DNA of 55,045 nt from assembly GCA_016779165.1 (NCBI GenBank), contig JADHOE010000004.1:1-55045 (forward strand), read 5' to 3'. Under the pieces are notes generated by a model. It did not search any database, was not told the DNA's origin, and saw nothing but the letters and a program-made list of their open reading frames with translations. Positions 1 to 55,045 of this stretch are shown here, piece after piece; the stretch's first letter is position 1; each line of letters starts with the position of its first letter. The position numbers were made by a program, and so were the translations under genes. Source of the stretch: Candidatus Margulisiibacteriota bacterium. GTDB lineage: Bacteria; Margulisbacteria; Marinamargulisbacteria; UBA817.

Positions 1-807
1 GTAGAATTGGGCGGTATTTTAAACGCCTTGGGGTGCAAGGTGCACATCATCATACGAAAAGAACATGTGTTGACTGGATTTGATTCCGATTTTCAAACAG
101 AGTTGCACCAGCGTTACCTAGCATCTGGCATGGTTATCCATTCAGAAACTAGCATATCGAGCATTCAATCATCCGGGCAACAACTGCAAGTCGAATGTAA
201 TAATGGCCTGGTTATTGACGCTGACCGCGTGATCCAAGCCCTTGGCCGATCGCCAAACACTGCAGAGCTTAATTGCCAGGCCATTGGGATTGAGTGCGCG
301 AGCAATGGGCGCATTGTGGTTAATGAAGATTATCAGACCTCTGTGCCAAGCATTTATGCCATTGGCGATTGCAGCAATGCGGTGCAATTGACACCCGTGG
401 CCATTGCCGAGGGGCGAGAATGGGTAAGCAAGGTTCTTTTAAAGCAATCGTTTGATGTGGATTATACCGTTGTACCCACTGCTATTTTTTCTCACCCAGA
501 GGCGGCAACCGTTGGGGTAACAGAGGCCGATGCCAGGCATGAATATAATAATGTATCAACAAAAATACTCAGGTTTAACCCACTAACCTCCGCATTAAAT
601 CAGGCAAAAAAAGATGCGGTATGGATCAAGTTGATATTTCAGGGCTCAAAGGAGCGACTTATTGGGGTTCACATGGTGTGTGACAATGCCTCTGAAATCA
701 TTCAATGCTTGGCCATTGCCATTCAAAACGGGGTGTGCAAGCAGGATCTAGACACCACCATGGCACTTCATCCCAGCATTTCTGAAGAATTGGTGACCAT
801 TTATTGA
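1..807 (+). CDS. gor: Glutathione reductase, C-terminal part (5' end outside window)
   Basis: Flavoprotein disulfide reductase that would reduce glutathione disulfide with NAD(P)H in the cytoplasm. The reading frame is open from base 1, and its first residues (VELGGILNALG) correspond to the NADPH-binding helix of the family, so the FAD domain and the redox-active CxxxxC lie upstream of the window. Visible parts are RKEHV after the second beta strand (the usual NADPH-phosphate contact; only the first basic pair is kept and the later Arg is Thr), the FAD-binding YAIGDC, and the dimerisation domain. The C-terminus HPSISEELVTIY matches the HPTSxEE active-site signature. The segment GVHMVCDNASEIIQ resembles the plant and rhizobial type. 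Trypanothione- or glutathione-amide-type relatives cannot be excluded. The gene ends 64 bases before the lipoprotein start. Confidence 0.8.
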   Translation, partial: VELGGILNALGCKVHIIIRKEHVLTGFDSDFQTELHQRYLASGMVIHSETSISSIQSSGQQLQVECNNGLVIDADRVIQALGRSPNTAELNCQAIGIECASNGRIVVNEDYQTSVPSIYAIGDCSNAVQLTPVAIAEGREWVSKVLLKQSFDVDYTVVPTAIFSHPEAATVGVTEADARHEYNNVSTKILRFNPLTSALNQAKKDAVWIKLIFQGSKERLIGVHMVCDNASEIIQCLAIAIQNGVCKQDLDTTMALHPSISEELVTIY

Positions 808-861
808 ACGGTATATGTTTAAGTTTTTTGTTTTATGGGTAAGTAATGTTATAAAACATTT

Positions 862-866
862 GGAGG
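862..866 (+). promoter_or_regulatory. Shine-Dalgarno site deciding the lipoprotein start
   Basis: GGAGG lies five bases before the ATG at 872. A longer frame from 815 has no such site and would put extra residues before the signal peptide, so 872 is preferred. Confidence 0.7.
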
Positions 867-871
867 TACTT

Positions 872-1225
872 ATGATAAAAAAACTGGTATTTGGAATGCT
901 ATTGGTGATGTGCGTGATGGGGTGCGCAAAGAAGGAATCCTCTGCAGCCTTAACATTGACCCCACCAGAATGGGCAATTGGGACATGGGGTAATACAAAT
1001 ATGGGTACTACCTGGACCATTTCAGCATCAGAAATTAAGTATGTTTTTGAGGGCGGTGAAATTAATTATGGCGGGCTTGCAACGAGTCAAGCTGTAACGG
1101 AGACAACCTATACCATTACAGCGCCTGGTGACGGCGGTGATGCAAACATTGTTTTCACCAAGGTAGATGCCACAACAATAAAAATAAATATGTCTGGTAG
1201 TGGTGATTTCACATACACCAAATAA
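872..1225 (+). CDS. Small predicted lipoprotein
   Basis: Protein of 117 residues, family not recognised. The N-terminus MIKKLVFGMLLVMC is a typical basic-then-hydrophobic signal, followed by VMGC with Cys as the probable lipidation site, then KKESS. The mature part is rich in Thr, Gly and aromatic residues (for example WAIGTWGN and TWTISASEIKY). This suggests a small beta-rich domain like those of lipocalin- or copper-resistance-type lipoproteins, but I cannot name a family. The start is set by GGAGG at 862-866. It sits alone between gor and cmoB; the strong hairpin at 1283-1323 lies downstream. Envelope location is inferred from the signal. Confidence 0.65.
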   Translation: MIKKLVFGMLLVMCVMGCAKKESSAALTLTPPEWAIGTWGNTNMGTTWTISASEIKYVFEGGEINYGGLATSQAVTETTYTITAPGDGGDANIVFTKVDATTIKINMSGSGDFTYTK

Positions 1226-1282
1226 TAAAATATAATCGGTTGCAGATGAGCGAGGATGATCGCTGACTGCCACCATTTAAAT

Positions 1283-1323
1283 GCATTCTTGGCCATGGTA
1301 CATTAAATCATGGCCAAGAATGC
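1283..1323 (+). promoter_or_regulatory. Perfect 15-bp hairpin spanning the cmoB start codon
   Basis: Bases 1283-1297 are the exact reverse complement of 1309-1323, with an 11-base AT-rich loop. The right arm contains the proposed ATG at 1310 and the next four codons. There is no T-run after it, so it is not a standard terminator. In RNA reading through from upstream it would bury the cmoB start; a transcript starting in the loop would escape it. A TACATT hexamer (1299-1304) lies in the loop, five bases before the ATG. Confidence 0.6.
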
Positions 1324-2299
1324 GCTGCACCATTTTGATGCAACCACCCATTGGGTAAATCACAATTTTAGTAACGATACTCGGGTGAATTTGCCCAAGC
1401 TTCTCTGCCATATTAACCAAAAAAGGAATGTGTTTTTAAACCCAAATACCCAACGGTTCATGGGGCATTTGCAGCAACTGTCACATGGCCCTGGCGGGGA
1501 AATTTTCGTTAAGAATGGTTGCATTCATTTGCAAGCAAACATGGAAGGCATTAAGGAAGCAAGTATAGAGGATCATTTAAAGGGCTTGTCCCCATGGCGA
1601 AAAGGCCCCTTTCAAGTGGGCAATGTGCTCATCGACTCAGAATGGAGATCCAATATGAAATGGGATCGATTTGACCCCTATTTTTCATCGCTTAAACATA
1701 AGAAGGTGCTGGATATTGGTTGTGGCAATGGCTATTACATGTTTCGAATGCTTGAGCACCACCCCAATTTGGTCGTAGGCATTGACCCCAGTCACTTAAC
1801 GTACTTTCAATTCCATGCCATGCGCCACATGAGCAGGACCGATACTCTGCATTATTTGCCTGTTGGTTGGAATGCCTGTGAGGCGTTTTCTAATTTTTTC
1901 GATGTGGTCTGTTGCATGGGCATTTTGTACCACCATCGATCGCCCATGGATATTTTATCCGCCATACGACAGGCCGCCACTAAAAAGGTAACATTGTTAT
2001 TGGACACATTAATTATCGATGGTAATGAGGATGTTGCATTGTTTCCCAAAGACCGGTACGCGAATATGCCCAATGTGTACTTTATACCAACTGTTCCATG
2101 TTTGTCGCACATGCTGGCCCGGTCAGGGTTTAAAAATATCGATGTTTTATCGGTGGATCAAACCTCTGTGGATGAACAGCGAGCCACGCCGTGGTCCTTT
2201 GAGTTTTCGCTACAAGATGGACTAAACCCAAAGAATACTAACGAAACCATTGAAGGGTACCCAGCACCTCGACGAGTGGCGCTGGTTGCGACGTTGTAA
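1310..2299 (+). CDS. cmoB: tRNA U34 carboxymethyltransferase CmoB
   Basis: Converts 5-hydroxyuridine at the wobble position of tRNA to 5-oxyacetyluridine using carboxy-S-adenosylmethionine. The 329 residues are close to the usual length (E. coli about 323). The diagnostic stretch SPWRKGPF (about 94-101) is followed by a Rossmann methyltransferase core with VLDIGCGNGYYM, GIDPSHL and MGILYHHRSP. Later landmarks are LIIDGNED, DRYANMPNVYFIP and the C-terminal EGYPAPRR. The N-terminal 90 residues are poorly conserved, as is normal for CmoB. The start ATG has no Shine-Dalgarno sequence and lies in the right arm of a strong hairpin. CmoA, which makes the cofactor, is not in the window. Confidence 0.93.
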   Translation: MAKNALHHFDATTHWVNHNFSNDTRVNLPKLLCHINQKRNVFLNPNTQRFMGHLQQLSHGPGGEIFVKNGCIHLQANMEGIKEASIEDHLKGLSPWRKGPFQVGNVLIDSEWRSNMKWDRFDPYFSSLKHKKVLDIGCGNGYYMFRMLEHHPNLVVGIDPSHLTYFQFHAMRHMSRTDTLHYLPVGWNACEAFSNFFDVVCCMGILYHHRSPMDILSAIRQAATKKVTLLLDTLIIDGNEDVALFPKDRYANMPNVYFIPTVPCLSHMLARSGFKNIDVLSVDQTSVDEQRATPWSFEFSLQDGLNPKNTNETIEGYPAPRRVALVATL

Positions 2300-2414
2300 T
2301 ATTACTTTTTTATTTGTTTATATTAAACAACTCCCTTTAATTTAACATAATATATATTATGCGACATTGTAAGGAAGTGGCTTTTCTTGGTTGTATAAAC
2401 CACCTGAACAACGT

Positions 2415-2759
2415 TTAATTAACTGGGCAAAGCATGCACGTGTCCTTGTCGCTAGACGACACCTGCTCTTTTTGTGTATCCGTTAATATGGCATCAATGG
2501 CACCATGGTACTCTTTTTTTATTTCATCAATTTTTAGTTGGTATTTGGTGTTAATGCTATCCATCTGCGTTTGCTGTGCTTTTGTTAATGTTAATGCTGA
2601 GTATCGGTTTTTTTTGTGATCATGGTTTAACTGGTGCTTTGTGTGCTTTTTTTCATGTTGAGACTTCACCTTGTCTCCGACGCCGCAGCCACCACAATGT
2701 GCCATACCAAGTGTTGATAGTCCAATAATCATACTGCTAATAATGATTGTTTTTTTCAT
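2415..2759 (-). CDS. Secreted Cys/His-rich small protein, possible metal binder
   Basis: Protein of 114 residues. Residues 1-20 form a signal peptide (MKKTIIISSMIIGLSTLGMA). The mature protein begins with HCGGCG, continues with a His/Lys-rich stretch (HEKKHTKHQLNHDHKK), and ends in a helical segment containing LTKAQQTQMD and CMLCPVN. The LTxxQ-like helix recalls Spy/CpxP periplasmic chaperones, and the CGGCG, HxxxH and CxxC elements suggest metal binding; both are inferences from composition. A strong AGGAGG (2765-2770) lies five bases before the ATG. It is the second of two minus-strand genes; the upstream one is unknown. Confidence 0.6.
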   Translation of the reverse strand: MKKTIIISSMIIGLSTLGMAHCGGCGVGDKVKSQHEKKHTKHQLNHDHKKNRYSALTLTKAQQTQMDSINTKYQLKIDEIKKEYHGAIDAILTDTQKEQVSSSDKDTCMLCPVN

Positions 2760-2829
2760 TTTTTCCTCCTAAATAGGATCATACAATGAAATAGAGTTAA
2801 ATTTAAATATAATCATCCAGCTCAAACGG

Positions 2830-3204
2830 CTAATTCGTTAGATGGGCTTTAATAAGGTTGATTTGCTTACTAAACATGCGTGGCGAGACACGATCAAAGA
2901 TTTCTGACAATGATGTTTTAAGGGTTATGCATGGATGGTCCTTTAAATACCGGATCAATTGCTTGCATTTGACTTCCAGCTCTAGATGCAGTGTATCAGC
3001 ATGGGGTGTATTGTTTAGATGTTGAATTTGAGAAATTAGGCCTTTAATATCGTTTAGTTGTTTGTTTGGGTCGTCAATACCAGCCACTTTGGTATCCCTA
3101 AATTCCCTTGATATGTCTTTAAATGTTTGATTGAAGTCTGATTCTGTCATACTTCGATCAAGTGCCTGTGGTGGGATGTATGTGCTTTGGGATGGTATCA
3201 ACAT
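2830..3204 (-). CDS. Hypothetical protein, 124 residues
   Basis: No family recognised. Soluble and mostly helical by inspection, with charged heptad-like stretches (DIKGLISQIQHLNN, then LELEVKCKQLIRYLKD) and no signal peptide or membrane segment. It starts MLIPSQSTYIPP at 3204, where AGGAG (3212-3216) sits seven bases upstream. A longer frame from 3255 would run through the 3236-3259 hairpin and lacks a ribosome site. The N-terminal PxxxxYIPPQAL stretch looks unstructured. It is transcribed towards the Cys/His-rich gene with a 70-base gap, so the two could form one unit. The 5' leader would carry a perfect 10-bp hairpin. Confidence 0.5.
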   Translation of the reverse strand: MLIPSQSTYIPPQALDRSMTESDFNQTFKDISREFRDTKVAGIDDPNKQLNDIKGLISQIQHLNNTPHADTLHLELEVKCKQLIRYLKDHPCITLKTSLSEIFDRVSPRMFSKQINLIKAHLTN

Positions 3205-3235
3205 TTTTTTACTCCTGGATTGGTCATTGATTGCT

Positions 3236-3259
3236 CTGTATGGCAAAACTGCCATACAG
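3236..3259. promoter_or_regulatory. Perfect 10-bp hairpin in divergent intergenic region
   Basis: CTGTATGGCA (3236-3245), loop AAAC, then TGCCATACAG (3250-3259). It lies between the divergent 124-residue gene and the UDP-glucose pyrophosphorylase gene. It could be an operator or a leader hairpin of the minus-strand gene. Confidence 0.5.
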
Positions 3260-3274
3260 TCGCACTCTCAGTCT

Positions 3275-3297
3275 CCTATATTAAATATAGGTTTTTT
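3275..3297 (+). terminator. Hairpin followed by six T, upstream of the pyrophosphorylase gene
   Basis: CCTATATT and AATATAGG flank a single A (3275-3291) and are followed directly by T6 (3292-3297), the form of a plus-strand intrinsic terminator. No plus-strand gene lies just upstream, so it may end a short non-coding transcript with the 3236-3259 hairpin, or act as an attenuator. The A+T-rich stem is weak. Confidence 0.35.
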
Positions 3298-3317
3298 CAC
3301 TCATTTTCTTGCATGGA

Positions 3318-3323
3318 TATAAT
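3318..3323 (+). promoter_or_regulatory. -10 hexamer before the pyrophosphorylase gene
   Basis: TATAAT, 16 bases before the ATG at 3340. If used, transcription would begin near 3330, after the alternative in-frame ATG at 3313, which is why 3340 is taken as the start. The matching -35 is poor. Confidence 0.4.
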
Positions 3324-3339
3324 CTGGTATATTGACCAT

Positions 3340-4641
3340 ATGCATGAATCACCGCAATGGATGTCTGATTGGTATGAACAATCATTGAACCAATTTAAAT
3401 CGACTGATAATCGTGGATTAGATTCAGTTGAAGCTGCATCTCATGATTTTATCGACTATGATTCCTTGCCATCGCCATTATCTCCCCCCAATGTTGCAAT
3501 TGTAAAATTAAATGGTGGTTTGGGCACAAGCATGGGCTGCAATGGGCCAAAGTCGTTGATTCCATGTGTTAGCAACCGCACATTTTTGGATATTATTATT
3601 CAGCAACATGAGGCATCCCCTATTTCGTCCTCATTGATTTTGTTGAACAGTTTTAATACATCTGCTGACACCAATACATTTTTTAGCCAGTCATACCCAA
3701 CCGTTAAATGGACTGAAATCATGCAGTATCCATTTAAAAAAATCAACGCTCGTACCCAGCAGCCATATGAATCAAATGATGTGGCCCATTTTAATCCGCC
3801 CGGCCATGGCAGCGTGTATTTTGATTTGTACCACTCGGGGTGTTTATCAACATTAAAAGAATTGGGCATATCGTATGTGTTTATTTCAAATGCTGACAAT
3901 CTTGCCGCTACCTGTGATCCTAAGATTGCACAATACATGGCCACATCTGGCTGCCCTTTTTTAATGGAATTAACGCAGAAAAAGCCATCGGATATTAAAG
4001 GCGGAACAGTTGTTCGAAGCAATAATCACTACCGGTTATGGGAAATTGCGCAAGTGGGTGACGATCAATTGTCCGATTTTCATGCGCAGCCTTATTTTAA
4101 TACAAACAATATTTGGGTTAATATTGATGCATTAATTCAGGCCATCGAAAGTCATCAGTTACAATTGGATTTAATTTTTAATAAAAAAACATCTGGGGTG
4201 GAGTCGTTCATACAGCTTGAATATGCCATGGGATCAGCCATTCAATCGTTTCATAATGGCAAGGCCATGGTTGTGCCTAGACAGCGATTTTTGCCTGTAA
4301 AAACAACAAGTGACTTGCTGTTGTTAAAAAGCAACGTTGTGGCCATTGATTCAAACGGAGCATTGGCCTGGGATACCGATTCGTCCATCAGTATTCAACT
4401 CAACCCACCTTTTCACACAATCGATGGCTTTAATCACTATTTAAAGGCAATTCCCTTGTTAAAAGATGCCACTCGTTTTGAATTGACTGGCCCTGTTTAC
4501 TTTAACCATACGGTTTCTTGCATTGGCAATGTGGCCATTAAAGCCAATCACTCCTCCCCGATATGCATTCACCCTGATATCCATAAAATTGAAGGAAAAC
4601 CACCAACCAACGCGCTGATTTCCACCTCAGTTCAGGGCTAA
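3340..4641 (+). CDS. UTP-glucose-1-phosphate uridylyltransferase, eukaryote-like UDPGP family
   Basis: Makes UDP-glucose from UTP and glucose-1-phosphate. The nucleotide-binding signature KLNGGLGTSMGCNGPKSLI is the classic motif of the UDPGP family (PF01704) and unlike bacterial GalU. Further family landmarks are PPGHGSVYFDL (uridine binding), ISNADNLAA, KGGTVV and the FNTNNIWVN segment. From 3340 the protein has 433 residues, a little short of eukaryotic enzymes (about 470-500), the loss being at both ends. Alternative in-frame starts are at 3313 and 3187; none has a Shine-Dalgarno sequence, and 3340 fits the -10 at 3318. UDP-glucose is the usual donor for GT4 enzymes such as those at 48-50 kb. 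Confidence 0.88.
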   Translation: MHESPQWMSDWYEQSLNQFKSTDNRGLDSVEAASHDFIDYDSLPSPLSPPNVAIVKLNGGLGTSMGCNGPKSLIPCVSNRTFLDIIIQQHEASPISSSLILLNSFNTSADTNTFFSQSYPTVKWTEIMQYPFKKINARTQQPYESNDVAHFNPPGHGSVYFDLYHSGCLSTLKELGISYVFISNADNLAATCDPKIAQYMATSGCPFLMELTQKKPSDIKGGTVVRSNNHYRLWEIAQVGDDQLSDFHAQPYFNTNNIWVNIDALIQAIESHQLQLDLIFNKKTSGVESFIQLEYAMGSAIQSFHNGKAMVVPRQRFLPVKTTSDLLLLKSNVVAIDSNGALAWDTDSSISIQLNPPFHTIDGFNHYLKAIPLLKDATRFELTGPVYFNHTVSCIGNVAIKANHSSPICIHPDIHKIEGKPPTNALISTSVQG

Positions 4642-4652
4642 CTTTTTTTGCT

Positions 4653-4668
4653 TTTGTATCGATACAAA
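4653..4668. promoter_or_regulatory. 16-bp perfect palindrome
   Basis: TTTGTATCGATACAAA, five bases before the ATG at 4673 and twelve after the pyrophosphorylase stop. The size suits a dimeric repressor operator; function unknown. Confidence 0.35.
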
Positions 4669-4672
4669 TAGT

Positions 4673-4924
4673 ATGAGCTCGTCTAACGATATATCCAACG
4701 ACATGCAAACCATCATGAGCTTGCTTCAAGAAGATTCCCCTGACATATTAGATTTATGCGATTTGGTGTACCACTACAATAAAAGCCTTGGTCTAACGTA
4801 TACCACGATTCGAGATCTAATTGCTGATCTTCCGCCTGTAAATCGATACATTGCCTTGGGAAACTTTCTAAAAGTGATTCAAGAATTAACCTCTCCTCAA
4901 CTGTTTATTCACATTGATGACTGA
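4673..4924 (+). CDS. Hypothetical small acidic protein, 83 residues
   Basis: No family recognised. Acidic and helical by inspection (MQTIMSLLQEDSPDILDLC, then IRDLIADLPPVNRYIALGNF), with no signal or membrane segment. It lies on the same strand 31 bases after the pyrophosphorylase gene and 65 bases before the LpxB-like gene, which has its own good promoter. No Shine-Dalgarno sequence; a 16-bp palindrome sits just before the ATG. It could be a real small protein or a chance open frame; the absence of a better frame here and protein-like composition favour a gene. Confidence 0.45.
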   Translation: MSSSNDISNDMQTIMSLLQEDSPDILDLCDLVYHYNKSLGLTYTTIRDLIADLPPVNRYIALGNFLKVIQELTSPQLFIHIDD

Positions 4925-4954
4925 CTGTTTCGGTTTCGGTCAATAGTGATTCAT

Positions 4955-4983
4955 TTGCCAATCCAAAAAAGTCCGTCCATAAT
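4955..4983 (+). promoter_or_regulatory. Sigma-70-like promoter placing +1 at the LpxB-like start codon
   Basis: TTGCCA (4955-4960), 17-base spacer, CATAAT (4978-4983), then six bases to the ATG at 4990. This is the clearest promoter in the window and predicts a leaderless mRNA. Confidence 0.6.
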
Positions 4984-4989
4984 TTTTAT

Positions 4990-6027
4990 ATGGCCCATTT
5001 TTACATCTTTACAAACTCTCCTGGAGAAGTGTTTTCGTGGGTGTCTCCGATTTGTGATGCCTTAGGGAAGGCGTACCCCAACGCAAACATTCATGTGTTT
5101 TTAACGCCATGCCAATACGCAACTGGGGAGGAAGCACGTGTTTGCCAATCGTTCACCAAAGTATCGAAGGTCCATGCTCCAATGGAAACACTTCGTCATG
5201 CCTGGTTAGGTACCACACATGAACCTGGGGTTGTGTTTTTTTTAGGCGGAGACCCCATTCATGCCAAGCGGTTTTCAAAAAAAACAAACTCTCGCTTGCT
5301 TGGCTATTCTGAGAATTCCATATCACCAAGCGGTTTTGATGCACTAACCATTCGATCTTTGGGGGCTGATCTTATGGCAGAGGGAATTGTGCTAACACCA
5401 AATCATTTACGAAAGGGGGTGGTGCTTTTGCCGGGATCTCGCCCCGAACACTTGGATGTGGCATTGCCACTGATGATCCAATTATCCCAAACTATTTCAG
5501 ATATAACCATTATGCTATCGCCATTTACGTCGCCCAAAAAGGCACGCGATATCCAAAAAGAATACCCGACCCACTCGGTTGTAGTGATGCGTTCTATAAA
5601 CGATTTATCCAGGTTTAAAATTGCCTTAACCATTCCTGGAACCAACACCATGCAATTGGCCTATTTTTCCATCCCATTTATGATGATATTGCCCACGCAT
5701 CAATCAAAAATCTTACGTTTAAATGGCCTCATGGGGTTATTGTTAATGGTCCCAATATTAGGTCCTGGTTTAAAATACCTTGCATGCCGTGTATTGGGTC
5801 AAAAAAAACGACTGTATGCACTGCCAAATCAATTGCTAAATAAGGCTGTTTGCCCCGAAGTTGTTGGTCGTTTTTCCATTGATTTAACCAGAAAAAAATT
5901 TGAAGAATTTGTGAATAATTCACAGCTTCATCACGAAATATCTGATAAATTTAAGGCATTAGCACCAACAAAAAGTGTGATGGGTGATTGGCTAAATTGG
6001 CTAAAAACGAATGTTAATCTTAGTTAA
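4990..6027 (+). CDS. LpxB-like GT-B glycosyltransferase
   Basis: Protein of 345 residues resembling the lipid-A-disaccharide synthase (GT19) superfamily. It opens YIFTNSPGEVFSWVSPICDAL, like the NxGExSGD start of LpxB but with PGEVFSW. It has VVLLPGSRPEHLDVALPLM (LpxB: LPGSRxxE) at about 143 and IPGTNTMQLAYFSIPFMMI (LpxB: SGTATLE...PMVV) at about 215. A hydrophobic stretch (LRLNGLMGLLLMVPILG) suggests membrane association. It is shorter than LpxB (about 380), and the divergence means lipid A synthesis is not assured; the 'lipid-A-disaccharide synthase-related' group found in cyanobacteria is an alternative. No other lpx gene is nearby. Its end overlaps the convergent secreted-protein gene by eight bases. 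Confidence 0.6.
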   Translation: MAHFYIFTNSPGEVFSWVSPICDALGKAYPNANIHVFLTPCQYATGEEARVCQSFTKVSKVHAPMETLRHAWLGTTHEPGVVFFLGGDPIHAKRFSKKTNSRLLGYSENSISPSGFDALTIRSLGADLMAEGIVLTPNHLRKGVVLLPGSRPEHLDVALPLMIQLSQTISDITIMLSPFTSPKKARDIQKEYPTHSVVVMRSINDLSRFKIALTIPGTNTMQLAYFSIPFMMILPTHQSKILRLNGLMGLLLMVPILGPGLKYLACRVLGQKKRLYALPNQLLNKAVCPEVVGRFSIDLTRKKFEEFVNNSQLHHEISDKFKALAPTKSVMGDWLNWLKTNVNLS

Positions 6028-6697
6028 ACTTTATGGTGTCAATTTCAAATTCAATGGTTTCGCTTTTGTATTTAGAACTGAGCACCACCAATTGCATTTG
6101 AATCAGCCCGCCAGACCCATACAGTTGGTTGGGATTCCAAATGTTGTCACCAATTTCTGGATTAAAATCAACAAAATCAATCAGTGGAATGCTAACCACT
6201 TTCCAGCCTTTCCAGATTAAATTCAAGTCATAAATGAGCAAGTCATCTTTCGATGGCATTTGTTTGTCAGAATCAATGTCCACAACATTGTTGTTATTAT
6301 CATCATCGTAAAGCTCAATTCGAATTGCACCTGCATTGAGTTTTGGAGAATAAATCACCAGTTTTAATGTCGTAAAGTGTTGGGCGTCTTCGTTTAAATA
6401 GGTGCCAATGCCACCTGCATACCAGTTGTACGATGACCCATTAATAATCATAGATGTTTCACCAAGGTAAGGCTTTTCCTCGGTCACTTTTTTTGTATTA
6501 ATCATAACTTTGCCGAACGACCACCACTCCCTAAAGGTAACCAAATCATTGTCTTCAAAATCATCCACCATCAGAACGGATGGTTTTTTGGTTGTTGTTT
6601 GATTTAAATTTGTTGTAGGAAGCTCTTCAATTTCAACAGTGAACGATTGCCCAAATAAAGGAAGGGCAACCAACAATATCAAAAAAAAATGTGCCAT
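6020..6697 (-). CDS. Secreted beta-sandwich protein, carbohydrate-binding-module-like
   Basis: Protein of 225 residues with a signal peptide (MAHFFLILLVALPLFGQ) and no lipobox. A Thr/Pro linker (TTNLNQTTTKKP) leads to one domain starting VLMVDDFEDNDLVTFREWW. A DDFE start, a WSFG segment, a WYAGGIGTY segment and a C-terminal strand EFEIDTIKFN are typical of galactose-binding-like CBM11/CBM30-type sandwiches. An Asp/Asn-rich loop (DDDNNNNVVDIDSD) could bind calcium. No catalytic domain is attached. The gene is tail-to-tail with the LpxB-like gene (8-base overlap) and lies 36 bases downstream of tilS. Function is inferred from pattern only. Confidence 0.5.
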   Translation of the reverse strand: MAHFFLILLVALPLFGQSFTVEIEELPTTNLNQTTTKKPSVLMVDDFEDNDLVTFREWWSFGKVMINTKKVTEEKPYLGETSMIINGSSYNWYAGGIGTYLNEDAQHFTTLKLVIYSPKLNAGAIRIELYDDDNNNNVVDIDSDKQMPSKDDLLIYDLNLIWKGWKVVSIPLIDFVDFNPEIGDNIWNPNQLYGSGGLIQMQLVVLSSKYKSETIEFEIDTIKFN

Positions 6698-6733
6698 ACA
6701 AATAGCCTAACGGATCGACGATTTTTTGAAAAG

Positions 6734-8005
6734 TTATAAATCGTGGTTTTTCTTGAGGGTGACAACAAGCTCTCCAGCCATCGGGTTCGCGTAAATATTG
6801 GGCACCCAAATAATCTGAGATTCTGTAAAAATTACTGGGTGAATGCATTGTTCAATTGGGGATAAGCAATGCGCGCGGTATGTCTTTTTTTTTGATGGGT
6901 GTGGGCATGCCTTAACGCTGCTTACAAATAGCGCTGATACCATGCGTCTTGTAACGCAACACCGAAGGGGCGTGCTTTTAAAGGGCACGTTAAACTCTGT
7001 GGCAGAAAACAGTCCAAATGCAGTTGGTTGTGTTGCATTGCACCTAATGGGTTGAATTGGTGAACTCAATTGATTGCCAAAATCATGAGGTGCAATTATC
7101 ACCCATTTGTAATCAAACATCACCTTGTAGTCGTTAAATATCACCGAGGTGGTGTGATTCGCTTCAAGACCATGCTTTATTTTTTGTTCTTGGTTTGCAT
7201 TGACTGCCTGCATAAACTCATGCTCCAAAACCATTTTCAATAACAGATGAGCATTGGTTTTTTCTAAGAGTTGTGCCTTCTTTAGCCAGTGGGCATCAAA
7301 AGCAAATTGAATGGGTAAGCGTTTGGATTCATTTACCAAGGTAGCCTCTGTTTGCTTTAGGTAGTTCAGTGTTCGGACGATATCCCCATGATGTCCGCCC
7401 AAACTTTCTGAGCAATGCGATAAAGCTTTTCTCAATCGATTGCGCTGATATGCAGTTGTTGCATTGCTAGAATCGGTTAAATGGCGATGATTATTCTCTA
7501 AAAGGTAATCTTGGATGTTTTTTTTAGATATCCCTAGCAATGGGTGCACAATGGCAATCGAATCCACCCATGTTTTTTTTGGAATCCCTCTAAAGTTGGT
7601 GGTTGCGCCCTTATAAAACTGCATCCACATGGTTTCAACATCATCATCCAAATGATGACCGGTTAATGCGGCGGGCAATCCATGCGTTTTGCAAATGCTT
7701 ATGGTTTCTTTTATCCGTAACTCCCTAAAGTGGGCTTGATTTTTTTTATTCAATTCCAAATGAACGATGTGGGTGGTAAAGCCATAGGTATTGCCCAATG
7801 CATGTACCAACTCGATCTCATCAGGCGTCTCTGTTGGGCGAAGGTGATGATTAAAGTACACAATGTGATGTTTTGTATTGCTCGCCAATGCGACCATGTG
7901 AACCAAAAATACTGAGTCTGGCCCACCAGAACAGCACATAAGAATGGGGTGATAATTAACGCATGAAAGCTCATGTTTAATGTTGTCAATTAGTGGCTTT
8001 ATCAT
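6734..8005 (-). CDS. tilS: tRNA(Ile)-lysidine synthase
   Basis: Attaches lysine to C34 of the tRNA-Ile that reads AUA, using ATP. With the start at 8005 the protein has 423 residues, normal for TilS. The PP-loop SGGPDS is at 26-31, followed by FNHHLRP, GHHLDDDVETMW and the NRLRKAL motif near the end of the catalytic domain. The C-terminal 200 residues are divergent, as usual. The ATG shares one base with the stop of the upstream phosphodiesterase gene (TAATG), so translation is probably coupled. A longer frame from 8044 would reach back into that gene. It is the last gene of a three-gene minus-strand unit. Confidence 0.92.
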   Translation of the reverse strand: MIKPLIDNIKHELSCVNYHPILMCCSGGPDSVFLVHMVALASNTKHHIVYFNHHLRPTETPDEIELVHALGNTYGFTTHIVHLELNKKNQAHFRELRIKETISICKTHGLPAALTGHHLDDDVETMWMQFYKGATTNFRGIPKKTWVDSIAIVHPLLGISKKNIQDYLLENNHRHLTDSSNATTAYQRNRLRKALSHCSESLGGHHGDIVRTLNYLKQTEATLVNESKRLPIQFAFDAHWLKKAQLLEKTNAHLLLKMVLEHEFMQAVNANQEQKIKHGLEANHTTSVIFNDYKVMFDYKWVIIAPHDFGNQLSSPIQPIRCNATQPTAFGLFSATEFNVPFKSTPLRCCVTRRMVSALFVSSVKACPHPSKKKTYRAHCLSPIEQCIHPVIFTESQIIWVPNIYANPMAGELVVTLKKNHDL

Positions 8006-8688
8006 TAATCTTCTGTAAAAATAACCACCACATTTGGAGTGCATCTTATTTTGTCTAAGTTATTGTAAAATGAATCCAATGACAAAAAGTAAATCCCAAG
8101 GCCAATGTCTCGTTGCAATGCCTCTTTCTTAATTTCTGGCGTTAAATGCTCGGCTGCTACACCAATAAATGCCAGTGGTTCTTTAGAGGGGGTGGTCTGA
8201 TCTAAAAAATGAAGGTCATCAATGTGGCGAATAAGGTACGCCAATTGAAGGGGGGCATTAAATTGGGTTAGTTGGCTAAAAATACGCTTGTCAAATGTTG
8301 AAAATACATACGAAATGATGGAACGCTGGTTGGCGTTTAGTAACGCGTCAACTAAAAAAGAAACACCATTGGGTGACCCACTCTTAATTTCAATATTCAA
8401 CGTGAATGGCTTTGATTGTTTGCTTATCCAAGAGCAAAAATCAGGTAAAAACAAGTGGTCTTTACGTGTTTTAAACTGCCGCCAGGGCTGTTTATTTTTT
8501 GTTGGAAACGGGTCGTGGTGAATCACCCATGAATCGGACTTTTTGTGTGAATATTGCCTTAGATCACATTCAAATCCGTCCAAACAAAAGCCCAACCGTT
8601 GAACTGTATGATTAAATGCATCAATTGAATTTTCTTTAAATTCATTGTGCCAGCTGCCACGGTGGGCCAGCCAAAGTGGGTTAATCAT
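8005..8688 (-). CDS. Glycerophosphodiester phosphodiesterase (cytoplasmic type)
   Basis: Hydrolyses glycerophosphodiesters to glycerol-3-phosphate and an alcohol. From 8688 the protein has 227 residues and begins at the catalytic domain: LAHRG (catalytic His), KENSIDAF, FECDLRQ (metal-binding Glu/Asp), HHDP (second His) and LNIEIKSG (metal Glu). There is no signal peptide, so it resembles UgpQ rather than periplasmic GlpQ. The longer frame from 8859 merely runs through the DUF192 gene. It starts eight bases inside the upstream DUF192 gene and ends in a TAATG overlap with tilS, implying one transcript. Confidence 0.85.
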   Translation of the reverse strand: MINPLWLAHRGSWHNEFKENSIDAFNHTVQRLGFCLDGFECDLRQYSHKKSDSWVIHHDPFPTKNKQPWRQFKTRKDHLFLPDFCSWISKQSKPFTLNIEIKSGSPNGVSFLVDALLNANQRSIISYVFSTFDKRIFSQLTQFNAPLQLAYLIRHIDDLHFLDQTTPSKEPLAFIGVAAEHLTPEIKKEALQRDIGLGIYFLSLDSFYNNLDKIRCTPNVVVIFTED

Positions 8689-9118
8689 CCTCAACAAAGT
8701 ATTGCACGGCATCACCAACATGAATCCCATGGGTTTTAGATACGCCAGCATTGATTTCCAAAACTTTTGATGCGTCGCGAGTTGTTTTATAAATTGGGCA
8801 ATCATTTTTGCCACAGGGCTGTGCATTTTTGACAATGTACACAATGATATCTTCGTCATTAATAAATAAGATATCGAGGGGAATTTTTGTGTTTTTCATC
8901 CAAAATTTTGGCTGGCCTAGTTCAGGAAAAATAAACAGCATTCCGCTGTCTTTCGGCAATGAGTCTTCTCCCATTAAGCCTTTTGCTCGAGTAATGGGTG
9001 TATCCGCAATACGCGCATCAAAGCAGGTTGATTTAATGCACGTTTTAACATGATTGAAATTTCCAACCAGTGGTGAAGAAATCAAAAACAACGGTATTAG
9101 AAAAAACAATATGCGCAT
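8681..9118 (-). CDS. DUF192 family secreted protein
   Basis: Protein of 145 residues with an N-terminal signal peptide (MRILFFLIPLFLISSPLVG). It then has the DUF192 pattern: RAKGLMGEDSLPKDSGMLFIFP, FWMKNTKIPLDILFI and EINAGVSKTHGIHVGD. Members are small periplasmic or extracytoplasmic proteins of unknown function. Three Cys (KTCIKSTC, and CGKNDC between strands) are unusual for the family and may form disulfides. It heads the DUF192-phosphodiesterase-tilS unit and is divergent from menA, with only 14 bases between the two ATGs. Confidence 0.85.
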   Translation of the reverse strand: MRILFFLIPLFLISSPLVGNFNHVKTCIKSTCFDARIADTPITRAKGLMGEDSLPKDSGMLFIFPELGQPKFWMKNTKIPLDILFINDEDIIVYIVKNAQPCGKNDCPIYKTTRDASKVLEINAGVSKTHGIHVGDAVQYFVEDD

Positions 9119-9120
9119 GG

Positions 9121-9126
9121 TACAGT
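9121..9126 (+). promoter_or_regulatory. -10 hexamer six bases before the menA ATG
   Basis: TACAGT, six bases, ATG at 9133. The whole gap to the divergent DUF192 gene is 14 bases, so any menA promoter's -35 region must lie inside DUF192. Confidence 0.4.
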
Positions 9127-9132
9127 AAATTC

Positions 9133-9990
9133 ATGATATCACACTGGATTTCTGCCACAAGACCAAAAACGTTACCGGTTAGTTTGTGCCCTGTCATTTT
9201 CTCCTTTTTTTTGGCCCATCAGCAAGGCATGTTTAATGCCTTAACGGGTGCGGTTATTATTTTTTGTGTGCTTTGCATTCAAGTAGGCACAAACTTTGCA
9301 AACGATTATTATGATTTCCTAAAAGGGGCAGATGCTGCGGACCGGGTTGGCCCAAAACGAATGACGCAAGCTGGGCTTATTCACCCAACACACATGAAAC
9401 GTGCGGCAATGGGCGCATTTTCTCTGGCCATTTGTTTTGGTGGGTACTTGGTTGCAATTGGTGGCTTACCCATTGTTTTTATTGGGCTGGCGTCTGTATT
9501 TTTTGGGCTAATTTATACGGCGGGGCCATTTGCCTTGGCCTACATTGGTGGCGCCGAATTTGTATCTATGGTGTTTTTTGGGCCGGTATCTGTTATCGGT
9601 GCCACTTACCTTCATACGGGTGTCATTGATTGGCAATTATGGTTAATTGGTTTGGCTTTTGGTCTGATTACGGCTGCGCTACTGGTGGTTAATAACACTC
9701 GCGATATCGAATCGGATCGACAAGTAAACAAAAAGACATTTGCGGTACGTTTTGGTCGGTTATTTTCAACCATTGAATACATCCTATTTTTGTACAGCCC
9801 GATTGTTATTCTGGATTATCTAACAGAAGATTCAACCGATCAAATGGTATTAACGTTGGCATTGGTTATTGTTGCCATGCTTCTAACGCGACGGTTTGGT
9901 AAAGCCAATGGCGCTGGTTTTAATCGATTACTTGCCTTAACAAGCGGCTATCTAATGTTGTTTACAGCAGCAGCCATAGTGTTGATATAA
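9133..9990 (+). CDS. menA: 1,4-dihydroxy-2-naphthoate polyprenyltransferase
   Basis: Integral membrane prenyltransferase of the UbiA superfamily that attaches the isoprenoid tail in menaquinone synthesis. The 285 residues begin ISHWISATRPKTLPVS, the usual MenA start. The first Asp motif is in NFANDYYDFLKGAD followed by RVGPKRMTQ, and the second is NNTRDIESDRQVNKKT. Both are the MenA rather than the UbiA form. About eight or nine hydrophobic segments are visible. The frame is open upstream to 9070, but that overlaps the divergent gene and has no ribosome site. It is followed after five bases by menE, supporting the assignment. Confidence 0.9.
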   Translation: MISHWISATRPKTLPVSLCPVIFSFFLAHQQGMFNALTGAVIIFCVLCIQVGTNFANDYYDFLKGADAADRVGPKRMTQAGLIHPTHMKRAAMGAFSLAICFGGYLVAIGGLPIVFIGLASVFFGLIYTAGPFALAYIGGAEFVSMVFFGPVSVIGATYLHTGVIDWQLWLIGLAFGLITAALLVVNNTRDIESDRQVNKKTFAVRFGRLFSTIEYILFLYSPIVILDYLTEDSTDQMVLTLALVIVAMLLTRRFGKANGAGFNRLLALTSGYLMLFTAAAIVLI

Positions 9991-9995
9991 AGGCA

Positions 9996-11189
9996 ATGAT
10001 GGTGCATGGCCGTAATACCCCACTGGCAATTGTTAATCATGCCCCAGTGCACGGCAATCACATAAAGCCTCCTTCAAAAACAAACCAGCCAGTTGTTATC
10101 GAATTTTCTAAAACCGCGAATTGTTTAATTAAGCTCTATTCTTGTTTGCTATATCGCCAATCATTTTTGGTGCTCGATAGTCTATGGCCCACGCATTTTT
10201 TAAATCAAATTAAGGCCTTATTGCCAGCCACCCCCAACCATACTCCTTGTGCGATTATTGCAACATCAGGATCCACAGGCACGCCCAAGTTGGTGTGTCA
10301 CTCCATTGACGCTTTATTTTTAAGCGCCCAGCGTTCATTAGTGCATTCAAATATTCCCACAGGTGATGCGATCTTGTTGTCGCTGTCCCCGTCGTCCATG
10401 GGCGGATTATTAACCGTTGTGAAGGGATTGGTATCTGGAGCGGTCATTCATTTATCATCAGACCATTGGCTAAATGCATTATCGACTCAGTGCCAATGGC
10501 ATTTTGCAATGGTTCCTCAACAGTTGTCTCGCTTTATTAACAGTGGCTTATCGTCACTCACCATAGCGTCAATTTTGATTGGTGGTGACGCAGCGCCAGT
10601 GCAATTGAAACAGCAGGCTGACCATTTGCCGGTGATGTACAGCTATGGTGCCACTGAAACCTGTGGGCAAATTATTTCAACTGACATTGCTGGCGGTACT
10701 TACTCAACACTTCAGGGGGTGTCATTGCAATTATTCAATGATCAATTGGGAATTAAAACAAACACGTTGGCCATGGGGTATTTAACGGCCAGTGGCGTTG
10801 AGGCATTACCCTTGAAAAAAGGTTTTTTTATTAGCCAGGATGTGGTTCAATTGCCCCCAGATTTCATGGTGATTGGTCGAAAAGATTTTCAGTTTCAATC
10901 TGGCGCTCAATTGGTATCCCCAGAGTTTATTGAACATGCTCTGGTGGCGTCTGGGTTGGTTGATGATGCGTGGGTTGTTCCCCACCCACACAAGAACCTT
11001 GGTCATGTACCAGTTGCTTATATTCCAACGTTAGACTCTGAACCTCAGTTGCATCGCTTTGCGGAACGTACATTGCCTCGTCACCTTCGCCCATCACTAT
11101 ATTTAAAATACCCCAACTTTATGGTTGAAACGTCGCCATTGCATCGACAAACTGTCATAAACTTTCACTTAAATTTAATGAAGCGTTAA
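9996..11189 (+). CDS. menE: o-Succinylbenzoate-CoA ligase (short form)
   Basis: Acyl-adenylate-forming enzyme activating o-succinylbenzoate with CoA in menaquinone synthesis. The AMP-binding P-loop [12 protein letters not shown] is at 89-100, [11 protein letters not shown] at about 213-223, and a [20 protein letters not shown] hinge near 290, with a shortened C-terminal domain. At 397 residues it is shorter than standard MenE (about 450), and the N-terminal substrate region is compressed. Adjacency to menA (five-base gap) is the main reason for choosing MenE over other acyl-CoA ligases. The C-terminus ends [13 protein letters not shown], so the usual catalytic Lys of the last loop is not obvious. 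Confidence 0.78.
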
Positions 11190-11260
11190 TCAAAGAATTG
11201 GAACTGAATACAACTTTCTTCTTTTTTTATTGTGGGTTAGAATAAATGTAACTTATACAA

Positions 11261-11296
11261 AAGAGGCATTTATTATGAGCACAATAGTAAAAGAGG
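11261..11296 (+). promoter_or_regulatory. Two AAGAGG ribosome sites, each before an in-frame ATG
   Basis: AAGAGG at 11261-11266 precedes ATG 11275 by eight bases; AAGAGG at 11291-11296 precedes ATG 11302 by five. Both starts are in the fbaB frame, nine codons apart. A TAGAAT hexamer at 11238-11243 could be the -10. Confidence 0.5.
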
Positions 11297-11301
11297 ACAA
11301 C

Positions 11302-12360
11302 ATGTTAACATACAGCGATATTCAATCCATTTTAGCAGAAAAAAGCGAGGCCTTATTGGGGCACACCTGCCAAACAATTTCAAAGGATCAACTTCATTTG
11401 CCCTCCCCTACGTTTGTTGATGACATATTTACATTAACCAACCGTAACAATCAGGTGCTTCGAAACTTGCAATCCATTTACAACCATGGCCGTTTGGCTG
11501 GCACTGGGTACGTGTCCATTCTCCCGGTTGACCAAGGCATTGAACATTCAGCTGGAGCATCATTTGCACCAAACTCAGACTATTTTGATCCTGAAAACAT
11601 TGTGAAACTAGCAATTGAAGGCGGTTGCAATGCGGTTGCTTCAACATTGGGTGTCTTGGGATTGGTTTCAAGAAAGTATGCCCACCGAATTCCCTTCATT
11701 GTCAAAATTAATCACAACGAATTTTTAAGTTACCCAAATTCATTTGACCAAATAATGTTTGCTTCTATTGACCAAGCAGTTGATATGGGGGCTGCCGCCG
11801 TTGGTGCAACAATTTACTTCGGTTCAAATGAATCAAAGCGGCAAATCCAAGAAGTCAGCCAGGCATTTGAATATGCGCACCAAAAAGGACTAGCGACCAT
11901 CCTATGGTGTTATTTGCGAAATTCAGCATTTAAAACAGCGGATGGCGATTTTCATACAGCCGCCGACTTAACGGGTCAGGCCAATCATTTGGGTGCAACC
12001 ATTGAGGCTGATATAGTAAAGCAAAAATTACCTGAAACCAATGGGGGGTTTAATGCATTGTCCTTTGGAAAAACACATCAGGATGTCTACAATAAATTGT
12101 CATCGGACAACCCCATAGATTTAACGCGCTACCAGATTGCAAACTCCTATTTTGGACGGGTTGGCTTAATTAATTCCGGTGGGGCTTCGGGATCAAATGA
12201 CCTTCAAGATGCTGTAGCAACTGCAGTTATTAACAAGCGTGCCGGTGGTATGGGATTAATTTCCGGTCGAAAAGCATTTCAAAAACCATTAACTGATGGA
12301 ATCAAATTACTGAATGCAATTCAAGATGTTTATTTGTGCGACGAGGTGGCAATTGCGTAA
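11302..12360 (+). CDS. fbaB: Class I fructose-bisphosphate aldolase, FbaB (DhnA) type
   Basis: Cleaves fructose-1,6-bisphosphate via a Schiff-base lysine. It is very similar along its whole length to E. coli Fba[89 protein letters not shown] and [11 protein letters not shown]. The start at 11302 gives 352 residues and aligns best with the E. coli N-terminus; 11275 would add nine residues and is also plausible because it has its own ribosome site. FbaB enzymes are often associated with gluconeogenesis. It is followed by the Fe-S carrier gene after 29 bases. Confidence 0.93.
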
Positions 12361-12389
12361 CAGTATCCCCTTTACAATTGGCGGTTGTT

Positions 12390-12812
12390 ATGAGTGATTG
12401 TGGCAATGTTAAGAAGGTGTTTGTTCCAACCGATGACAACGCCTCATCAAAGAAAATAGACCCCAATTTAACGTTTGGGGCAACATCGGTTGCTATTGAA
12501 AAAGTGCATCATTTTATTGAAAAAGATGGCAAATCAATTGATACCCATGGCTTACGTGTCAAAGTTGTGAAAGATGGCTGCTCAGGTAATTCTTATGATA
12601 TTTCTCTTGCCACCATTGCTGAAGCCAAAGAAAATGGTGACAAATTGTTTCAATTTGGCAAGGTTACGATTATTGTTGAAAAGTTAAGTTACATGTTCGT
12701 TATTGGCTCTGAACTTGATTATGTTGAAACATTGCTTATGTCTGGATTTCAAATCAACAACCCAAATGTTAAAAAGCAATGCTCATGTGGTTCATCGTTT
12801 TCAATTAAATAA
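12390..12812 (+). CDS. A-type iron-sulfur carrier (IscA/HesB family)
   Basis: Small Fe-S cluster carrier, 140 residues from the ATG at 12390. The family's three ligands are visible: Cys in VVKDGCSGNSYDI and the pair in the C-terminal KKQCSCGSSFSI. Between them come YMFVIGSELDYVETLL and GFQINNPN, typical of the HesB fold. About 30 residues precede the domain (MSDCGNVKKVFVPTDD), longer than in IscA or ErpA; their role is unknown. The subtype (IscA, SufA, ErpA) cannot be told from sequence alone. It is 29 bases after fbaB and 26 before the DUF898 gene, and no isc/suf genes are nearby. Confidence 0.85.
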   Translation: MSDCGNVKKVFVPTDDNASSKKIDPNLTFGATSVAIEKVHHFIEKDGKSIDTHGLRVKVVKDGCSGNSYDISLATIAEAKENGDKLFQFGKVTIIVEKLSYMFVIGSELDYVETLLMSGFQINNPNVKKQCSCGSSFSIK

Positions 12813-12838
12813 GGTTCGAAATAATCTCAATCAAACCA

Positions 12839-13840
12839 ATGACGACATCAATTGTTTATAATGGAAAAAGAAGACAGCTTTTATGGATTGGTTTAAGCAG
12901 TTTAATTCTAACGTTATTTACCCTGTTTATATATTCATTTTGGGCAATAACAAAATTGCGAAGGTTTTTTTCTGAGCATTTATCAATCGATGGCCATCAC
13001 TTGTCATACCATGGCACTGGAAAGGAGCTATTCATTGGTGCTTTTAAATTTTTTGCGTTATTCGTGCTCATTAATATTGCAAGTGAGTTTGTTTTTTATA
13101 AAATTCAATTCCTTAAATACTTTATTCTTTATATCTTTTTTTCTTATGTGATTTTTGATGCGTATAAGTATCGTGCAAGTCGTACATCGTACAAGGGGTT
13201 ACAATTTAGTTTATCTGGATCGAAGCTAGAGTATTTCAAGTTGATCATAAAGCGTTCGGTTTTAAATTTTTTATCATTTGGCGTTCTTGCTCCAAAATCA
13301 ACCATTTTAAAATATGAGTACATTTTTTCAAACCTTCGCATTGGTGCCCATGCATTTTCGTTTAATTCTGATTATCGACATTTACTGAAACTTAACATTA
13401 TAACTTTAATATTATTAATTCCGACCCTTGGAATTTCTCGCTTGTGGTACTCCCATGCCATGTTCCTTACCATTATACGTGGGGGAAGATTGGAATCAAT
13501 TCAACTATCATCCAACCTTCCTTTAACGACCTACATAAAATTTAAGTTAGTTAATGTATTCCTCGTATTGGTCCCATTCATTTTATTTTCCCTGTATTAT
13601 CTTGTACTGTTTATTGTATTTTTAAAGTTATCGATTGATAATCAAGTGCTGTTTATTGTTGCCCCTTTCATATTATTTTATATATATATCGCTTTGATAA
13701 GAATTTTTTTGCACCATCGTTGGCTTAATTTTATAAGCGCTCACGTTCATATTTTTGGTGATTTATCGGTTATTTCAATGTCGATGGAAACGCCACCTAT
13801 CCGTCCAGACTATGATGCCATTCTGTCATCTGAATTTTAA
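12839..13840 (+). CDS. DUF898 (YjgN-like) integral membrane protein
   Basis: Membrane protein of 333 residues with a repeated pattern typical of DUF898. An N-terminal YNGKRRQLLWIGLSSLIL and IYSFWAITKLRRFFSEHLSI is followed by FHYGTGKELF-type segments (here SYHGTGKELFIGAF). The arrangement recurs with NFLSFGVLAPKSTILKY and ISRLWYSHAMFLTII. About six to eight hydrophobic helices are visible. The function of the family is unknown. It has no ribosome site and lies 26 bases after the Fe-S carrier gene; an AATAAT hexamer lies 13 bases upstream. Its last codons form one arm of an inverted repeat with the convergent gene. Confidence 0.8.
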   Translation: MTTSIVYNGKRRQLLWIGLSSLILTLFTLFIYSFWAITKLRRFFSEHLSIDGHHLSYHGTGKELFIGAFKFFALFVLINIASEFVFYKIQFLKYFILYIFFSYVIFDAYKYRASRTSYKGLQFSLSGSKLEYFKLIIKRSVLNFLSFGVLAPKSTILKYEYIFSNLRIGAHAFSFNSDYRHLLKLNIITLILLIPTLGISRLWYSHAMFLTIIRGGRLESIQLSSNLPLTTYIKFKLVNVFLVLVPFILFSLYYLVLFIVFLKLSIDNQVLFIVAPFILFYIYIALIRIFLHHRWLNFISAHVHIFGDLSVISMSMETPPIRPDYDAILSSEF

Positions 13841-13905
13841 TTGGGTTCATTTTGGCTAACGATTAGAAAGTAATGCTGCCCTACCGTATTTGGCCAATTA
13901 AAATT
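13833..13905. repeat. 12-bp inverted repeat at the ends of two convergent genes
   Basis: AATTTTAATTGG (13833-13844) and its exact complement (13894-13905), 49 bases apart. Each arm includes the stop codon of one of the two convergent genes. It may act as a bidirectional terminator or arise from both proteins ending in Phe-stop. Confidence 0.35.
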
Positions 13906-14632
13906 TAAATTGAAACCCTGTGTCGATCGACCATTCAGTTTGGCTGTAAACAGAGCTGTTAGAAAATAAATTAGCTTGAGCTGAGGCTCTATAAGATACT
14001 CGTGGGCTAATATCGCTTAGATAAACGCCCTCAAAATGATACCGAATATTATTCAAATTAAATAACTCTGGCTGAAAGTAAATAACACCACTTACTCTAT
14101 TAAACTGGTTAAATGAAGTAGAATGCGCCATGTACATTGATAGACGCCAATAGTTAACGATAATGTCTTGATTGATTTCCTTCACCCATTCATTCATAAT
14201 GCTTGCCCCCAACCGCAATCCATGGGCAGTGGTTCGTCCGCCAATGCCGGCCAAGTAACGCAATTGAGTGGATGAATACAAGCGCTGCTCATACTGCATG
14301 TAGGCTTCAGGTGTTAGCGCATTAATTTTTGAGGTATCAAATATACGAAGGTGATAAAACGAATGATTTTTATAAGCCTTACCATTTGACTCACCGTAAT
14401 TGATGCGAGTTAGAAAGAAACCTTGCACCTTATTCAAAACAAAAGGTTTAAAATATGTTGCCCCAAATGATGACATGTTATACGGGCCTTGTTGAATTTC
14501 AGAAGAAAGATCCAATACTTTATGGTACTGATTTTTTAGTAGGCCATTATTGTCTCGATACTGCTCAATATTGACTTGCCCAATGCAGTAAATGCTAATA
14601 AAAAAAATAAAAATCAGGGCGTGGTGGATCAT
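13898..14632 (-). CDS. Predicted outer-membrane beta-barrel protein (possibly DUF481-like)
   Basis: Protein of 244 residues with signal peptide MIHHALIFIFFISIYCIGQ. The rest alternates polar and aromatic strands (for example GFFLTRINYGES, LRYLAGIGGRTTAHGLRLGA and VSYRASAQANLFS) and ends FQFKF, the terminal-aromatic signal of outer-membrane barrels. The text VNIEQYRDNNGLLKNQYHKV followed by barrel strands recalls DUF481 proteins, but I am not certain. It follows trpF with a TAATG overlap, so it is translated from the same mRNA as the Trp genes although unrelated in function. Confidence 0.55.
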   Translation of the reverse strand: MIHHALIFIFFISIYCIGQVNIEQYRDNNGLLKNQYHKVLDLSSEIQQGPYNMSSFGATYFKPFVLNKVQGFFLTRINYGESNGKAYKNHSFYHLRIFDTSKINALTPEAYMQYEQRLYSSTQLRYLAGIGGRTTAHGLRLGASIMNEWVKEINQDIIVNYWRLSMYMAHSTSFNQFNRVSGVIYFQPELFNLNNIRYHFEGVYLSDISPRVSYRASAQANLFSNSSVYSQTEWSIDTGFQFKF

Positions 14633-15249
14633 TAAGTGGTTTGGATTGCATCCAATAACAATTTCATTTTATTGTAGTCTTTTATTCCTGGCTCTTTCTC
14701 TAGGCCTGAACAGATATCAATACCGTAAGGCGACACCATTTTGATGGCTTTTGATATATTTGTTGCATTAATTCCACCGGAAAGAATCAGGGGGACATCA
14801 TAGGCCTTAGCTTCAATGGCCAGCCCCCAATCAAAGGTTTTTCCTGTGCCTCCATGCACATTTTGAGCCTTTGTATCCAACAATATGCCATTCACACACC
14901 CTTTGTATTGAGGTATGCAATAAATATCTTCTTTATTTTTGACTGGAATGGCTTTAATGACTGGTAAGTGAAATTTCAAGCAAAACTCAGGTGATTCCTG
15001 ACCATGAAGTTGAATACCCGTTAAGCGACATCGTTTGGTTGCTTCATTAATAAAGTCTACCGACGCATTAACAAATACCCCAATCACGTGAATAAATGGT
15101 GGTAAGTCTAAAAGGATCTCTTCAACTTTTTCAATGCTAATGTAACGCGGTGACTGTTCATAAAAAATAAAGCCCAAGGCATCAATATTTAGAGCAATGG
15201 CATTCATTGCATCGGTTCGATTTGTAATGCCACAAAATTTAACTTTCAC
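14632..15249 (-). CDS. trpF: Phosphoribosylanthranilate isomerase
   Basis: Third step of tryptophan synthesis from anthranilate, a TIM barrel. The 205 residues begin VKFCGITNRTDAMNAIAL (catalytic Cys in KFCGI). They then show ALGFIFYEQSPRYIS, GVFVNAS, IQLHGQESPEFC, LLDTKAQNVHGGTGKTFDW (catalytic Asp in LLDTK) and LILSGGINATNI, plus GIDICSGLEKEPGIKD. All expected motifs are present. It starts with GTG, 11 bases inside trpC, and ends in a TAATG overlap with the barrel gene. No trpA, B, D or E is in the window. Confidence 0.95.
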   Translation of the reverse strand: MKVKFCGITNRTDAMNAIALNIDALGFIFYEQSPRYISIEKVEEILLDLPPFIHVIGVFVNASVDFINEATKRCRLTGIQLHGQESPEFCLKFHLPVIKAIPVKNKEDIYCIPQYKGCVNGILLDTKAQNVHGGTGKTFDWGLAIEAKAYDVPLILSGGINATNISKAIKMVSPYGIDICSGLEKEPGIKDYNKMKLLLDAIQTT

Positions 15250-15997
15250 AATGAAACCACTCCAATAAACGGTTATTTTTTTTAAGCCCCTCTCCTATTA
15301 ATACCGCATTTATTTGCAGATCTTCAAGTGCATCCAGTTCATTTGGCGTTGAATAGCCGGATTCTGCAACCACACATCCATTGGGAGCAATGCCTTTAAT
15401 GATTGGAAGAAGGTCTCGAGTTTGGTTAATATCGCATTTAAATGTTTCAAGGTTACGGTTGTTAATACCAACCAAGGGCTTGTGGGGGATCCCTGATAAC
15501 TTTTCAACGGCTGACATGGAATGAACTTCCAATAAACACTCAATGCCATAGCCCGAGGCAGCATCAATTAACTCATTGGTTTGTGAAATGCTTAAAATAT
15601 CTAAAATTAGCAACATAACATCGGCACCCATGCTGTATGTTTCCTGTACCTGAGATGGATCTATAATAAAATCTTTTCGTAATACGGGGAGTTGAATGGC
15701 TTGTTTTACAGCCATCAAGTCATTGATAGACCCTTTAAAAAATTCTTTGTCGGTTAATACCGACACGCAAGATGCTCCATGCTGCTCAAATTGTTTCGCA
15801 ATTTGCACCGGATTAAATGTATCGTAAATGATTCCTTTCGATGGTGATGCTTGTTTTACCTCTGCTATTAAATGAAGCTTTTTTTGTTTAAGCCGTTCCA
15901 AAAAGGAAACTGTTGGAACATTAATTCGCGTTGCCTTGGTATTTATGGCTGTTAACTCTTGTTTTTTTTGTTGAACGATTGTGTCAAGAAAATTCAT
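15239..15997 (-). CDS. trpC: Indole-3-glycerol-phosphate synthase
   Basis: Fourth step of tryptophan synthesis. From the ATG at 15997 it has 252 residues, the normal size of a monofunctional TrpC. Motifs: LIAEVKQASPSKGII (catalytic Glu and Lys), SVLTDKEFFKGS, LPVLRKDFIIDPSQV, GINNRNLETFKCD, VVAESGYSTPNEL and AVLIGEGL. The start lies 14 bases inside cysE, with AAGG about nine bases upstream; a second ATG at 16015 is possible. Overlaps on both sides show a cysE-trpC-trpF unit. Confidence 0.95.
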   Translation of the reverse strand: MNFLDTIVQQKKQELTAINTKATRINVPTVSFLERLKQKKLHLIAEVKQASPSKGIIYDTFNPVQIAKQFEQHGASCVSVLTDKEFFKGSINDLMAVKQAIQLPVLRKDFIIDPSQVQETYSMGADVMLLILDILSISQTNELIDAASGYGIECLLEVHSMSAVEKLSGIPHKPLVGINNRNLETFKCDINQTRDLLPIIKGIAPNGCVVAESGYSTPNELDALEDLQINAVLIGEGLKKNNRLLEWFHCES

Positions 15998-16808
15998 TTG
16001 ATAACGCCTTTGCATACACCTTACTGTTGGGTGGCACTGAACCAGTTAGCCAAACATTGCCACCAATAATACTATGTGCACCTATAACAGTGTTCCCACC
16101 TAAAATTGTGGTTCTTGCATAAATTGTTACATGATCCTCTATAGTTGGGTGGCGTTTTGTATTTTTTTGCCGTTTTGAAACACTTAATGCGCCTATGGTT
16201 ACTCCTTGATATAGCTTAACATGATGCCCAATGATGGCCGTCTCTCCAATAACAATACCTGTGCCATGATCAATGCAAAAAGACTCGCCAATGGTTGCTT
16301 TTGGATGAATATCAATGCCCGTATTTCGGTGGGCAATGCTGGCACACATTCGGGCAAATAGTGGGTGCCCCTTGAGGTGCAAATTATGAGCAATTCGGTA
16401 AATCATTATGGCTTCAAAGCTGGGGTAAGCCAACACGACTTCTTCGTAACTTTCGGCGGCTGGATCGCCGTTGTAAATGGCATCAATGTCTTTCTTTAAT
16501 GTTTGTTTCAACGGAACAATGCCATTTAAAATGTCCGTGCTTTGTGTCTCAGCGGATGCCAATAAAATTGGGTTGATACCACAAATAATGGTTTCAACAC
16601 ATGCCTTTAAATCATGCAGTAAATTGGTTAATGAAACATGATTTTTGGATTCTGTTAACCTATAAAAAACGCCAGGAAACAAAATGGATTTATAAAGCAT
16701 TAAAAAACGGTGGATCTCGTCGAGCCCAATGGTTGGGCCTGATTTTCCATCAAATAAAATGGGATGTTCCTTATTTTCATCTTCCAATGCATTAATCAAG
16801 GTTTGCAT
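15984..16808 (-). CDS. cysE: Serine O-acetyltransferase
   Basis: Makes O-acetylserine for cysteine synthesis. The 274 residues comprise a helical N-terminal half (including LAYPSFEAIMIYRIAHNLHL) and a left-handed beta-helix of hexapeptide repeats. The latter has catalytic DIHPKATIGESFCIDHGTG, VIGETAIIGHHVKLYQGVTIG and ILGGNTVIGAHSIIGGNVWL. The His and Asp of IDHGTG are the known catalytic pair. The C-terminal tail is short, lacking the long Ile-ended tail that binds CysK. Length and N-terminal domain resemble the longer form found outside enterobacteria. It heads the Trp unit; a TATAAA lies only four bases before the ATG. Confidence 0.93.
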   Translation of the reverse strand: MQTLINALEDENKEHPILFDGKSGPTIGLDEIHRFLMLYKSILFPGVFYRLTESKNHVSLTNLLHDLKACVETIICGINPILLASAETQSTDILNGIVPLKQTLKKDIDAIYNGDPAAESYEEVVLAYPSFEAIMIYRIAHNLHLKGHPLFARMCASIAHRNTGIDIHPKATIGESFCIDHGTGIVIGETAIIGHHVKLYQGVTIGALSVSKRQKNTKRHPTIEDHVTIYARTTILGGNTVIGAHSIIGGNVWLTGSVPPNSKVYAKALSNEFS

Positions 16809-16884
16809 ATAGTTTATAGTCTAGTTTGTTGGTTTTTTTTTGTCTATTGCGTGTCGCCATTCCATTCTTGAACTTCATGATTCT

Positions 16885-16905
16885 GCATAATAAGATGAAT
16901 TATGC
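16885..16905 (+). promoter_or_regulatory. Inverted repeat and -10-like hexamer at the priA start
   Basis: GCATAAT (16885-16891) and ATTATGC (16899-16905) form a 7-bp inverted repeat whose right arm contains the ATG (16902). CATAAT (16886-16891) is also a possible -10 ten bases before the ATG. No Shine-Dalgarno sequence. Confidence 0.35.
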
Positions 16906-18839
16906 GCATTGCCCACTTGATTATTTTAACAAATGTATCAAAACGGTACTCGTACATTGTTCCCAGTAACTTGACCGTTGACGTTGGGGATTACGTAAAT
17001 GTTACATTTGCAAAACGCAAACAAGTGGGGTTGGTGGTTGAATTAAACCCAATGAATAACGAAGAACCGGTTCCGTATGCATTATCTGAAATTCATGATG
17101 TTGACACAAAGCGGCCACGAATTTCAGAAGAGCTCATACTACTTTCGAAATGGTTTTCAACACATTATTGCACCACTGAGTACCGAGCACTCCAGTGCAT
17201 AGTGGGCACAAAAAAAATAAGAGAAGCACCCTTTACAGCGCAAGTTTTCCCAGAACCACTTAATGAATTATCTCCTGTTCAACGAAATACATTTGATAAC
17301 ATATTAGGTTCCCCATATAAAACACATTTGATTCATGGGGTTACTGGTAGTGGAAAAACACAAGTTTACGCTCACCTGATTCACCATGCTATCGAACGCA
17401 AAGAAACCGCCATTTTGTTGATTCCAGAAATTTCGTTAACGCCTCAGTTCACATCTTTTTTTTCGACTTATTTTTCTGGTTTAGCGGTCGTGCATTCTGG
17501 GCTTACCCCAAAGCGAAAAGAAGAAATATGGAGCCAATGCAATAGGGGCGAAATATCGATTATTATTGGACCACGATCCGCCATATTTATGCCTTTAAAA
17601 TCGTTGGGTGTAATTATTGTTGATGAAGAACATGATGCCAGTTACAAACAAGAGAGTGCGCCACGCTACTTCACCCATGAAGTCGCAAAGCAGCGAGCGA
17701 AGATGAACAATGCGTTGTTGGTATTTGGCTCAGCAACCCCATCCCTTACCACCTATGCAGAGTTGAACGATTTAACTAAAAATTACCATCAAATGCTCAC
17801 TCGGTTTAATTCTGTGAGTATGCCAAAAGTTCATGTACTTGATATGAATACCAACCAAACCAGTACTCTTATTCATGACCAAATGGTGGCCGCTATTGAT
17901 CAGTGCTTAAAACAAAATAAAAAGGTGTTAATTATGGTTAATCGCAGGGGGTATTCATCATTTCTGAAATGCCGCCGATGCGGCACCATACAACAATGCA
18001 ATGCATGCAACACCAGCTATACGTACCACTCAGATGGTGTTTTTCGTTGTCATCGATGCCTTGAAACAAAACCCATGACACGTGAATGCACAAACTGCAA
18101 ATCATTCGATGTTGAATACTATGGCATTGCAATTCAAAAAGTACATTACGAGTTGATGCATTTATTTCCCGATATCACAATCACAAGAATTGACCGAGAT
18201 AACGTTAAAAATATTGATCAATTGCAATCTGCGCTTGAGGATGTCACAAGTTCAGATATTTTAATTGGGACCCAAATGATTGCCAAAGGCCATAATTTTC
18301 CAAATGTTGGAATGGTGGGGATTATTGGCATTGATGTTATGTTAAACTTTCCAGACTTTAGGGCCTCTGAACGCATGTTTCAACTCATCACCCAAATGGC
18401 TGGTCGCGCAGGGCGTGATCATTCAGGTAGTCATGTGTATATTCAATCTTTTCAGCCGAACCATTATGTGTTTTCTTTTGCAAAATCCCATGATTCATAT
18501 GGTTTTTTAAAGCAAGAAAATGAATTTCGATTGCCATTTGGCTACCCGCCGTTTAAGTGCATTGTTAATATTATTTTTAGTGCAAAAGAAAATGAACACG
18601 CGCTGAAGTTTTATCAATTAATCATACAGTTTAATGCAACGCTTTCAGATGAACTATCGGTTGATGTTATTGGCCCTAAGCCAGCCCCAATTGAAAAAGC
18701 CAGTCATTACTACCGTCATAATGTCTTTTATAAAATTAGCCAATATGATGTCACAAAATTCAAGCAAAAACTACAGGCTTTTCCAGTGAACAGAAACGTA
18801 CGGTGTGTGATTGATATTGATCCTCAATCGCTGTTGTAA
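16902..18839 (+). CDS. priA: Primosomal replication-restart helicase PriA
   Basis: 3'-5' DNA helicase that reloads the replisome at stalled forks. Of the 645 residues, the first 110 form the 3'-end-binding domain. Walker A is at 146-153 (GVTGSGKT) and DEEH at 241-244. Eight zinc-binding Cys are present (357, 360, 366, 369, 383, 386, 396, 399), followed by ILIGTQMIAKGHNFPNV and QMAGRAGRDH. It is about 90 residues shorter than E. coli PriA, mostly in the N-terminal half, but within the family's range. It is divergent from cysE with a 93-base gap. The cation exchanger gene follows after 33 bases with its own TATAAT. Confidence 0.95.
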   Translation: MRIAHLIILTNVSKRYSYIVPSNLTVDVGDYVNVTFAKRKQVGLVVELNPMNNEEPVPYALSEIHDVDTKRPRISEELILLSKWFSTHYCTTEYRALQCIVGTKKIREAPFTAQVFPEPLNELSPVQRNTFDNILGSPYKTHLIHGVTGSGKTQVYAHLIHHAIERKETAILLIPEISLTPQFTSFFSTYFSGLAVVHSGLTPKRKEEIWSQCNRGEISIIIGPRSAIFMPLKSLGVIIVDEEHDASYKQESAPRYFTHEVAKQRAKMNNALLVFGSATPSLTTYAELNDLTKNYHQMLTRFNSVSMPKVHVLDMNTNQTSTLIHDQMVAAIDQCLKQNKKVLIMVNRRGYSSFLKCRRCGTIQQCNACNTSYTYHSDGVFRCHRCLETKPMTRECTNCKSFDVEYYGIAIQKVHYELMHLFPDITITRIDRDNVKNIDQLQSALEDVTSSDILIGTQMIAKGHNFPNVGMVGIIGIDVMLNFPDFRASERMFQLITQMAGRAGRDHSGSHVYIQSFQPNHYVFSFAKSHDSYGFLKQENEFRLPFGYPPFKCIVNIIFSAKENEHALKFYQLIIQFNATLSDELSVDVIGPKPAPIEKASHYYRHNVFYKISQYDVTKFKQKLQAFPVNRNVRCVIDIDPQSLL

Positions 18840-18872
18840 TTTTTGTTATTATAATGAATCATTACCTTTAGC

Positions 18873-19817
18873 ATGGTGTTTTGGTTTTTGTTTGTTGCAT
18901 CGCTTTTAATCTTATGGAAATCTGCAGATGGATTTGTTGATGCATCTGAATCACTTGCCATTCATTTAAAACTCCCTTCCGTTATTATTGGGGCCACCGT
19001 TGTTGCGTTTGGAACATCAGCACCGGAGCTATTTGTTACCATGTTCGCTGCTGCTGATAACCAAGCAGATGTGGTTTACGGTAGTATTTTTGGAAGTAAT
19101 ATGGCGAACATCTTTTTTATATTTGGATTGGCACTATTAATTATTGGCCTTCAAAACATGGAAGAATTAAAGAAACAATTGGTGAACCATGCAATCAGCT
19201 TAAGCATTATTCTTGGAATTGTGGTTTTTTTGCAACCAAGTTTATTTACCTCAACGCTAGCGCTCCTGTTATTTTTGGGTATCAATTGGGGGATGTTTAA
19301 ACAAGGCAACCGTTTGAATGACACAACACCCCCAACTGAAAAAGGCACACTATTAAAATTAATAACACTTTTTTTTATTTGTTTATTACTATTGATTGCC
19401 AGCTCAAAATGCCTGCTTTACGCACTAACCAATATTGCAACTTTATTTGGTTTTTCAACCGCATTTTTATCCTTATTTGCGGTGGCTTTTGGTACATCTC
19501 TTCCAGAACTAATGGCCACTATTGCATTTGCCAAAAAGGGGCATGCATCAATTATTGTTGGGAATGTTTTTGGTTCCAATTTATTTAATTTACTTTTGGT
19601 ATTGCCCATGGCTTGGTTGGTTGCGCCCCTCCCCTTTTTAAGTCGTTACTTCTTTGAAATCCTTTGTTTATTTGTTATTACAATAGTTATTGCGATGTTT
19701 TCTAAAGCGTTTCATAAATACCATCGAGCGATTGGTGTGGCTTTATTGGTTACCTATGCCACTTACATAGGTGTTACGTACACAAACGTTATGTCCAAAT
19801 TTTCTTTATTTAGTTAG
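18873..19817 (+). CDS. Ca2+/cation antiporter, CaCA (YrbG) family
   Basis: Inner-membrane sodium/calcium-exchanger-type protein, 314 residues, with the two inverted repeats of the superfamily. The first alpha repeat reads VIIGATVVAFGTSAPELFVTM and YGSIFGSNMANIFFIFG. The second reads FAVAFGTSLPELMATI and VGNVFGSNLFNLLLVL. The acidic residues of both PEL motifs, which bind the cation, are present. About ten hydrophobic helices. Ion specificity is not deducible. TATAAT at 18850-18855 would give a leader of roughly ten bases. Confidence 0.88.
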   Translation: MVFWFLFVASLLILWKSADGFVDASESLAIHLKLPSVIIGATVVAFGTSAPELFVTMFAAADNQADVVYGSIFGSNMANIFFIFGLALLIIGLQNMEELKKQLVNHAISLSIILGIVVFLQPSLFTSTLALLLFLGINWGMFKQGNRLNDTTPPTEKGTLLKLITLFFICLLLLIASSKCLLYALTNIATLFGFSTAFLSLFAVAFGTSLPELMATIAFAKKGHASIIVGNVFGSNLFNLLLVLPMAWLVAPLPFLSRYFFEILCLFVITIVIAMFSKAFHKYHRAIGVALLVTYATYIGVTYTNVMSKFSLFS

Positions 19818-19903
19818 TGTTGCAATTTGCTTTGAAAAAAAAATAAAATCTTTTACACTTGTATTGATCACACTTTTGGTTTTAGGTTGACGTTTAAAGC
19901 CCA

Positions 19904-19925
19904 ATGCATTATTTAATAAATGCAT
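19904..19925 (+). promoter_or_regulatory. Inverted repeat in the fabI upstream region
   Basis: ATGCATT (19904-19910), eight-base loop, AATGCAT (19919-19925). TTGACG (19887-19892) lies upstream as a possible -35, with the AT-rich loop providing weak -10 candidates. It could be an operator overlapping the promoter; the regulator is unknown. Confidence 0.3.
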
Positions 19926-19953
19926 CAAACAACACTAATTATGGAGGCCTTGT

Positions 19954-20757
19954 ATGGGGTTAATGTCAAATAAAAAAGGAATAATTTTCGGAGTTAGCAA
20001 TAAGCGAGGCATTGGTTATGCAATTGCAAAGCAATTGTTTAATGAAGGGGCAGATATTGCTTTTACATATGCTGGTGAAACAATGAAAAGCCGGGTGTTG
20101 CCATGTGCAGAAGAAATGAATTCAAAACTAATAATGAATTGTGATGTAACAAATGATGACGATATTGCATCGGTTGTTCATGAATTCAAACGGGTATATG
20201 GAACCTGTGATTTTATTATCCACGCAGTGGCATTTGCAAATCGTGAAGATTTGGAAGGTGACTTCTCAAATGTCTCTCGTGAAGGTTGGCAGACGGCCAT
20301 GGATGTCAGCGCTTATTCATTTGTTGCTATTGCCAATAAATTTAAGCCACTTCTTAACCCGAAAGCGTCCCTTATTGCATTGACATACCTGGGTGGTGAG
20401 CGGTCCGTGCCAAATTATAACGTCATGGGTGTTGCCAAAGCGGCATTGGAAGCCAGTGTTAGGTATTTGGCCTTGGAGTTTGGTCATTCAGAAGTTAGGG
20501 TGAATGCCATTTCAGCTGGCCCAGTTAAAACCCTAGCGGCCAAGGGTATTTCTGGGTTTGATATTTTGCTAAAGGTAAATGCTGCACGATCCCCTATGAA
20601 GCGTAATGTAACCCTTGATGAGGTTGGCAAGGCAGGGCTTTACTTATGCAGTGATTTATCGTCTGGCGTTACTGGTGAAGTGCATCATGTTGATTGCGGG
20701 TATCATTCAATTGCAACCAGCAAAGAAGATGCAAAAATTATTGGTATATCAGCCTAA
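19954..20757 (+). CDS. fabI: Enoyl-[acyl-carrier-protein] reductase FabI
   Basis: NAD(P)H-dependent last reduction of the fatty-acid elongation cycle. The 267 residues have the FabI-specific short-chain-dehydrogenase pattern: IIFGVSNKRGIGYAIAKQL, HAVAFANREDLEGDF, LTYLGGERSVPNYNVMGVAK with Tyr145, Tyr155 and Lys162 (Y-x6-K), and NAISAGPVKTLAAKGISGF. This is the triclosan target class. A strong GGAGG (19943-19947) sits six bases before the ATG; a second ATG three codons later is less favoured. It stands alone, preceded by 136 non-coding bases. Confidence 0.95.
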   Translation: MGLMSNKKGIIFGVSNKRGIGYAIAKQLFNEGADIAFTYAGETMKSRVLPCAEEMNSKLIMNCDVTNDDDIASVVHEFKRVYGTCDFIIHAVAFANREDLEGDFSNVSREGWQTAMDVSAYSFVAIANKFKPLLNPKASLIALTYLGGERSVPNYNVMGVAKAALEASVRYLALEFGHSEVRVNAISAGPVKTLAAKGISGFDILLKVNAARSPMKRNVTLDEVGKAGLYLCSDLSSGVTGEVHHVDCGYHSIATSKEDAKIIGISA

Positions 20758-20908
20758 ATTTTAAATACTCTTTTTAGAGATTTTTTTTTAACTAAGGTCT
20801 ATCAAGTTGATCTTTTTTATAAAAATAATCGACTTTACATGAATTTGGTATTTACTTAACGACAGATTCAAACTAAAGTATATTTATTACACAAAAAAGG
20901 ACAAAAAA

Positions 20909-21142
20909 ATGAATTTATATATTGGAAATTTATCATATGAAGTTGAAGAAGATGATTTGCGTGAAGCATTTCAACCTTTCGGTGAAATTAAAAGCGTAAA
21001 AGTAATTAAAGATCGTGAAACAGGTCGCTCTAAAGGCTTTGGTTTTGTTGAGGTTGAGCGTGGAGAAGATGCAATACAAGCATTGAATGGCCAATCAATC
21101 AAAGGGCGCGAAGTACGAATTAACGAAGCTCGCCCTAAATAG
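20909..21142 (+). CDS. RNA-recognition-motif (RRM) protein
   Basis: Single RRM of 77 residues, like the small RNA-binding proteins of cyanobacteria and many aquatic bacteria. RNP2 is NLYIGNLSYEV at 2-12 and RNP1 is KGFGFVEV in the second half. It ends REVRINEARPK, without the Gly-rich tail some members have. AAAGGA lies seven bases before the ATG. The 150-base upstream region is AT-rich and may hold a long leader, as for cold-induced RRM genes, but no clear element is visible. The AI-2E-family permease gene starts only three bases after its stop. Confidence 0.92.
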   Translation: MNLYIGNLSYEVEEDDLREAFQPFGEIKSVKVIKDRETGRSKGFGFVEVERGEDAIQALNGQSIKGREVRINEARPK

Positions 21143-21145
21143 TTA

Positions 21146-22147
21146 ATGACCCCAATTAGAGAAAACATTATTCCTGCGAGCCTAATCACACTTAGCGCTA
21201 TAGGAATAACGTTTGCGTTGTACGAAATGAAAACCATTTTGGTGCCGTTCGTATTCTCTATTTTTTTATATTTTATTATTGCACCACTCATTCGGTGGCT
21301 TCGACAAAAATGCAAGCTTCCGAGATTGTTGGCATTAATGGTTACATTTTCTCTGCTATCTACCATTTTTATGGGATTTACATTGCTATTAGGGATTTCC
21401 ATAAAGAGTATTATTTACAGTGGCCGTTTGTATCATAAAAAACTATTATTGCTTGTCGATTATATCTCAAACCTTCCGATATTAGATCGTCTAAACATCC
21501 AATTGGACTTTACAATAATCGAACAATTTCTAAGGTCTGTCCCCATTCTTGACTGGCTAAGTAACCTTACAGGCAGTGTGGTTGGGATCATTAGTAATTT
21601 TGTGTTGGTTCTTGTTTTTCTACTGTTTATTGCGATTGGCGAAAAATCAGATACTGCAAGAAAAATTATTGATGATGAAGTTGAATCAAAAATCACTCGA
21701 TACATTTCGACAAAGTTTTTTACATCGTTGCTAACTGGTGTAATAACATTTGTTGTATTGTTTGTGTTTAAAGTTGAAGTGGCGATTTTACTTGCTACCC
21801 TAACTTTTTTCCTTAATTTTATCCCAAATATTGGTTCTATCATTGCCATAGTAGCTACAGTCCCTATTTTATTTTTACAATTTAACGTTAGTTTTTCCTT
21901 CATTTTTATTTTGATTGTATTATCTGCCACTCAATTTATAATTGGAAATATATTAGATCCAAAGTTGCTTGGTGAGAATTTAGGATTACACCCGGTTGTG
22001 ATTTTGCTTTCATTGCTTTTTTGGGGATACATTTGGGGCATAGCGGGCATGTTCATTGCTGTTCCAATGTCAGCAATTATAAAAATATTAATCAATCGAT
22101 CTCAAATTACTCAAATATTTTTGAAAACCTTTGAAAAAGATATTTAA
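21146..22147 (+). CDS. AI-2E/PerM-family membrane permease
   Basis: Inner-membrane protein of 333 residues of the AI-2E transporter family, which includes exporters and Na+/H+ antiporters, so the substrate is unknown. Typical features are a hydrophobic N-terminal pair (ILVPFVFSIFLYFIIAPL), a long mid-loop, then FKVEVAILLATLTFFLNFIPNIGSI. The diagnostic NILDPKLLGENLGLHPVVIL and GIAGMFIAVPMSAIIKI follow. It is almost fused to the RRM gene and probably translated with it. It converges with the glycosyltransferase gene with two bases between stops. Confidence 0.88.
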   Translation: MTPIRENIIPASLITLSAIGITFALYEMKTILVPFVFSIFLYFIIAPLIRWLRQKCKLPRLLALMVTFSLLSTIFMGFTLLLGISIKSIIYSGRLYHKKLLLLVDYISNLPILDRLNIQLDFTIIEQFLRSVPILDWLSNLTGSVVGIISNFVLVLVFLLFIAIGEKSDTARKIIDDEVESKITRYISTKFFTSLLTGVITFVVLFVFKVEVAILLATLTFFLNFIPNIGSIIAIVATVPILFLQFNVSFSFIFILIVLSATQFIIGNILDPKLLGENLGLHPVVILLSLLFWGYIWGIAGMFIAVPMSAIIKILINRSQITQIFLKTFEKDI

Positions 22148-22149
22148 TA

Positions 22150-23397
22150 TTAGTTTTTAACCAGGAGCTTATTGATTTTGTATTGCAAAAAGCTCAATGA
22201 GTAATATTGCCTCATTTGATCGTGATTCAGGTCCCCCCAATCCAAGTTTAAGTGAATGAAGCGATTAATGGTTTTTATGTCTTGAGAGCTCAGATGTTCA
22301 GAAATTGGTATAATATGGCACCCAAGATCTGACAATTCAAGCCAATCAGAATGTTTTTTTGTGCAAAATAACAACGGGCATTTATGTTGAATCGCTTTAT
22401 GCAACGGTTGGCCGAAACCAACGCCAGAATCAAAGGTAATAACGCCTTTTGAAAAAGCAAATAAGTAATCGATATTGACATAATCAGACGAATAAAAATC
22501 ACTTTCTTGCAAAATAATAAATCGGTGGTTAAGGTTAAGCCCATCAATTTTTTGTTTCAGGTAGATTAAATAATCAGCATAGTCAGCATGTGGTTTAACG
22601 ACGGATATAATTTTGAATGCATCGTCTTGAATATTGTCCAAAAGCTTAAATAAATTTTCAAAGTTGACATTTGGTATGAGTGATGAAAAATTAAGCAGGC
22701 ATTTATCATTCAGGGTTAACTCAAACGATTCTGATAGCATTGAACTATATCCCTCACTAAAACATGATATATTTTCCTTATCTTTAAACTGATTAAAATC
22801 AATGACATATGGAATAATCATTGATTCGATATTGCAGTTATCTTTTAAGTATGTCTTTATGATTCGGTTGCTTGAAATATGTGTTGTATGGCGATTATGG
22901 TATGGAAAACAAGACGATAATATGGTTTTTATAAAGGTATTATTTGAAAGTTTTTCTATATTTTTTCTATAGAAAGCATCGTGGTGCTTTACCATAAGAC
23001 GACAATTACTTTTTTTGAGTTGCTGATGCAATGCGTATGATATTTGTATATTAAACGGAATTGAAAAATAATTTTCCACAAAAATCATGTCAATCTGGTT
23101 TGTTTCCATCCAGGTATCAATAATGTTTTCAATGCGATGCGTGTGCTCTTCAAATGTTTTGATTAACGGATGATTACTATCCGATAAATCAAATAATTTT
23201 GATGTCAGATTGATATTGGATTCACTTTCAGAAATAAATTCATTCATTACAGTGGTATTGTTTAGAAAATGCCTGGATTTTCCGGTTAAAATATACACCT
23301 CGTGCCCCAAATCCTTTATGACTTTATTCCACTTTAAAAATTCCAACGATAGCGAATTAAATCCCCCGACCTCAGGGATGATAAAGCCAATATTCAT
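22150..23397 (-). CDS. GT-B-type glycosyltransferase, divergent
   Basis: Protein of 415 residues starting NIGFIIPEVGGFNSLSLEFL, like the first strand and loop of GT4 enzymes. Other markers: DMIFVENYFSIPFNIQ, MVKHHDAFYRKN, SNRIIKTYLKDN, IPYVIDFNQF and LLNFSSLIPNVNFENLF. The C-terminal half has a donor-site-like GVITFDSGVGFGQPLHKAIQHKCPLL. The family's E-x7-E pair is not clear, so activity and donor are uncertain. A frame from 23424 adds nine residues but runs through a 9-bp inverted repeat; 23397 gives the natural N-terminus. It lies 52 bases after lpdA and converges with the permease gene. Confidence 0.6.
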   Translation of the reverse strand: MNIGFIIPEVGGFNSLSLEFLKWNKVIKDLGHEVYILTGKSRHFLNNTTVMNEFISESESNINLTSKLFDLSDSNHPLIKTFEEHTHRIENIIDTWMETNQIDMIFVENYFSIPFNIQISYALHQQLKKSNCRLMVKHHDAFYRKNIEKLSNNTFIKTILSSCFPYHNRHTTHISSNRIIKTYLKDNCNIESMIIPYVIDFNQFKDKENISCFSEGYSSMLSESFELTLNDKCLLNFSSLIPNVNFENLFKLLDNIQDDAFKIISVVKPHADYADYLIYLKQKIDGLNLNHRFIILQESDFYSSDYVNIDYLFAFSKGVITFDSGVGFGQPLHKAIQHKCPLLFCTKKHSDWLELSDLGCHIIPISEHLSSQDIKTINRFIHLNLDWGDLNHDQMRQYYSLSFLQYKINKLLVKN

Positions 23398-23424
23398 GTG
23401 TTCATTTATCGATATAATGAACAC
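23398..23424. promoter_or_regulatory. 9-bp inverted repeat touching a glycosyltransferase start
   Basis: GTGTTCATT (23398-23406) and AATGAACAC (23416-23424) with a nine-base TATCGATAT spacer, directly before the ATG (23395-23397, minus strand). Possible operator or hairpin controlling initiation. Confidence 0.4.
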
Positions 23425-23449
23425 ACAAATAAATTTAAAATTGATGATG

Positions 23450-24862
23450 TTATTTTTTTGCTGGCATTAGATGCGTGCACAAACCAAGGGCATGTTCGGC
23501 TGATTCCATCAGTGTTTCAGATAATGTTGGGTGTGGGTGTATGGTTTCTGCTAAATCAATGACATTTAGCCCACTTTGTATTGCCAAAGCGGCTTCAGAT
23601 ATTAAGTCACCAGCATGTTCACCAACGATACCTACACCAATGATAGTTCCTGTATTCGGTTCAGAAATCACTTTAGTTAATCCTTCGGTTCTATTTAGTG
23701 TTAATGCCCGTCCACTTGCACTCCATGGAAACTTGTGAACATTTACCTTCTGTTTGGCCTCGCGAGCTTCATTTTCAGTTATACCAACCCATGCAATTTC
23801 TGGGTCTGTAAATACAACAGCTGGAATGCATAGGTGTGACAGTTCTAAACTTGTTTCATTTAATATTTTAGCAGCTGCTATCTTTGCCTCTTTGGTTGCC
23901 TTATGGGCCAACTGAATACCGCCAGCAACATCACCAATGGCAAAGATATTCGCATTTGTTGTTTCGCAGCATGCGTCAGTAATGATGAATCCTTTATCAT
24001 CAACTTTTACGTTTGTATTTTCCAAACCTAAATCATTGGCATTGGGTTTACGACCCACACTAATAAGCACCTTATCAAATTCCATATTTTTTTTGGTCTC
24101 TGTCGCAACCATATCGACGGCAATTTTTTTCCCTTTTGTTTTCATTTGTTTGACTTGGTGATCAGTAAAGATATTCGGTATTTTTTTAGATACATATTTT
24201 TTTAGAACGTTAACTAAATCTTTATCTGCACCGGGTAATATGCTCGGCATTGCCTCTACCACGGATACCGTTGAACCTAGGCTGGCATAAACACTTCCAA
24301 GTTCCATCCCGATGTAGCCGCCACCAACAACCAATAATTCCTTTGGAATTTCGTCAATGGTTAGCGCTTCATTAGATGTCATGATTCTTGGGTTTCCCAA
24401 GTCCATGGCTGGGGGGATAAATGGTCGTGAACCTGTGGCAATGATGGCGTGGTTAAAGCTATGAAACTCTTGGCCATTCTCAGTTTCAACACGTAAGGTT
24501 GTTTCATTCTCAAAAATTGCTCTACCCTTAAGTACAGATACATTTCGAGCCTTTGCGAGTGTCTCTATTCCGCCTCGAAGTTGAGCTACGACAGAATTTT
24601 TCCAATGTCTCATTTCATTTAAATCAATAACAGGATCTTTAAATGTAAGGCCTTGGGCACTGCTTTTTTTTGTTTTATCAATTAACCCTGCAACATTTAA
24701 TAATGCCTTTGATGGAATGCAGCCGCGGTTTAGGCAAACGCCACCGATATCGTCCTTTTCTATAAGCAAGACAGATTTTCCATGGTCCGCTAAGTGAAAT
24801 GCTGCAGCATATCCCCCAGGCCCTGATCCAATAATAATGACGTCCTGATGTTTTGTTTTCAT
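23450..24862 (-). CDS. lpdA: Dihydrolipoyl dehydrogenase (E3)
   Basis: FAD enzyme that reoxidises dihydrolipoamide of pyruvate dehydrogenase and, probably, of the glycine cleavage H protein. Of 470 residues: FAD motif IIGSGPGGYAAAFHLA, redox GGVCLNRGCIPSKALL (CxxxxC), NAD motif LVVGGGYIGMELGSVY, IFAIGDVAGGIQLAHKA and C-terminal HPHPTLSETLMES (catalytic His-Glu). No lipoyl domain is fused at the N-terminus. It starts one base after the aceF stop, so the three genes form one operon. Confidence 0.96.
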   Translation of the reverse strand: MKTKHQDVIIIGSGPGGYAAAFHLADHGKSVLLIEKDDIGGVCLNRGCIPSKALLNVAGLIDKTKKSSAQGLTFKDPVIDLNEMRHWKNSVVAQLRGGIETLAKARNVSVLKGRAIFENETTLRVETENGQEFHSFNHAIIATGSRPFIPPAMDLGNPRIMTSNEALTIDEIPKELLVVGGGYIGMELGSVYASLGSTVSVVEAMPSILPGADKDLVNVLKKYVSKKIPNIFTDHQVKQMKTKGKKIAVDMVATETKKNMEFDKVLISVGRKPNANDLGLENTNVKVDDKGFIITDACCETTNANIFAIGDVAGGIQLAHKATKEAKIAAAKILNETSLELSHLCIPAVVFTDPEIAWVGITENEAREAKQKVNVHKFPWSASGRALTLNRTEGLTKVISEPNTGTIIGVGIVGEHAGDLISEAALAIQSGLNVIDLAETIHPHPTLSETLMESAEHALGLCTHLMPAKK

Positions 24863-24863
24863 A

Positions 24864-26147
24864 TTATTTCACCCACTTCTTATCAAATTGTTCGATATTT
24901 TTGGTTAATGTTTGCACGAATCGTGCACCATCTGCACCATCAATTACACGATGATCATAGGAAAGCGCAACAGGCATTTTTAAGCTTGGCGTCCACTCAC
25001 CGTTATTAAACTCTGGTTGATTTGTTGCCGCACCTGTACCTAAAATAGCAACTTCTGGGGAATTCACGATTGGCGTAAAATGAGACGCCCCCAGCCCGCC
25101 TAAATTCGATAGTGTAAATGTTGCTCCTTGAATATCCTTTACAGCAAGTTGCTTGTCTCGTGCTTTTGTTGCAAGGTTATCGAGTTCTTGCGCAATCGTT
25201 TGAAGGGACTTTTTATCAGCATCTTTAATAACAGGAACAACTAAACCAGTCTCCGTATCAACAGCTACGCCCAAATGTATGTATTCTTTAATGATTAACT
25301 CATCGTTAACCAAGCTTGAATTAAATGTAGGGTGGTCTTTTAAGGTTTCTGCAATGGCTTTTAATATAAAAACGGTTACACTTAATTTAATGTCCCCTTT
25401 TTTCAACCCTGCATTGGCCTCTTTTCGAATCGTCATAATGGTGTTAATGGATATATCAGAGAATTGAGTAACATGTGGAATATCTTGCCATGCAGATGTA
25501 AGGTGATTTGATATTTTTTGTCGAAGCGATGTTAGCTTTTGTTTTTTTATTGGACCAAATGAAGCAAAGTCAATGGTGGGTTTTTTTGCTGTTTTTTCTT
25601 CTTTTTTTGGTTCATCTGTTTTGTTTAATGCATGTTGGCAATGGGCTAAATATGCCTTTATATCATCCCAAGTTAGTCGGTTGCCAGTACCTGTTGGTTG
25701 AATCTTTGTAATATCCAATCCAGACAAACACGCAAATTTAATAATCGAAGGTGATGTTTTTACATCAAAGATGTTATCAGGTAAAGAAATTGGTGCTACT
25801 GGTGATAGTGGGGTCGGCGACGTTGGTGGCGTAGCGTTCATTAATGGCTGTACCTGCTGAACGGGGGGGGCTATTGGAATTGTATCTTTTGGTTTGTTTG
25901 GTTGATTGGCTAATGCATCCCCAGCCAGTGTGACAACCAGCATTCCTTCTTTAACCACGTCCCCCTCTTTAACAGAAATTTGGTCCACAATACCATCAAA
26001 TAACGATGGAACAGGCGCAGTTGCTTTATCTGTTTCAAGTTCAATTAGGGTCTGATCAACCGCAACTGAATCTCCTGGTTTAACCAATATTGATACAACA
26101 TTTGCTGATTCGATTCCATCACCTAAAAAGGGAATTGTAATATTCAT
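24864..26147 (-). CDS. aceF: Pyruvate dehydrogenase E2, dihydrolipoamide acetyltransferase
   Basis: Core of the pyruvate dehydrogenase complex, 427 residues. There is one lipoyl domain (1-79) with the lipoylated Lys in ELETDKATAP, a Pro/Thr/Gln-rich linker (about 80-125), and a peripheral-subunit-binding domain around SPSIIKFACLSGLDITKI. A second linker (KKEEKTAKKP) leads to the catalytic domain ending LSYDHRVIDGADGARF (His and Asp catalytic). Many gamma-proteobacterial AceF proteins have two or three lipoyl domains, so one is the short form. The linker codes Pro-Pro through a run of eight C. An AGAGGAG overlaps the aceE stop, six bases before the ATG. Confidence 0.95.
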   Translation of the reverse strand: MNITIPFLGDGIESANVVSILVKPGDSVAVDQTLIELETDKATAPVPSLFDGIVDQISVKEGDVVKEGMLVVTLAGDALANQPNKPKDTIPIAPPVQQVQPLMNATPPTSPTPLSPVAPISLPDNIFDVKTSPSIIKFACLSGLDITKIQPTGTGNRLTWDDIKAYLAHCQHALNKTDEPKKEEKTAKKPTIDFASFGPIKKQKLTSLRQKISNHLTSAWQDIPHVTQFSDISINTIMTIRKEANAGLKKGDIKLSVTVFILKAIAETLKDHPTFNSSLVNDELIIKEYIHLGVAVDTETGLVVPVIKDADKKSLQTIAQELDNLATKARDKQLAVKDIQGATFTLSNLGGLGASHFTPIVNSPEVAILGTGAATNQPEFNNGEWTPSLKMPVALSYDHRVIDGADGARFVQTLTKNIEQFDKKWVK

Positions 26148-26159
26148 GTGTTGCTCCTC

Positions 26160-28814
26160 TCACATCATCCGAAATGGATGGTTTTTCTTTGGTGAAATAT
26201 TTAGTGATTTGTAAATTTTAGAAAATGTACTATTCGTAAGGTTATCATATTTTTTTAATTGTGTGATGCATGCTAGAACAATCATTGCTTCATCAACTTC
26301 AAAAAATTGACGCAGGTTTTCTCGTGTGTCACTTCGTCCAAAACCATCGGTTCCAAGGCTTAGCAAGCCATGGGGTACCCACGGTGAAATTTGATCTGAA
26401 ATGATTCGCATATTATCCGATACAGCAACAGTTGGGCTAGAAAATGTTGCCATTATTTTTTGAAGGTACGATACTTCAGGTTTTTTTGTGGGGTTTAGTA
26501 AATTTGTCCGATCCGCTTGAATGGATTCTTCACGCAATCGCTTATAATTGGTCACGCACCAAATCGTTGAGCCAATGCCATGATCAACCAATTGTTCCTG
26601 TGCCTTAATGGCTTCATTAACCAATGACCCACTGGCCAATATATTTACATGTTTCTTGCCCTTGATTGTTTTGAATTCATACATGCCCTTTAGGATGCCT
26701 TCTTTTGCACCTTTTGGCATTTCTGGCATGGTATAATTTTCGTTTCCAAGCGTCAGGTAATAATAGATGGCTTCATTATCTTGATACATTCGTTTGATGC
26801 CATCGTTGATGATTTCAACAATTTCGTAACCAAATGCCGTATCATACGCTTGAATGGATGGAATGGTGCTAGCCAAAATTAAACTGTGACCATCTTGATG
26901 CTGAAGTCCCTCGCCATTTAGGGTTGTTCGTCCTGACGTTCCACCACACAAAAAGCCACGGGTTCGCATGTCAGCTGCTAACCAGGCTAAATCCCCAATG
27001 CGTTGAAACCCAAACATTGAGTAATAAATGTAAAACGGTATCATAACCTGACCATGGGTGGCATAACTGGTTCCAGCAGAGATAAAGGATGACATTGCAC
27101 CTGCTTCATTAATGCCTTCCTCTAAAATTTGGCCATCTTTTTCTTCTCTGTAATACAATAGTGACGCACTATCAACGGGCTCATATAATTGGCCTGATGG
27201 GGCGTAAATGCCGTATTGCCGAAACAAAGCTTCCATGCCAAAGGTCCGCGCTTCATCGGGTATAATAGGAACAATTCGTTTACCAATATCAGGGGTTCGC
27301 AACAATTCAGTGAGATAACGTACAAAGGCCATTGTTGTTGATAACTCTCTATCGCCGGACCCTTTGAAATGTTGGCCACTGGGTGTTGGGACTTGTATCT
27401 TGGCTATTCGCTCTTTTCGTTCTGGAAGAAACCCATTAAGGAGTTTTCGACGTTCGATCATGTAATTGTATTCAATACTGGATTCAGAGGGTCTAAAAAA
27501 TGGTGTATCAACAATTGCTTCATCATCAATTGGAACATTGAGACGGTTTCTAAATAAACGCAACTCTTTTTCATTCATTTTTTTCTGCTGGTGAGAAATA
27601 TTCTTACCTTCGCCAGCTTCTCCCAATCCATAGCCTTTTACTGTCTTTGCCAATATTACCGTTGGTTGCCCCTTATGTTCGGATGCTTTTTTATAAGCCG
27701 CATAAACTTTCTTTGGATCGTGTCCGCCTCGTTTTAACGCTTTAATATCGCTATCCGTCATGCTGTTAACCAACTCAAGTAACTCTGGGTCTTTACCAAA
27801 AAAATGCTTTCTAACATAGGCGCCAGATTCTACTGAAAACTTTTGGAATTGGCCGTCAACCACATCATCAAAACGTGACAATAAATTTGCTTGAGTCTTC
27901 GAGTAAATCAGCGGGTCCCAATTCGACCCCCACAATACTTTAATGGGGTTCCAACCAGAACCCAAGAACACAGATTCAAGCTCCTGAACAATTTGACCAT
28001 TTCCACGAACTGGGCCATCGAGGCGCTGCAAATTGCAATTGACAACAAAAATTAACTGATCCAATTTTTCTCTAGCCGCCAAGGATAAGGCGCCTAAGGT
28101 TTCGGGCTCATCAACTTCCCCATCACCAACAAAGCACCATGTTTTTGGAATGTGCTTAATAATGCCGCGTGCATGCAAGTATTTATTGAAACGCGCCTGA
28201 TAAATGGCAAGGATTGGCCCCAAGCCCATTGATACTGTTGGAAACTGCCAAAAATCTGGCATTAAATAAGGGTGTGGGTAAGATGATAATCCCCCACCCT
28301 GTGCAAGTTCTTGACGAAAATTGTGAAGTTTTTTGGATTCAAAACGATGCTCAAGGTAAGCCCGAGAATAGATGCCTGGTGATGCATGGCCTTGAAAAAA
28401 TATTTGATCAGCTTCAAATTCCCCATTATTGCCACGAAAAAAATGATTGAATCCGACTTCATACAATACTGCAGACGATGCAAATGTTGAAATATGCCCG
28501 CCTAGACCATCATGGACTCGGTTGGCTTTAACAACCATGGCCATGGCATTCCACTGAACCCAACTTTTGATTTTATTTTCAATCTCAAGATCTCCGGGAT
28601 AATCAGGTTCTTCGTGAGGGGGAATGGTGTTTATGTAAGGTGTATTTACTCTGGTGCTCTTTGATTCACCTGATAGATCGTCCAATCGTCTTTGCATGGA
28701 TCTAACTAATTGCTGGGCGTCCTCATGACCACCCTTGGAGTATAGATAATCCAAGGAATCAAAACATCGTTGTTGTTCCACATTGGTAAGGGATGCATAT
28801 GTATTTTTATTCAT
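26160..28814 (-). CDS. aceE: Pyruvate dehydrogenase E1, homodimeric
   Basis: Thiamine-diphosphate enzyme that decarboxylates pyruvate and acetylates lipoyl-E2. The 884 residues match the homodimeric AceE of proteobacteria and actinobacteria (about 887), not the split alpha/beta form. Motifs: GGHISTFASSAVLYEVGFNH, FFQGHASPGIYSRA, ThDP-binding GDGEVDEPETLGAL through VVNCNLQRLDGPV, and GRTTLNGEGLQHQDGHS. The C-terminal GTDGFGRSDTRENLRQFFEVD is the conserved end. TATAAT lies exactly six bases before the ATG, predicting a leaderless mRNA. First gene of the aceE-aceF-lpdA operon. Confidence 0.97.
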   Translation of the reverse strand: MNKNTYASLTNVEQQRCFDSLDYLYSKGGHEDAQQLVRSMQRRLDDLSGESKSTRVNTPYINTIPPHEEPDYPGDLEIENKIKSWVQWNAMAMVVKANRVHDGLGGHISTFASSAVLYEVGFNHFFRGNNGEFEADQIFFQGHASPGIYSRAYLEHRFESKKLHNFRQELAQGGGLSSYPHPYLMPDFWQFPTVSMGLGPILAIYQARFNKYLHARGIIKHIPKTWCFVGDGEVDEPETLGALSLAAREKLDQLIFVVNCNLQRLDGPVRGNGQIVQELESVFLGSGWNPIKVLWGSNWDPLIYSKTQANLLSRFDDVVDGQFQKFSVESGAYVRKHFFGKDPELLELVNSMTDSDIKALKRGGHDPKKVYAAYKKASEHKGQPTVILAKTVKGYGLGEAGEGKNISHQQKKMNEKELRLFRNRLNVPIDDEAIVDTPFFRPSESSIEYNYMIERRKLLNGFLPERKERIAKIQVPTPSGQHFKGSGDRELSTTMAFVRYLTELLRTPDIGKRIVPIIPDEARTFGMEALFRQYGIYAPSGQLYEPVDSASLLYYREEKDGQILEEGINEAGAMSSFISAGTSYATHGQVMIPFYIYYSMFGFQRIGDLAWLAADMRTRGFLCGGTSGRTTLNGEGLQHQDGHSLILASTIPSIQAYDTAFGYEIVEIINDGIKRMYQDNEAIYYYLTLGNENYTMPEMPKGAKEGILKGMYEFKTIKGKKHVNILASGSLVNEAIKAQEQLVDHGIGSTIWCVTNYKRLREESIQADRTNLLNPTKKPEVSYLQKIMATFSSPTVAVSDNMRIISDQISPWVPHGLLSLGTDGFGRSDTRENLRQFFEVDEAMIVLACITQLKKYDNLTNSTFSKIYKSLNISPKKNHPFRMM

Positions 28815-28820
28815 CTCTAG

Positions 28821-28826
28821 ATTATA
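28821..28826 (-). promoter_or_regulatory. -10 hexamer six bases before the aceE ATG
   Basis: On the minus strand the order is TATAAT, CTAGAG, ATG, a perfect consensus -10 whose predicted +1 is the A of the start codon. No convincing -35. Confidence 0.55.
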
Positions 28827-28850
28827 CCGACAAAGGCATTAAAAAACTAT

Positions 28851-28873
28851 ACTCGCAAAGTAAAAAAGCGAGT
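28851..28873. promoter_or_regulatory. Inverted repeat upstream of the aceE promoter
   Basis: ACTCGC (28851-28856) and GCGAGT (28868-28873) separated by 11 A-rich bases, centred about 48 bases before the aceE ATG. Possible regulator site; it does not match the PdhR consensus I know. The remaining upstream bases to 29024 hold no gene. Confidence 0.3.
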
Positions 28874-29024
28874 GTTGCTTGATTGAAAATATTAAGAGTA
28901 GATTTGATGCAAATGCCTGGTGTCAACATTATGCTTGAGGAGATAAACCCAACTCATTTATGATAAAATCAGTTGGTTTTAATTATTGTAGGGATAATTA
29001 GTCTATCACCTGGGGGCGTGTTAT

Positions 29025-29555
29025 TTATGTGCCGCTTTCTGGAAAAAACGTCAAGAATAATCGGAATGTTTGATTTGAAAAACTGCTGTTTTTAGTGTCG
29101 GAGGCTGGTGCCACAATGTAGTTATTTGAAATCATTTGCATATTTAATGCGATTGACTTGGTTATGGTACGAACGTACTTAAAATTTAAACCAAACCCAT
29201 TTCCAACAAACAATGTATCAGGAACATTATCATTTAATATCAGGCTAAAATTAAAACCGATACCAAATGCATTGTTGGTCGTTAATTGCTTCATGAAGCA
29301 TGTTTGCAATTCGTACTCAGTTAATATTGATCGGCTCCCCTGCCGATAATTTGAGATAACGTTTGATAGACTTACGTATTCTGCTTCATTCAACTCATGA
29401 TTTATATCCAAAGAAACAAATTCATTTTGAGCAGAAATTCGTTGTTTATTTAAAACGCCAACGCTGTAGGAAGAGCTACCAACGCCTGTTGAGATCCCAA
29501 TATCGGCAAATGCCGCATAAGTGATCATTAATAAAATAATAATGGTTGCTTTCAT
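29025..29555 (-). CDS. Secreted protein, probable small outer-membrane barrel
   Basis: Protein of 176 residues with signal peptide MKATIIILLMITYAAFA. The mature part alternates in beta-strand fashion (DIGISTGVGSSSYSVGVL, NNAFGIGFNFSLILND, GNGFGLNFKYVRT, TFRLFLTFFPES), as in porin-like or barrel proteins of 8-10 strands. No family recognised. The start at 29555 is fixed by a full AAGGAGG (29562-29568) six bases upstream; the frame extends seven codons further without a site. It is divergent from the esterase gene and precedes the aceE operon by 210 bases, so it is probably a separate unit. Confidence 0.55.
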   Translation of the reverse strand: MKATIIILLMITYAAFADIGISTGVGSSSYSVGVLNKQRISAQNEFVSLDINHELNEAEYVSLSNVISNYRQGSRSILTEYELQTCFMKQLTTNNAFGIGFNFSLILNDNVPDTLFVGNGFGLNFKYVRTITKSIALNMQMISNNYIVAPASDTKNSSFSNQTFRLFLTFFPESGT

Positions 29556-29561
29556 GTTGTC

Positions 29562-29568
29562 CCTCCTT
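29562..29568 (-). promoter_or_regulatory. Full-consensus Shine-Dalgarno site
   Basis: AAGGAGG on the minus strand, six bases before the ATG at 29555. It fixes the start of the secreted barrel-like protein and contrasts with the SD-less starts of neighbouring genes. Confidence 0.65.
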
Positions 29569-29638
29569 ACTTTCACTAAATATCGTCATAAATGTTGAAA
29601 AGATTTCACAAACTCACCCTTTCATTTAATATGGATAA

Positions 29639-30403
29639 ATGACAGGATTAAACTACATTAGAAGGGGCCGTGAAAACGCTCAAACGATTGTTTTAATTCA
29701 TGGTCTATTTGGCTCCCTTGATAACTTAAATGGCATTGCGCGATTGTTAGCAAAAACAAATGATGTTGTTTCAATTGATTGCAGAAATCATGGCAATAGC
29801 TTTAAATCTGACGCCATGTCGTACCATGACATGGCGTCGGATGTGTTGATGTTATTAAACACTCTTGGTATTGATTCACCCGTTATTGTTGGGCATTCCA
29901 TGGGTGGCAAGATTGCAATGAGCCTTGCCCTATCCAATACCATTAAATTAAACGCAATGGTTGTCATTGATATTGCCCCAAAATCATACCCACCGTTTCA
30001 TAACGGGATTATTCATGAATTATTATCAATTGACGTTCGAGATTACAATCGACGATCTGAGGTTGATGACGCCCTAAAAGCAAAGATTCCAAGTCAGCAA
30101 TTGCGGCAATTTTTACTAAAAAGCTTGGTGGCTACACCAAATGGTTTAGAATGGAAATTAAACATTCAGGCGATTCATAACAATTATGAATCTATATCCG
30201 GTTTTCCAAAATTCAATGGGCATTGTGAGTCACCATGCTTATTCATAAGGGCAGAGCAATCCAATTACATTGAATCCAATGATTGGGGCAGTATAACAGC
30301 CTTGTTTCCAAATGCACATTGCCAGACCATCGAAGGGTCTCATTGGGTTCATGCCGAACGCCCAAATGAAATAGCCGATTTTGTTCAAACCTTTATTAAT
30401 TGA
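29639..30403 (+). CDS. Alpha/beta-hydrolase, YbfF-type esterase
   Basis: Cytoplasmic serine hydrolase, 254 residues. IVLIHGLFGSLDNLNGIARLL gives the oxyanion-hole region, DCRNHGNS the conserved turn, and VGHSMGGKIAMSLAL the nucleophile elbow with Ser in GHSMG. VVIDIAPKSY and the late EGSHWVHAERPNE (catalytic His) complete the YbfF signature. The natural substrate is unknown; relatives hydrolyse short acyl esters or acyl-CoA. TAATAT lies six bases before the ATG and there is no Shine-Dalgarno sequence. It converges with the phosphoesterase gene, 37 bases apart. Confidence 0.82.
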   Translation: MTGLNYIRRGRENAQTIVLIHGLFGSLDNLNGIARLLAKTNDVVSIDCRNHGNSFKSDAMSYHDMASDVLMLLNTLGIDSPVIVGHSMGGKIAMSLALSNTIKLNAMVVIDIAPKSYPPFHNGIIHELLSIDVRDYNRRSEVDDALKAKIPSQQLRQFLLKSLVATPNGLEWKLNIQAIHNNYESISGFPKFNGHCESPCLFIRAEQSNYIESNDWGSITALFPNAHCQTIEGSHWVHAERPNEIADFVQTFIN

Positions 30404-30440
30404 TGCGTTTCACATTAAATCATTAAGGGCAATGGGCCCT

Positions 30441-31475
30441 CTATTGCGGAAAAATGGTAATGACCACAACTTCGTTACGGGATCCAATGCGCAAATTTGG
30501 CCCCCAGCACCCAGCGCCAGAACTGACATATGCAAAAGATGAACCAATTTGGTGCAAGCCATAAATGATTGAAAACTGAAGTTTTACAAGCCAATTGAAT
30601 GGAAATAATTGACCATTATGCGTATGCCCAGAAAGCATAAGATCCACATGATCAGCTGCCTGTGGCCAAAGCCATGGTTTATGAATCAAAAGGACGCGAT
30701 AATTGTCGGATCCTTTAAATTCATGCAAGCATTTTAATTGCTCATCTTGGGTTTGATTATCACCAATCCCTAAAATTTCTACATCATTTAAAATAGTTGA
30801 TTTTTGGTCAATGATGGTTATGCCATAGGCCTTTAGATTGGCTAGTATTTTCTGGCAATTCTTTAGGTAATATTCATGATTGCCTGTTACAAAATAAATA
30901 GGACATGCAATGGATTTAAAAAGGTCAAGGTCACGTCTATTAAACGAAGTACTATCAATGAGATCCCCCCCAATTAGCAAGGCATCAATGGGTTGAGATG
31001 TCGCGTGCGAAAGCACCTTGGTTAAATGGTTGGATGATCGAGACCCCAAATGGACATCGCTAACAAATGCAACTACGCGTTGGTGCGTCACTTTTTTTGA
31101 CGGTATCTTCACTTCTTTTAAATGAATATGGCGTGCATTTAAAGCGCCAATAAGGGTGACAAACCCAACAAATATTGGCATGCCTACGGCCAAATTAAGA
31201 TGAAACACCAATTGCAACACAGCACCAACCAATGAATAGATGAGACCATAAAAACCTGCGCCAAGTCCAATATAAACAAATGCTTTTAATGGGTAAAAAG
31301 AAACTGAAGTCGAAAAATAGAATAAAATAATCCCATAAACGCATAAAGCATACGCGATACAAAATTCAGCTGATGGAACACTATTGTATCCCAGCAAAAA
31401 GTAATAAACTGGGACACAATAAATAAAAAATGTGATAAGTAAACTAACGGTAAGAAAAAAAAAATAACGAATCAA
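30441..31475 (-). CDS. Membrane-anchored metallophosphoesterase
   Basis: Protein of 344 residues. The first 115 residues carry about four hydrophobic helices (FFFLTVSLLITFFIYCVPVY and others). A calcineurin-like phosphoesterase domain follows with all metal motifs: FVSDVHLGSR, GGDLIDS, TGNHEYYL, LIHKPWLW and LSGHTHNGQLFP. The plan resembles YkuE/YaeI-type enzymes, some of which act on lipid-linked substrates such as UDP-diacylglucosamine; the substrate here is unknown. It starts four bases after the gdhA stop and so is probably co-transcribed. Confidence 0.82.
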   Translation of the reverse strand: MIRYFFFLTVSLLITFFIYCVPVYYFLLGYNSVPSAEFCIAYALCVYGIILFYFSTSVSFYPLKAFVYIGLGAGFYGLIYSLVGAVLQLVFHLNLAVGMPIFVGFVTLIGALNARHIHLKEVKIPSKKVTHQRVVAFVSDVHLGSRSSNHLTKVLSHATSQPIDALLIGGDLIDSTSFNRRDLDLFKSIACPIYFVTGNHEYYLKNCQKILANLKAYGITIIDQKSTILNDVEILGIGDNQTQDEQLKCLHEFKGSDNYRVLLIHKPWLWPQAADHVDLMLSGHTHNGQLFPFNWLVKLQFSIIYGLHQIGSSFAYVSSGAGCWGPNLRIGSRNEVVVITIFPQ

Positions 31476-31479
31476 TTAT

Positions 31480-32835
31480 CTATTGAATGCCATAACTTAG
31501 CATGGCATCCGCAACCTTTACAAAACCAGCAATATTCGCCCCATCAACATAGTTGGGTGTGCCATTTGCATCTGTTGAAAATTGCAAACATTGTGAATGA
31601 ATTTGTTTCATAATATTTTGAAGGCGGGTTTCGAGATCATTTCTATCCCAAGAAATTCGCATGCTATTTTGTGTCATTTCCAAGCCAGAAACAGCCACCC
31701 CACCAGCGTTAGCGGCCTTCGCTGGCCCAAATAACACGCCATTTTCAATTAAAAACTTAACTGCATCAGGTTCGGTTGGCATGTTTGCTCCTTCACCCAA
31801 TGCCTGACAGCCATTTGCTACCAGTGCTTTTGCGTCATCTAAAGAAAGCTCATTCTGAGTTGCAGATGGAAACGCCACATCGCATTCAATGTTCCATGGG
31901 CGTTTACCTTCTAAAAACTCGCAGCCAAATTTGTCCGCATATTCTTTTATTCGCCCACGACGCTCATTTTTTAAGGCTTTTACAAACTCTAGTTTTTCCT
32001 GAGTGACACCACTTGGGTCGTAAACCGTTCCAGAAGAGTCTGAAAACGATACCACTGTACCACCCAATTGGATAACTTTTTCAGCAGTGTATTGGGCAAC
32101 ATTTCCAGAACCTGATACCACACATCGCTTTCCTTCAATAGACTGCTCATTATTTTTAAGCATTTCTTCCACAAAAAAGACACACCCGTATCCTGTTGCT
32201 TCTTTGCGAATTAAACTGCCACCATATTCAAGGGATTTTCCAGTTAAAACGCCGGTGAAGCGATTGGTTAACCGCTTATGTTGGCCAAACAAATAGCCAA
32301 TTTCACGTGCGCCAACACCAATGTCACCAGCTGGGACATCGGTATCCTTTCCAATGTGTCGAATAAGTTCGGTCATAAACGCCTGGCAAAATCGCATCAC
32401 TTCGCGATCAGATTTTCCTTTAGGGTCAAAATCCGAGCCACCCTTTGCGGCACCCATTGGTAAGGTGGTTAAACTATTTTTAAACACTTGCTCAAATCCC
32501 AAGAACTTAAATGTATCCAATGTTACCGATGGGTGAAAACGTAGGCCGCCTTTGTAAGGACCGATGGCATTGCTAAATTGAACTCTAAACCCTCGATTAA
32601 TCTGAGTATTACCATTATCATCCTCCCAGCAAACACGAAAAATAATGATTCGATCGGGTTCTATCATCCGTTCAAGGATTTTTGCATCTTTGTATCTTGG
32701 GTGATTTACAATGTATGGATAAACAGACTCAACAACTTCATGCACCGCTTGATGAAAATCTTTTTCAGCCGGATTCTTTGCTTTTACATTGTCCATGAAA
32801 TCTTGAATGTAGCTATTTGTTTGAATGGTTGGCAT
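31480..32835 (-). CDS. gdhA: NADP-type glutamate dehydrogenase
   Basis: Interconverts 2-oxoglutarate plus ammonia and glutamate. The 451 residues match the hexameric GdhA of about 447. Features: NAIGPYKGGLRFHPSVTLD, FEQVFKNSLTTLPMGAAKGG (catalytic Lys region), SDFDPKGKSDREVMRFCQAF, PAGDIGVGAREIGYLFG, TGKSLEYGGSLIRKEATGYG, coenzyme motif VVSGSGNVAQYTAEK and ANAGGVAVSGLEM. The SDSSG after the Rossmann strand fits the NADP form. GGAG lies seven bases before the ATG at 32835; a TTG four codons upstream is rejected. Followed after four bases by the phosphoesterase gene. Confidence 0.95.
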   Translation of the reverse strand: MPTIQTNSYIQDFMDNVKAKNPAEKDFHQAVHEVVESVYPYIVNHPRYKDAKILERMIEPDRIIIFRVCWEDDNGNTQINRGFRVQFSNAIGPYKGGLRFHPSVTLDTFKFLGFEQVFKNSLTTLPMGAAKGGSDFDPKGKSDREVMRFCQAFMTELIRHIGKDTDVPAGDIGVGAREIGYLFGQHKRLTNRFTGVLTGKSLEYGGSLIRKEATGYGCVFFVEEMLKNNEQSIEGKRCVVSGSGNVAQYTAEKVIQLGGTVVSFSDSSGTVYDPSGVTQEKLEFVKALKNERRGRIKEYADKFGCEFLEGKRPWNIECDVAFPSATQNELSLDDAKALVANGCQALGEGANMPTEPDAVKFLIENGVLFGPAKAANAGGVAVSGLEMTQNSMRISWDRNDLETRLQNIMKQIHSQCLQFSTDANGTPNYVDGANIAGFVKVADAMLSYGIQ

Positions 32836-32979
32836 CGATGACTCCAATATAAATTAAAATTTTAAAAGTATTATCACATCAAAATCGATTTTTTCAAATA
32901 GTTAAGCAGCATTTTTTTTTGGTTAAAAATATCGGGGGGTCTATCTAAAGATTTGTGCGTTAAAATCGATAAAAAAACC

Positions 32980-33987
32980 ATGAAAAAACAAATGTATTAT
33001 GCCATTGGTTTTTTGATATTAACTCTTATTATTGCAACCATTGGCTACAAAGTTTTAATTGGCGAAGATGCCACTTATTTTGATTGTTTTTATATGACCA
33101 TTATTACGCTATCAACAGTGGGGTATGGTGAAACTGTTGACTTAACAGGAAATACACCAGCCCGAGTGTTTACAATTGTTCTGATTTTGGTTGGGATGAG
33201 CAATTTAATTTTTGTTCTTACAGCCATAACCTCATCATTAATTGATGGCCAGCTGAATCGTTATTTAAGGAGGAAGAAAATGAAAAAAATTATCAGCCAT
33301 TTAAACGACCATTTAATTGTATGTGGGGCAGGAAACACTGGGCATCATATTATTCAGGAACTTTACAATACAAAAAAGTCATTTGTTGTGATAGAGGAAA
33401 ACAAGGATGTGTTTGAAGATTTGCAAAACCGATACCTGGATATTATTTGCATTCACGGTGATGCAACAAAAGATGAAGTATTGGAAGAGGCCGGTGTGGA
33501 ACATGCCAAAGCCATAGCTGCAGTGTTGCCTTACGATAAAGATAATTTGTTTTTGACAATAACCGCTAAACAATTAAATCCAAATGTTCGCATTATTTCA
33601 AAAATAATGAACTTGGAAAATAAACGTAAACTAATTCGAGCAGGGGCAAGCTCGATTGTTCCCCCACAATTTATTGGCGCATTGCGCCTGGTATCCGAAA
33701 TGGTTCGGCCAAAGGTTGTTGGCTTTTTAGATAACATGTTACGCGACAAGAAAAATTTACGAATTGAGGAAATAAAAATACCAAAAAATTCGTGGACCAT
33801 TGGGAAAACCTTGCAGCAATTGGACTTAAGGGCCAAAGTCGGTTTGCAAGTTTTGGCATTCCAAGACCCAGTTTCTCAAGCCTATAACTATGCCCCAAAA
33901 AGTGATGACACGATTCATGAAGATATGGTGTTAATAACCTTGGGGGAACCCGATCAAATTGCACAGCTAGAAAAATTTATAGGGTAG
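32980..33987 (+). CDS. Potassium channel with RCK (TrkA-N/TrkA-C) domains
   Basis: Two-transmembrane K+ channel subunit gated by a cytoplasmic RCK ring. Helix 1 is YYAIGFLILTLIIATIGYKV, the pore has the selectivity filter TLSTVGYGET, and helix 2 is VFTIVLILVGMSNLIFVLTA. The RCK domain starts HLIVCGAGNTGHHIIQEL, with an acidic residue after the second strand (VVIEENKDVFEDL), suggesting NAD(H) or ATP. A TrkA-C-like domain ends the protein. An internal start in the linker (MKKIISHL, preceded by AAGGAGG) could yield a separate RCK subunit, as in MthK. I chose ATG 32980; a TTG at 32953 would add nine residues. Confidence 0.9.
   Translation: MKKQMYYAIGFLILTLIIATIGYKVLIGEDATYFDCFYMTIITLSTVGYGETVDLTGNTPARVFTIVLILVGMSNLIFVLTAITSSLIDGQLNRYLRRKKMKKIISHLNDHLIVCGAGNTGHHIIQELYNTKKSFVVIEENKDVFEDLQNRYLDIICIHGDATKDEVLEEAGVEHAKAIAAVLPYDKDNLFLTITAKQLNPNVRIISKIMNLENKRKLIRAGASSIVPPQFIGALRLVSEMVRPKVVGFLDNMLRDKKNLRIEEIKIPKNSWTIGKTLQQLDLRAKVGLQVLAFQDPVSQAYNYAPKSDDTIHEDMVLITLGEPDQIAQLEKFIG
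33266..33287 (+). promoter_or_regulatory. Internal Shine-Dalgarno in the K+ channel gene
   Basis: AAGGAGG within TTTAAGGAGGAAGAAAATG, before the in-frame ATG at the pore-RCK boundary. MthK-type channels make extra soluble RCK subunits from such a site, so an alternative product of about 237 residues is plausible here. It could instead be the coding of Arg-Arg-Lys. Confidence 0.45.
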
Positions 33988-34025
33988 AGCTTGCCATATT
34001 TGATTGACGCGATACACTATAATGT

Positions 34026-35186
34026 GTGAATCAAAAAAAGGCGTCCATTGCTGTATTTTTTATTGTAGCTACTGAACTGATTGGGTTCGGTTTAATCATC
34101 CCTGTTTTGCCTCAAATTAGTGCCTCCTTTGCGACATCGGGTGTTTGGTTGGGAGTACTTCTTTCAGCTTACTCATTTGCACAATTTTTTTCAGCACCAA
34201 TTTTGGGCCAACTGTCGGATCGATATGGGCGAAAGCCATTATTAATTTTAAGTAAGATTGGAACCATCGCATCTTACCTTATCTTGGCGCAAGCAAATTC
34301 GTATGCTCTTTTATTAATATCTCGGCTTATTGATGGATTTACGGGCGGAAACATTGCCGTTGCACGTGCTTTTTTAAGTGACATTACAGCACCAGAAAAA
34401 CGATCCAGAGCCATGGCCATTATTGGGGTGGCCTTCGGCACGGGCTTTATATTTGGTCCTGCCATTGGGGCCTATTGTTACCAATGGTCCAATAACTTCA
34501 GTATGGCAGGTTATATAGGGGCATTGCTTTCGTTGGGATCTCTTTTCTTAACGCTTTTTTTAATTCGTGAACCAAACGCAAAAAATGAAACCCGCCATGT
34601 GGGCATTAGTAGAAATGTGTTTAAATTACCAATGCCTGTACGCTATTTGCTGCTTATTTCGTTTGTTTCCATGTGCTTGTTTTCTGGATTTGAATCTAGT
34701 TTTTCAGTATTTACCGAAAATAAATTTCAATTTAATGAAAGTCAAAACAGCATGTTATTTTTGGTTATTGGAATTTGCGCATTTTTAGTTCAAGGATCAT
34801 TTACAAAAATCGCCATTAAGCCGATACAAAAAGCCATTCGCTTGGCGTTGTTTTGCATTGGATTGGGGCTGCTTTTAACCAATATTATTCAAGGGGTTAT
34901 TCTTTCTTTGACAGTTTTAGTATTTTTAATTTTTGGAGTAGCCATTTTAAACACCCATATTCCGGCTGAACTATCTGCCATTAGTAACGACAAAGGGTAC
35001 ATGATGGGACTCTATGAGTCGTCCTCAAGTTTGGCCCGGATTATTGGCCCACTGATCATTTTTTCGACGTTATTTAACCATATTAATACTATTTATTTGA
35101 ACTTATCCATCATTGCATTTGGTTGTTTACTTTTTAGCATTTTTTTTGCGAAACAATTGTTTAAAATCGATTCAACAGTTAATTGA
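34026..35186 (+). CDS. MFS drug/metabolite exporter (DHA1, TetA-like)
   Basis: Twelve-helix major facilitator of 386 residues. The start TELIGFGLIIPVLPQISASF matches the TetA/DHA1 beginning. Motif A is GQLSDRYGRKPLL, motif B-like is SRLIDGFTGGNIAVARAFLSD, and motif C-like is GTGFIFGPAIGAYC. Substrate unknown; similarity to TetA is general and does not imply tetracycline resistance. It starts with GTG at 34026; TATAAT (34018-34023) ends only two bases before that codon, leaving the transcription start unclear. The gcvP ATG follows 11 bases after its stop. Confidence 0.85.
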   Translation: MNQKKASIAVFFIVATELIGFGLIIPVLPQISASFATSGVWLGVLLSAYSFAQFFSAPILGQLSDRYGRKPLLILSKIGTIASYLILAQANSYALLLISRLIDGFTGGNIAVARAFLSDITAPEKRSRAMAIIGVAFGTGFIFGPAIGAYCYQWSNNFSMAGYIGALLSLGSLFLTLFLIREPNAKNETRHVGISRNVFKLPMPVRYLLLISFVSMCLFSGFESSFSVFTENKFQFNESQNSMLFLVIGICAFLVQGSFTKIAIKPIQKAIRLALFCIGLGLLLTNIIQGVILSLTVLVFLIFGVAILNTHIPAELSAISNDKGYMMGLYESSSSLARIIGPLIIFSTLFNHINTIYLNLSIIAFGCLLFSIFFAKQLFKIDSTVN

Positions 35187-35197
35187 AAGGACTCAAA

Positions 35198-37999
35198 ATG
35201 AAATTTAAAAACAGGCATATAGGAAACTCAAACACTGATACAACGGCCATGCTTGGGGCCATTGGCTATTCAAATTTGGATCAACTTTGCGAGGACGCAT
35301 TACCCAAAAACATATCGTATCAATTGCCACCATTTCCTGACATGAGTGAAACAGAGTACGATGATTTTTTAAATGCACTTGGTAAAAAAAATAGGCCCAA
35401 TGTATCGTTAATAGGACAGGGATTTTACCCCAATCATTGCCCAGCAGTCATTCGTAGAAATATTTTAGAAAACCCAAGTTGGTATACTCAATATACGCCA
35501 TATCAAGCTGAAATTTCTCAGGGAAGACTGGAAGCCTTATTCAACTTTCAAACCATTGTTGCTGAACTTACCAAACTGCCAGTTGCAAATGCGTCTTTAT
35601 TGGATGAGGGAAATGCGTGCTCAGAAGCCATATTTATGGCATACCAAGCCAATGATTCTACTGGATCCACCTGCTTTATCGATGAGGGTATATCTGACAA
35701 TAATCTACGTGTGATTCAAACTCGATTCAAATACTTAAATGTTGAAATAGAAGTTGGGAAAATGGCAACCTTTACACCATCAGAAAAGTATTTTTCGGTG
35801 GTGGTTCCTCAGTTTTCTTGGGATGGAAAAGCAAACAACCCAGATGAGTTATTTTTAAACGCAAAGCAGCATAACATAACCTGCATTATGACAACCGATC
35901 TGTTGGCACTAACACTTTTTACCCCACCAGGTGAATTGCATGCCGACATTGCTGTTGGATCGGCACAACGGTTGGGAACTGCGATGGGCAATGGAGGGCC
36001 CTCTGCAGGTTTTATTGCATGCGACACTGGCTTCACTCGATTAATGCCAGGCCGCATTATTGGACTGTCCATTGATAAGTATGGAAATCAAGGGTATAGA
36101 ATGGCATTGCAAACACGTGAACAACATATTCGAAGAGAGCGGGCAACATCCAATATATGCACGGCCCAATCCTTGTTGGCGATTATCAATAGTTTTTACG
36201 TGGTCTATCATGGGCCACATCATTTAAAGCAAATGGCAACCACCATTCATCATAAAGCGTCTTATTTGGCGAATGCCTTTAAAAACTGTGGGTTTAAGGT
36301 TAGTCATGATCATTTTTTTGATACCGTAACAGTTCAGGTTCCACATGCGACTGAGTGCACTAAAAAAGCCCTTGCTAAAGGCATTGAGTGGTTCCAAAAA
36401 GAAGGCACCATAACCATTGCCTTAAACGAATGTGTGACATCAGAAGACATGATGACTATTTTGGATGCATGTGGCTGTCATAGCACGGACTCAATTCAAG
36501 CCATCTCAATTCCAAGAGCACTCAGACGCCATTCAACATATTTAAACCAAGCGGTATTTAACAAGTACCACTCTGAAACATCGCTTTTACGCTATATTAA
36601 ATCGTTGGAGCACAAAGACATGTCATTAACTCATGCAATGATTCCTCTTGGGTCTTGCACCATGAAGTTAAATGCGACAACCCAGCTTCAGTGTTTGTCG
36701 AACCCAAATTTTACACAAATTCACCCACAGAGCAATGACACATTTAAGGAAGGGTATCGATTCGCATTAAATGAATTATCAGATCATCTATCGAAAATAA
36801 CTGGCTTTGATGACACGTCTTTACAGCCAAACTCTGGTGCTCAAGGTGAATTTTTAGGGTTATTATGCATTCGAGATTATTTTGCCAGTATTGGTGAGGG
36901 GCACCGAAACATTGCGTTTGTACCAACATCCGCACATGGAACAAACCCCGCCAGCGCATCACTTTGTGGGTTAACCATTGTTTCCATTAAAACTACTGCA
37001 ACTGGTGATATCTGCATGGATGACCTAACAGAAAAGATAAAGATGTTTGGCGAATCGTTGGCTGTATTAATGATCACATACCCATCCACGTTTGGGGTGT
37101 TTGAATCATCAATTGAAGACGTTTGTGATGCCATTCATGCCGTTGGTGCGCAAGTGTACATGGACGGTGCGAATATGAATGCACAGGTTGGGTTAACCTC
37201 GCCGGCTAGCATTGGTGCAGATGTCTGCCACTTGAACTTGCACAAAACATTTTGTATTCCTCATGGCGGCGGCGGACCAGGTGTTGGCCCGGTATGTGTG
37301 AAAAGCCATTTGGCGCCATTTTTACCCAAACATTCTGACAATGCCATTGCCAATGCCCCAGATGGAAGCGCAAGCATATGCCTAATATCGTATGCTTACA
37401 TAAAATTAATGGGATCTGAAGGATTAAAAATAGCAACTCAACAGGCCATTTTAAACGCCAACTATATTGCCAATAAATTAGCACCCCACTATGAAATCTT
37501 ATACGCAAACAAGAACGGCTGTGTGGCCCATGAATTAATTATCAATTGCAAGCCATTCAAGAAAACAGCAAAAGTAACAGTTGAAGACATCGCCAAACGA
37601 TTAATGGATTATGGGTTCCATGCACCAACCATGTCATGGCCTGTGCCAGACACATTGATGATAGAGCCTACAGAAAGTGAAAACAAGCAAGAAATTGATC
37701 GGTTTTGCAGTGCTTTGATTCAAATAAAAATAGAAATTGATGCAATTGCATCAGGAACTTATGATGCACAGAATAATCCTTTAAAAAATGCGCCTCATAC
37801 TGCATTTGATATATTTAGCGACTGGAGCTTCCCCTACCCCCAATCCCTTGGCCTATTTCCAGCAGGTCAAAGCAACGGAAAGTTTTGGCCCTCCGTCAAC
37901 CGAATTAATAATGCCCATGGCGATAGAAATCTGATTTGTTCTTGCCAAAACATTGTGACTCAATCTAATCTTGAGCTATATGAATCAAAAAATGCATGA
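35198..37999 (+). CDS. gcvP: Glycine dehydrogenase (decarboxylating), P protein, single chain
   Basis: PLP enzyme that decarboxylates glycine and passes the aminomethyl group to the lipoyl H protein. The 933 residues show the long homodimeric form with both halves: NRHIGNSNTDTTAML at the start, FYPNHCPAVIRRNILENPSW, PYQAEISQGRLEALFNFQT, and in the second half MIPLGSCTMKLNATTQ. PTSAHGTNPASA and the PLP-Lys stretch HLNLHKTFCIPHGGGGPGVG follow. The start is fixed by GAAAGGA before ATG 35198. GcvT and GcvH are not in the window; LpdA at 23.5 kb is a candidate L protein. Its stop overlaps the next small gene by eight bases. Confidence 0.96.
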   Translation: MKFKNRHIGNSNTDTTAMLGAIGYSNLDQLCEDALPKNISYQLPPFPDMSETEYDDFLNALGKKNRPNVSLIGQGFYPNHCPAVIRRNILENPSWYTQYTPYQAEISQGRLEALFNFQTIVAELTKLPVANASLLDEGNACSEAIFMAYQANDSTGSTCFIDEGISDNNLRVIQTRFKYLNVEIEVGKMATFTPSEKYFSVVVPQFSWDGKANNPDELFLNAKQHNITCIMTTDLLALTLFTPPGELHADIAVGSAQRLGTAMGNGGPSAGFIACDTGFTRLMPGRIIGLSIDKYGNQGYRMALQTREQHIRRERATSNICTAQSLLAIINSFYVVYHGPHHLKQMATTIHHKASYLANAFKNCGFKVSHDHFFDTVTVQVPHATECTKKALAKGIEWFQKEGTITIALNECVTSEDMMTILDACGCHSTDSIQAISIPRALRRHSTYLNQAVFNKYHSETSLLRYIKSLEHKDMSLTHAMIPLGSCTMKLNATTQLQCLSNPNFTQIHPQSNDTFKEGYRFALNELSDHLSKITGFDDTSLQPNSGAQGEFLGLLCIRDYFASIGEGHRNIAFVPTSAHGTNPASASLCGLTIVSIKTTATGDICMDDLTEKIKMFGESLAVLMITYPSTFGVFESSIEDVCDAIHAVGAQVYMDGANMNAQVGLTSPASIGADVCHLNLHKTFCIPHGGGGPGVGPVCVKSHLAPFLPKHSDNAIANAPDGSASICLISYAYIKLMGSEGLKIATQQAILNANYIANKLAPHYEILYANKNGCVAHELIINCKPFKKTAKVTVEDIAKRLMDYGFHAPTMSWPVPDTLMIEPTESENKQEIDRFCSALIQIKIEIDAIASGTYDAQNNPLKNAPHTAFDIFSDWSFPYPQSLGLFPAGQSNGKFWPSVNRINNAHGDRNLICSCQNIVTQSNLELYESKNA

Positions 38000-38225
38000 C
38001 CAAGACGAAATAAAATCGACAACCAAAACCAACTGCAAGCATTGCAATGAACCCATAAATTTAAAACGACAAAAACGTTTACCTAAAAAATTAATAACCG
38101 AACGCCATGGCTTGTATTGGACCGGTTTAGAAAAGGTGTTTTTATTAATTTTTAAGATCCAATGCCCAAAATGCCAAAAAAAATTCAGTTATAAGGTTTT
38201 TCAATCCAATTACACCTATAACTAG
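37992..38225 (+). CDS. Small zinc-ribbon-like protein, 77 residues
   Basis: No named family recognised. Two CxxC pairs, CKHCNEPI near the start and CPKCQKKFSYKV near the end, flank a basic middle (KRQKRLPKKLITERHG, then LEKVFLLIFKIQ), the layout of a one-finger zinc ribbon. It begins eight bases inside gcvP (ATG 37992 before the gcvP TGA), so translation is probably coupled. An earlier ATG at 37980 is possible. The sigma-54 regulator follows 40 bases later. A role in RNA or protein binding is possible but unsupported. Confidence 0.55.
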   Translation: MHDQDEIKSTTKTNCKHCNEPINLKRQKRLPKKLITERHGLYWTGLEKVFLLIFKIQCPKCQKKFSYKVFQSNYTYN

Positions 38226-38265
38226 CCATTGCTAATTAACATTCTATTTGATATTTTCAAGGGGT

Positions 38266-39579
38266 ATGTTTTCCCCAAAACTATTAATAATCGACGACGA
38301 CGAAACCATATTATTTTCGTTTAAAAGTTTCTTGAATGAACATAAGTTTAGCCTTGAGTTTTCTAAAAATGGAAAAGATGGGCTGGAAAAATTATCATCG
38401 TTTCAACCAAACTTGGTTATCGCCGACTATAAAATGCCTGAAATGACTGGCCTTGAATTTATCAAGGCATCCAAAATTTTACATCCCAACACACCAGTTA
38501 TTATAATGAGCGCATTTGGCGACTCTAATACCAAGCGAGTTTTCTTAGATGAAGGTGCATTTGAGTACATAGAAAAGCCATTTGATATTGAATCGGTGTT
38601 GAATTCAATTTCATTAGCACTTGAGTCTTCGCCATTATTCATGGCGAATGAACCAACCCAATACATTGGTGAATCCACCATTATCAAATCCGTTTTCGAT
38701 CAAATTGATAAAGCTAAAAATACCACCATTACCATGTTAATTGAAGGTGAAAGTGGTACAGGAAAAGACTTAATCGCAAATTATATCCATAATAATAGCC
38801 CTGTAGCCAATGGCCCTTTTATTAGCATTAATTGTGCTGCTATACCGGAAAGTCTTATTGAGTCTGAGTTATTTGGGTATGAAAAAGGAGCCTTTACGGG
38901 TGCCGATGAGCAAAAGATTGGAAAGTTTGAACACGCAAAAAATGGCACTATATTTTTGGATGAAATTGGAGAATTGCCACTATCCATTCAAGCAAAGTTG
39001 CTTCGAATTCTTCAAAATAAAACCATTGAACGAATTGGAGGAGCAAACTCAATTGCGTCAAATGCTCGAATCATAGCCGCAACCAACAAAAACCTGAGGC
39101 AAATGGTTGCAGACAAAGACTTTCGAGAGGATTTGTATTACCGACTGACATCGTTTCCACTGCATATTCCGGCATTAAGAAATAGAGAAAATGATATTAC
39201 ACTCATTGCTGACTATTTGCTTCAGCGTTTTTGCACAGAATTTAATAAGAAAAAGAAGTCATTTTCAGACACGGGGCTTAAAGCTCTAAAAAAATATCAT
39301 TGGCCTGGAAACATTAGAGAGCTTCAAAACATTATATCTCGAATTGTTTTACTTGAATCAAGCAATATTATCCACGCAGAGCATATTTTACCATATTTCC
39401 CAAAAACTGAATCCATTGAGACTGAAAATGATATTTCATTTATTACTCAATACACTGAGAAAGAGTTACTTAAACTTCACGCACAAGAAACATTTAAACT
39501 TTGCCATTACAATAAGTCTGATGCAGCAAAGCGCCTTGGGATAAATTACCGAACATTAATTAAACGACTAGAAAGCTAA
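38266..39579 (+). CDS. Sigma-54-dependent response regulator (NtrC family)
   Basis: Activator of RpoN promoters, 437 residues. The receiver domain (1-120) has the acidic pocket IIDDDE at 8-13, phospho-acceptor Asp54 in VIADYKMPEM, and IEKPF with the conserved Lys. The AAA+ domain carries IEGESGTGKDLIANYIH (Walker A), GYEKGAFTGADEQKIG (sigma-54 contact loop), GTIFLDEIGELP (Walker B) and the arginine finger region REDLYYRL. The Fis-type helix-turn-helix at the C-terminus is NKSDAAKRLGINYRTLIKRL. No histidine kinase is adjacent, so it is an orphan here. AAGGGG sits just before the ATG at 38266. Confidence 0.93.
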   Translation: MFSPKLLIIDDDETILFSFKSFLNEHKFSLEFSKNGKDGLEKLSSFQPNLVIADYKMPEMTGLEFIKASKILHPNTPVIIMSAFGDSNTKRVFLDEGAFEYIEKPFDIESVLNSISLALESSPLFMANEPTQYIGESTIIKSVFDQIDKAKNTTITMLIEGESGTGKDLIANYIHNNSPVANGPFISINCAAIPESLIESELFGYEKGAFTGADEQKIGKFEHAKNGTIFLDEIGELPLSIQAKLLRILQNKTIERIGGANSIASNARIIAATNKNLRQMVADKDFREDLYYRLTSFPLHIPALRNRENDITLIADYLLQRFCTEFNKKKKSFSDTGLKALKKYHWPGNIRELQNIISRIVLLESSNIIHAEHILPYFPKTESIETENDISFITQYTEKELLKLHAQETFKLCHYNKSDAAKRLGINYRTLIKRLES

Positions 39580-40916
39580 GGTTGTTGGCATATTTTTGGC
39601 CCATTTTCATCCTTACAGTCATAATCTTTGTATGTTTCTGCACCCGAGAAAACAATCCCATCAAAACCGGAATTAACCACATTATCAATCAACTGCTTCA
39701 TATTTGACTTCCAATCCTTTCGCCAATACTTAACATAATGGTCTTTGTCATGCCCCTCAATTCTAGAGTTATCAGCAATTGTTTTGCTTACCCCAATATC
39801 CACCCAGTCTGGTTCGAGTTCAGGGTTACTGTTCCAATCCATATTCCAAAATGGTCCGTTTTCCCAAACTTTTGATACATCAATCATGGCATACACCAAA
39901 CGGTTTATTCCATTAGATTTTTCTTTTAACGACGTAATTTTTTGCAATGACCATGGCGATAGTTCACTTGTATAGCTGTTTTTAGACACTGGTAAAACGA
40001 TAAGATCATAGCTGGAACCTTGAATTGTTAAAATTTCAGGTTCATCAAGGGCGTAAGATCCATCATATAAGGCAAAGTTCTGTACCTCGCTAATGACGTT
40101 TACTGACAATTCAGGGTCATTATTTGGTATATTATTCAGTACTTCGACATCAAATAATTTAGACTCCTCCACTGGATCAATGAAATGTACAACACCATCA
40201 ACCGGAGATACCTCATTTATAAGAGGGCTGGTCAGAGTTAAATAATCAATGGCAAATATTTTTTTCTCACTTTTTAATTCATCCAACATCCAATCATTTG
40301 CATTTTTTATGTTGTCCATTTGAGCGTGTTGATTTTTAGAAAATTGATACTCAAATAAAAAAACAGCATCAATTTCATTCATTAACTCTCCCTTTAGCGC
40401 TTTCTCACCGTTATCAAATTGGTCATAGAAAACATCTAAATGGGTTGTTCCAACGGCAAACTCAAGTGCGTTTGATTTTGATTTTGCATATTCAATTAAC
40501 TCTAGCAATAATTGATGCATGCCATCTTGGTAATTTAATGTTTTGATTTTAACACTAATGCCTGGCTTGTTTACATTCTCCTCATCAAATCTCGTATAAA
40601 AAAAAGTATAGTAATAGTTTTTATCTACCATCAGGTTAGACTCATCTAAGAATGAATGTTGACCAGGATGAAATCCACCAAAATGGTTCTTGCCATCATA
40701 TAAACTTCTAGGTAACTCTATTTCGGATCGAATAATATTCACCATATTTACTTCACTAGAAAACTTAAATGATAAACGTGCGTAATCGACACTGGTATAT
40801 TGCTGAGTCAGTGTAACGGCGGGAACATTAGATACCGCCTTAGTCGGTGGCTCCAGGTATTTTTTTGAACAAGATACCATTAAAAAAATGGGAAGTATTA
40901 ATAATAGTTTGAACAT
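39576..40916 (-). CDS. Lipoprotein with permuted GH114-like glycosidase domain
   Basis: Protein of 446 residues beginning MFKLLLILPIFLMVSCSKK, a lipoprotein signal with lipobox VSC. A fibronectin-III-like region follows (about 25-110: VDYARLSFKFSSEVNMVNII). The rest resembles the GH114/TM1410 (endo-alpha-1,4-polygalactosaminidase) barrel in two pieces. First comes LLELIEYAKSKSNALEFAVG and IDAVFLFEYQF, then YDLIVLPVS, VYAMIDVSKVWE, NMDWNSNP and finally WRKDWKSNMKQLIDNVVNSG with FDGIVFSG. In ordinary members the WK...GFDG half comes first, so the order looks circularly permuted. The Asp expected after GFDGxxLD is Ser-Gly here. Four bases overlap the convergent regulator gene. Confidence 0.6.
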   Translation of the reverse strand: MFKLLLILPIFLMVSCSKKYLEPPTKAVSNVPAVTLTQQYTSVDYARLSFKFSSEVNMVNIIRSEIELPRSLYDGKNHFGGFHPGQHSFLDESNLMVDKNYYYTFFYTRFDEENVNKPGISVKIKTLNYQDGMHQLLLELIEYAKSKSNALEFAVGTTHLDVFYDQFDNGEKALKGELMNEIDAVFLFEYQFSKNQHAQMDNIKNANDWMLDELKSEKKIFAIDYLTLTSPLINEVSPVDGVVHFIDPVEESKLFDVEVLNNIPNNDPELSVNVISEVQNFALYDGSYALDEPEILTIQGSSYDLIVLPVSKNSYTSELSPWSLQKITSLKEKSNGINRLVYAMIDVSKVWENGPFWNMDWNSNPELEPDWVDIGVSKTIADNSRIEGHDKDHYVKYWRKDWKSNMKQLIDNVVNSGFDGIVFSGAETYKDYDCKDENGPKICQQP

Positions 40917-41025
40917 TGCTTTGTTATTCCCTATTTTTGTAGGGTTGAAACACACTTTTTTATAATTTAAACTGAAATTCTTTTACAGAGTTATTCGATA
41001 TTCATTAAACATTGGGAGGGACGTA

Positions 41026-41793
41026 ATGAAAATACGATTAAATATCATACTGTTCGGGTGGTTATTGGTATTACCAGCCTTAGCATTTGGGGAATTTAAA
41101 AATGGGCTTCATTTAACAACCATGATGGGCTGCTCTGTATCTGGGCCATCTCCACTGACGATCAAGTTTCAAGACCAGCCACAACAAACGCTGTCTGCCA
41201 GGTATAAGAATCGATGCTTTGAAGATTCACATTGGTGGGCCTTTCGGTTAGAAAACTGGAACAATCGCACCGGCATTGGATTTGAGTTAATCCATCATAA
41301 AATTTATTTGGCCAATACCACTGATTTGGTTGAATCGTTTAGTGTGTCTGATGGGTATAATTTGTTATTTTTAAACTTTGCAAAACAAATTGAACAGACC
41401 AATTACCGAGTTGGGGTTGGGGTTGTATTGGGGCACATGGACGTCACCATCAAGGGCCGTGATCGTTTTATTCGAAAAGGGTTTAAAGGGCACTACCTTA
41501 CTGGCCCAGCATTTCAACTGAATGTTGAGCGTATTCTTTGGGAGTCAGACCGTCATTTTGTATCGCTTGATTCAAAATTTACTGCGGCTTATGCTGAAAT
41601 TCCAATTTCATCCAACCCAAATGAACTGGCCATTGCACCAGACTATGCTGTGCATTTTAGTCTGGCCTTGGGTTCTAAACCCATACAACATAAAGATCCA
41701 ACATTTAAGGATCGCATGCTTTACATGGCCCCCATGGTTTACCCAATTACGGTAGGAACTGTTATTGGGACTGGACTTTTACCAAACGAATAA
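41026..41793 (+). CDS. Secreted or outer-membrane protein, 255 residues
   Basis: Signal peptide MKIRLNIILFGWLLVLPALA, then FGEFKNGLHLTTMMGC. The body reads as amphipathic beta strands (HWWAFRLENWNNRTGIGFEL, TNYRVGVGVVLGHMDVTI, HFVSLDSKFTAAYAEI), so an outer-membrane barrel is likely. No family named. The C-terminus carries an extra hydrophobic segment (MLYMAPMVYPITVGTVIGTG) rather than a terminal Phe, which is odd for a barrel. GGGAGGG (41014-41020) lies five bases before the ATG, and a strong hairpin follows the gene. Confidence 0.55.
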   Translation: MKIRLNIILFGWLLVLPALAFGEFKNGLHLTTMMGCSVSGPSPLTIKFQDQPQQTLSARYKNRCFEDSHWWAFRLENWNNRTGIGFELIHHKIYLANTTDLVESFSVSDGYNLLFLNFAKQIEQTNYRVGVGVVLGHMDVTIKGRDRFIRKGFKGHYLTGPAFQLNVERILWESDRHFVSLDSKFTAAYAEIPISSNPNELAIAPDYAVHFSLALGSKPIQHKDPTFKDRMLYMAPMVYPITVGTVIGTGLLPNE

Positions 41794-41807
41794 AAAACAA
41801 TTTAATG

Positions 41808-41835
41808 GACTGGCCCACCTCTTTGTGGGCCAGTC
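41808..41835. terminator. Perfect 11-bp GC-rich hairpin after the secreted-protein gene
   Basis: GACTGGCCCAC (41808-41818), loop CTCTTT, GTGGGCCAGTC (41825-41835). It starts 15 bases after the stop. The plus side lacks a long T-run; on the minus side A/T-rich sequence with T6 follows, so it may work in either direction. Confidence 0.6.
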
Positions 41836-41884
41836 GTTCATTCAACACCTGGTGTCACGCTCTACCAAATATGCTTTTTTTTGA

Positions 41885-41890
41885 TACACT
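41885..41890 (+). promoter_or_regulatory. -10 hexamer six bases before the MpaB-like ATG
   Basis: TACACT, six bases, ATG at 41897. It predicts a leaderless start, and there is no Shine-Dalgarno sequence. A T8 run lies directly upstream; no -35 is evident. Confidence 0.4.
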
Positions 41891-41896
41891 AAATCT

Positions 41897-42763
41897 ATGT
41901 TAAATAAGTTTAACGTAAAAAAACGATTAAGAGACGCGGTGATTGACATGTTTAGCCATGGCAATGATCCAATGAAACATACATTTTCATTTAAAGGCGA
42001 CCCGGGCCTTTTTGGTCCCTCATCCGTGACATGGCGAATTATTAGCGATGTTTCTGGGTTTATGGGGGGAATACGTGCATTATATTTGCAGGCTGCACAT
42101 CCGGAAGTTGTCGCAGGGGTTTACCAGCATTCAAATTACAGAGAAGATCCATTTGGTCGATTATCCCGAACAGGGGACTATGTCGCCGTCACGGCCTTTG
42201 GGGCAACCCCAGAGGTTACCAAAATGATAGACCACGTCAAACGAATGCACCATAAAGTAACTGGCATATCCGCACGAAATAAACCCTATGCTGGAAACGA
42301 TCCAGCGTTGGCGTCCTGGGTGCATAATTCGTTGGTGGATTCCTTTTTAGTGGCCTACCAGCTATTTGGGGATCAGCCATTATCCAAGCAAGATGCCGAT
42401 GCATTTGTTAACGAGCAAACAACTATTGGTCGATTAATGGGTGCAAATGAGTTGCCACCCACGGCTAACGACTTAACCCATTGGATTAACAACCACCCGA
42501 ATATGGCATCAACAATTGAGACAGCGTCTGTTTTAAAATTTCTAAATCACCCACCCCTTCCACCAACCGTTCGCTTAGGGTATTCACTTCTAAAAGATGC
42601 TGCCATTGGCTCATTTCACTCAAAGGTTCAAGCCATTATTAATCATCACCCTACCCGACTTTGGAAAGCAAAAGGTCATTTTTTCATCACCTTAATGCGA
42701 AAATCATTGGGGTTTTCTCCAGCAAGAGATATCGCATTACAGCGGATAGCAATGACGCCATAA
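41897..42763 (+). CDS. DUF2236 / MpaB-like oxygenase
   Basis: Protein of 288 residues with the DUF2236 pattern shared with the heme protein MpaB and latex-clearing oxygenase. It has GLFGPSSVTWRIISDVSGFM, IRALYLQAAHPEVVAGVYQH, DPFGRLSRTGDYVAVTAFG (the conserved R-T pattern), HVKRMHHKVTGI and ALASWVHNSLVDSFLVAY. The AAHP and MHHKV histidines are typical of the family. Substrate unknown. It is followed after seven bases by the nucleosidase-glycosyltransferase fusion, so the two are likely co-transcribed. Confidence 0.82.
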   Translation: MLNKFNVKKRLRDAVIDMFSHGNDPMKHTFSFKGDPGLFGPSSVTWRIISDVSGFMGGIRALYLQAAHPEVVAGVYQHSNYREDPFGRLSRTGDYVAVTAFGATPEVTKMIDHVKRMHHKVTGISARNKPYAGNDPALASWVHNSLVDSFLVAYQLFGDQPLSKQDADAFVNEQTTIGRLMGANELPPTANDLTHWINNHPNMASTIETASVLKFLNHPPLPPTVRLGYSLLKDAAIGSFHSKVQAIINHHPTRLWKAKGHFFITLMRKSLGFSPARDIALQRIAMTP

Positions 42764-42770
42764 TCCATCG

Positions 42771-44156
42771 ATGATTCTAATATGCGTTGCACTTGAAAAA
42801 GAAATTCCCAAGGAATTCAAAGAACAGTACCCCAATCATTGGTTCAGGTTATCGGGATTAAAATCGGGGCAGATCAATCAGATTAAGCACCAAGCAGTTA
42901 TTGTAGTTGTTACTGGTGTCGGCCAAAATGCACAGGATTCATTACGTTGGCTTCTTCAACATATTACGCCCAAAGAAATCATCAATATTGGGACTGCAGG
43001 ATCAACCACATTATCAAAACACCATTGGGTGATGTTGACCCAAGTCACTCATGAAATGACAACATTTCATTGCCATTACCAAACATCACTACCCATTCCC
43101 TACCATCAGTTTCCCCAAGCAGAAGGACGAACTGTGTCATCAATTTCTTATGCTGCACAAGGGGGTGCAATTGATATGGAAGCGTTTTTTTTGGCGGCTG
43201 TGTCACACGATCAAGGCATTACGTTTACGTCATTTAAATACATTACAGATGCCAATAATACAAATACTGAGTCAGATTTTAATGCATCTTTAACCTGCTT
43301 TCATTCCGAATTTTTAACATTGCTATCCTATTGCTTTGAACCCAGTACTGGCATATCCGTAATTATTCCAACCTTTAATCGACACCAATCGCTAACACGT
43401 GCATTAAATTCGGTTTTAAACCAATCACACCCTGCACAAGAAGTGCTTGTTGTTGATGATGGGTCTAACCCTGCCGTAACCAGTCCATCCAATCATGTCA
43501 ATGTGATTGCATTAACTAAAAACCATGGGGTATCTTACGCTCGAAACGTTGGCATAGCAGCATCCAAAGCGCCATGGCTTTGTTTTTTAGATTCGGATGA
43601 TGAATGGTCAACAAATCATTTAGAAACATTAAACAACCACATAATAGAGCACCCGTTATGCCGTTGGGCACAAACAGATGAGCAATGGATTCGAAATGGT
43701 CGTCCATTTAACAAAAAAAAGTACCATCAAAAGCCAAACGGTTGGGCATTTGAGCCATCCCTTCATCGATGCCTCGTTTCCCCATCCGCGGTAATGGTCC
43801 ATCGCCATTTATTCGATTGGTTTGGGACGTTTAATGAAGACTTACCCGCGTGCGAAGATTACGATTTATGGCTTCGACTGCTTCGATTTTTACCTGTAGG
43901 ATTTGCAAATGAAGTAACAATGACAAAATATGGTGGTCACTCTGATCAGTTATCGTCCATGCCGCTACTGGATAAATACCGTGTAAGAGTCTTGATTGCC
44001 CTTCACAGGGATGAACATGTTCCTCAACGTCGTAAACAAATTGAAACCATGCTTCAGTTTAAATTAAAGATATTATTGGATGGCGCAACCAAACGATATC
44101 AAACAACTGAAGTCGCAGAATACACGAAAATTATGCACGAAATTCAGCATCAATGA
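42771..44156 (+). CDS. Fusion of a nucleosidase-like domain and a GT2 glycosyltransferase
   Basis: Protein of 461 residues in two domains. Residues 1-190 have the purine-nucleosidase/phosphorylase fold: LICVALEKEIPKEF (Glu11 at the position of MTA/SAH nucleosidase Glu12), VVTGVGQNAQ, IINIGTAGS, IDMEAFFLA (Met136-Glu137, ribose contact) and KYITDANN (Asp160 like catalytic Asp197). Residues 195-461 form a GT-A glycosyltransferase 2 domain with ISVIIPTFNRHQSLTRAL, LVVDDGS (227-232), CFLDSDDEW, and a late ACEDYDLWLRLLR plus YGGHSDQLS. The first domain is about 40 residues shorter than stand-alone nucleosidases. It follows the MpaB-like gene by seven bases. Its stop abuts the stop of the convergent gene. 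Confidence 0.75.
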   Translation: MILICVALEKEIPKEFKEQYPNHWFRLSGLKSGQINQIKHQAVIVVVTGVGQNAQDSLRWLLQHITPKEIINIGTAGSTTLSKHHWVMLTQVTHEMTTFHCHYQTSLPIPYHQFPQAEGRTVSSISYAAQGGAIDMEAFFLAAVSHDQGITFTSFKYITDANNTNTESDFNASLTCFHSEFLTLLSYCFEPSTGISVIIPTFNRHQSLTRALNSVLNQSHPAQEVLVVDDGSNPAVTSPSNHVNVIALTKNHGVSYARNVGIAASKAPWLCFLDSDDEWSTNHLETLNNHIIEHPLCRWAQTDEQWIRNGRPFNKKKYHQKPNGWAFEPSLHRCLVSPSAVMVHRHLFDWFGTFNEDLPACEDYDLWLRLLRFLPVGFANEVTMTKYGGHSDQLSSMPLLDKYRVRVLIALHRDEHVPQRRKQIETMLQFKLKILLDGATKRYQTTEVAEYTKIMHEIQHQ

Positions 44157-44534
44157 TTACCCCAATGTAAGAACAATTGGCAATAAATACGCAAAAAATA
44201 AACCAATGGCATAAATAATAACACTAATCGTCCAAATCGTTTGGCTCCAATCTTTTGTTGAGTTGCACGTGGCGGCACTGTCCGGTTGGCATATTCCTTG
44301 TTGGGTGGAGAGAGCTAGTAATTTTGAGATCAACAAAAGTGCCCCTGCAAAAATAAACAGCCAAACTTTATGTTTTGATAACCAAATAAGCTGAGGGAAC
44401 ACTGATGTTAGGCTAGCAACGGCAGCACCCGCGCCAATCGCCACAAGCAATGCTGGAAGTGCGCAACAAAACAACGTAGAAGTGGACGCAAATAGGCTCA
44501 AAAAAGGGGTGATTTTTTTAAAAAAAGATGGCAT
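44157..44534 (-). CDS. MerT-like small membrane protein
   Basis: Protein of 125 residues with three or four hydrophobic helices. Near the N-terminus LFASTSTLFCCALPALLVAIG has the vicinal Cys-Cys in a helix that marks mercuric-transport-like (MerT) proteins. A loop with ICQPDSAATC supplies two more Cys, as in MerT. Its context, directly after an HMA-domain protein (TAATG overlap), supports metal transport. Since no merA is present, the metal may be something other than mercury. Last gene of a three-gene unit. Confidence 0.6.
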   Translation of the reverse strand: MPSFFKKITPFLSLFASTSTLFCCALPALLVAIGAGAAVASLTSVFPQLIWLSKHKVWLFIFAGALLLISKLLALSTQQGICQPDSAATCNSTKDWSQTIWTISVIIYAIGLFFAYLLPIVLTLG

Positions 44535-44965
44535 TACTTTGTTGTTGCCTTGCTTTTATTGTTGCGCGTAATGCGGCCGACGGTATAGCCAGAATCTGTT
44601 ATTATGGTTTTAATATCGTTGTCTTGAATATGTTGATCTACCTTCAGATTCAGCCGAACACTTGATGCATCTAAGTTGACATGGACATCATCAATTGCTG
44701 GGTGTCGCTCAAATGATTTTTGAATCCCATGGGCGCAAAATGAGCAGACCATGCCTGTGACTTCAATATCAACATCATACGTTTTTGTCGAATTGACAAC
44801 AGGTCCAGCTTCCTTAACATTTGAATGAAGCTTTGCCTTCTTTTTTGTATGAGAGTGTTGCTCCATGGCATGAGTCTGGGTTGGTGGCGTTGGGTTTGTT
44901 TCCATTGCCGTAGCATTTCCGCTTAACAGCCCAATAATGATAGCTATTGCAAATAAATAATTCAT
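44534..44965 (-). CDS. Secreted HMA-domain metal-binding protein (MerP-like)
   Basis: Protein of 143 residues with signal peptide MNYLFAIAIIIGLLSGNATA. A His/Lys-rich linker (HAMEQHSHTKKKAKLHS) precedes a heavy-metal-associated domain of about 70 residues (VDIEVTGMVCSFCAHGIQK, metal ligands in CSFC). Its ferredoxin-like fold continues HVNLDASSVRLNLKV and IITDSGYTVGRI. MerP and CopZ relatives bind one soft metal ion at CxxC; the His-rich linker may add sites. AAAAGGAG lies about seven bases before the ATG. It sits between the barrel-like gene and the MerT-like gene. Confidence 0.8.
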   Translation of the reverse strand: MNYLFAIAIIIGLLSGNATAMETNPTPPTQTHAMEQHSHTKKKAKLHSNVKEAGPVVNSTKTYDVDIEVTGMVCSFCAHGIQKSFERHPAIDDVHVNLDASSVRLNLKVDQHIQDNDIKTIITDSGYTVGRITRNNKSKATTK

Positions 44966-44979
44966 TGATTAACTCCTTT

Positions 44980-45621
44980 TTAAAAATGTATCATGCTGGT
45001 TATTAAAAAATCGTTCCTTAAGTTGGTACCAAATTCAACTAAGATATTGCCCTTAAAAAGGCGAATAACTGGCATCACACTTGCAGTTGATGTACGATAA
45101 TCGTTGTAGCTCGTCAACTGAAGCATGAGCCAAGTATGAATATCATCATAATCACCAATATATGGGGCTATTCCAAGCCTAATTTCGCCCATTTTTACGT
45201 TATGGATTGTGGTATTCGAAAAAGGACCACTAAATAGCTCATGGTAATTGGCCATAAATAAATACCGACGGGTTTCCCAATCAAATTGACCACCAAGGTG
45301 CATAATCATTGGTTGAGTTTTTAATAAATGATCAACCCCAATTCCAAAAAAACCATAAATATTTGATTGAACGCCTACTCCGTTGAATCGTTTTATTAGA
45401 TGGTTAGATTGAACCATTAGCCAGTGATCATACCGAGTCGTAATTTCATGAACACCAACTGATTGGTGATTGGATATGCTTACGTGTGCCTTGCTATGTT
45501 GGACATTTGATCCTAACCTAACGCTAAACACCCGTCCACCTTTCCAAATTACTGGGTGTGCCATGGCTTGGACATTAATCATAACACCCAAAAGAAATGT
45601 ATAAAAGCAGGTGTACTTCAC
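44980..45621 (-). CDS. Predicted outer-membrane protein heading the metal operon
   Basis: Protein of 213 residues, no family recognised. Signal peptide KYTCFYTFLLGVMINVQAMA, then HPVIWKGGRVFSVRLGSN. The body alternates polar and aromatic residues (GVGVQSNIYGFFGIGVDHL, RRYLFMANYHELFSGPF, GEIRLGIAPYIGDYDD) and it ends FLITSMIHF, with terminal Phe, as in outer-membrane barrels. I take GTG 45621 because TATAGT lies five bases before it; a TTG one codon upstream and an ATG at 45582 are alternatives. The HMA gene follows after 14 bases. An outer-membrane partner for metal passage is a reasonable guess from context only. Confidence 0.55.
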   Translation of the reverse strand: MKYTCFYTFLLGVMINVQAMAHPVIWKGGRVFSVRLGSNVQHSKAHVSISNHQSVGVHEITTRYDHWLMVQSNHLIKRFNGVGVQSNIYGFFGIGVDHLLKTQPMIMHLGGQFDWETRRYLFMANYHELFSGPFSNTTIHNVKMGEIRLGIAPYIGDYDDIHTWLMLQLTSYNDYRTSTASVMPVIRLFKGNILVEFGTNLRNDFLITSMIHF

Positions 45622-45626
45622 CAAAA

Positions 45627-45632
45627 CACTAT
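45627..45632 (-). promoter_or_regulatory. -10 hexamer before the metal operon
   Basis: TATAGT on the minus strand, five bases before the GTG start at 45621. This would make the first gene leaderless and is the reason for choosing GTG. Confidence 0.35.
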
Positions 45633-45699
45633 ATATTAACCATGCTAATTTTGGCCAGGGCCACTGTTTGATGCATCCGTAGGGTTGTGCAATACTTGA

Positions 45700-46614
45700 A
45701 TGATGATGTTAAGTTCAGCAGTAGACGCGTTTAATAATGCCTACGGGTCTTGGCAAATGGATAGTGTTTCTGACACCTTATTAAACAGTATTCAATCCCA
45801 CGGCATTTTAGTGCCAATTTCATGTATTAAAACAGACGATTCCCTTACCATTATCGACGGATTCAAGCGGTTTCGTGCAGCTAAGCACCTTAAAATAACG
45901 CATATCCCCTATGCTGTTGTAACCACAGACCTGCCACCAGAAACCTTAATTTTTAACTTGCATCAATCTCAAGTATGTTCATCAGCAATGCACAAAATTC
46001 GTTTCCTTAGCGCGTTAAAATGTACCATCGATTCCGAACACATGAGCATGGTTGGCTTGCCCTATTACTCACACATTAAAAAAGATATTGCTAAGATTAC
46101 TGCTTTACCCGAATCAGCACAGTTATTTTTGCATCAAAAAGGATTTTCTTTAAAAGAAATGGTGAACCTTATCCACCATTCACCAGATGTGTTTCTTACT
46201 GTATTGGCATCTGATCCCTTTTTTAATTTTAGTAAACGCACATTGGATCATGTGGTATTGAGCATTATCAATTTAATGAAACGCCATCAATTAACCATTC
46301 AACAGATTTTTAGCCAAACCCAATACTCTGAGATTATGAACAAAGACATAACCGCATCCCAACGGTTGACTCAATGGGTTGCATGCATCAACCAATGTGA
46401 AAACCCCACCCTTTTGGCTCACCAAAGCAGCATACATGATGCCTTGAACAAGATTGAACTCCCAGCGAAACTTACCTTTGATACCACATTGGAACATGCG
46501 GGAGTTACCATTCAAACCACCATCAACTCCGAAAAAGAATTAAGCGATTTTACCAGTGCTTTATCAAACACAAGATTAAAGAAACAGTTGTTGCACGCAG
46601 TATCATTAACATGA
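45700..46614 (+). CDS. ParB-like (ParB/sulfiredoxin fold) protein
   Basis: Protein of 304 residues. The N-terminal 90 residues resemble a ParB nuclease/CTPase domain: LLNSIQSHGILVPISCIK, then LTIIDGFKRFRAAKHLKIT (the GxxRxxA motif) and HIPYAVVTTDLPPE. The remaining 210 residues are helical and include KITALPESAQLFLHQKGFSL, which could be the helix-turn-helix region of a ParB-like protein. No parA, origin or parS site is seen. The stop overlaps the start of the radical SAM gene by four bases (ATGA), so the two proteins are translationally coupled and probably work together. Three consecutive ATG codons begin the gene; the first is used here. Confidence 0.7.
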   Translation: MMMLSSAVDAFNNAYGSWQMDSVSDTLLNSIQSHGILVPISCIKTDDSLTIIDGFKRFRAAKHLKITHIPYAVVTTDLPPETLIFNLHQSQVCSSAMHKIRFLSALKCTIDSEHMSMVGLPYYSHIKKDIAKITALPESAQLFLHQKGFSLKEMVNLIHHSPDVFLTVLASDPFFNFSKRTLDHVVLSIINLMKRHQLTIQQIFSQTQYSEIMNKDITASQRLTQWVACINQCENPTLLAHQSSIHDALNKIELPAKLTFDTTLEHAGVTIQTTINSEKELSDFTSALSNTRLKKQLLHAVSLT

Positions 46615-47636
46615 CAAACTCATACTACAGAGACGGTAAAAAAAAGGTTGACTTTGTTCCCTATAAAGGGGAAAAAATGGACACATGTGCCACCATTCAC
46701 GATGAATATGTATGTTGCAATGTCAAAGTATTAAAGTCAGTTAGCAATTGCCCATTTGATTGCAGTTATTGTTTTTTGCAAAACTACCTAACCAACCCTC
46801 AATTAGAGGTTGTGGATGACATTACCCGATTAATGCAAGAAATTGAAATCAAAACAACCGCTCAGCCTTGGCGTTTTTTTAGAATCGGCACTTGGGAATT
46901 GGGCGACTCACTGGCCTTAGAAGAACAAACGGGTCAAGCAAAACAACTCATTGAACACTTTAAAGATATTCCAAATGCCGTGTTGGAGTTAAAAACAAAG
47001 TCCAATGTGGTGGACCCAATATTAGATTGTGTTCATCACCAAAAAACCGTTGTATCCTGGTCAATGAATACCCCTTTCATTATTGATACCGAAGAACATA
47101 AGACCGCATCGTTTGATGAACGAATAACTGCAATAAAAAAAGTAGTGGATGCCGGGTACTTGGTTGGGCTTCATTTTGACCCAATGATTCTGTACTCAGA
47201 CTGGAAGCAAGATTATCTTAAATGCCTGGATGCATGTCGAAATGTATTACCGCCAGAACATGTTGCTTGGATATCCATTGGGTCACTGCGGTTTAACCCA
47301 GAACAAAAACGTTTGATTGAAAATAACTTTCGTGGCTCAGACATCACCTGCCAGGAAATGGTCAAAGGGTCTGATAATAAAATGCGGTATGTAAAGCCAA
47401 TGCGTATTCAAATGTACCAGCACATGATGGCCAATATTCGACGCCTTTGGGGGGAAAATGCATTTGTTTACTTATGCATGGAGCGTTGGGATATCTGGGA
47501 TAAAGTCATGGATATCCAACCCAGAAGCATCGGTGAGCTGGATTTCATGTTTGCAGATTATTTTCATACAACATTTCCTACCATAAACCCACAAATTCCA
47601 AACATCGATCTTTATAAAAAATATCAGTCAACATAA
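46611..47636 (+). CDS. Spore-photoproduct-lyase-family radical SAM enzyme
   Basis: Protein of 341 residues related to SplB, which repairs UV-made thymine dimers of spores. The radical SAM cluster is CPFDCSYC (Cys47, 51, 54; CxxxCxxC). Family landmarks include FFRIGTWELGDSLALE, VLELKTKSNVVDPIL, VVSWSMNTPFIIDTEEHKTA, SFDERITAIKKVVDAGYLVG, LHFDPMILYSDWKQDYL and VYLCMERWDIWDKVM. Nothing here suggests sporulation, so it represents the SPL-like group of non-sporeformers, whose substrate is largely unstudied. Overlaps the ParB-like gene by four bases. A terminator-like hairpin follows the stop. Confidence 0.82.
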   Translation: MTNSYYRDGKKKVDFVPYKGEKMDTCATIHDEYVCCNVKVLKSVSNCPFDCSYCFLQNYLTNPQLEVVDDITRLMQEIEIKTTAQPWRFFRIGTWELGDSLALEEQTGQAKQLIEHFKDIPNAVLELKTKSNVVDPILDCVHHQKTVVSWSMNTPFIIDTEEHKTASFDERITAIKKVVDAGYLVGLHFDPMILYSDWKQDYLKCLDACRNVLPPEHVAWISIGSLRFNPEQKRLIENNFRGSDITCQEMVKGSDNKMRYVKPMRIQMYQHMMANIRRLWGENAFVYLCMERWDIWDKVMDIQPRSIGELDFMFADYFHTTFPTINPQIPNIDLYKKYQST

Positions 47637-47640
47637 ACCT

Positions 47641-47667
47641 AACACAGTTGGATGGTTTGTGTTTTTT
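47641..47667 (+). terminator. Probable intrinsic terminator after the radical SAM gene
   Basis: AACACA (47641-47646), 11-base loop, TGTGTT (47658-47663), then TTTT. It starts four bases after the stop codon. The stem is short, so confidence is moderate. Confidence 0.4.
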
Positions 47668-47682
47668 CGGCATGGCAAATTG

Positions 47683-47985
47683 TTACCGGACGTATTTAAA
47701 GATATCGTTTAATAACTTTTCGTAGGTTTCATCGCGCTTATCTTGGTTGGTTGAAATAAGCCCCTTTGACATTGAATCTTGCATGTGGGTCTTAATAAGC
47801 ATTTTCATTACCATTCGAAGAGCTTCATAGCTTGCTGTAATTTGAATCATAATATCCTCTACGGATCGATCATCATCAACCATTCCGGATATCCCACGAA
47901 TTCGACCTTCAATGCGTTTTAATTTATCGATTAGGCTTTTTTTATCTTCTTTTGTTATGGTGTCCGTCATGTATGCTAGTGTCAT
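47683..47985 (-). CDS. CsoR/RcnR/FrmR-family regulator lacking the cysteine ligands
   Basis: All-helical DNA-binding protein of 100 residues (DUF156). DKLKRIEGRIRGISGMVDDD is the family's signature helix, followed by DIMIQITASYEALRMVM and LIKTHMQDSM. In copper-sensing CsoR the ligands are Cys36, His61 and Cys65. Here the first Cys is Val42, His67 is kept, and the last Cys is Ser71, so a thiol-based metal or formaldehyde response is unlikely. The ATG at 47985 has AGGAG seven bases upstream. It sits between the SPL gene (convergent) and a glycosyltransferase gene. It may regulate the metal operon at 44-45.6 kb, but no operator is evident. Confidence 0.85.
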   Translation of the reverse strand: MTLAYMTDTITKEDKKSLIDKLKRIEGRIRGISGMVDDDRSVEDIMIQITASYEALRMVMKMLIKTHMQDSMSKGLISTNQDKRDETYEKLLNDIFKYVR

Positions 47986-48044
47986 TATTTATCTCCTATT
48001 GCCAATGGTATTAGTGTAACAAACCAGTGGGTGTTTTTCATTCA

Positions 48045-49184
48045 TTATTGTGCTTGATTGCACATATCCAAATAAAGGGACTCGAGCCGCTTTCCAGTTT
48101 CAAGGTATGAATATGATCTTCCGACATCTTTTGAATAATTAGAGTAATCCAGGCGACGGCTTGTATTTCGAATCAGTGACAATGCAGCATTGGCATATTC
48201 ATTCAGATCTTCATTGGTTAAAATGCCGGACTTTAAATGATGGACCACATTTTTTATGCCCATTTCATTTAATCCAACCACAGGTGTCCCACACATCATG
48301 GCTTCGACAGCCGTTAACCCCTGGGTTTCAGTTTTTGATGGAAACAACATAATATCTGCAGCGTGATATGCCTTAAAAACATCACATTTGTCCAAATACC
48401 CTGTAAAGGTTACATGGTTAGATAACCCTAAGTCATCCACTTTTTTTTCAGAGCTTTTTCGTTCAGGGCCGTCGCCAATGATTGTTAGATAAACATTGGG
48501 TTCTTCCATACGAATTTTGTGAAAGGCGTCAATTAAAAAAGCAATGTTTTTCTCAAGCCCAACCCGACCAACAAACAGGCAATTTATTGACTTTTGTTTC
48601 ATAAATGATTGCTTAAATAAATCAATTTCTTTATCCGTGGGTTGATAAGGATTGATGCCACTGGGAAGGGTAATTAGTTCATGCCGAATGTTATATGAAT
48701 CCAATAACGCTTTCATTTCATTTGTCGGCACAATAATTTTATCGCAAGCATTGCAAAACCGTTGTGATTCCTTTTTTGCAAATTTATACACCCATTTTTC
48801 AGGTAGAATTGGCACATAGTGCAAGTATTTTTCAAAGTAGGTGTGGTAGGTATGCACCACAGGCACCCCACATTTTTTTGCAATTTTTAGCCCAATATTT
48901 CCCATAGTAAATGGTGTATGAATATGGATAACATCCAGTTTTAAGGCCTCAATTTGTTTTAGTTTCGATTGAAATGGCAGAACAAGTCGGTATTCGTTCT
49001 GAAATGGGTATACAACAGAGGGAAAACGCCACACCGTGCTGGTGGACGTTACTTTGGGTTTAACGTTTGGGCAAAACACAATCACCTCATGTTTTGGGGT
49101 AAGGTAATCAATGGACGCCTGAATGCTGGTAACAACGCCATTAATTTGAGGAAAGTAGGTATCTGTGAATATGCCAATTTTCAT
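48045..49184 (-). CDS. GT4 glycosyltransferase, diacylglycerol-glucosyltransferase-like
   Basis: GT-B enzyme of 379 residues. The N-terminal domain opens KIGIFTDTYFPQINGVVTSI, the form seen in diacylglycerol glucosyltransferases and mannosyl-lipid enzymes, with VIHIHTPFTMGNIGLKIA and VPVVHTYHTYFEKYLHY. The donor domain has LFVGRVGLEKNIAFLIDAF and the E-x7-E motif in SKTETQGLTAVEAMMCGTPV. Substrates are inferred from general similarity. It is divergent from a second GT4 gene with 59 bases between the ATGs. TATAAT lies eight bases before the ATG and there is no ribosome site. Confidence 0.8.
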   Translation of the reverse strand: MKIGIFTDTYFPQINGVVTSIQASIDYLTPKHEVIVFCPNVKPKVTSTSTVWRFPSVVYPFQNEYRLVLPFQSKLKQIEALKLDVIHIHTPFTMGNIGLKIAKKCGVPVVHTYHTYFEKYLHYVPILPEKWVYKFAKKESQRFCNACDKIIVPTNEMKALLDSYNIRHELITLPSGINPYQPTDKEIDLFKQSFMKQKSINCLFVGRVGLEKNIAFLIDAFHKIRMEEPNVYLTIIGDGPERKSSEKKVDDLGLSNHVTFTGYLDKCDVFKAYHAADIMLFPSKTETQGLTAVEAMMCGTPVVGLNEMGIKNVVHHLKSGILTNEDLNEYANAALSLIRNTSRRLDYSNYSKDVGRSYSYLETGKRLESLYLDMCNQAQ

Positions 49185-49192
49185 ATTTTTTA

Positions 49193-49198
49193 ATTATA
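49193..49198 (-). promoter_or_regulatory. -10 hexamer before the minus-strand GT4 gene
   Basis: TATAAT on the minus strand, eight bases before the ATG at 49184, in an otherwise all A/T stretch. It predicts a near-leaderless mRNA. Confidence 0.45.
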
Positions 49199-49243
49199 TT
49201 TTTTTTACTTAAATCTGTGTAGTTATTATTGTATAGTTGTTGT

Positions 49244-50251
49244 ATGAAAAAATTAAATATTTATGTTATTGCTGAGTCGTTTGTTGGTGAAGCTAACGGT
49301 GTTACAACCGCCATTCTTGAATTATTTGAGTCACTAAAAAAAAGCGATTCATTTAACGTTGTTGATTCGCCAAATGATGCCGATATCATTCATGCACATA
49401 CCATTGGACTGGACTATGTATTTAAGTCATTTAAATACAAGAAAAAAATGGTGGTATCCGCACATGTCGTGCCAGATTCCTTCATTGGCAGTTTAATTTT
49501 AAGTGAGTTGTGGCGCCCCATCGCAAAACAATACTTAAAATATGTATACAATCGATCAAAGGAAGTCATTGCGGTATCCCCAGTGGTAAAAACTGAGCTT
49601 GAGGCTATCGGTGTAAGATCAAAAATTCATGTGCTATGCAATAGTGTTAACCGACAAAAGTTTAGCCAATCAAATGAATTAAGAGCCACATTCAGAAAAA
49701 AGTTAAACCTAACCAATGAGTTTGTTGTGACATGTGTTGGGCAAATTCAACCAAGAAAAGGAATCTATGACTTTATTGATACAGCAAAAAAATGCCCTGA
49801 CATTACATTCGTTTGGGTGGGTGGCACACCATTTAAAGGGTTAACGGCTGAATATAAAAAATTGCAAACAGTTGTAAAGGACGCTCCTAAAAACATTATT
49901 TTTACTGGGATTGTCGATTTTGATGACATGCCGGGCTATTATGCCATGTCCGATGTCTTTTTTATGCCAAGTTTTCAGGAAAATTTTGCATTTGCTACCA
50001 TTGAAGCCAGTTCGGTTAAGCTTCCATTGGTGCTTCGTGACAACGTTGAGTACCCATCTTCCTTGTTTACCCATTACCTTAAAGGTAAAAACGCGGATGA
50101 ATTTTCAGCCATTATTTCAAAATTGTATCAAGATTCTGACCACTTCAATCACTGGCAAAATGAATCTGAAACGTTGGCCAGCAAATACTCTTTGGATGCC
50201 TACATGATCAATCTTAAAAATATTTATGAGGGGTTATTGAATAAGGTTTGA
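49244..50251 (+). CDS. GT4 glycosyltransferase, second of a divergent pair
   Basis: Protein of 335 residues from the ATG at 49244; the frame opens at a TTG five codons earlier. LNIYVIAESFVGEANGVTTA resembles the start of glycolipid glycosyltransferases that add a second sugar to glucosyl-diacylglycerol. Other markers: DIIHAHTIGLDYVF, VVSAHVVPDSFIGSL, VIAVSPVVKTEL, TCVGQIQPRKGIYDFIDTA and the E-x7-E pair in FQENFAFATIEASSVKLPLV. A two-step glycolipid pathway with its divergent neighbour is an inference. Its last 28 bases overlap the convergent glycosidase gene. Confidence 0.72.
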   Translation: MKKLNIYVIAESFVGEANGVTTAILELFESLKKSDSFNVVDSPNDADIIHAHTIGLDYVFKSFKYKKKMVVSAHVVPDSFIGSLILSELWRPIAKQYLKYVYNRSKEVIAVSPVVKTELEAIGVRSKIHVLCNSVNRQKFSQSNELRATFRKKLNLTNEFVVTCVGQIQPRKGIYDFIDTAKKCPDITFVWVGGTPFKGLTAEYKKLQTVVKDAPKNIIFTGIVDFDDMPGYYAMSDVFFMPSFQENFAFATIEASSVKLPLVLRDNVEYPSSLFTHYLKGKNADEFSAIISKLYQDSDHFNHWQNESETLASKYSLDAYMINLKNIYEGLLNKV

Positions 50252-51408
50252 TACGCCCAAACAAAAAGGCCGGCTGACCAAGCAAATCCTTCTTCGCTTT
50301 TATAAAACAAGCGCTTCACTGGTTCACCTGTTCGATTATAAACTTCATAGACACTGTTATCACGAATGATTTTTTGTGACATGGCCATTAAACAGTCCAT
50401 TGCCATTCCAGTTTCATTGTTATTGTGCAATGCCACACTTGAAATGCATGAAATCCAAAACCATATCAACCCATTGTGATAATCTTTTAACCCAATAAAT
50501 AAAAACGGGGGGTAGATATCTTTCCACGAATATTGACGGTGTACAACTGGAAACCCAAAGGGAGTCATCACCTTTTCTTTGGATAAATAGTGAATAATCG
50601 CCGTTGATTGTGACGGCTCAGAAATATTAAACAACATGGCCAGCATATTCCCTTCAACAGAAAATGTGGTTTGAGTTTTTGTGCTGCTTACCCAATCATT
50701 AAAGTAATTTCCATTCCAAAACGTGCGTGTAATGTCAGCTTTAACCTGTGCCAATTGATCCTTAAACATTGCTGAATCTAGTGATTCGCCCAATGCATTT
50801 GCAATATGTATTTTGGCGTTAATCGCTTCAAAATAAAGCACATTTGTGTACAAGACAACGCCCCGTTTTTTTACACTATCGGCCCAGCCCGCGTATGGGC
50901 CTTCAACAACCAATCCGTTGCTTAAATATGCATCATAAAAATGAAGGGCACGTTTGAGCTTCTGATAGTGATTTTTTGCAAATTCAATGTCGCCTGTCTT
51001 TTTTAGGTACTTATTAAATAAAATAAGAATCAATGCATTTGAATCCATGGGAATGGATACATATTTATCTTCAATATAGGTTGGGCCTTGTGGCCCTTTT
51101 AGGCCAATGTACTTTAACAAAAAATATTTTTGCCCAATTCGTAATGGGCATTGTCCCTTGTCATTCATGTGGTTAAGCGTATGGCTTAAAAATTGCTGAA
51201 CGATTGCAGTATCATTAATCTCTAACGCTCCCCAGCTGGCAAAACATGAATCACGAACCCAAACATCAGAAAAGTGGGTTTGCCCAGCATTAATTCCATG
51301 GGTATTATAGGCGTTTTTAAGAACAGTTTCACAAATAGTGAATGCTTTTTTTAACGTGTCATTCTGAATAATATCGGATGAAACGGATGTGCTTGGATTG
51401 TTGCTCAT
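50224..51408 (-). CDS. (alpha/alpha)6-barrel glycosidase, debranching-enzyme-like
   Basis: Protein of 394 residues of the six-hairpin glycosidase clan. FSDVWVRDSCFASWGALEI (WVRD as in glycogen debranching enzymes and GH100/GH63) is followed by GPTYIEDKYVSIPMDSNALI, VVEGPYAGWADSVKKRGVVL with a probable catalytic Asp, FSVEGNMLAMLF, YHNGLIWFWISCISSVAL and KSEEGFAWSAGLFVWAY. No signal peptide, so it acts in the cytoplasm. Substrate (glycogen-like alpha-glucan, sucrose or glycolipid sugar) is not deducible. It starts 29 bases after der and converges with the GT4 gene. Confidence 0.68.
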   Translation of the reverse strand: MSNNPSTSVSSDIIQNDTLKKAFTICETVLKNAYNTHGINAGQTHFSDVWVRDSCFASWGALEINDTAIVQQFLSHTLNHMNDKGQCPLRIGQKYFLLKYIGLKGPQGPTYIEDKYVSIPMDSNALILILFNKYLKKTGDIEFAKNHYQKLKRALHFYDAYLSNGLVVEGPYAGWADSVKKRGVVLYTNVLYFEAINAKIHIANALGESLDSAMFKDQLAQVKADITRTFWNGNYFNDWVSSTKTQTTFSVEGNMLAMLFNISEPSQSTAIIHYLSKEKVMTPFGFPVVHRQYSWKDIYPPFLFIGLKDYHNGLIWFWISCISSVALHNNNETGMAMDCLMAMSQKIIRDNSVYEVYNRTGEPVKRLFYKSEEGFAWSAGLFVWAYQTLFNNPS

Positions 51409-51437
51409 GTTATCTATTATTCCCCAAACGAACCATT

Positions 51438-52757
51438 TTAAACACTATTTTTTGATCGAAACTCAAATTTCATCCCCACCCCGGTTGAATTTGGAAAAAA
51501 TTCTCGAAATGCGCGTTCAAAGTTTCGCAAGAACGACTGACTAAGCAAGCGTTTATCATTCACTTTAAAAACAAATTGGGGGGGGCATGCTGATACTTGT
51601 GTAGCATAATACACTTTAAATTGTTTTCCTTTTTTAGACGGGGGATGATTTATTTCAAAAAAATGTTCGAGAAACCGGTTCAATTCCCCAGTTGGTATGC
51701 GATGTTGGGATGCCTCGTGAACGCCCTTTATGACACGAAGAACCGATTGAATATTATGTTTTTCTTTGGCGGATCCCATAATGATTGGGTAGTACTTTAA
51801 CTGGGGCACTTGGTATTGCAACATGCCAATAATATCGTTTCTTGTTTGGTCTGATTTAACCTGGGTATCCCATTTATTGACAAACACAACCATATTTTTA
51901 CTTAACTTAAAAATATGGTTGAGTATCTTTTTATCTTGATCGGCCAACAAATCTTGAACATCCACCATAAACAATACGACATTTGATGACTCAATGGCTT
52001 TTTCAGTTCGAACAATTGAGAAATACTCAATGGTATCTGTGATTTTACGGCGCTTCCGTATGCCAGCTGTATCCATAAATGTTACCCACTCGTTATCAAC
52101 CATGCACCTTGATTCATTTATATCTCGTGTGGTGCCCATGACATCATCAACCAAGGCTTTATTCTGGTTAAAAATGGCGTTATAAAGCGATGATTTACCC
52201 ACATTGGGTTTGCCTATCAATGACACTCGAATGGATTCCTCAATATGGTCATCGTCTTGATGCAACAAATCCACGGTAATATCATCCAAAACATCGCCAA
52301 TGCCATTCCCTTGAATTGCAGATACTGGGTAAAATGGCGATACACCATAGGTGTAAAACGCATGCAAATCCTGCTGACGTTCAAAATTGTCAACTTTATT
52401 AATTAGTAGCATGACCTTATGCTGAAATGGCTTTAACCATTGGTTGATATCAAGGTCTAATGGGTGTTCTGGAAAATTAAAATCCACCATAAATAAAATT
52501 TTGTGGGATTGGATAAGTTCCTGTTCAACCAATTGATTGATGTTTTTTTGGTAATGATTGGAATTATCTTTTGAAAAATCCAGCCCGCCAGTATCGCAAA
52601 TTTTAAAGGCTTTTCCATTCCAAATGATGTCAAAATATCGAACATCCCTGGTAACGCCTTCCTCTCGAGCTGTAATGGCGATATTCTTCCCTAACAAACG
52701 ATTTAAAAATGATGATTTCCCAACATTTGGGCGGCCTAGGATCACTATCTTTTTCAT
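51438..52757 (-). CDS. der: Ribosome-assembly GTPase Der (EngA)
   Basis: Essential GTPase for 50S subunit maturation, 439 residues with two tandem G domains. The first has ILGRPNVGKSSFLNRL, DTGGLDF and NKVDN. The second has LIGKPNVGKSSLYNAIF, MDTAGIRKRRKITDTIEYFS and NKWD. A C-terminal KH-like domain ends in PNSTGVGMKFEFRSKN. The first domain lacks some length around the switch (436 residues are typical overall). A run of eight C codes Pro-Pro in the KH domain (51578-51585). TAAATT lies six bases before the ATG, with no Shine-Dalgarno site. Confidence 0.95.
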   Translation of the reverse strand: MKKIVILGRPNVGKSSFLNRLLGKNIAITAREEGVTRDVRYFDIIWNGKAFKICDTGGLDFSKDNSNHYQKNINQLVEQELIQSHKILFMVDFNFPEHPLDLDINQWLKPFQHKVMLLINKVDNFERQQDLHAFYTYGVSPFYPVSAIQGNGIGDVLDDITVDLLHQDDDHIEESIRVSLIGKPNVGKSSLYNAIFNQNKALVDDVMGTTRDINESRCMVDNEWVTFMDTAGIRKRRKITDTIEYFSIVRTEKAIESSNVVLFMVDVQDLLADQDKKILNHIFKLSKNMVVFVNKWDTQVKSDQTRNDIIGMLQYQVPQLKYYPIIMGSAKEKHNIQSVLRVIKGVHEASQHRIPTGELNRFLEHFFEINHPPSKKGKQFKVYYATQVSACPPQFVFKVNDKRLLSQSFLRNFERAFREFFPNSTGVGMKFEFRSKNSV

Positions 52758-53038
52758 ACCGTCAATTTATCGGAGTTTAAATGGCTTTGCAACAAAAGAC
52801 CTCCAAAACATTGGACACGTGTTGATAGCCAGTAAAAAAAGAGGGTTTATCTAGTCAAACTTAAAGTACCGTCAAACGTTCGGTAGAATGAACAAGGTTA
52901 TCCCATGCTGTACTACGCCCATTAGTCAATGATTCTTGAAAATCTCTACAATTAATTTAGATAAACTAATCCATATTGATGACACTTGATAAAAATCATA
53001 ATATCTCGTAAAACTACATGTGAAGGATGTGATTAACT
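52758..53038. other. Intergenic region between der and the C10-tract gene
   Basis: 281 bases, AT-rich, no convincing ORF or RNA gene. It holds an 8-base direct repeat ACCGTCAA (52758-52765 and 52868-52875) and a TACCG/CGGTA inverted repeat around the second copy. Divergent promoters are expected here; I see no strong -35/-10 pair. Confidence 0.4.
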
Positions 53039-53656
53039 ATGACAACTAGTAACAATTTAAAATGTTTAGCCATTGCTGGAGCAGCTTCACTAGCAGCTGT
53101 TACCCCCCCCCCAACAAATAATAATTTTTGTGGCTACACTTTAACGCAAATTACACCTGAACATAAAAAAAATTTTCTTACCGGAGTTTCTCCCGAATAT
53201 GATAAATGCTTGAATCTTACAACATCCAAGTGTCATGAGAAAAACAATAAAAACAACTACGTTTCTAGACCTTATGGCCTTGTTGGTGAGGAAATACATT
53301 GCCCGCCAGAGGTCTTCCCTCTTACAGACACTGTCCTAGAAACAGCATCAGTTGGATCTTTAGTTATTTATGATGCAAACAATCACCAACCGTATGCTCA
53401 TGACGTTTTTTTTGATAAATTTAAACCAATTGGAGGACTTAAACCAGGAGAAGTCTATACAGAAAACGTAGGCCCTAATTATTATGCAAAGGAAGGTGAC
53501 CCGATAAATGTATCTGCAACTCCAGGATTTACACCAGTAGCTACAGTAATAAGTTGTGATGAGAAAGGCAATATAACATTTGTTGTTTTACCATCAATTG
53601 ACACTCGTAGTTTTTCAGATAATACGTGTTTTGATAATACGTGCAAAAAAAAATAA
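53039..53656 (+). CDS. Hypothetical Cys-rich, probably exported protein with a C10 tract
   Basis: Protein of 205 residues, no family recognised. The N-terminus MTTSNNLKCLAIAGAASLAA is weakly signal-like (one Lys, then Ala-rich), followed by TPPPTNNNFCGYTLTQI. Eight or so Cys are spread through the mature part (KCLNL, SKCHEK, HCPPEVF, SCDEKGN and CFDNTCKKK at the end), which suggests disulfides or metal sites. It is Asn/Thr-rich and differs in flavour from neighbouring genes, so recent acquisition is possible. Codons for Thr-Pro-Pro-Pro form a ten-C run at 53103-53112, where slippage would frameshift the protein after about 25 residues. AAGGA lies about ten bases before the ATG. Confidence 0.5.
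   Translation: MTTSNNLKCLAIAGAASLAAVTPPPTNNNFCGYTLTQITPEHKKNFLTGVSPEYDKCLNLTTSKCHEKNNKNNYVSRPYGLVGEEIHCPPEVFPLTDTVLETASVGSLVIYDANNHQPYAHDVFFDKFKPIGGLKPGEVYTENVGPNYYAKEGDPINVSATPGFTPVATVISCDEKGNITFVVLPSIDTRSFSDNTCFDNTCKKK
53103..53112 (+). repeat. Homopolymer of ten C inside a coding region
   Basis: C10 at codons 22-25 of the hypothetical gene. Other C/G runs seen in the window reach eight (25863-25870 in aceF and 51578-51585 in der). A tract of this length just after a signal-like region is the classic layout for phase-variable surface genes. Confidence 0.7.
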
Positions 53657-53930
53657 GAGCATTGATTGATTCAATTTGATTAATACAGAATAAAATAAAC
53701 AAATAGCGGCGGCTATTACTCAGAATTTCGTTTGCAATTTCAACCCATTGGAAGGTTAGTAGATGTAAGGTTGAATACAAGGGTAATGTTTAGCTTATGT
53801 GGCCATGGTTACCGGCAACATGCTGCCATTAAGAAGTCGTAATGATTTCATGACATTCTTTCGCATATTCTGATGCATCAGTTTGAAAAAAAAGTGCAGG
53901 GTAATTTAAATTGTTTTATAATAACGGCCT
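53657..53930. other. Intergenic region before ilvA
   Basis: 274 bases without a supported gene, tRNA or repeat. The last part holds the TATAAT assigned to ilvA. A 79-residue minus-strand frame reading into the C10-tract gene looks like chance. Confidence 0.4.
53917..53922 (+). promoter_or_regulatory. -10 hexamer eight bases before the ilvA ATG
   Basis: TATAAT, eight bases, ATG at 53931, no Shine-Dalgarno sequence. It predicts a leaderless or near-leaderless transcript. The 17-bp-spaced -35 position is a poor match. Confidence 0.45.
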
Positions 53931-55045
53931 ATGAATCTATTGGAATCTTACAACAAAGTCTGTTCAGCAGATGTTTCTTTAGTGGCTAAGGAAACCCCGC
54001 TTCAATTAGCACCCATATTATCTAAAAAACTTAATCATCAGATTTGGATGAAGCGGGAAGACATGCAGCCGGTATTTTCGTTTAAATGCCGAGGTGCGCA
54101 CAATAAAATTCGTCAATTGGCGGATGATCAAAAAAGAGCAGGCATTATTGCAGCATCTGCCGGAAACCATGCCCAAGGGGTTGCATTAAGTGCGCAAAAA
54201 CTAAACATAGCATGCACCATTGTTATGCCAACCACGACGCCAAAGATAAAAGTGGATGCTGTGTCGGCGTTGGGAGCAATCACTGTGCTATTTGGTGATT
54301 CATACGACGATGCCTACGAGCACGCGCTAGGTCTATCAAAAACAACACATCAATTGTTCATTCACCCCTACGATGACCCGGATGTCATTGCTGGGCAAGG
54401 CACCATTGCACTTGAAATTATTCAGCAATTGAAAACTCCAATTGATGCCATTTTTGTGGCTGTTGGTGGTGGTGGTTTATTGGCGGGTGTTTTGTCTGTG
54501 TTTAAAGTGGTAAGCCCCTCAACAAAAGTCATCGGCGTAGAGCCAGAAAACTCCAATTGCTTAGCCGTTGCTTTAAAAGAGAATAAACGGGTCAAATTAA
54601 AATCAGTTGGCATTTTTACCGATGGTGTTGCTGTAAAGCAAATTGGAGAAACCACATTTCCTCTGATTAAAGATCACATTGATGGGGTAATTTGTGTGAG
54701 CATTGATGAAATTTGTGCAGCAATCAAAGACATTTATAATGAAACTAGAGGCATTGTTGAGCCTGCCGGGGCCTTATCCATGGCCGGATTAAAACAGTAC
54801 ATTAAACAGCACCCAAACGAAAGTAATCTTAATCTTGTTGCCATTAATTGTGGCGCAAACATGAACTTTGATCGACTTCGGCACATTGCTGAACGAACAG
54901 AAATTGGTGAAAACAAAGAACTGTTGTTGTGTGTTGAATTGGATGAAGCCCCAGGTTCACTTTTTAAATTTTGCACCCATTTAAACAACAGAACCATTAC
55001 AGAATTTAATTATCGCTTTCAGTCCAATCGGTTGGGGCGTGTGTT
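53931..55045 (+). CDS. ilvA: Threonine dehydratase, biosynthetic (3' end outside window)
   Basis: PLP enzyme that deaminates threonine to 2-oxobutyrate for isoleucine synthesis. The frame runs from ATG 53931 to the window edge (371 codons visible). Motifs: ETPLQLAPILSKKLNHQIWM, KREDMQPVFSFKCRGA with the PLP-Lys in FSFKCRGA, ASAGNHAQGVALSA, MPTTTPKIKVDAV, the phosphate loop AVGGGGLLAGV, and VEPAGALSMAGLK. It continues past the catalytic domain into an ACT-like regulatory region (ELLLCVELDEAPGSLFKF), so it is the isoleucine-regulated IlvA rather than catabolic TdcB. The end is missing. Confidence 0.93.
   Translation, partial: MNLLESYNKVCSADVSLVAKETPLQLAPILSKKLNHQIWMKREDMQPVFSFKCRGAHNKIRQLADDQKRAGIIAASAGNHAQGVALSAQKLNIACTIVMPTTTPKIKVDAVSALGAITVLFGDSYDDAYEHALGLSKTTHQLFIHPYDDPDVIAGQGTIALEIIQQLKTPIDAIFVAVGGGGLLAGVLSVFKVVSPSTKVIGVEPENSNCLAVALKENKRVKLKSVGIFTDGVAVKQIGETTFPLIKDHIDGVICVSIDEICAAIKDIYNETRGIVEPAGALSMAGLKQYIKQHPNESNLNLVAINCGANMNFDRLRHIAERTEIGENKELLLCVELDEAPGSLFKFCTHLNNRTITEFNYRFQSNRLGRV

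Follow-up and report, generated by a model that had tools for sequence, protein, structure and literature searches.

A nucleosidase–glycosyltransferase fusion and its recurrent SPL-like radical SAM neighbours: a possible route to a SAM-derived glycosylated group

The window, by which we mean the whole stretch of DNA analysed (55,045 nucleotides; contig JADHOE010000004.1 of assembly GCA_016779165.1, Candidatus Margulisiibacteriota), contains an open reading frame that joins a nucleosidase domain to a family 2 glycosyltransferase (GT) domain, flanked upstream by an MpaB-like gene and followed downstream by genes for a ParB-like protein and a radical SAM protein resembling spore photoproduct lyase (SPL). 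The features are as follows.

41897–42763, plus strand: MpaB/Lcp-family gene (160.7 bits), ending 7 bases upstream of the fusion
42771–44156, plus strand: nucleosidase–GT2 fusion, 461 codons, 461 amino acids
42771–43340, plus strand: nucleosidase domain (residues 1–190) with the MTAN/PNP_UDP_1 fold, from PF01048, residue conservation and structure match
43341–44156, plus strand: GT2 (GT-A) domain (about residues 191–461) and stop codon, from PF00535, structure matches and conserved motifs
45700–46614, plus strand: ParB-like protein (ParB/Srx N domain and a helical part), directly upstream of the SPL-like gene
46611–47636, plus strand: SPL-like radical SAM enzyme (PF20903, 100.1 bits; CxxxCxxC at C47/C51/C54), overlapping the ParB-like gene by 4 bp

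Both halves of the fusion exceed their Pfam cut-offs on the same chain. PNP_UDP_1 (PF01048) scores 40.8 bits against a cut-off of 25.1, which places the N-terminal half in that superfamily, and Glycos_transf_2 (PF00535) scores 91.3 bits against 23.3, with the match beginning at residue 196. In single-sequence stretches that are weak by themselves, the M-E pair and the D of MTAN chains are matched by Met136-Glu137 and Asp160, and a profile of the fusion family finds MTAN chain 1jys with an E-value of 2.6e-14. These three residues are invariant in all ten fused rows of our alignment A1. Glu11 is E in all eight fused rows that extend to its site and was placed by position and conservation only, whereas Met136-Glu137 and Asp160 were aligned to MTAN chains. 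We take the Glu, the Met-Glu ribose pair and the Asp to have the roles of the MTAN catalytic and ribose residues, and all are in place in the predicted nucleosidase domain. In the second half, D230 and D274-S-D-D277 are conserved in 10/10 fused rows, and D363 and H390 in the nine that extend to those sites; Pfam score, GT-A fold and conserved acidic motif alike assign this half to GT2.

An AlphaFold model of the fusion, built with a 40-row alignment, has a mean pLDDT of 95.2 and a pTM of 0.91, with both domains confident. The nucleosidase half resembles the Chlamydia CT263 MTAN (4qas; Z 20.3, rmsd 2.8, 171 residues aligned) and the MTA/AdoHcy nucleosidase 1z5n (Z 18.9, rmsd 2.8, 181 aligned), and the GT half resembles the GT2 structure 5hea (Z 24.8, rmsd 3.2, 253 aligned). 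Matches to the GT half make up most of the VIA-align and Foldseek lists, where MTAN rows appear from rank 36; they further include 6p61, TarP, TarS and RmlT, the last three being enzymes with sugar or polyol acceptors. The first-pass annotation had described a chain that keeps the nucleosidase residues and carries a complete GT-A domain, and had proposed a model as a check of active-site geometry. Pfam, the alignments and the structure matches all agree with that description, and the model recovers the MTAN and GT2 folds.

Likeness to the MTANs extends to the fold and the catalytic residues (CT263, 1z5n), but the window's nucleosidase is fused to a GT2, its genome encodes a SAH hydrolase, and the domain falls below the three NCBIfam MTAN cut-offs (27.4 of 169, 23.6 of 161 and 18.7 of 73.8 bits). 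SAH hydrolase is found in 20 of the 27 genomes of the window's class, which weakens SAH detoxification as the main role of the fusion; the window's own genome (G000) is one of the 20, and clearance of SAH by the fusion is therefore unnecessary in G000. The futalosine hydrolase model TIGR03664 gives 17.9 bits against a cut-off of 124.7. Of the two menaquinone genes named earlier for the window, MenA passes TIGR00751, whereas the second has MenE models as its best matches with scores below their cut-offs. That the fusion acts on a nucleoside-containing intermediate or acceptor, as was guessed at first, is plausible.

To establish how far the fusion extends, we searched other genomes. A single fusion protein as query against genome contigs found no relative; a contig search with alignment A1 did, and its loci, the best 80 listed, form a set that resembles the query and not a total. 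The same genus and further families of the class have full-length fusions at 35–53% identity, so an assembly error as the origin of the fusion is ruled out. Ten of the 27 class genomes hold a fused homologue, nine of them full-length and one (G002) split over two contig ends; G006 has a GT-only gene, and in G012 the GT is cut by a contig end. Phylum genomes outside the class gave no fusion at E 1e-30, with GT-only homologues present. Among the best 80 loci listed, the fusion also occurs in Thermodesulfovibrionia/Thermodesulfovibrio (Nitrospirota) MAGs (L068, L069, L072) and in L070, a MAG labelled Deltaproteobacteria that the tree tool assigns to Myxococcota; L071 and L073 were taken as the same genomes as G013 and G008, whose contigs they match in length. 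The fusion is thus present in the class, in Nitrospirota and in Myxococcota, which refutes the possibility, raised at the outset, that it exists in this assembly only.

We then placed the GT domains on a 100-row tree from which duplicate loci, GT stretches shorter than 200 residues and scores below 170 bits, hence also G002, were left out. Thirteen fused GT domains fall in one clade of 15 with support of 100/99. The other two rows are L032, which a contig end cuts, and L078, whose split-gene look is uninformative about splitting because there are two N in its linker. The fused/unfused label changes three times on the tree as drawn, and two of these changes are L032 and L078. The simplest reading is one fusion event followed by vertical and perhaps lateral descent, and the fusion is real and old.

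The MpaB-like gene had initially been proposed as the partner of the fusion in a small pathway for nucleoside or glycan modification. Its position seven bases upstream was confirmed, the two genes share a strand, and both families are well matched. Poor conservation of the gene, however, largely refutes this reading, which we regard as very improbable. PF09995 is found in 4 of the 27 class genomes (G000, G006, G017 and G019), in the last three on a different contig from the GT, so that the gene stands beside the GT in the window only. The search gave no such match in G001, a genome of the same genus (89% complete), where adjacency cannot be read because the contig stops 233 bases upstream of the fusion. 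In the loci whose ORFs were searched by sequence, the window's own MpaB-like protein was matched and no other, and the family is absent from the neighbour families seen in at least four of 78 GT loci. We rejected the link on these grounds (rare in the class, on other contigs, absent from the other GT loci searched); the gene was perhaps acquired.

By contrast with that choice of partner, the ParB-like and SPL-like genes downstream, which the first-pass annotation did not name, recur near the GT in several phyla. In G001 the ParB-like gene starts 77 bases after the fusion and shares 4 bases with the SPL-like radical SAM gene that comes next. In the window the pair lies about 1.5 kb downstream, separated from the fusion by three minus-strand genes. 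These occupy 44157–45624 (minus strand) and encode a membrane-like protein, an HMA-domain protein and a third, unlabelled product; the block was probably inserted, or lost in G001, since only 77 bases lie between the genes in that genome. A metal-sensor gene (PF02583) lies at 47683–47985 of the window.

The recurrence was quantified in 76 non-redundant loci among the best 80 listed; this count omits the duplicates L071 and L073, which are kept in the 78-locus count, and L098 and L128, which have no GT ORF over the cut. A nucleosidase is fused to the GT in four loci and encoded within five genes of it in 33. Within the same distance we found an SPL-like gene in 17 loci, SDR in 15, ParB-like in eight and AKR in three; 31 of the 76 have none of the five. 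The query contained the nucleosidase domain, so the nucleosidase count may be inflated, a bias that does not touch the SPL-like, SDR and ParB-like counts. As a small control, 127 ORFs lying at a greater distance in these loci gave one ParB-like match and nothing else. Given roughly a single SPL-like gene per genome, and genomes with genes in the thousands, we estimate that chance would bring one to within five genes of the GT in well under one of the 76 loci. Neighbour families over 78 GT loci among the best 80 listed, two of them duplicates of class genomes, gave a similar series (nucleosidase-like 25, SPL-like 17, SDR 15, ParB-like 6). Response-regulator-like proteins occurred in 17 of these 78 loci at scattered positions, and DeoC-aldolase and HesB-like neighbours of the fusion in some families look like local synteny.

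SPL-like genes lie near the GT in Pseudomonadota, Nitrospirota, Bdellovibrionota, Fidelibacterota, Omnitrophota, the window's phylum and one MAG labelled Actinomycetes; named carriers include Methylomonas MAGs and the Solemya velum gill symbiont. In one Methylomonas MAG the GT and nucleosidase genes lie on L126, and the SPL-like and SDR genes on L230. Gene order differs between loci, as the following examples, all with genes overlapping or closely spaced, show (NS, nucleosidase; SPL, SPL-like).

L081: NS (cut)-GT-AKR-ParB-SPL
L078: NS-GT-ParB-SPL-AKR
L079: SPL-NS, divergent from AKR-GT
L105 (Solemya velum gill symbiont): GT-NS-SPL
L091: GT-NS-SPL-SDR

This variation argues for a functional connection and not mere shared descent, and the association of the GT with its partner genes is strong.

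The GT and SPL-like genes also occur together across genomes. Of 74 genomes of the phylum, 26 have a strong GT and 24 of these an SPL-like gene, against 15 of the 48 others (p 3.5e-7); a strong GT is defined by our own cut of 170 bits and GT2 matches below 152 bits were counted as other GT2s. Kinship was handled by counting families only, and at that level the figures are 11 of 12 families against 6 of 18 (p 0.0024). The two phylum genomes with the GT and no SPL-like match are G002 (94% complete) and G021 (55%). In 38 genomes drawn from the best 80 GT loci, 33 hold an SPL-like gene (35 matches) and five gave no match; in six of the 38 the gene was already known beside the GT.

The window's SPL-like protein shares the PF20903 family and the CxxxCxxC motif with spore photoproduct lyase, and this radical SAM motif is present in all 76 SPL-like proteins compared. 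It differs at the column aligned to the cysteine of chain 4fhc, which is visible there and which we take to be the SPL catalytic residue, C140. This column holds E in 50, Y in 14, Q in 10 and H in two of the 76, with no Cys; aligned to SPL crystal chains, the window's protein has E96 at this position. Its scores, 108.9 of 400 and 52.3 of 437.55 bits, lie below both SPL equivalog cut-offs. With a PF20903 score over the cut-off the protein is in the SPL family, yet it is not an SPL by the test of the catalytic cysteine, because that column is never C in the 76.

SPL itself acts on DNA, and its partner here also points that way. The ParB-like protein passes the domain cut-off of PF02195 (ParB/Srx N) at 27.8 against 26.3 bits, and its model (pLDDT 91.2) resembles ParB (7o0n; Z 9.5, rmsd 2.6, 89 aligned), KorB (8qa9; Z 9.1, rmsd 5.5, 187 aligned) and Noc. 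Because these are DNA-binding proteins, the partner does not suggest small-molecule chemistry. It precedes the SPL-like gene in 20 of 39 loci around SPL-like matches, directly in 19 and three genes away in one; in the further 19 loci with an SPL-like gene, only two (L287, L288) have a weak ParB-like match on a separate ORF nearby (L244, with no SPL-like ORF, was dropped, and the L284 contig has no SPL-like gene). The ParB-like gene is a common, not a constant, companion. One alternative, then, is nucleic-acid chemistry, in which the SPL-like and ParB-like proteins would alter or repair a base, the nucleosidase would take damaged nucleosides and the GT would glycosylate a base or nucleoside. 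We consider this improbable. The missing cysteine and the scores far below the SPL equivalog cut-offs speak against it, as do the sugar- and polyol-acceptor enzymes among the structure matches of the GT half. Among the best 80 listed, the loci titled Gammaproteobacteria have an SDR in many cases but nothing ParB-like up to five genes from the GT; the reductases, like the lost cysteine, are left unexplained by DNA chemistry.

Where the GT falls outside the fused clade, the nucleosidase has a gene of its own, often next to that for the GT or for the SPL-like enzyme. Seven genomes of the phylum that lie beyond the class (G048, G049, G052, G055, G057, G058, G065) each have a small, divergent PNP-family gene immediately upstream of the SPL-like gene and, as the ORFs were called, overlapping it. 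In G005 a PF01048 gene stands upstream of the ParB–SPL pair besides the genome's own fusion. Since the nucleosidase is fused to the GT within the class and adjoins the SPL-like gene outside it, it bridges the two.

These separate nucleosidases differ among themselves. At the M-E site of MTANs, the PNP-family genes of L219 and L277–L282 read F-E (four), I-E (one), L-E (one) and M-E (one), and six of the seven keep the Asp in T-D-L-P, which perhaps points to another specificity. The nucleosidases of L105, L088, L091, L097, L114, L138 and L142 are extended at the C-terminus by a region in which [HR]-F-[ST] is conserved. Those of L130, L144 and L146 lack this region, as, to our knowledge, does a plain MTAN.

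A simpler role for the nucleosidase would be disposal. It might only remove inhibitory 5'-deoxyadenosine (or MTA) arising from the SPL-like enzyme, while the GT acts elsewhere and is fused for regulation. MTANs cleave 5'-deoxyadenosine, and MTANs are the nearest structures of the nucleosidase half. In five genomes (G000, G001, G002, G017, G019; 71–94% complete) the fusion is moreover the only PF01048 match, so it may carry a general salvage role there. Such a role accounts for a nucleosidase beside the SPL-like gene, but not for one fused to a GT. In 23 loci counted among the best 80 listed, some with contigs that end nearby (e.g. L068), a nucleosidase that is fused to the GT or encoded at most five genes away from it comes with no SPL-like gene in the same span. 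Five other fusion genomes (G005, G008, G009, G013, G021) keep a second PF01048 protein, and some of the separate nucleosidases carry the extra C-terminal region. We therefore hold disposal to be rather unlikely as the whole explanation.

The reductases linked to the GT belong to PF00248 (AKR) and PF00106 (SDR). The AKR subfamily occurs in 13 genomes, all with an SPL-like gene and 12 with the GT, a co-occurrence that is partly circular because eight of the 13 supplied rows to the AKR model. A search at E 1e-50 gave no member of it in G000 or G001, the two genomes of the window's genus, and a weak SDR match within the window is FabI.

The fusion is itself a clue, because it ties a nucleosidase to a GT. 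Considering the conserved residues, folds, gene linkage and single fused clade described above, we propose that it supplies the depurination and glycosylation steps of a conserved pathway in which a ribose-derived glycosylated group is made from SAM, and we give this reading a probability of about 0.4. The SPL-like radical SAM enzyme would attach the 5'-deoxyadenosyl group of SAM to an acceptor, and the nucleosidase domain would then remove adenine, leaving a ribosyl group able to open to an aldehyde. In part of the genomes a reductase encoded nearby that uses NAD(P)H (AKR, or SDR in Gammaproteobacteria) would reduce the aldehyde, and the GT2 domain would add a sugar. Fusing the second and last steps would keep the intermediate on one protein. 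Each of the four reactions, the sequence in which they run and the acceptor are inferred, and we hold the chemistry with moderate confidence. The largest doubts concern SPL, which abstracts hydrogen and regenerates SAM rather than adenosylating (we know of no adenosylating member of its family), the ParB-like protein pointing to DNA, and the linked AKR not found in the window's genus.

The logic of adenosylation, depurination, reduction and glycosylation is, as our best reading by analogy, built like the side-chain pathway of the hopanoids. As PMC12583986 describes the C35 side chain, HpnH adds a 5'-deoxyadenosyl radical, adenine is then taken off by HpnG, ribosylhopane is turned into bacteriohopanetetrol by an enzyme not yet identified, and HpnI glycosylates. 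The kinds of enzyme in this route (HpnH, HpnG, reductase, HpnI) come in the same order: radical SAM, PNP family, polyol conversion and GT. The present system differs in that the radical SAM enzyme is SPL-like and the nucleosidase is fused to the GT, and the window's nucleosidase scores 22.6 against the 187.1 bits of the HpnG model (TIGR03468). No HpnH over the cut-off was found in the 27 class genomes, the window's own (71% complete) giving no match, and 14 control genomes likewise gave none, so this search had no positive control; a hopanoid product is unlikely in this class on account of that absence. Arsenosugar synthesis also uses radical SAM adenosylation, according to PMC12159101, and the TIGR04283 model of the GT that accompanies ArsS in that pathway scores 67.3 bits on the window's GT, below its cut-off of 182.

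A limited search of the open-licence literature found no description of this gene set. The pathway logic has precedents, while the fusion, the set and this branch of radical SAM enzymes appear to be undescribed. More tentatively than the role of the fusion itself, we suggest that an SPL-fold radical SAM enzyme may have been turned from DNA repair to the adenosylation of a small molecule or lipid, in a pathway to a SAM-derived glycosylated group apart from those of hopanoids and arsenosugars, spread over at least seven phyla and fused in three. If so, a glycosylated compound derived from SAM and so far undescribed, possibly a membrane lipid or a biomarker, would be produced by many bacteria, most of them uncultured, and the functions of the SPL family would extend beyond DNA repair. 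Among the named carriers, the Solemya velum gill symbiont and the Methylomonas MAGs indicate groups suited to a comparison of lipids or metabolites.

Two further observations concern neighbouring genes. At 39576–40955 (minus strand) the window encodes a probable secreted protein or lipoprotein, with a weak GH114 match only (E 0.31). In family f18 of the phylum (L222, L225, L226), the SPL-like gene is preceded by one that we take to be homoserine O-acetyltransferase-like and by another for a small protein of about 86 amino acids; these genomes are without a strong GT match and present a different setting for the SPL-like radical SAM family.
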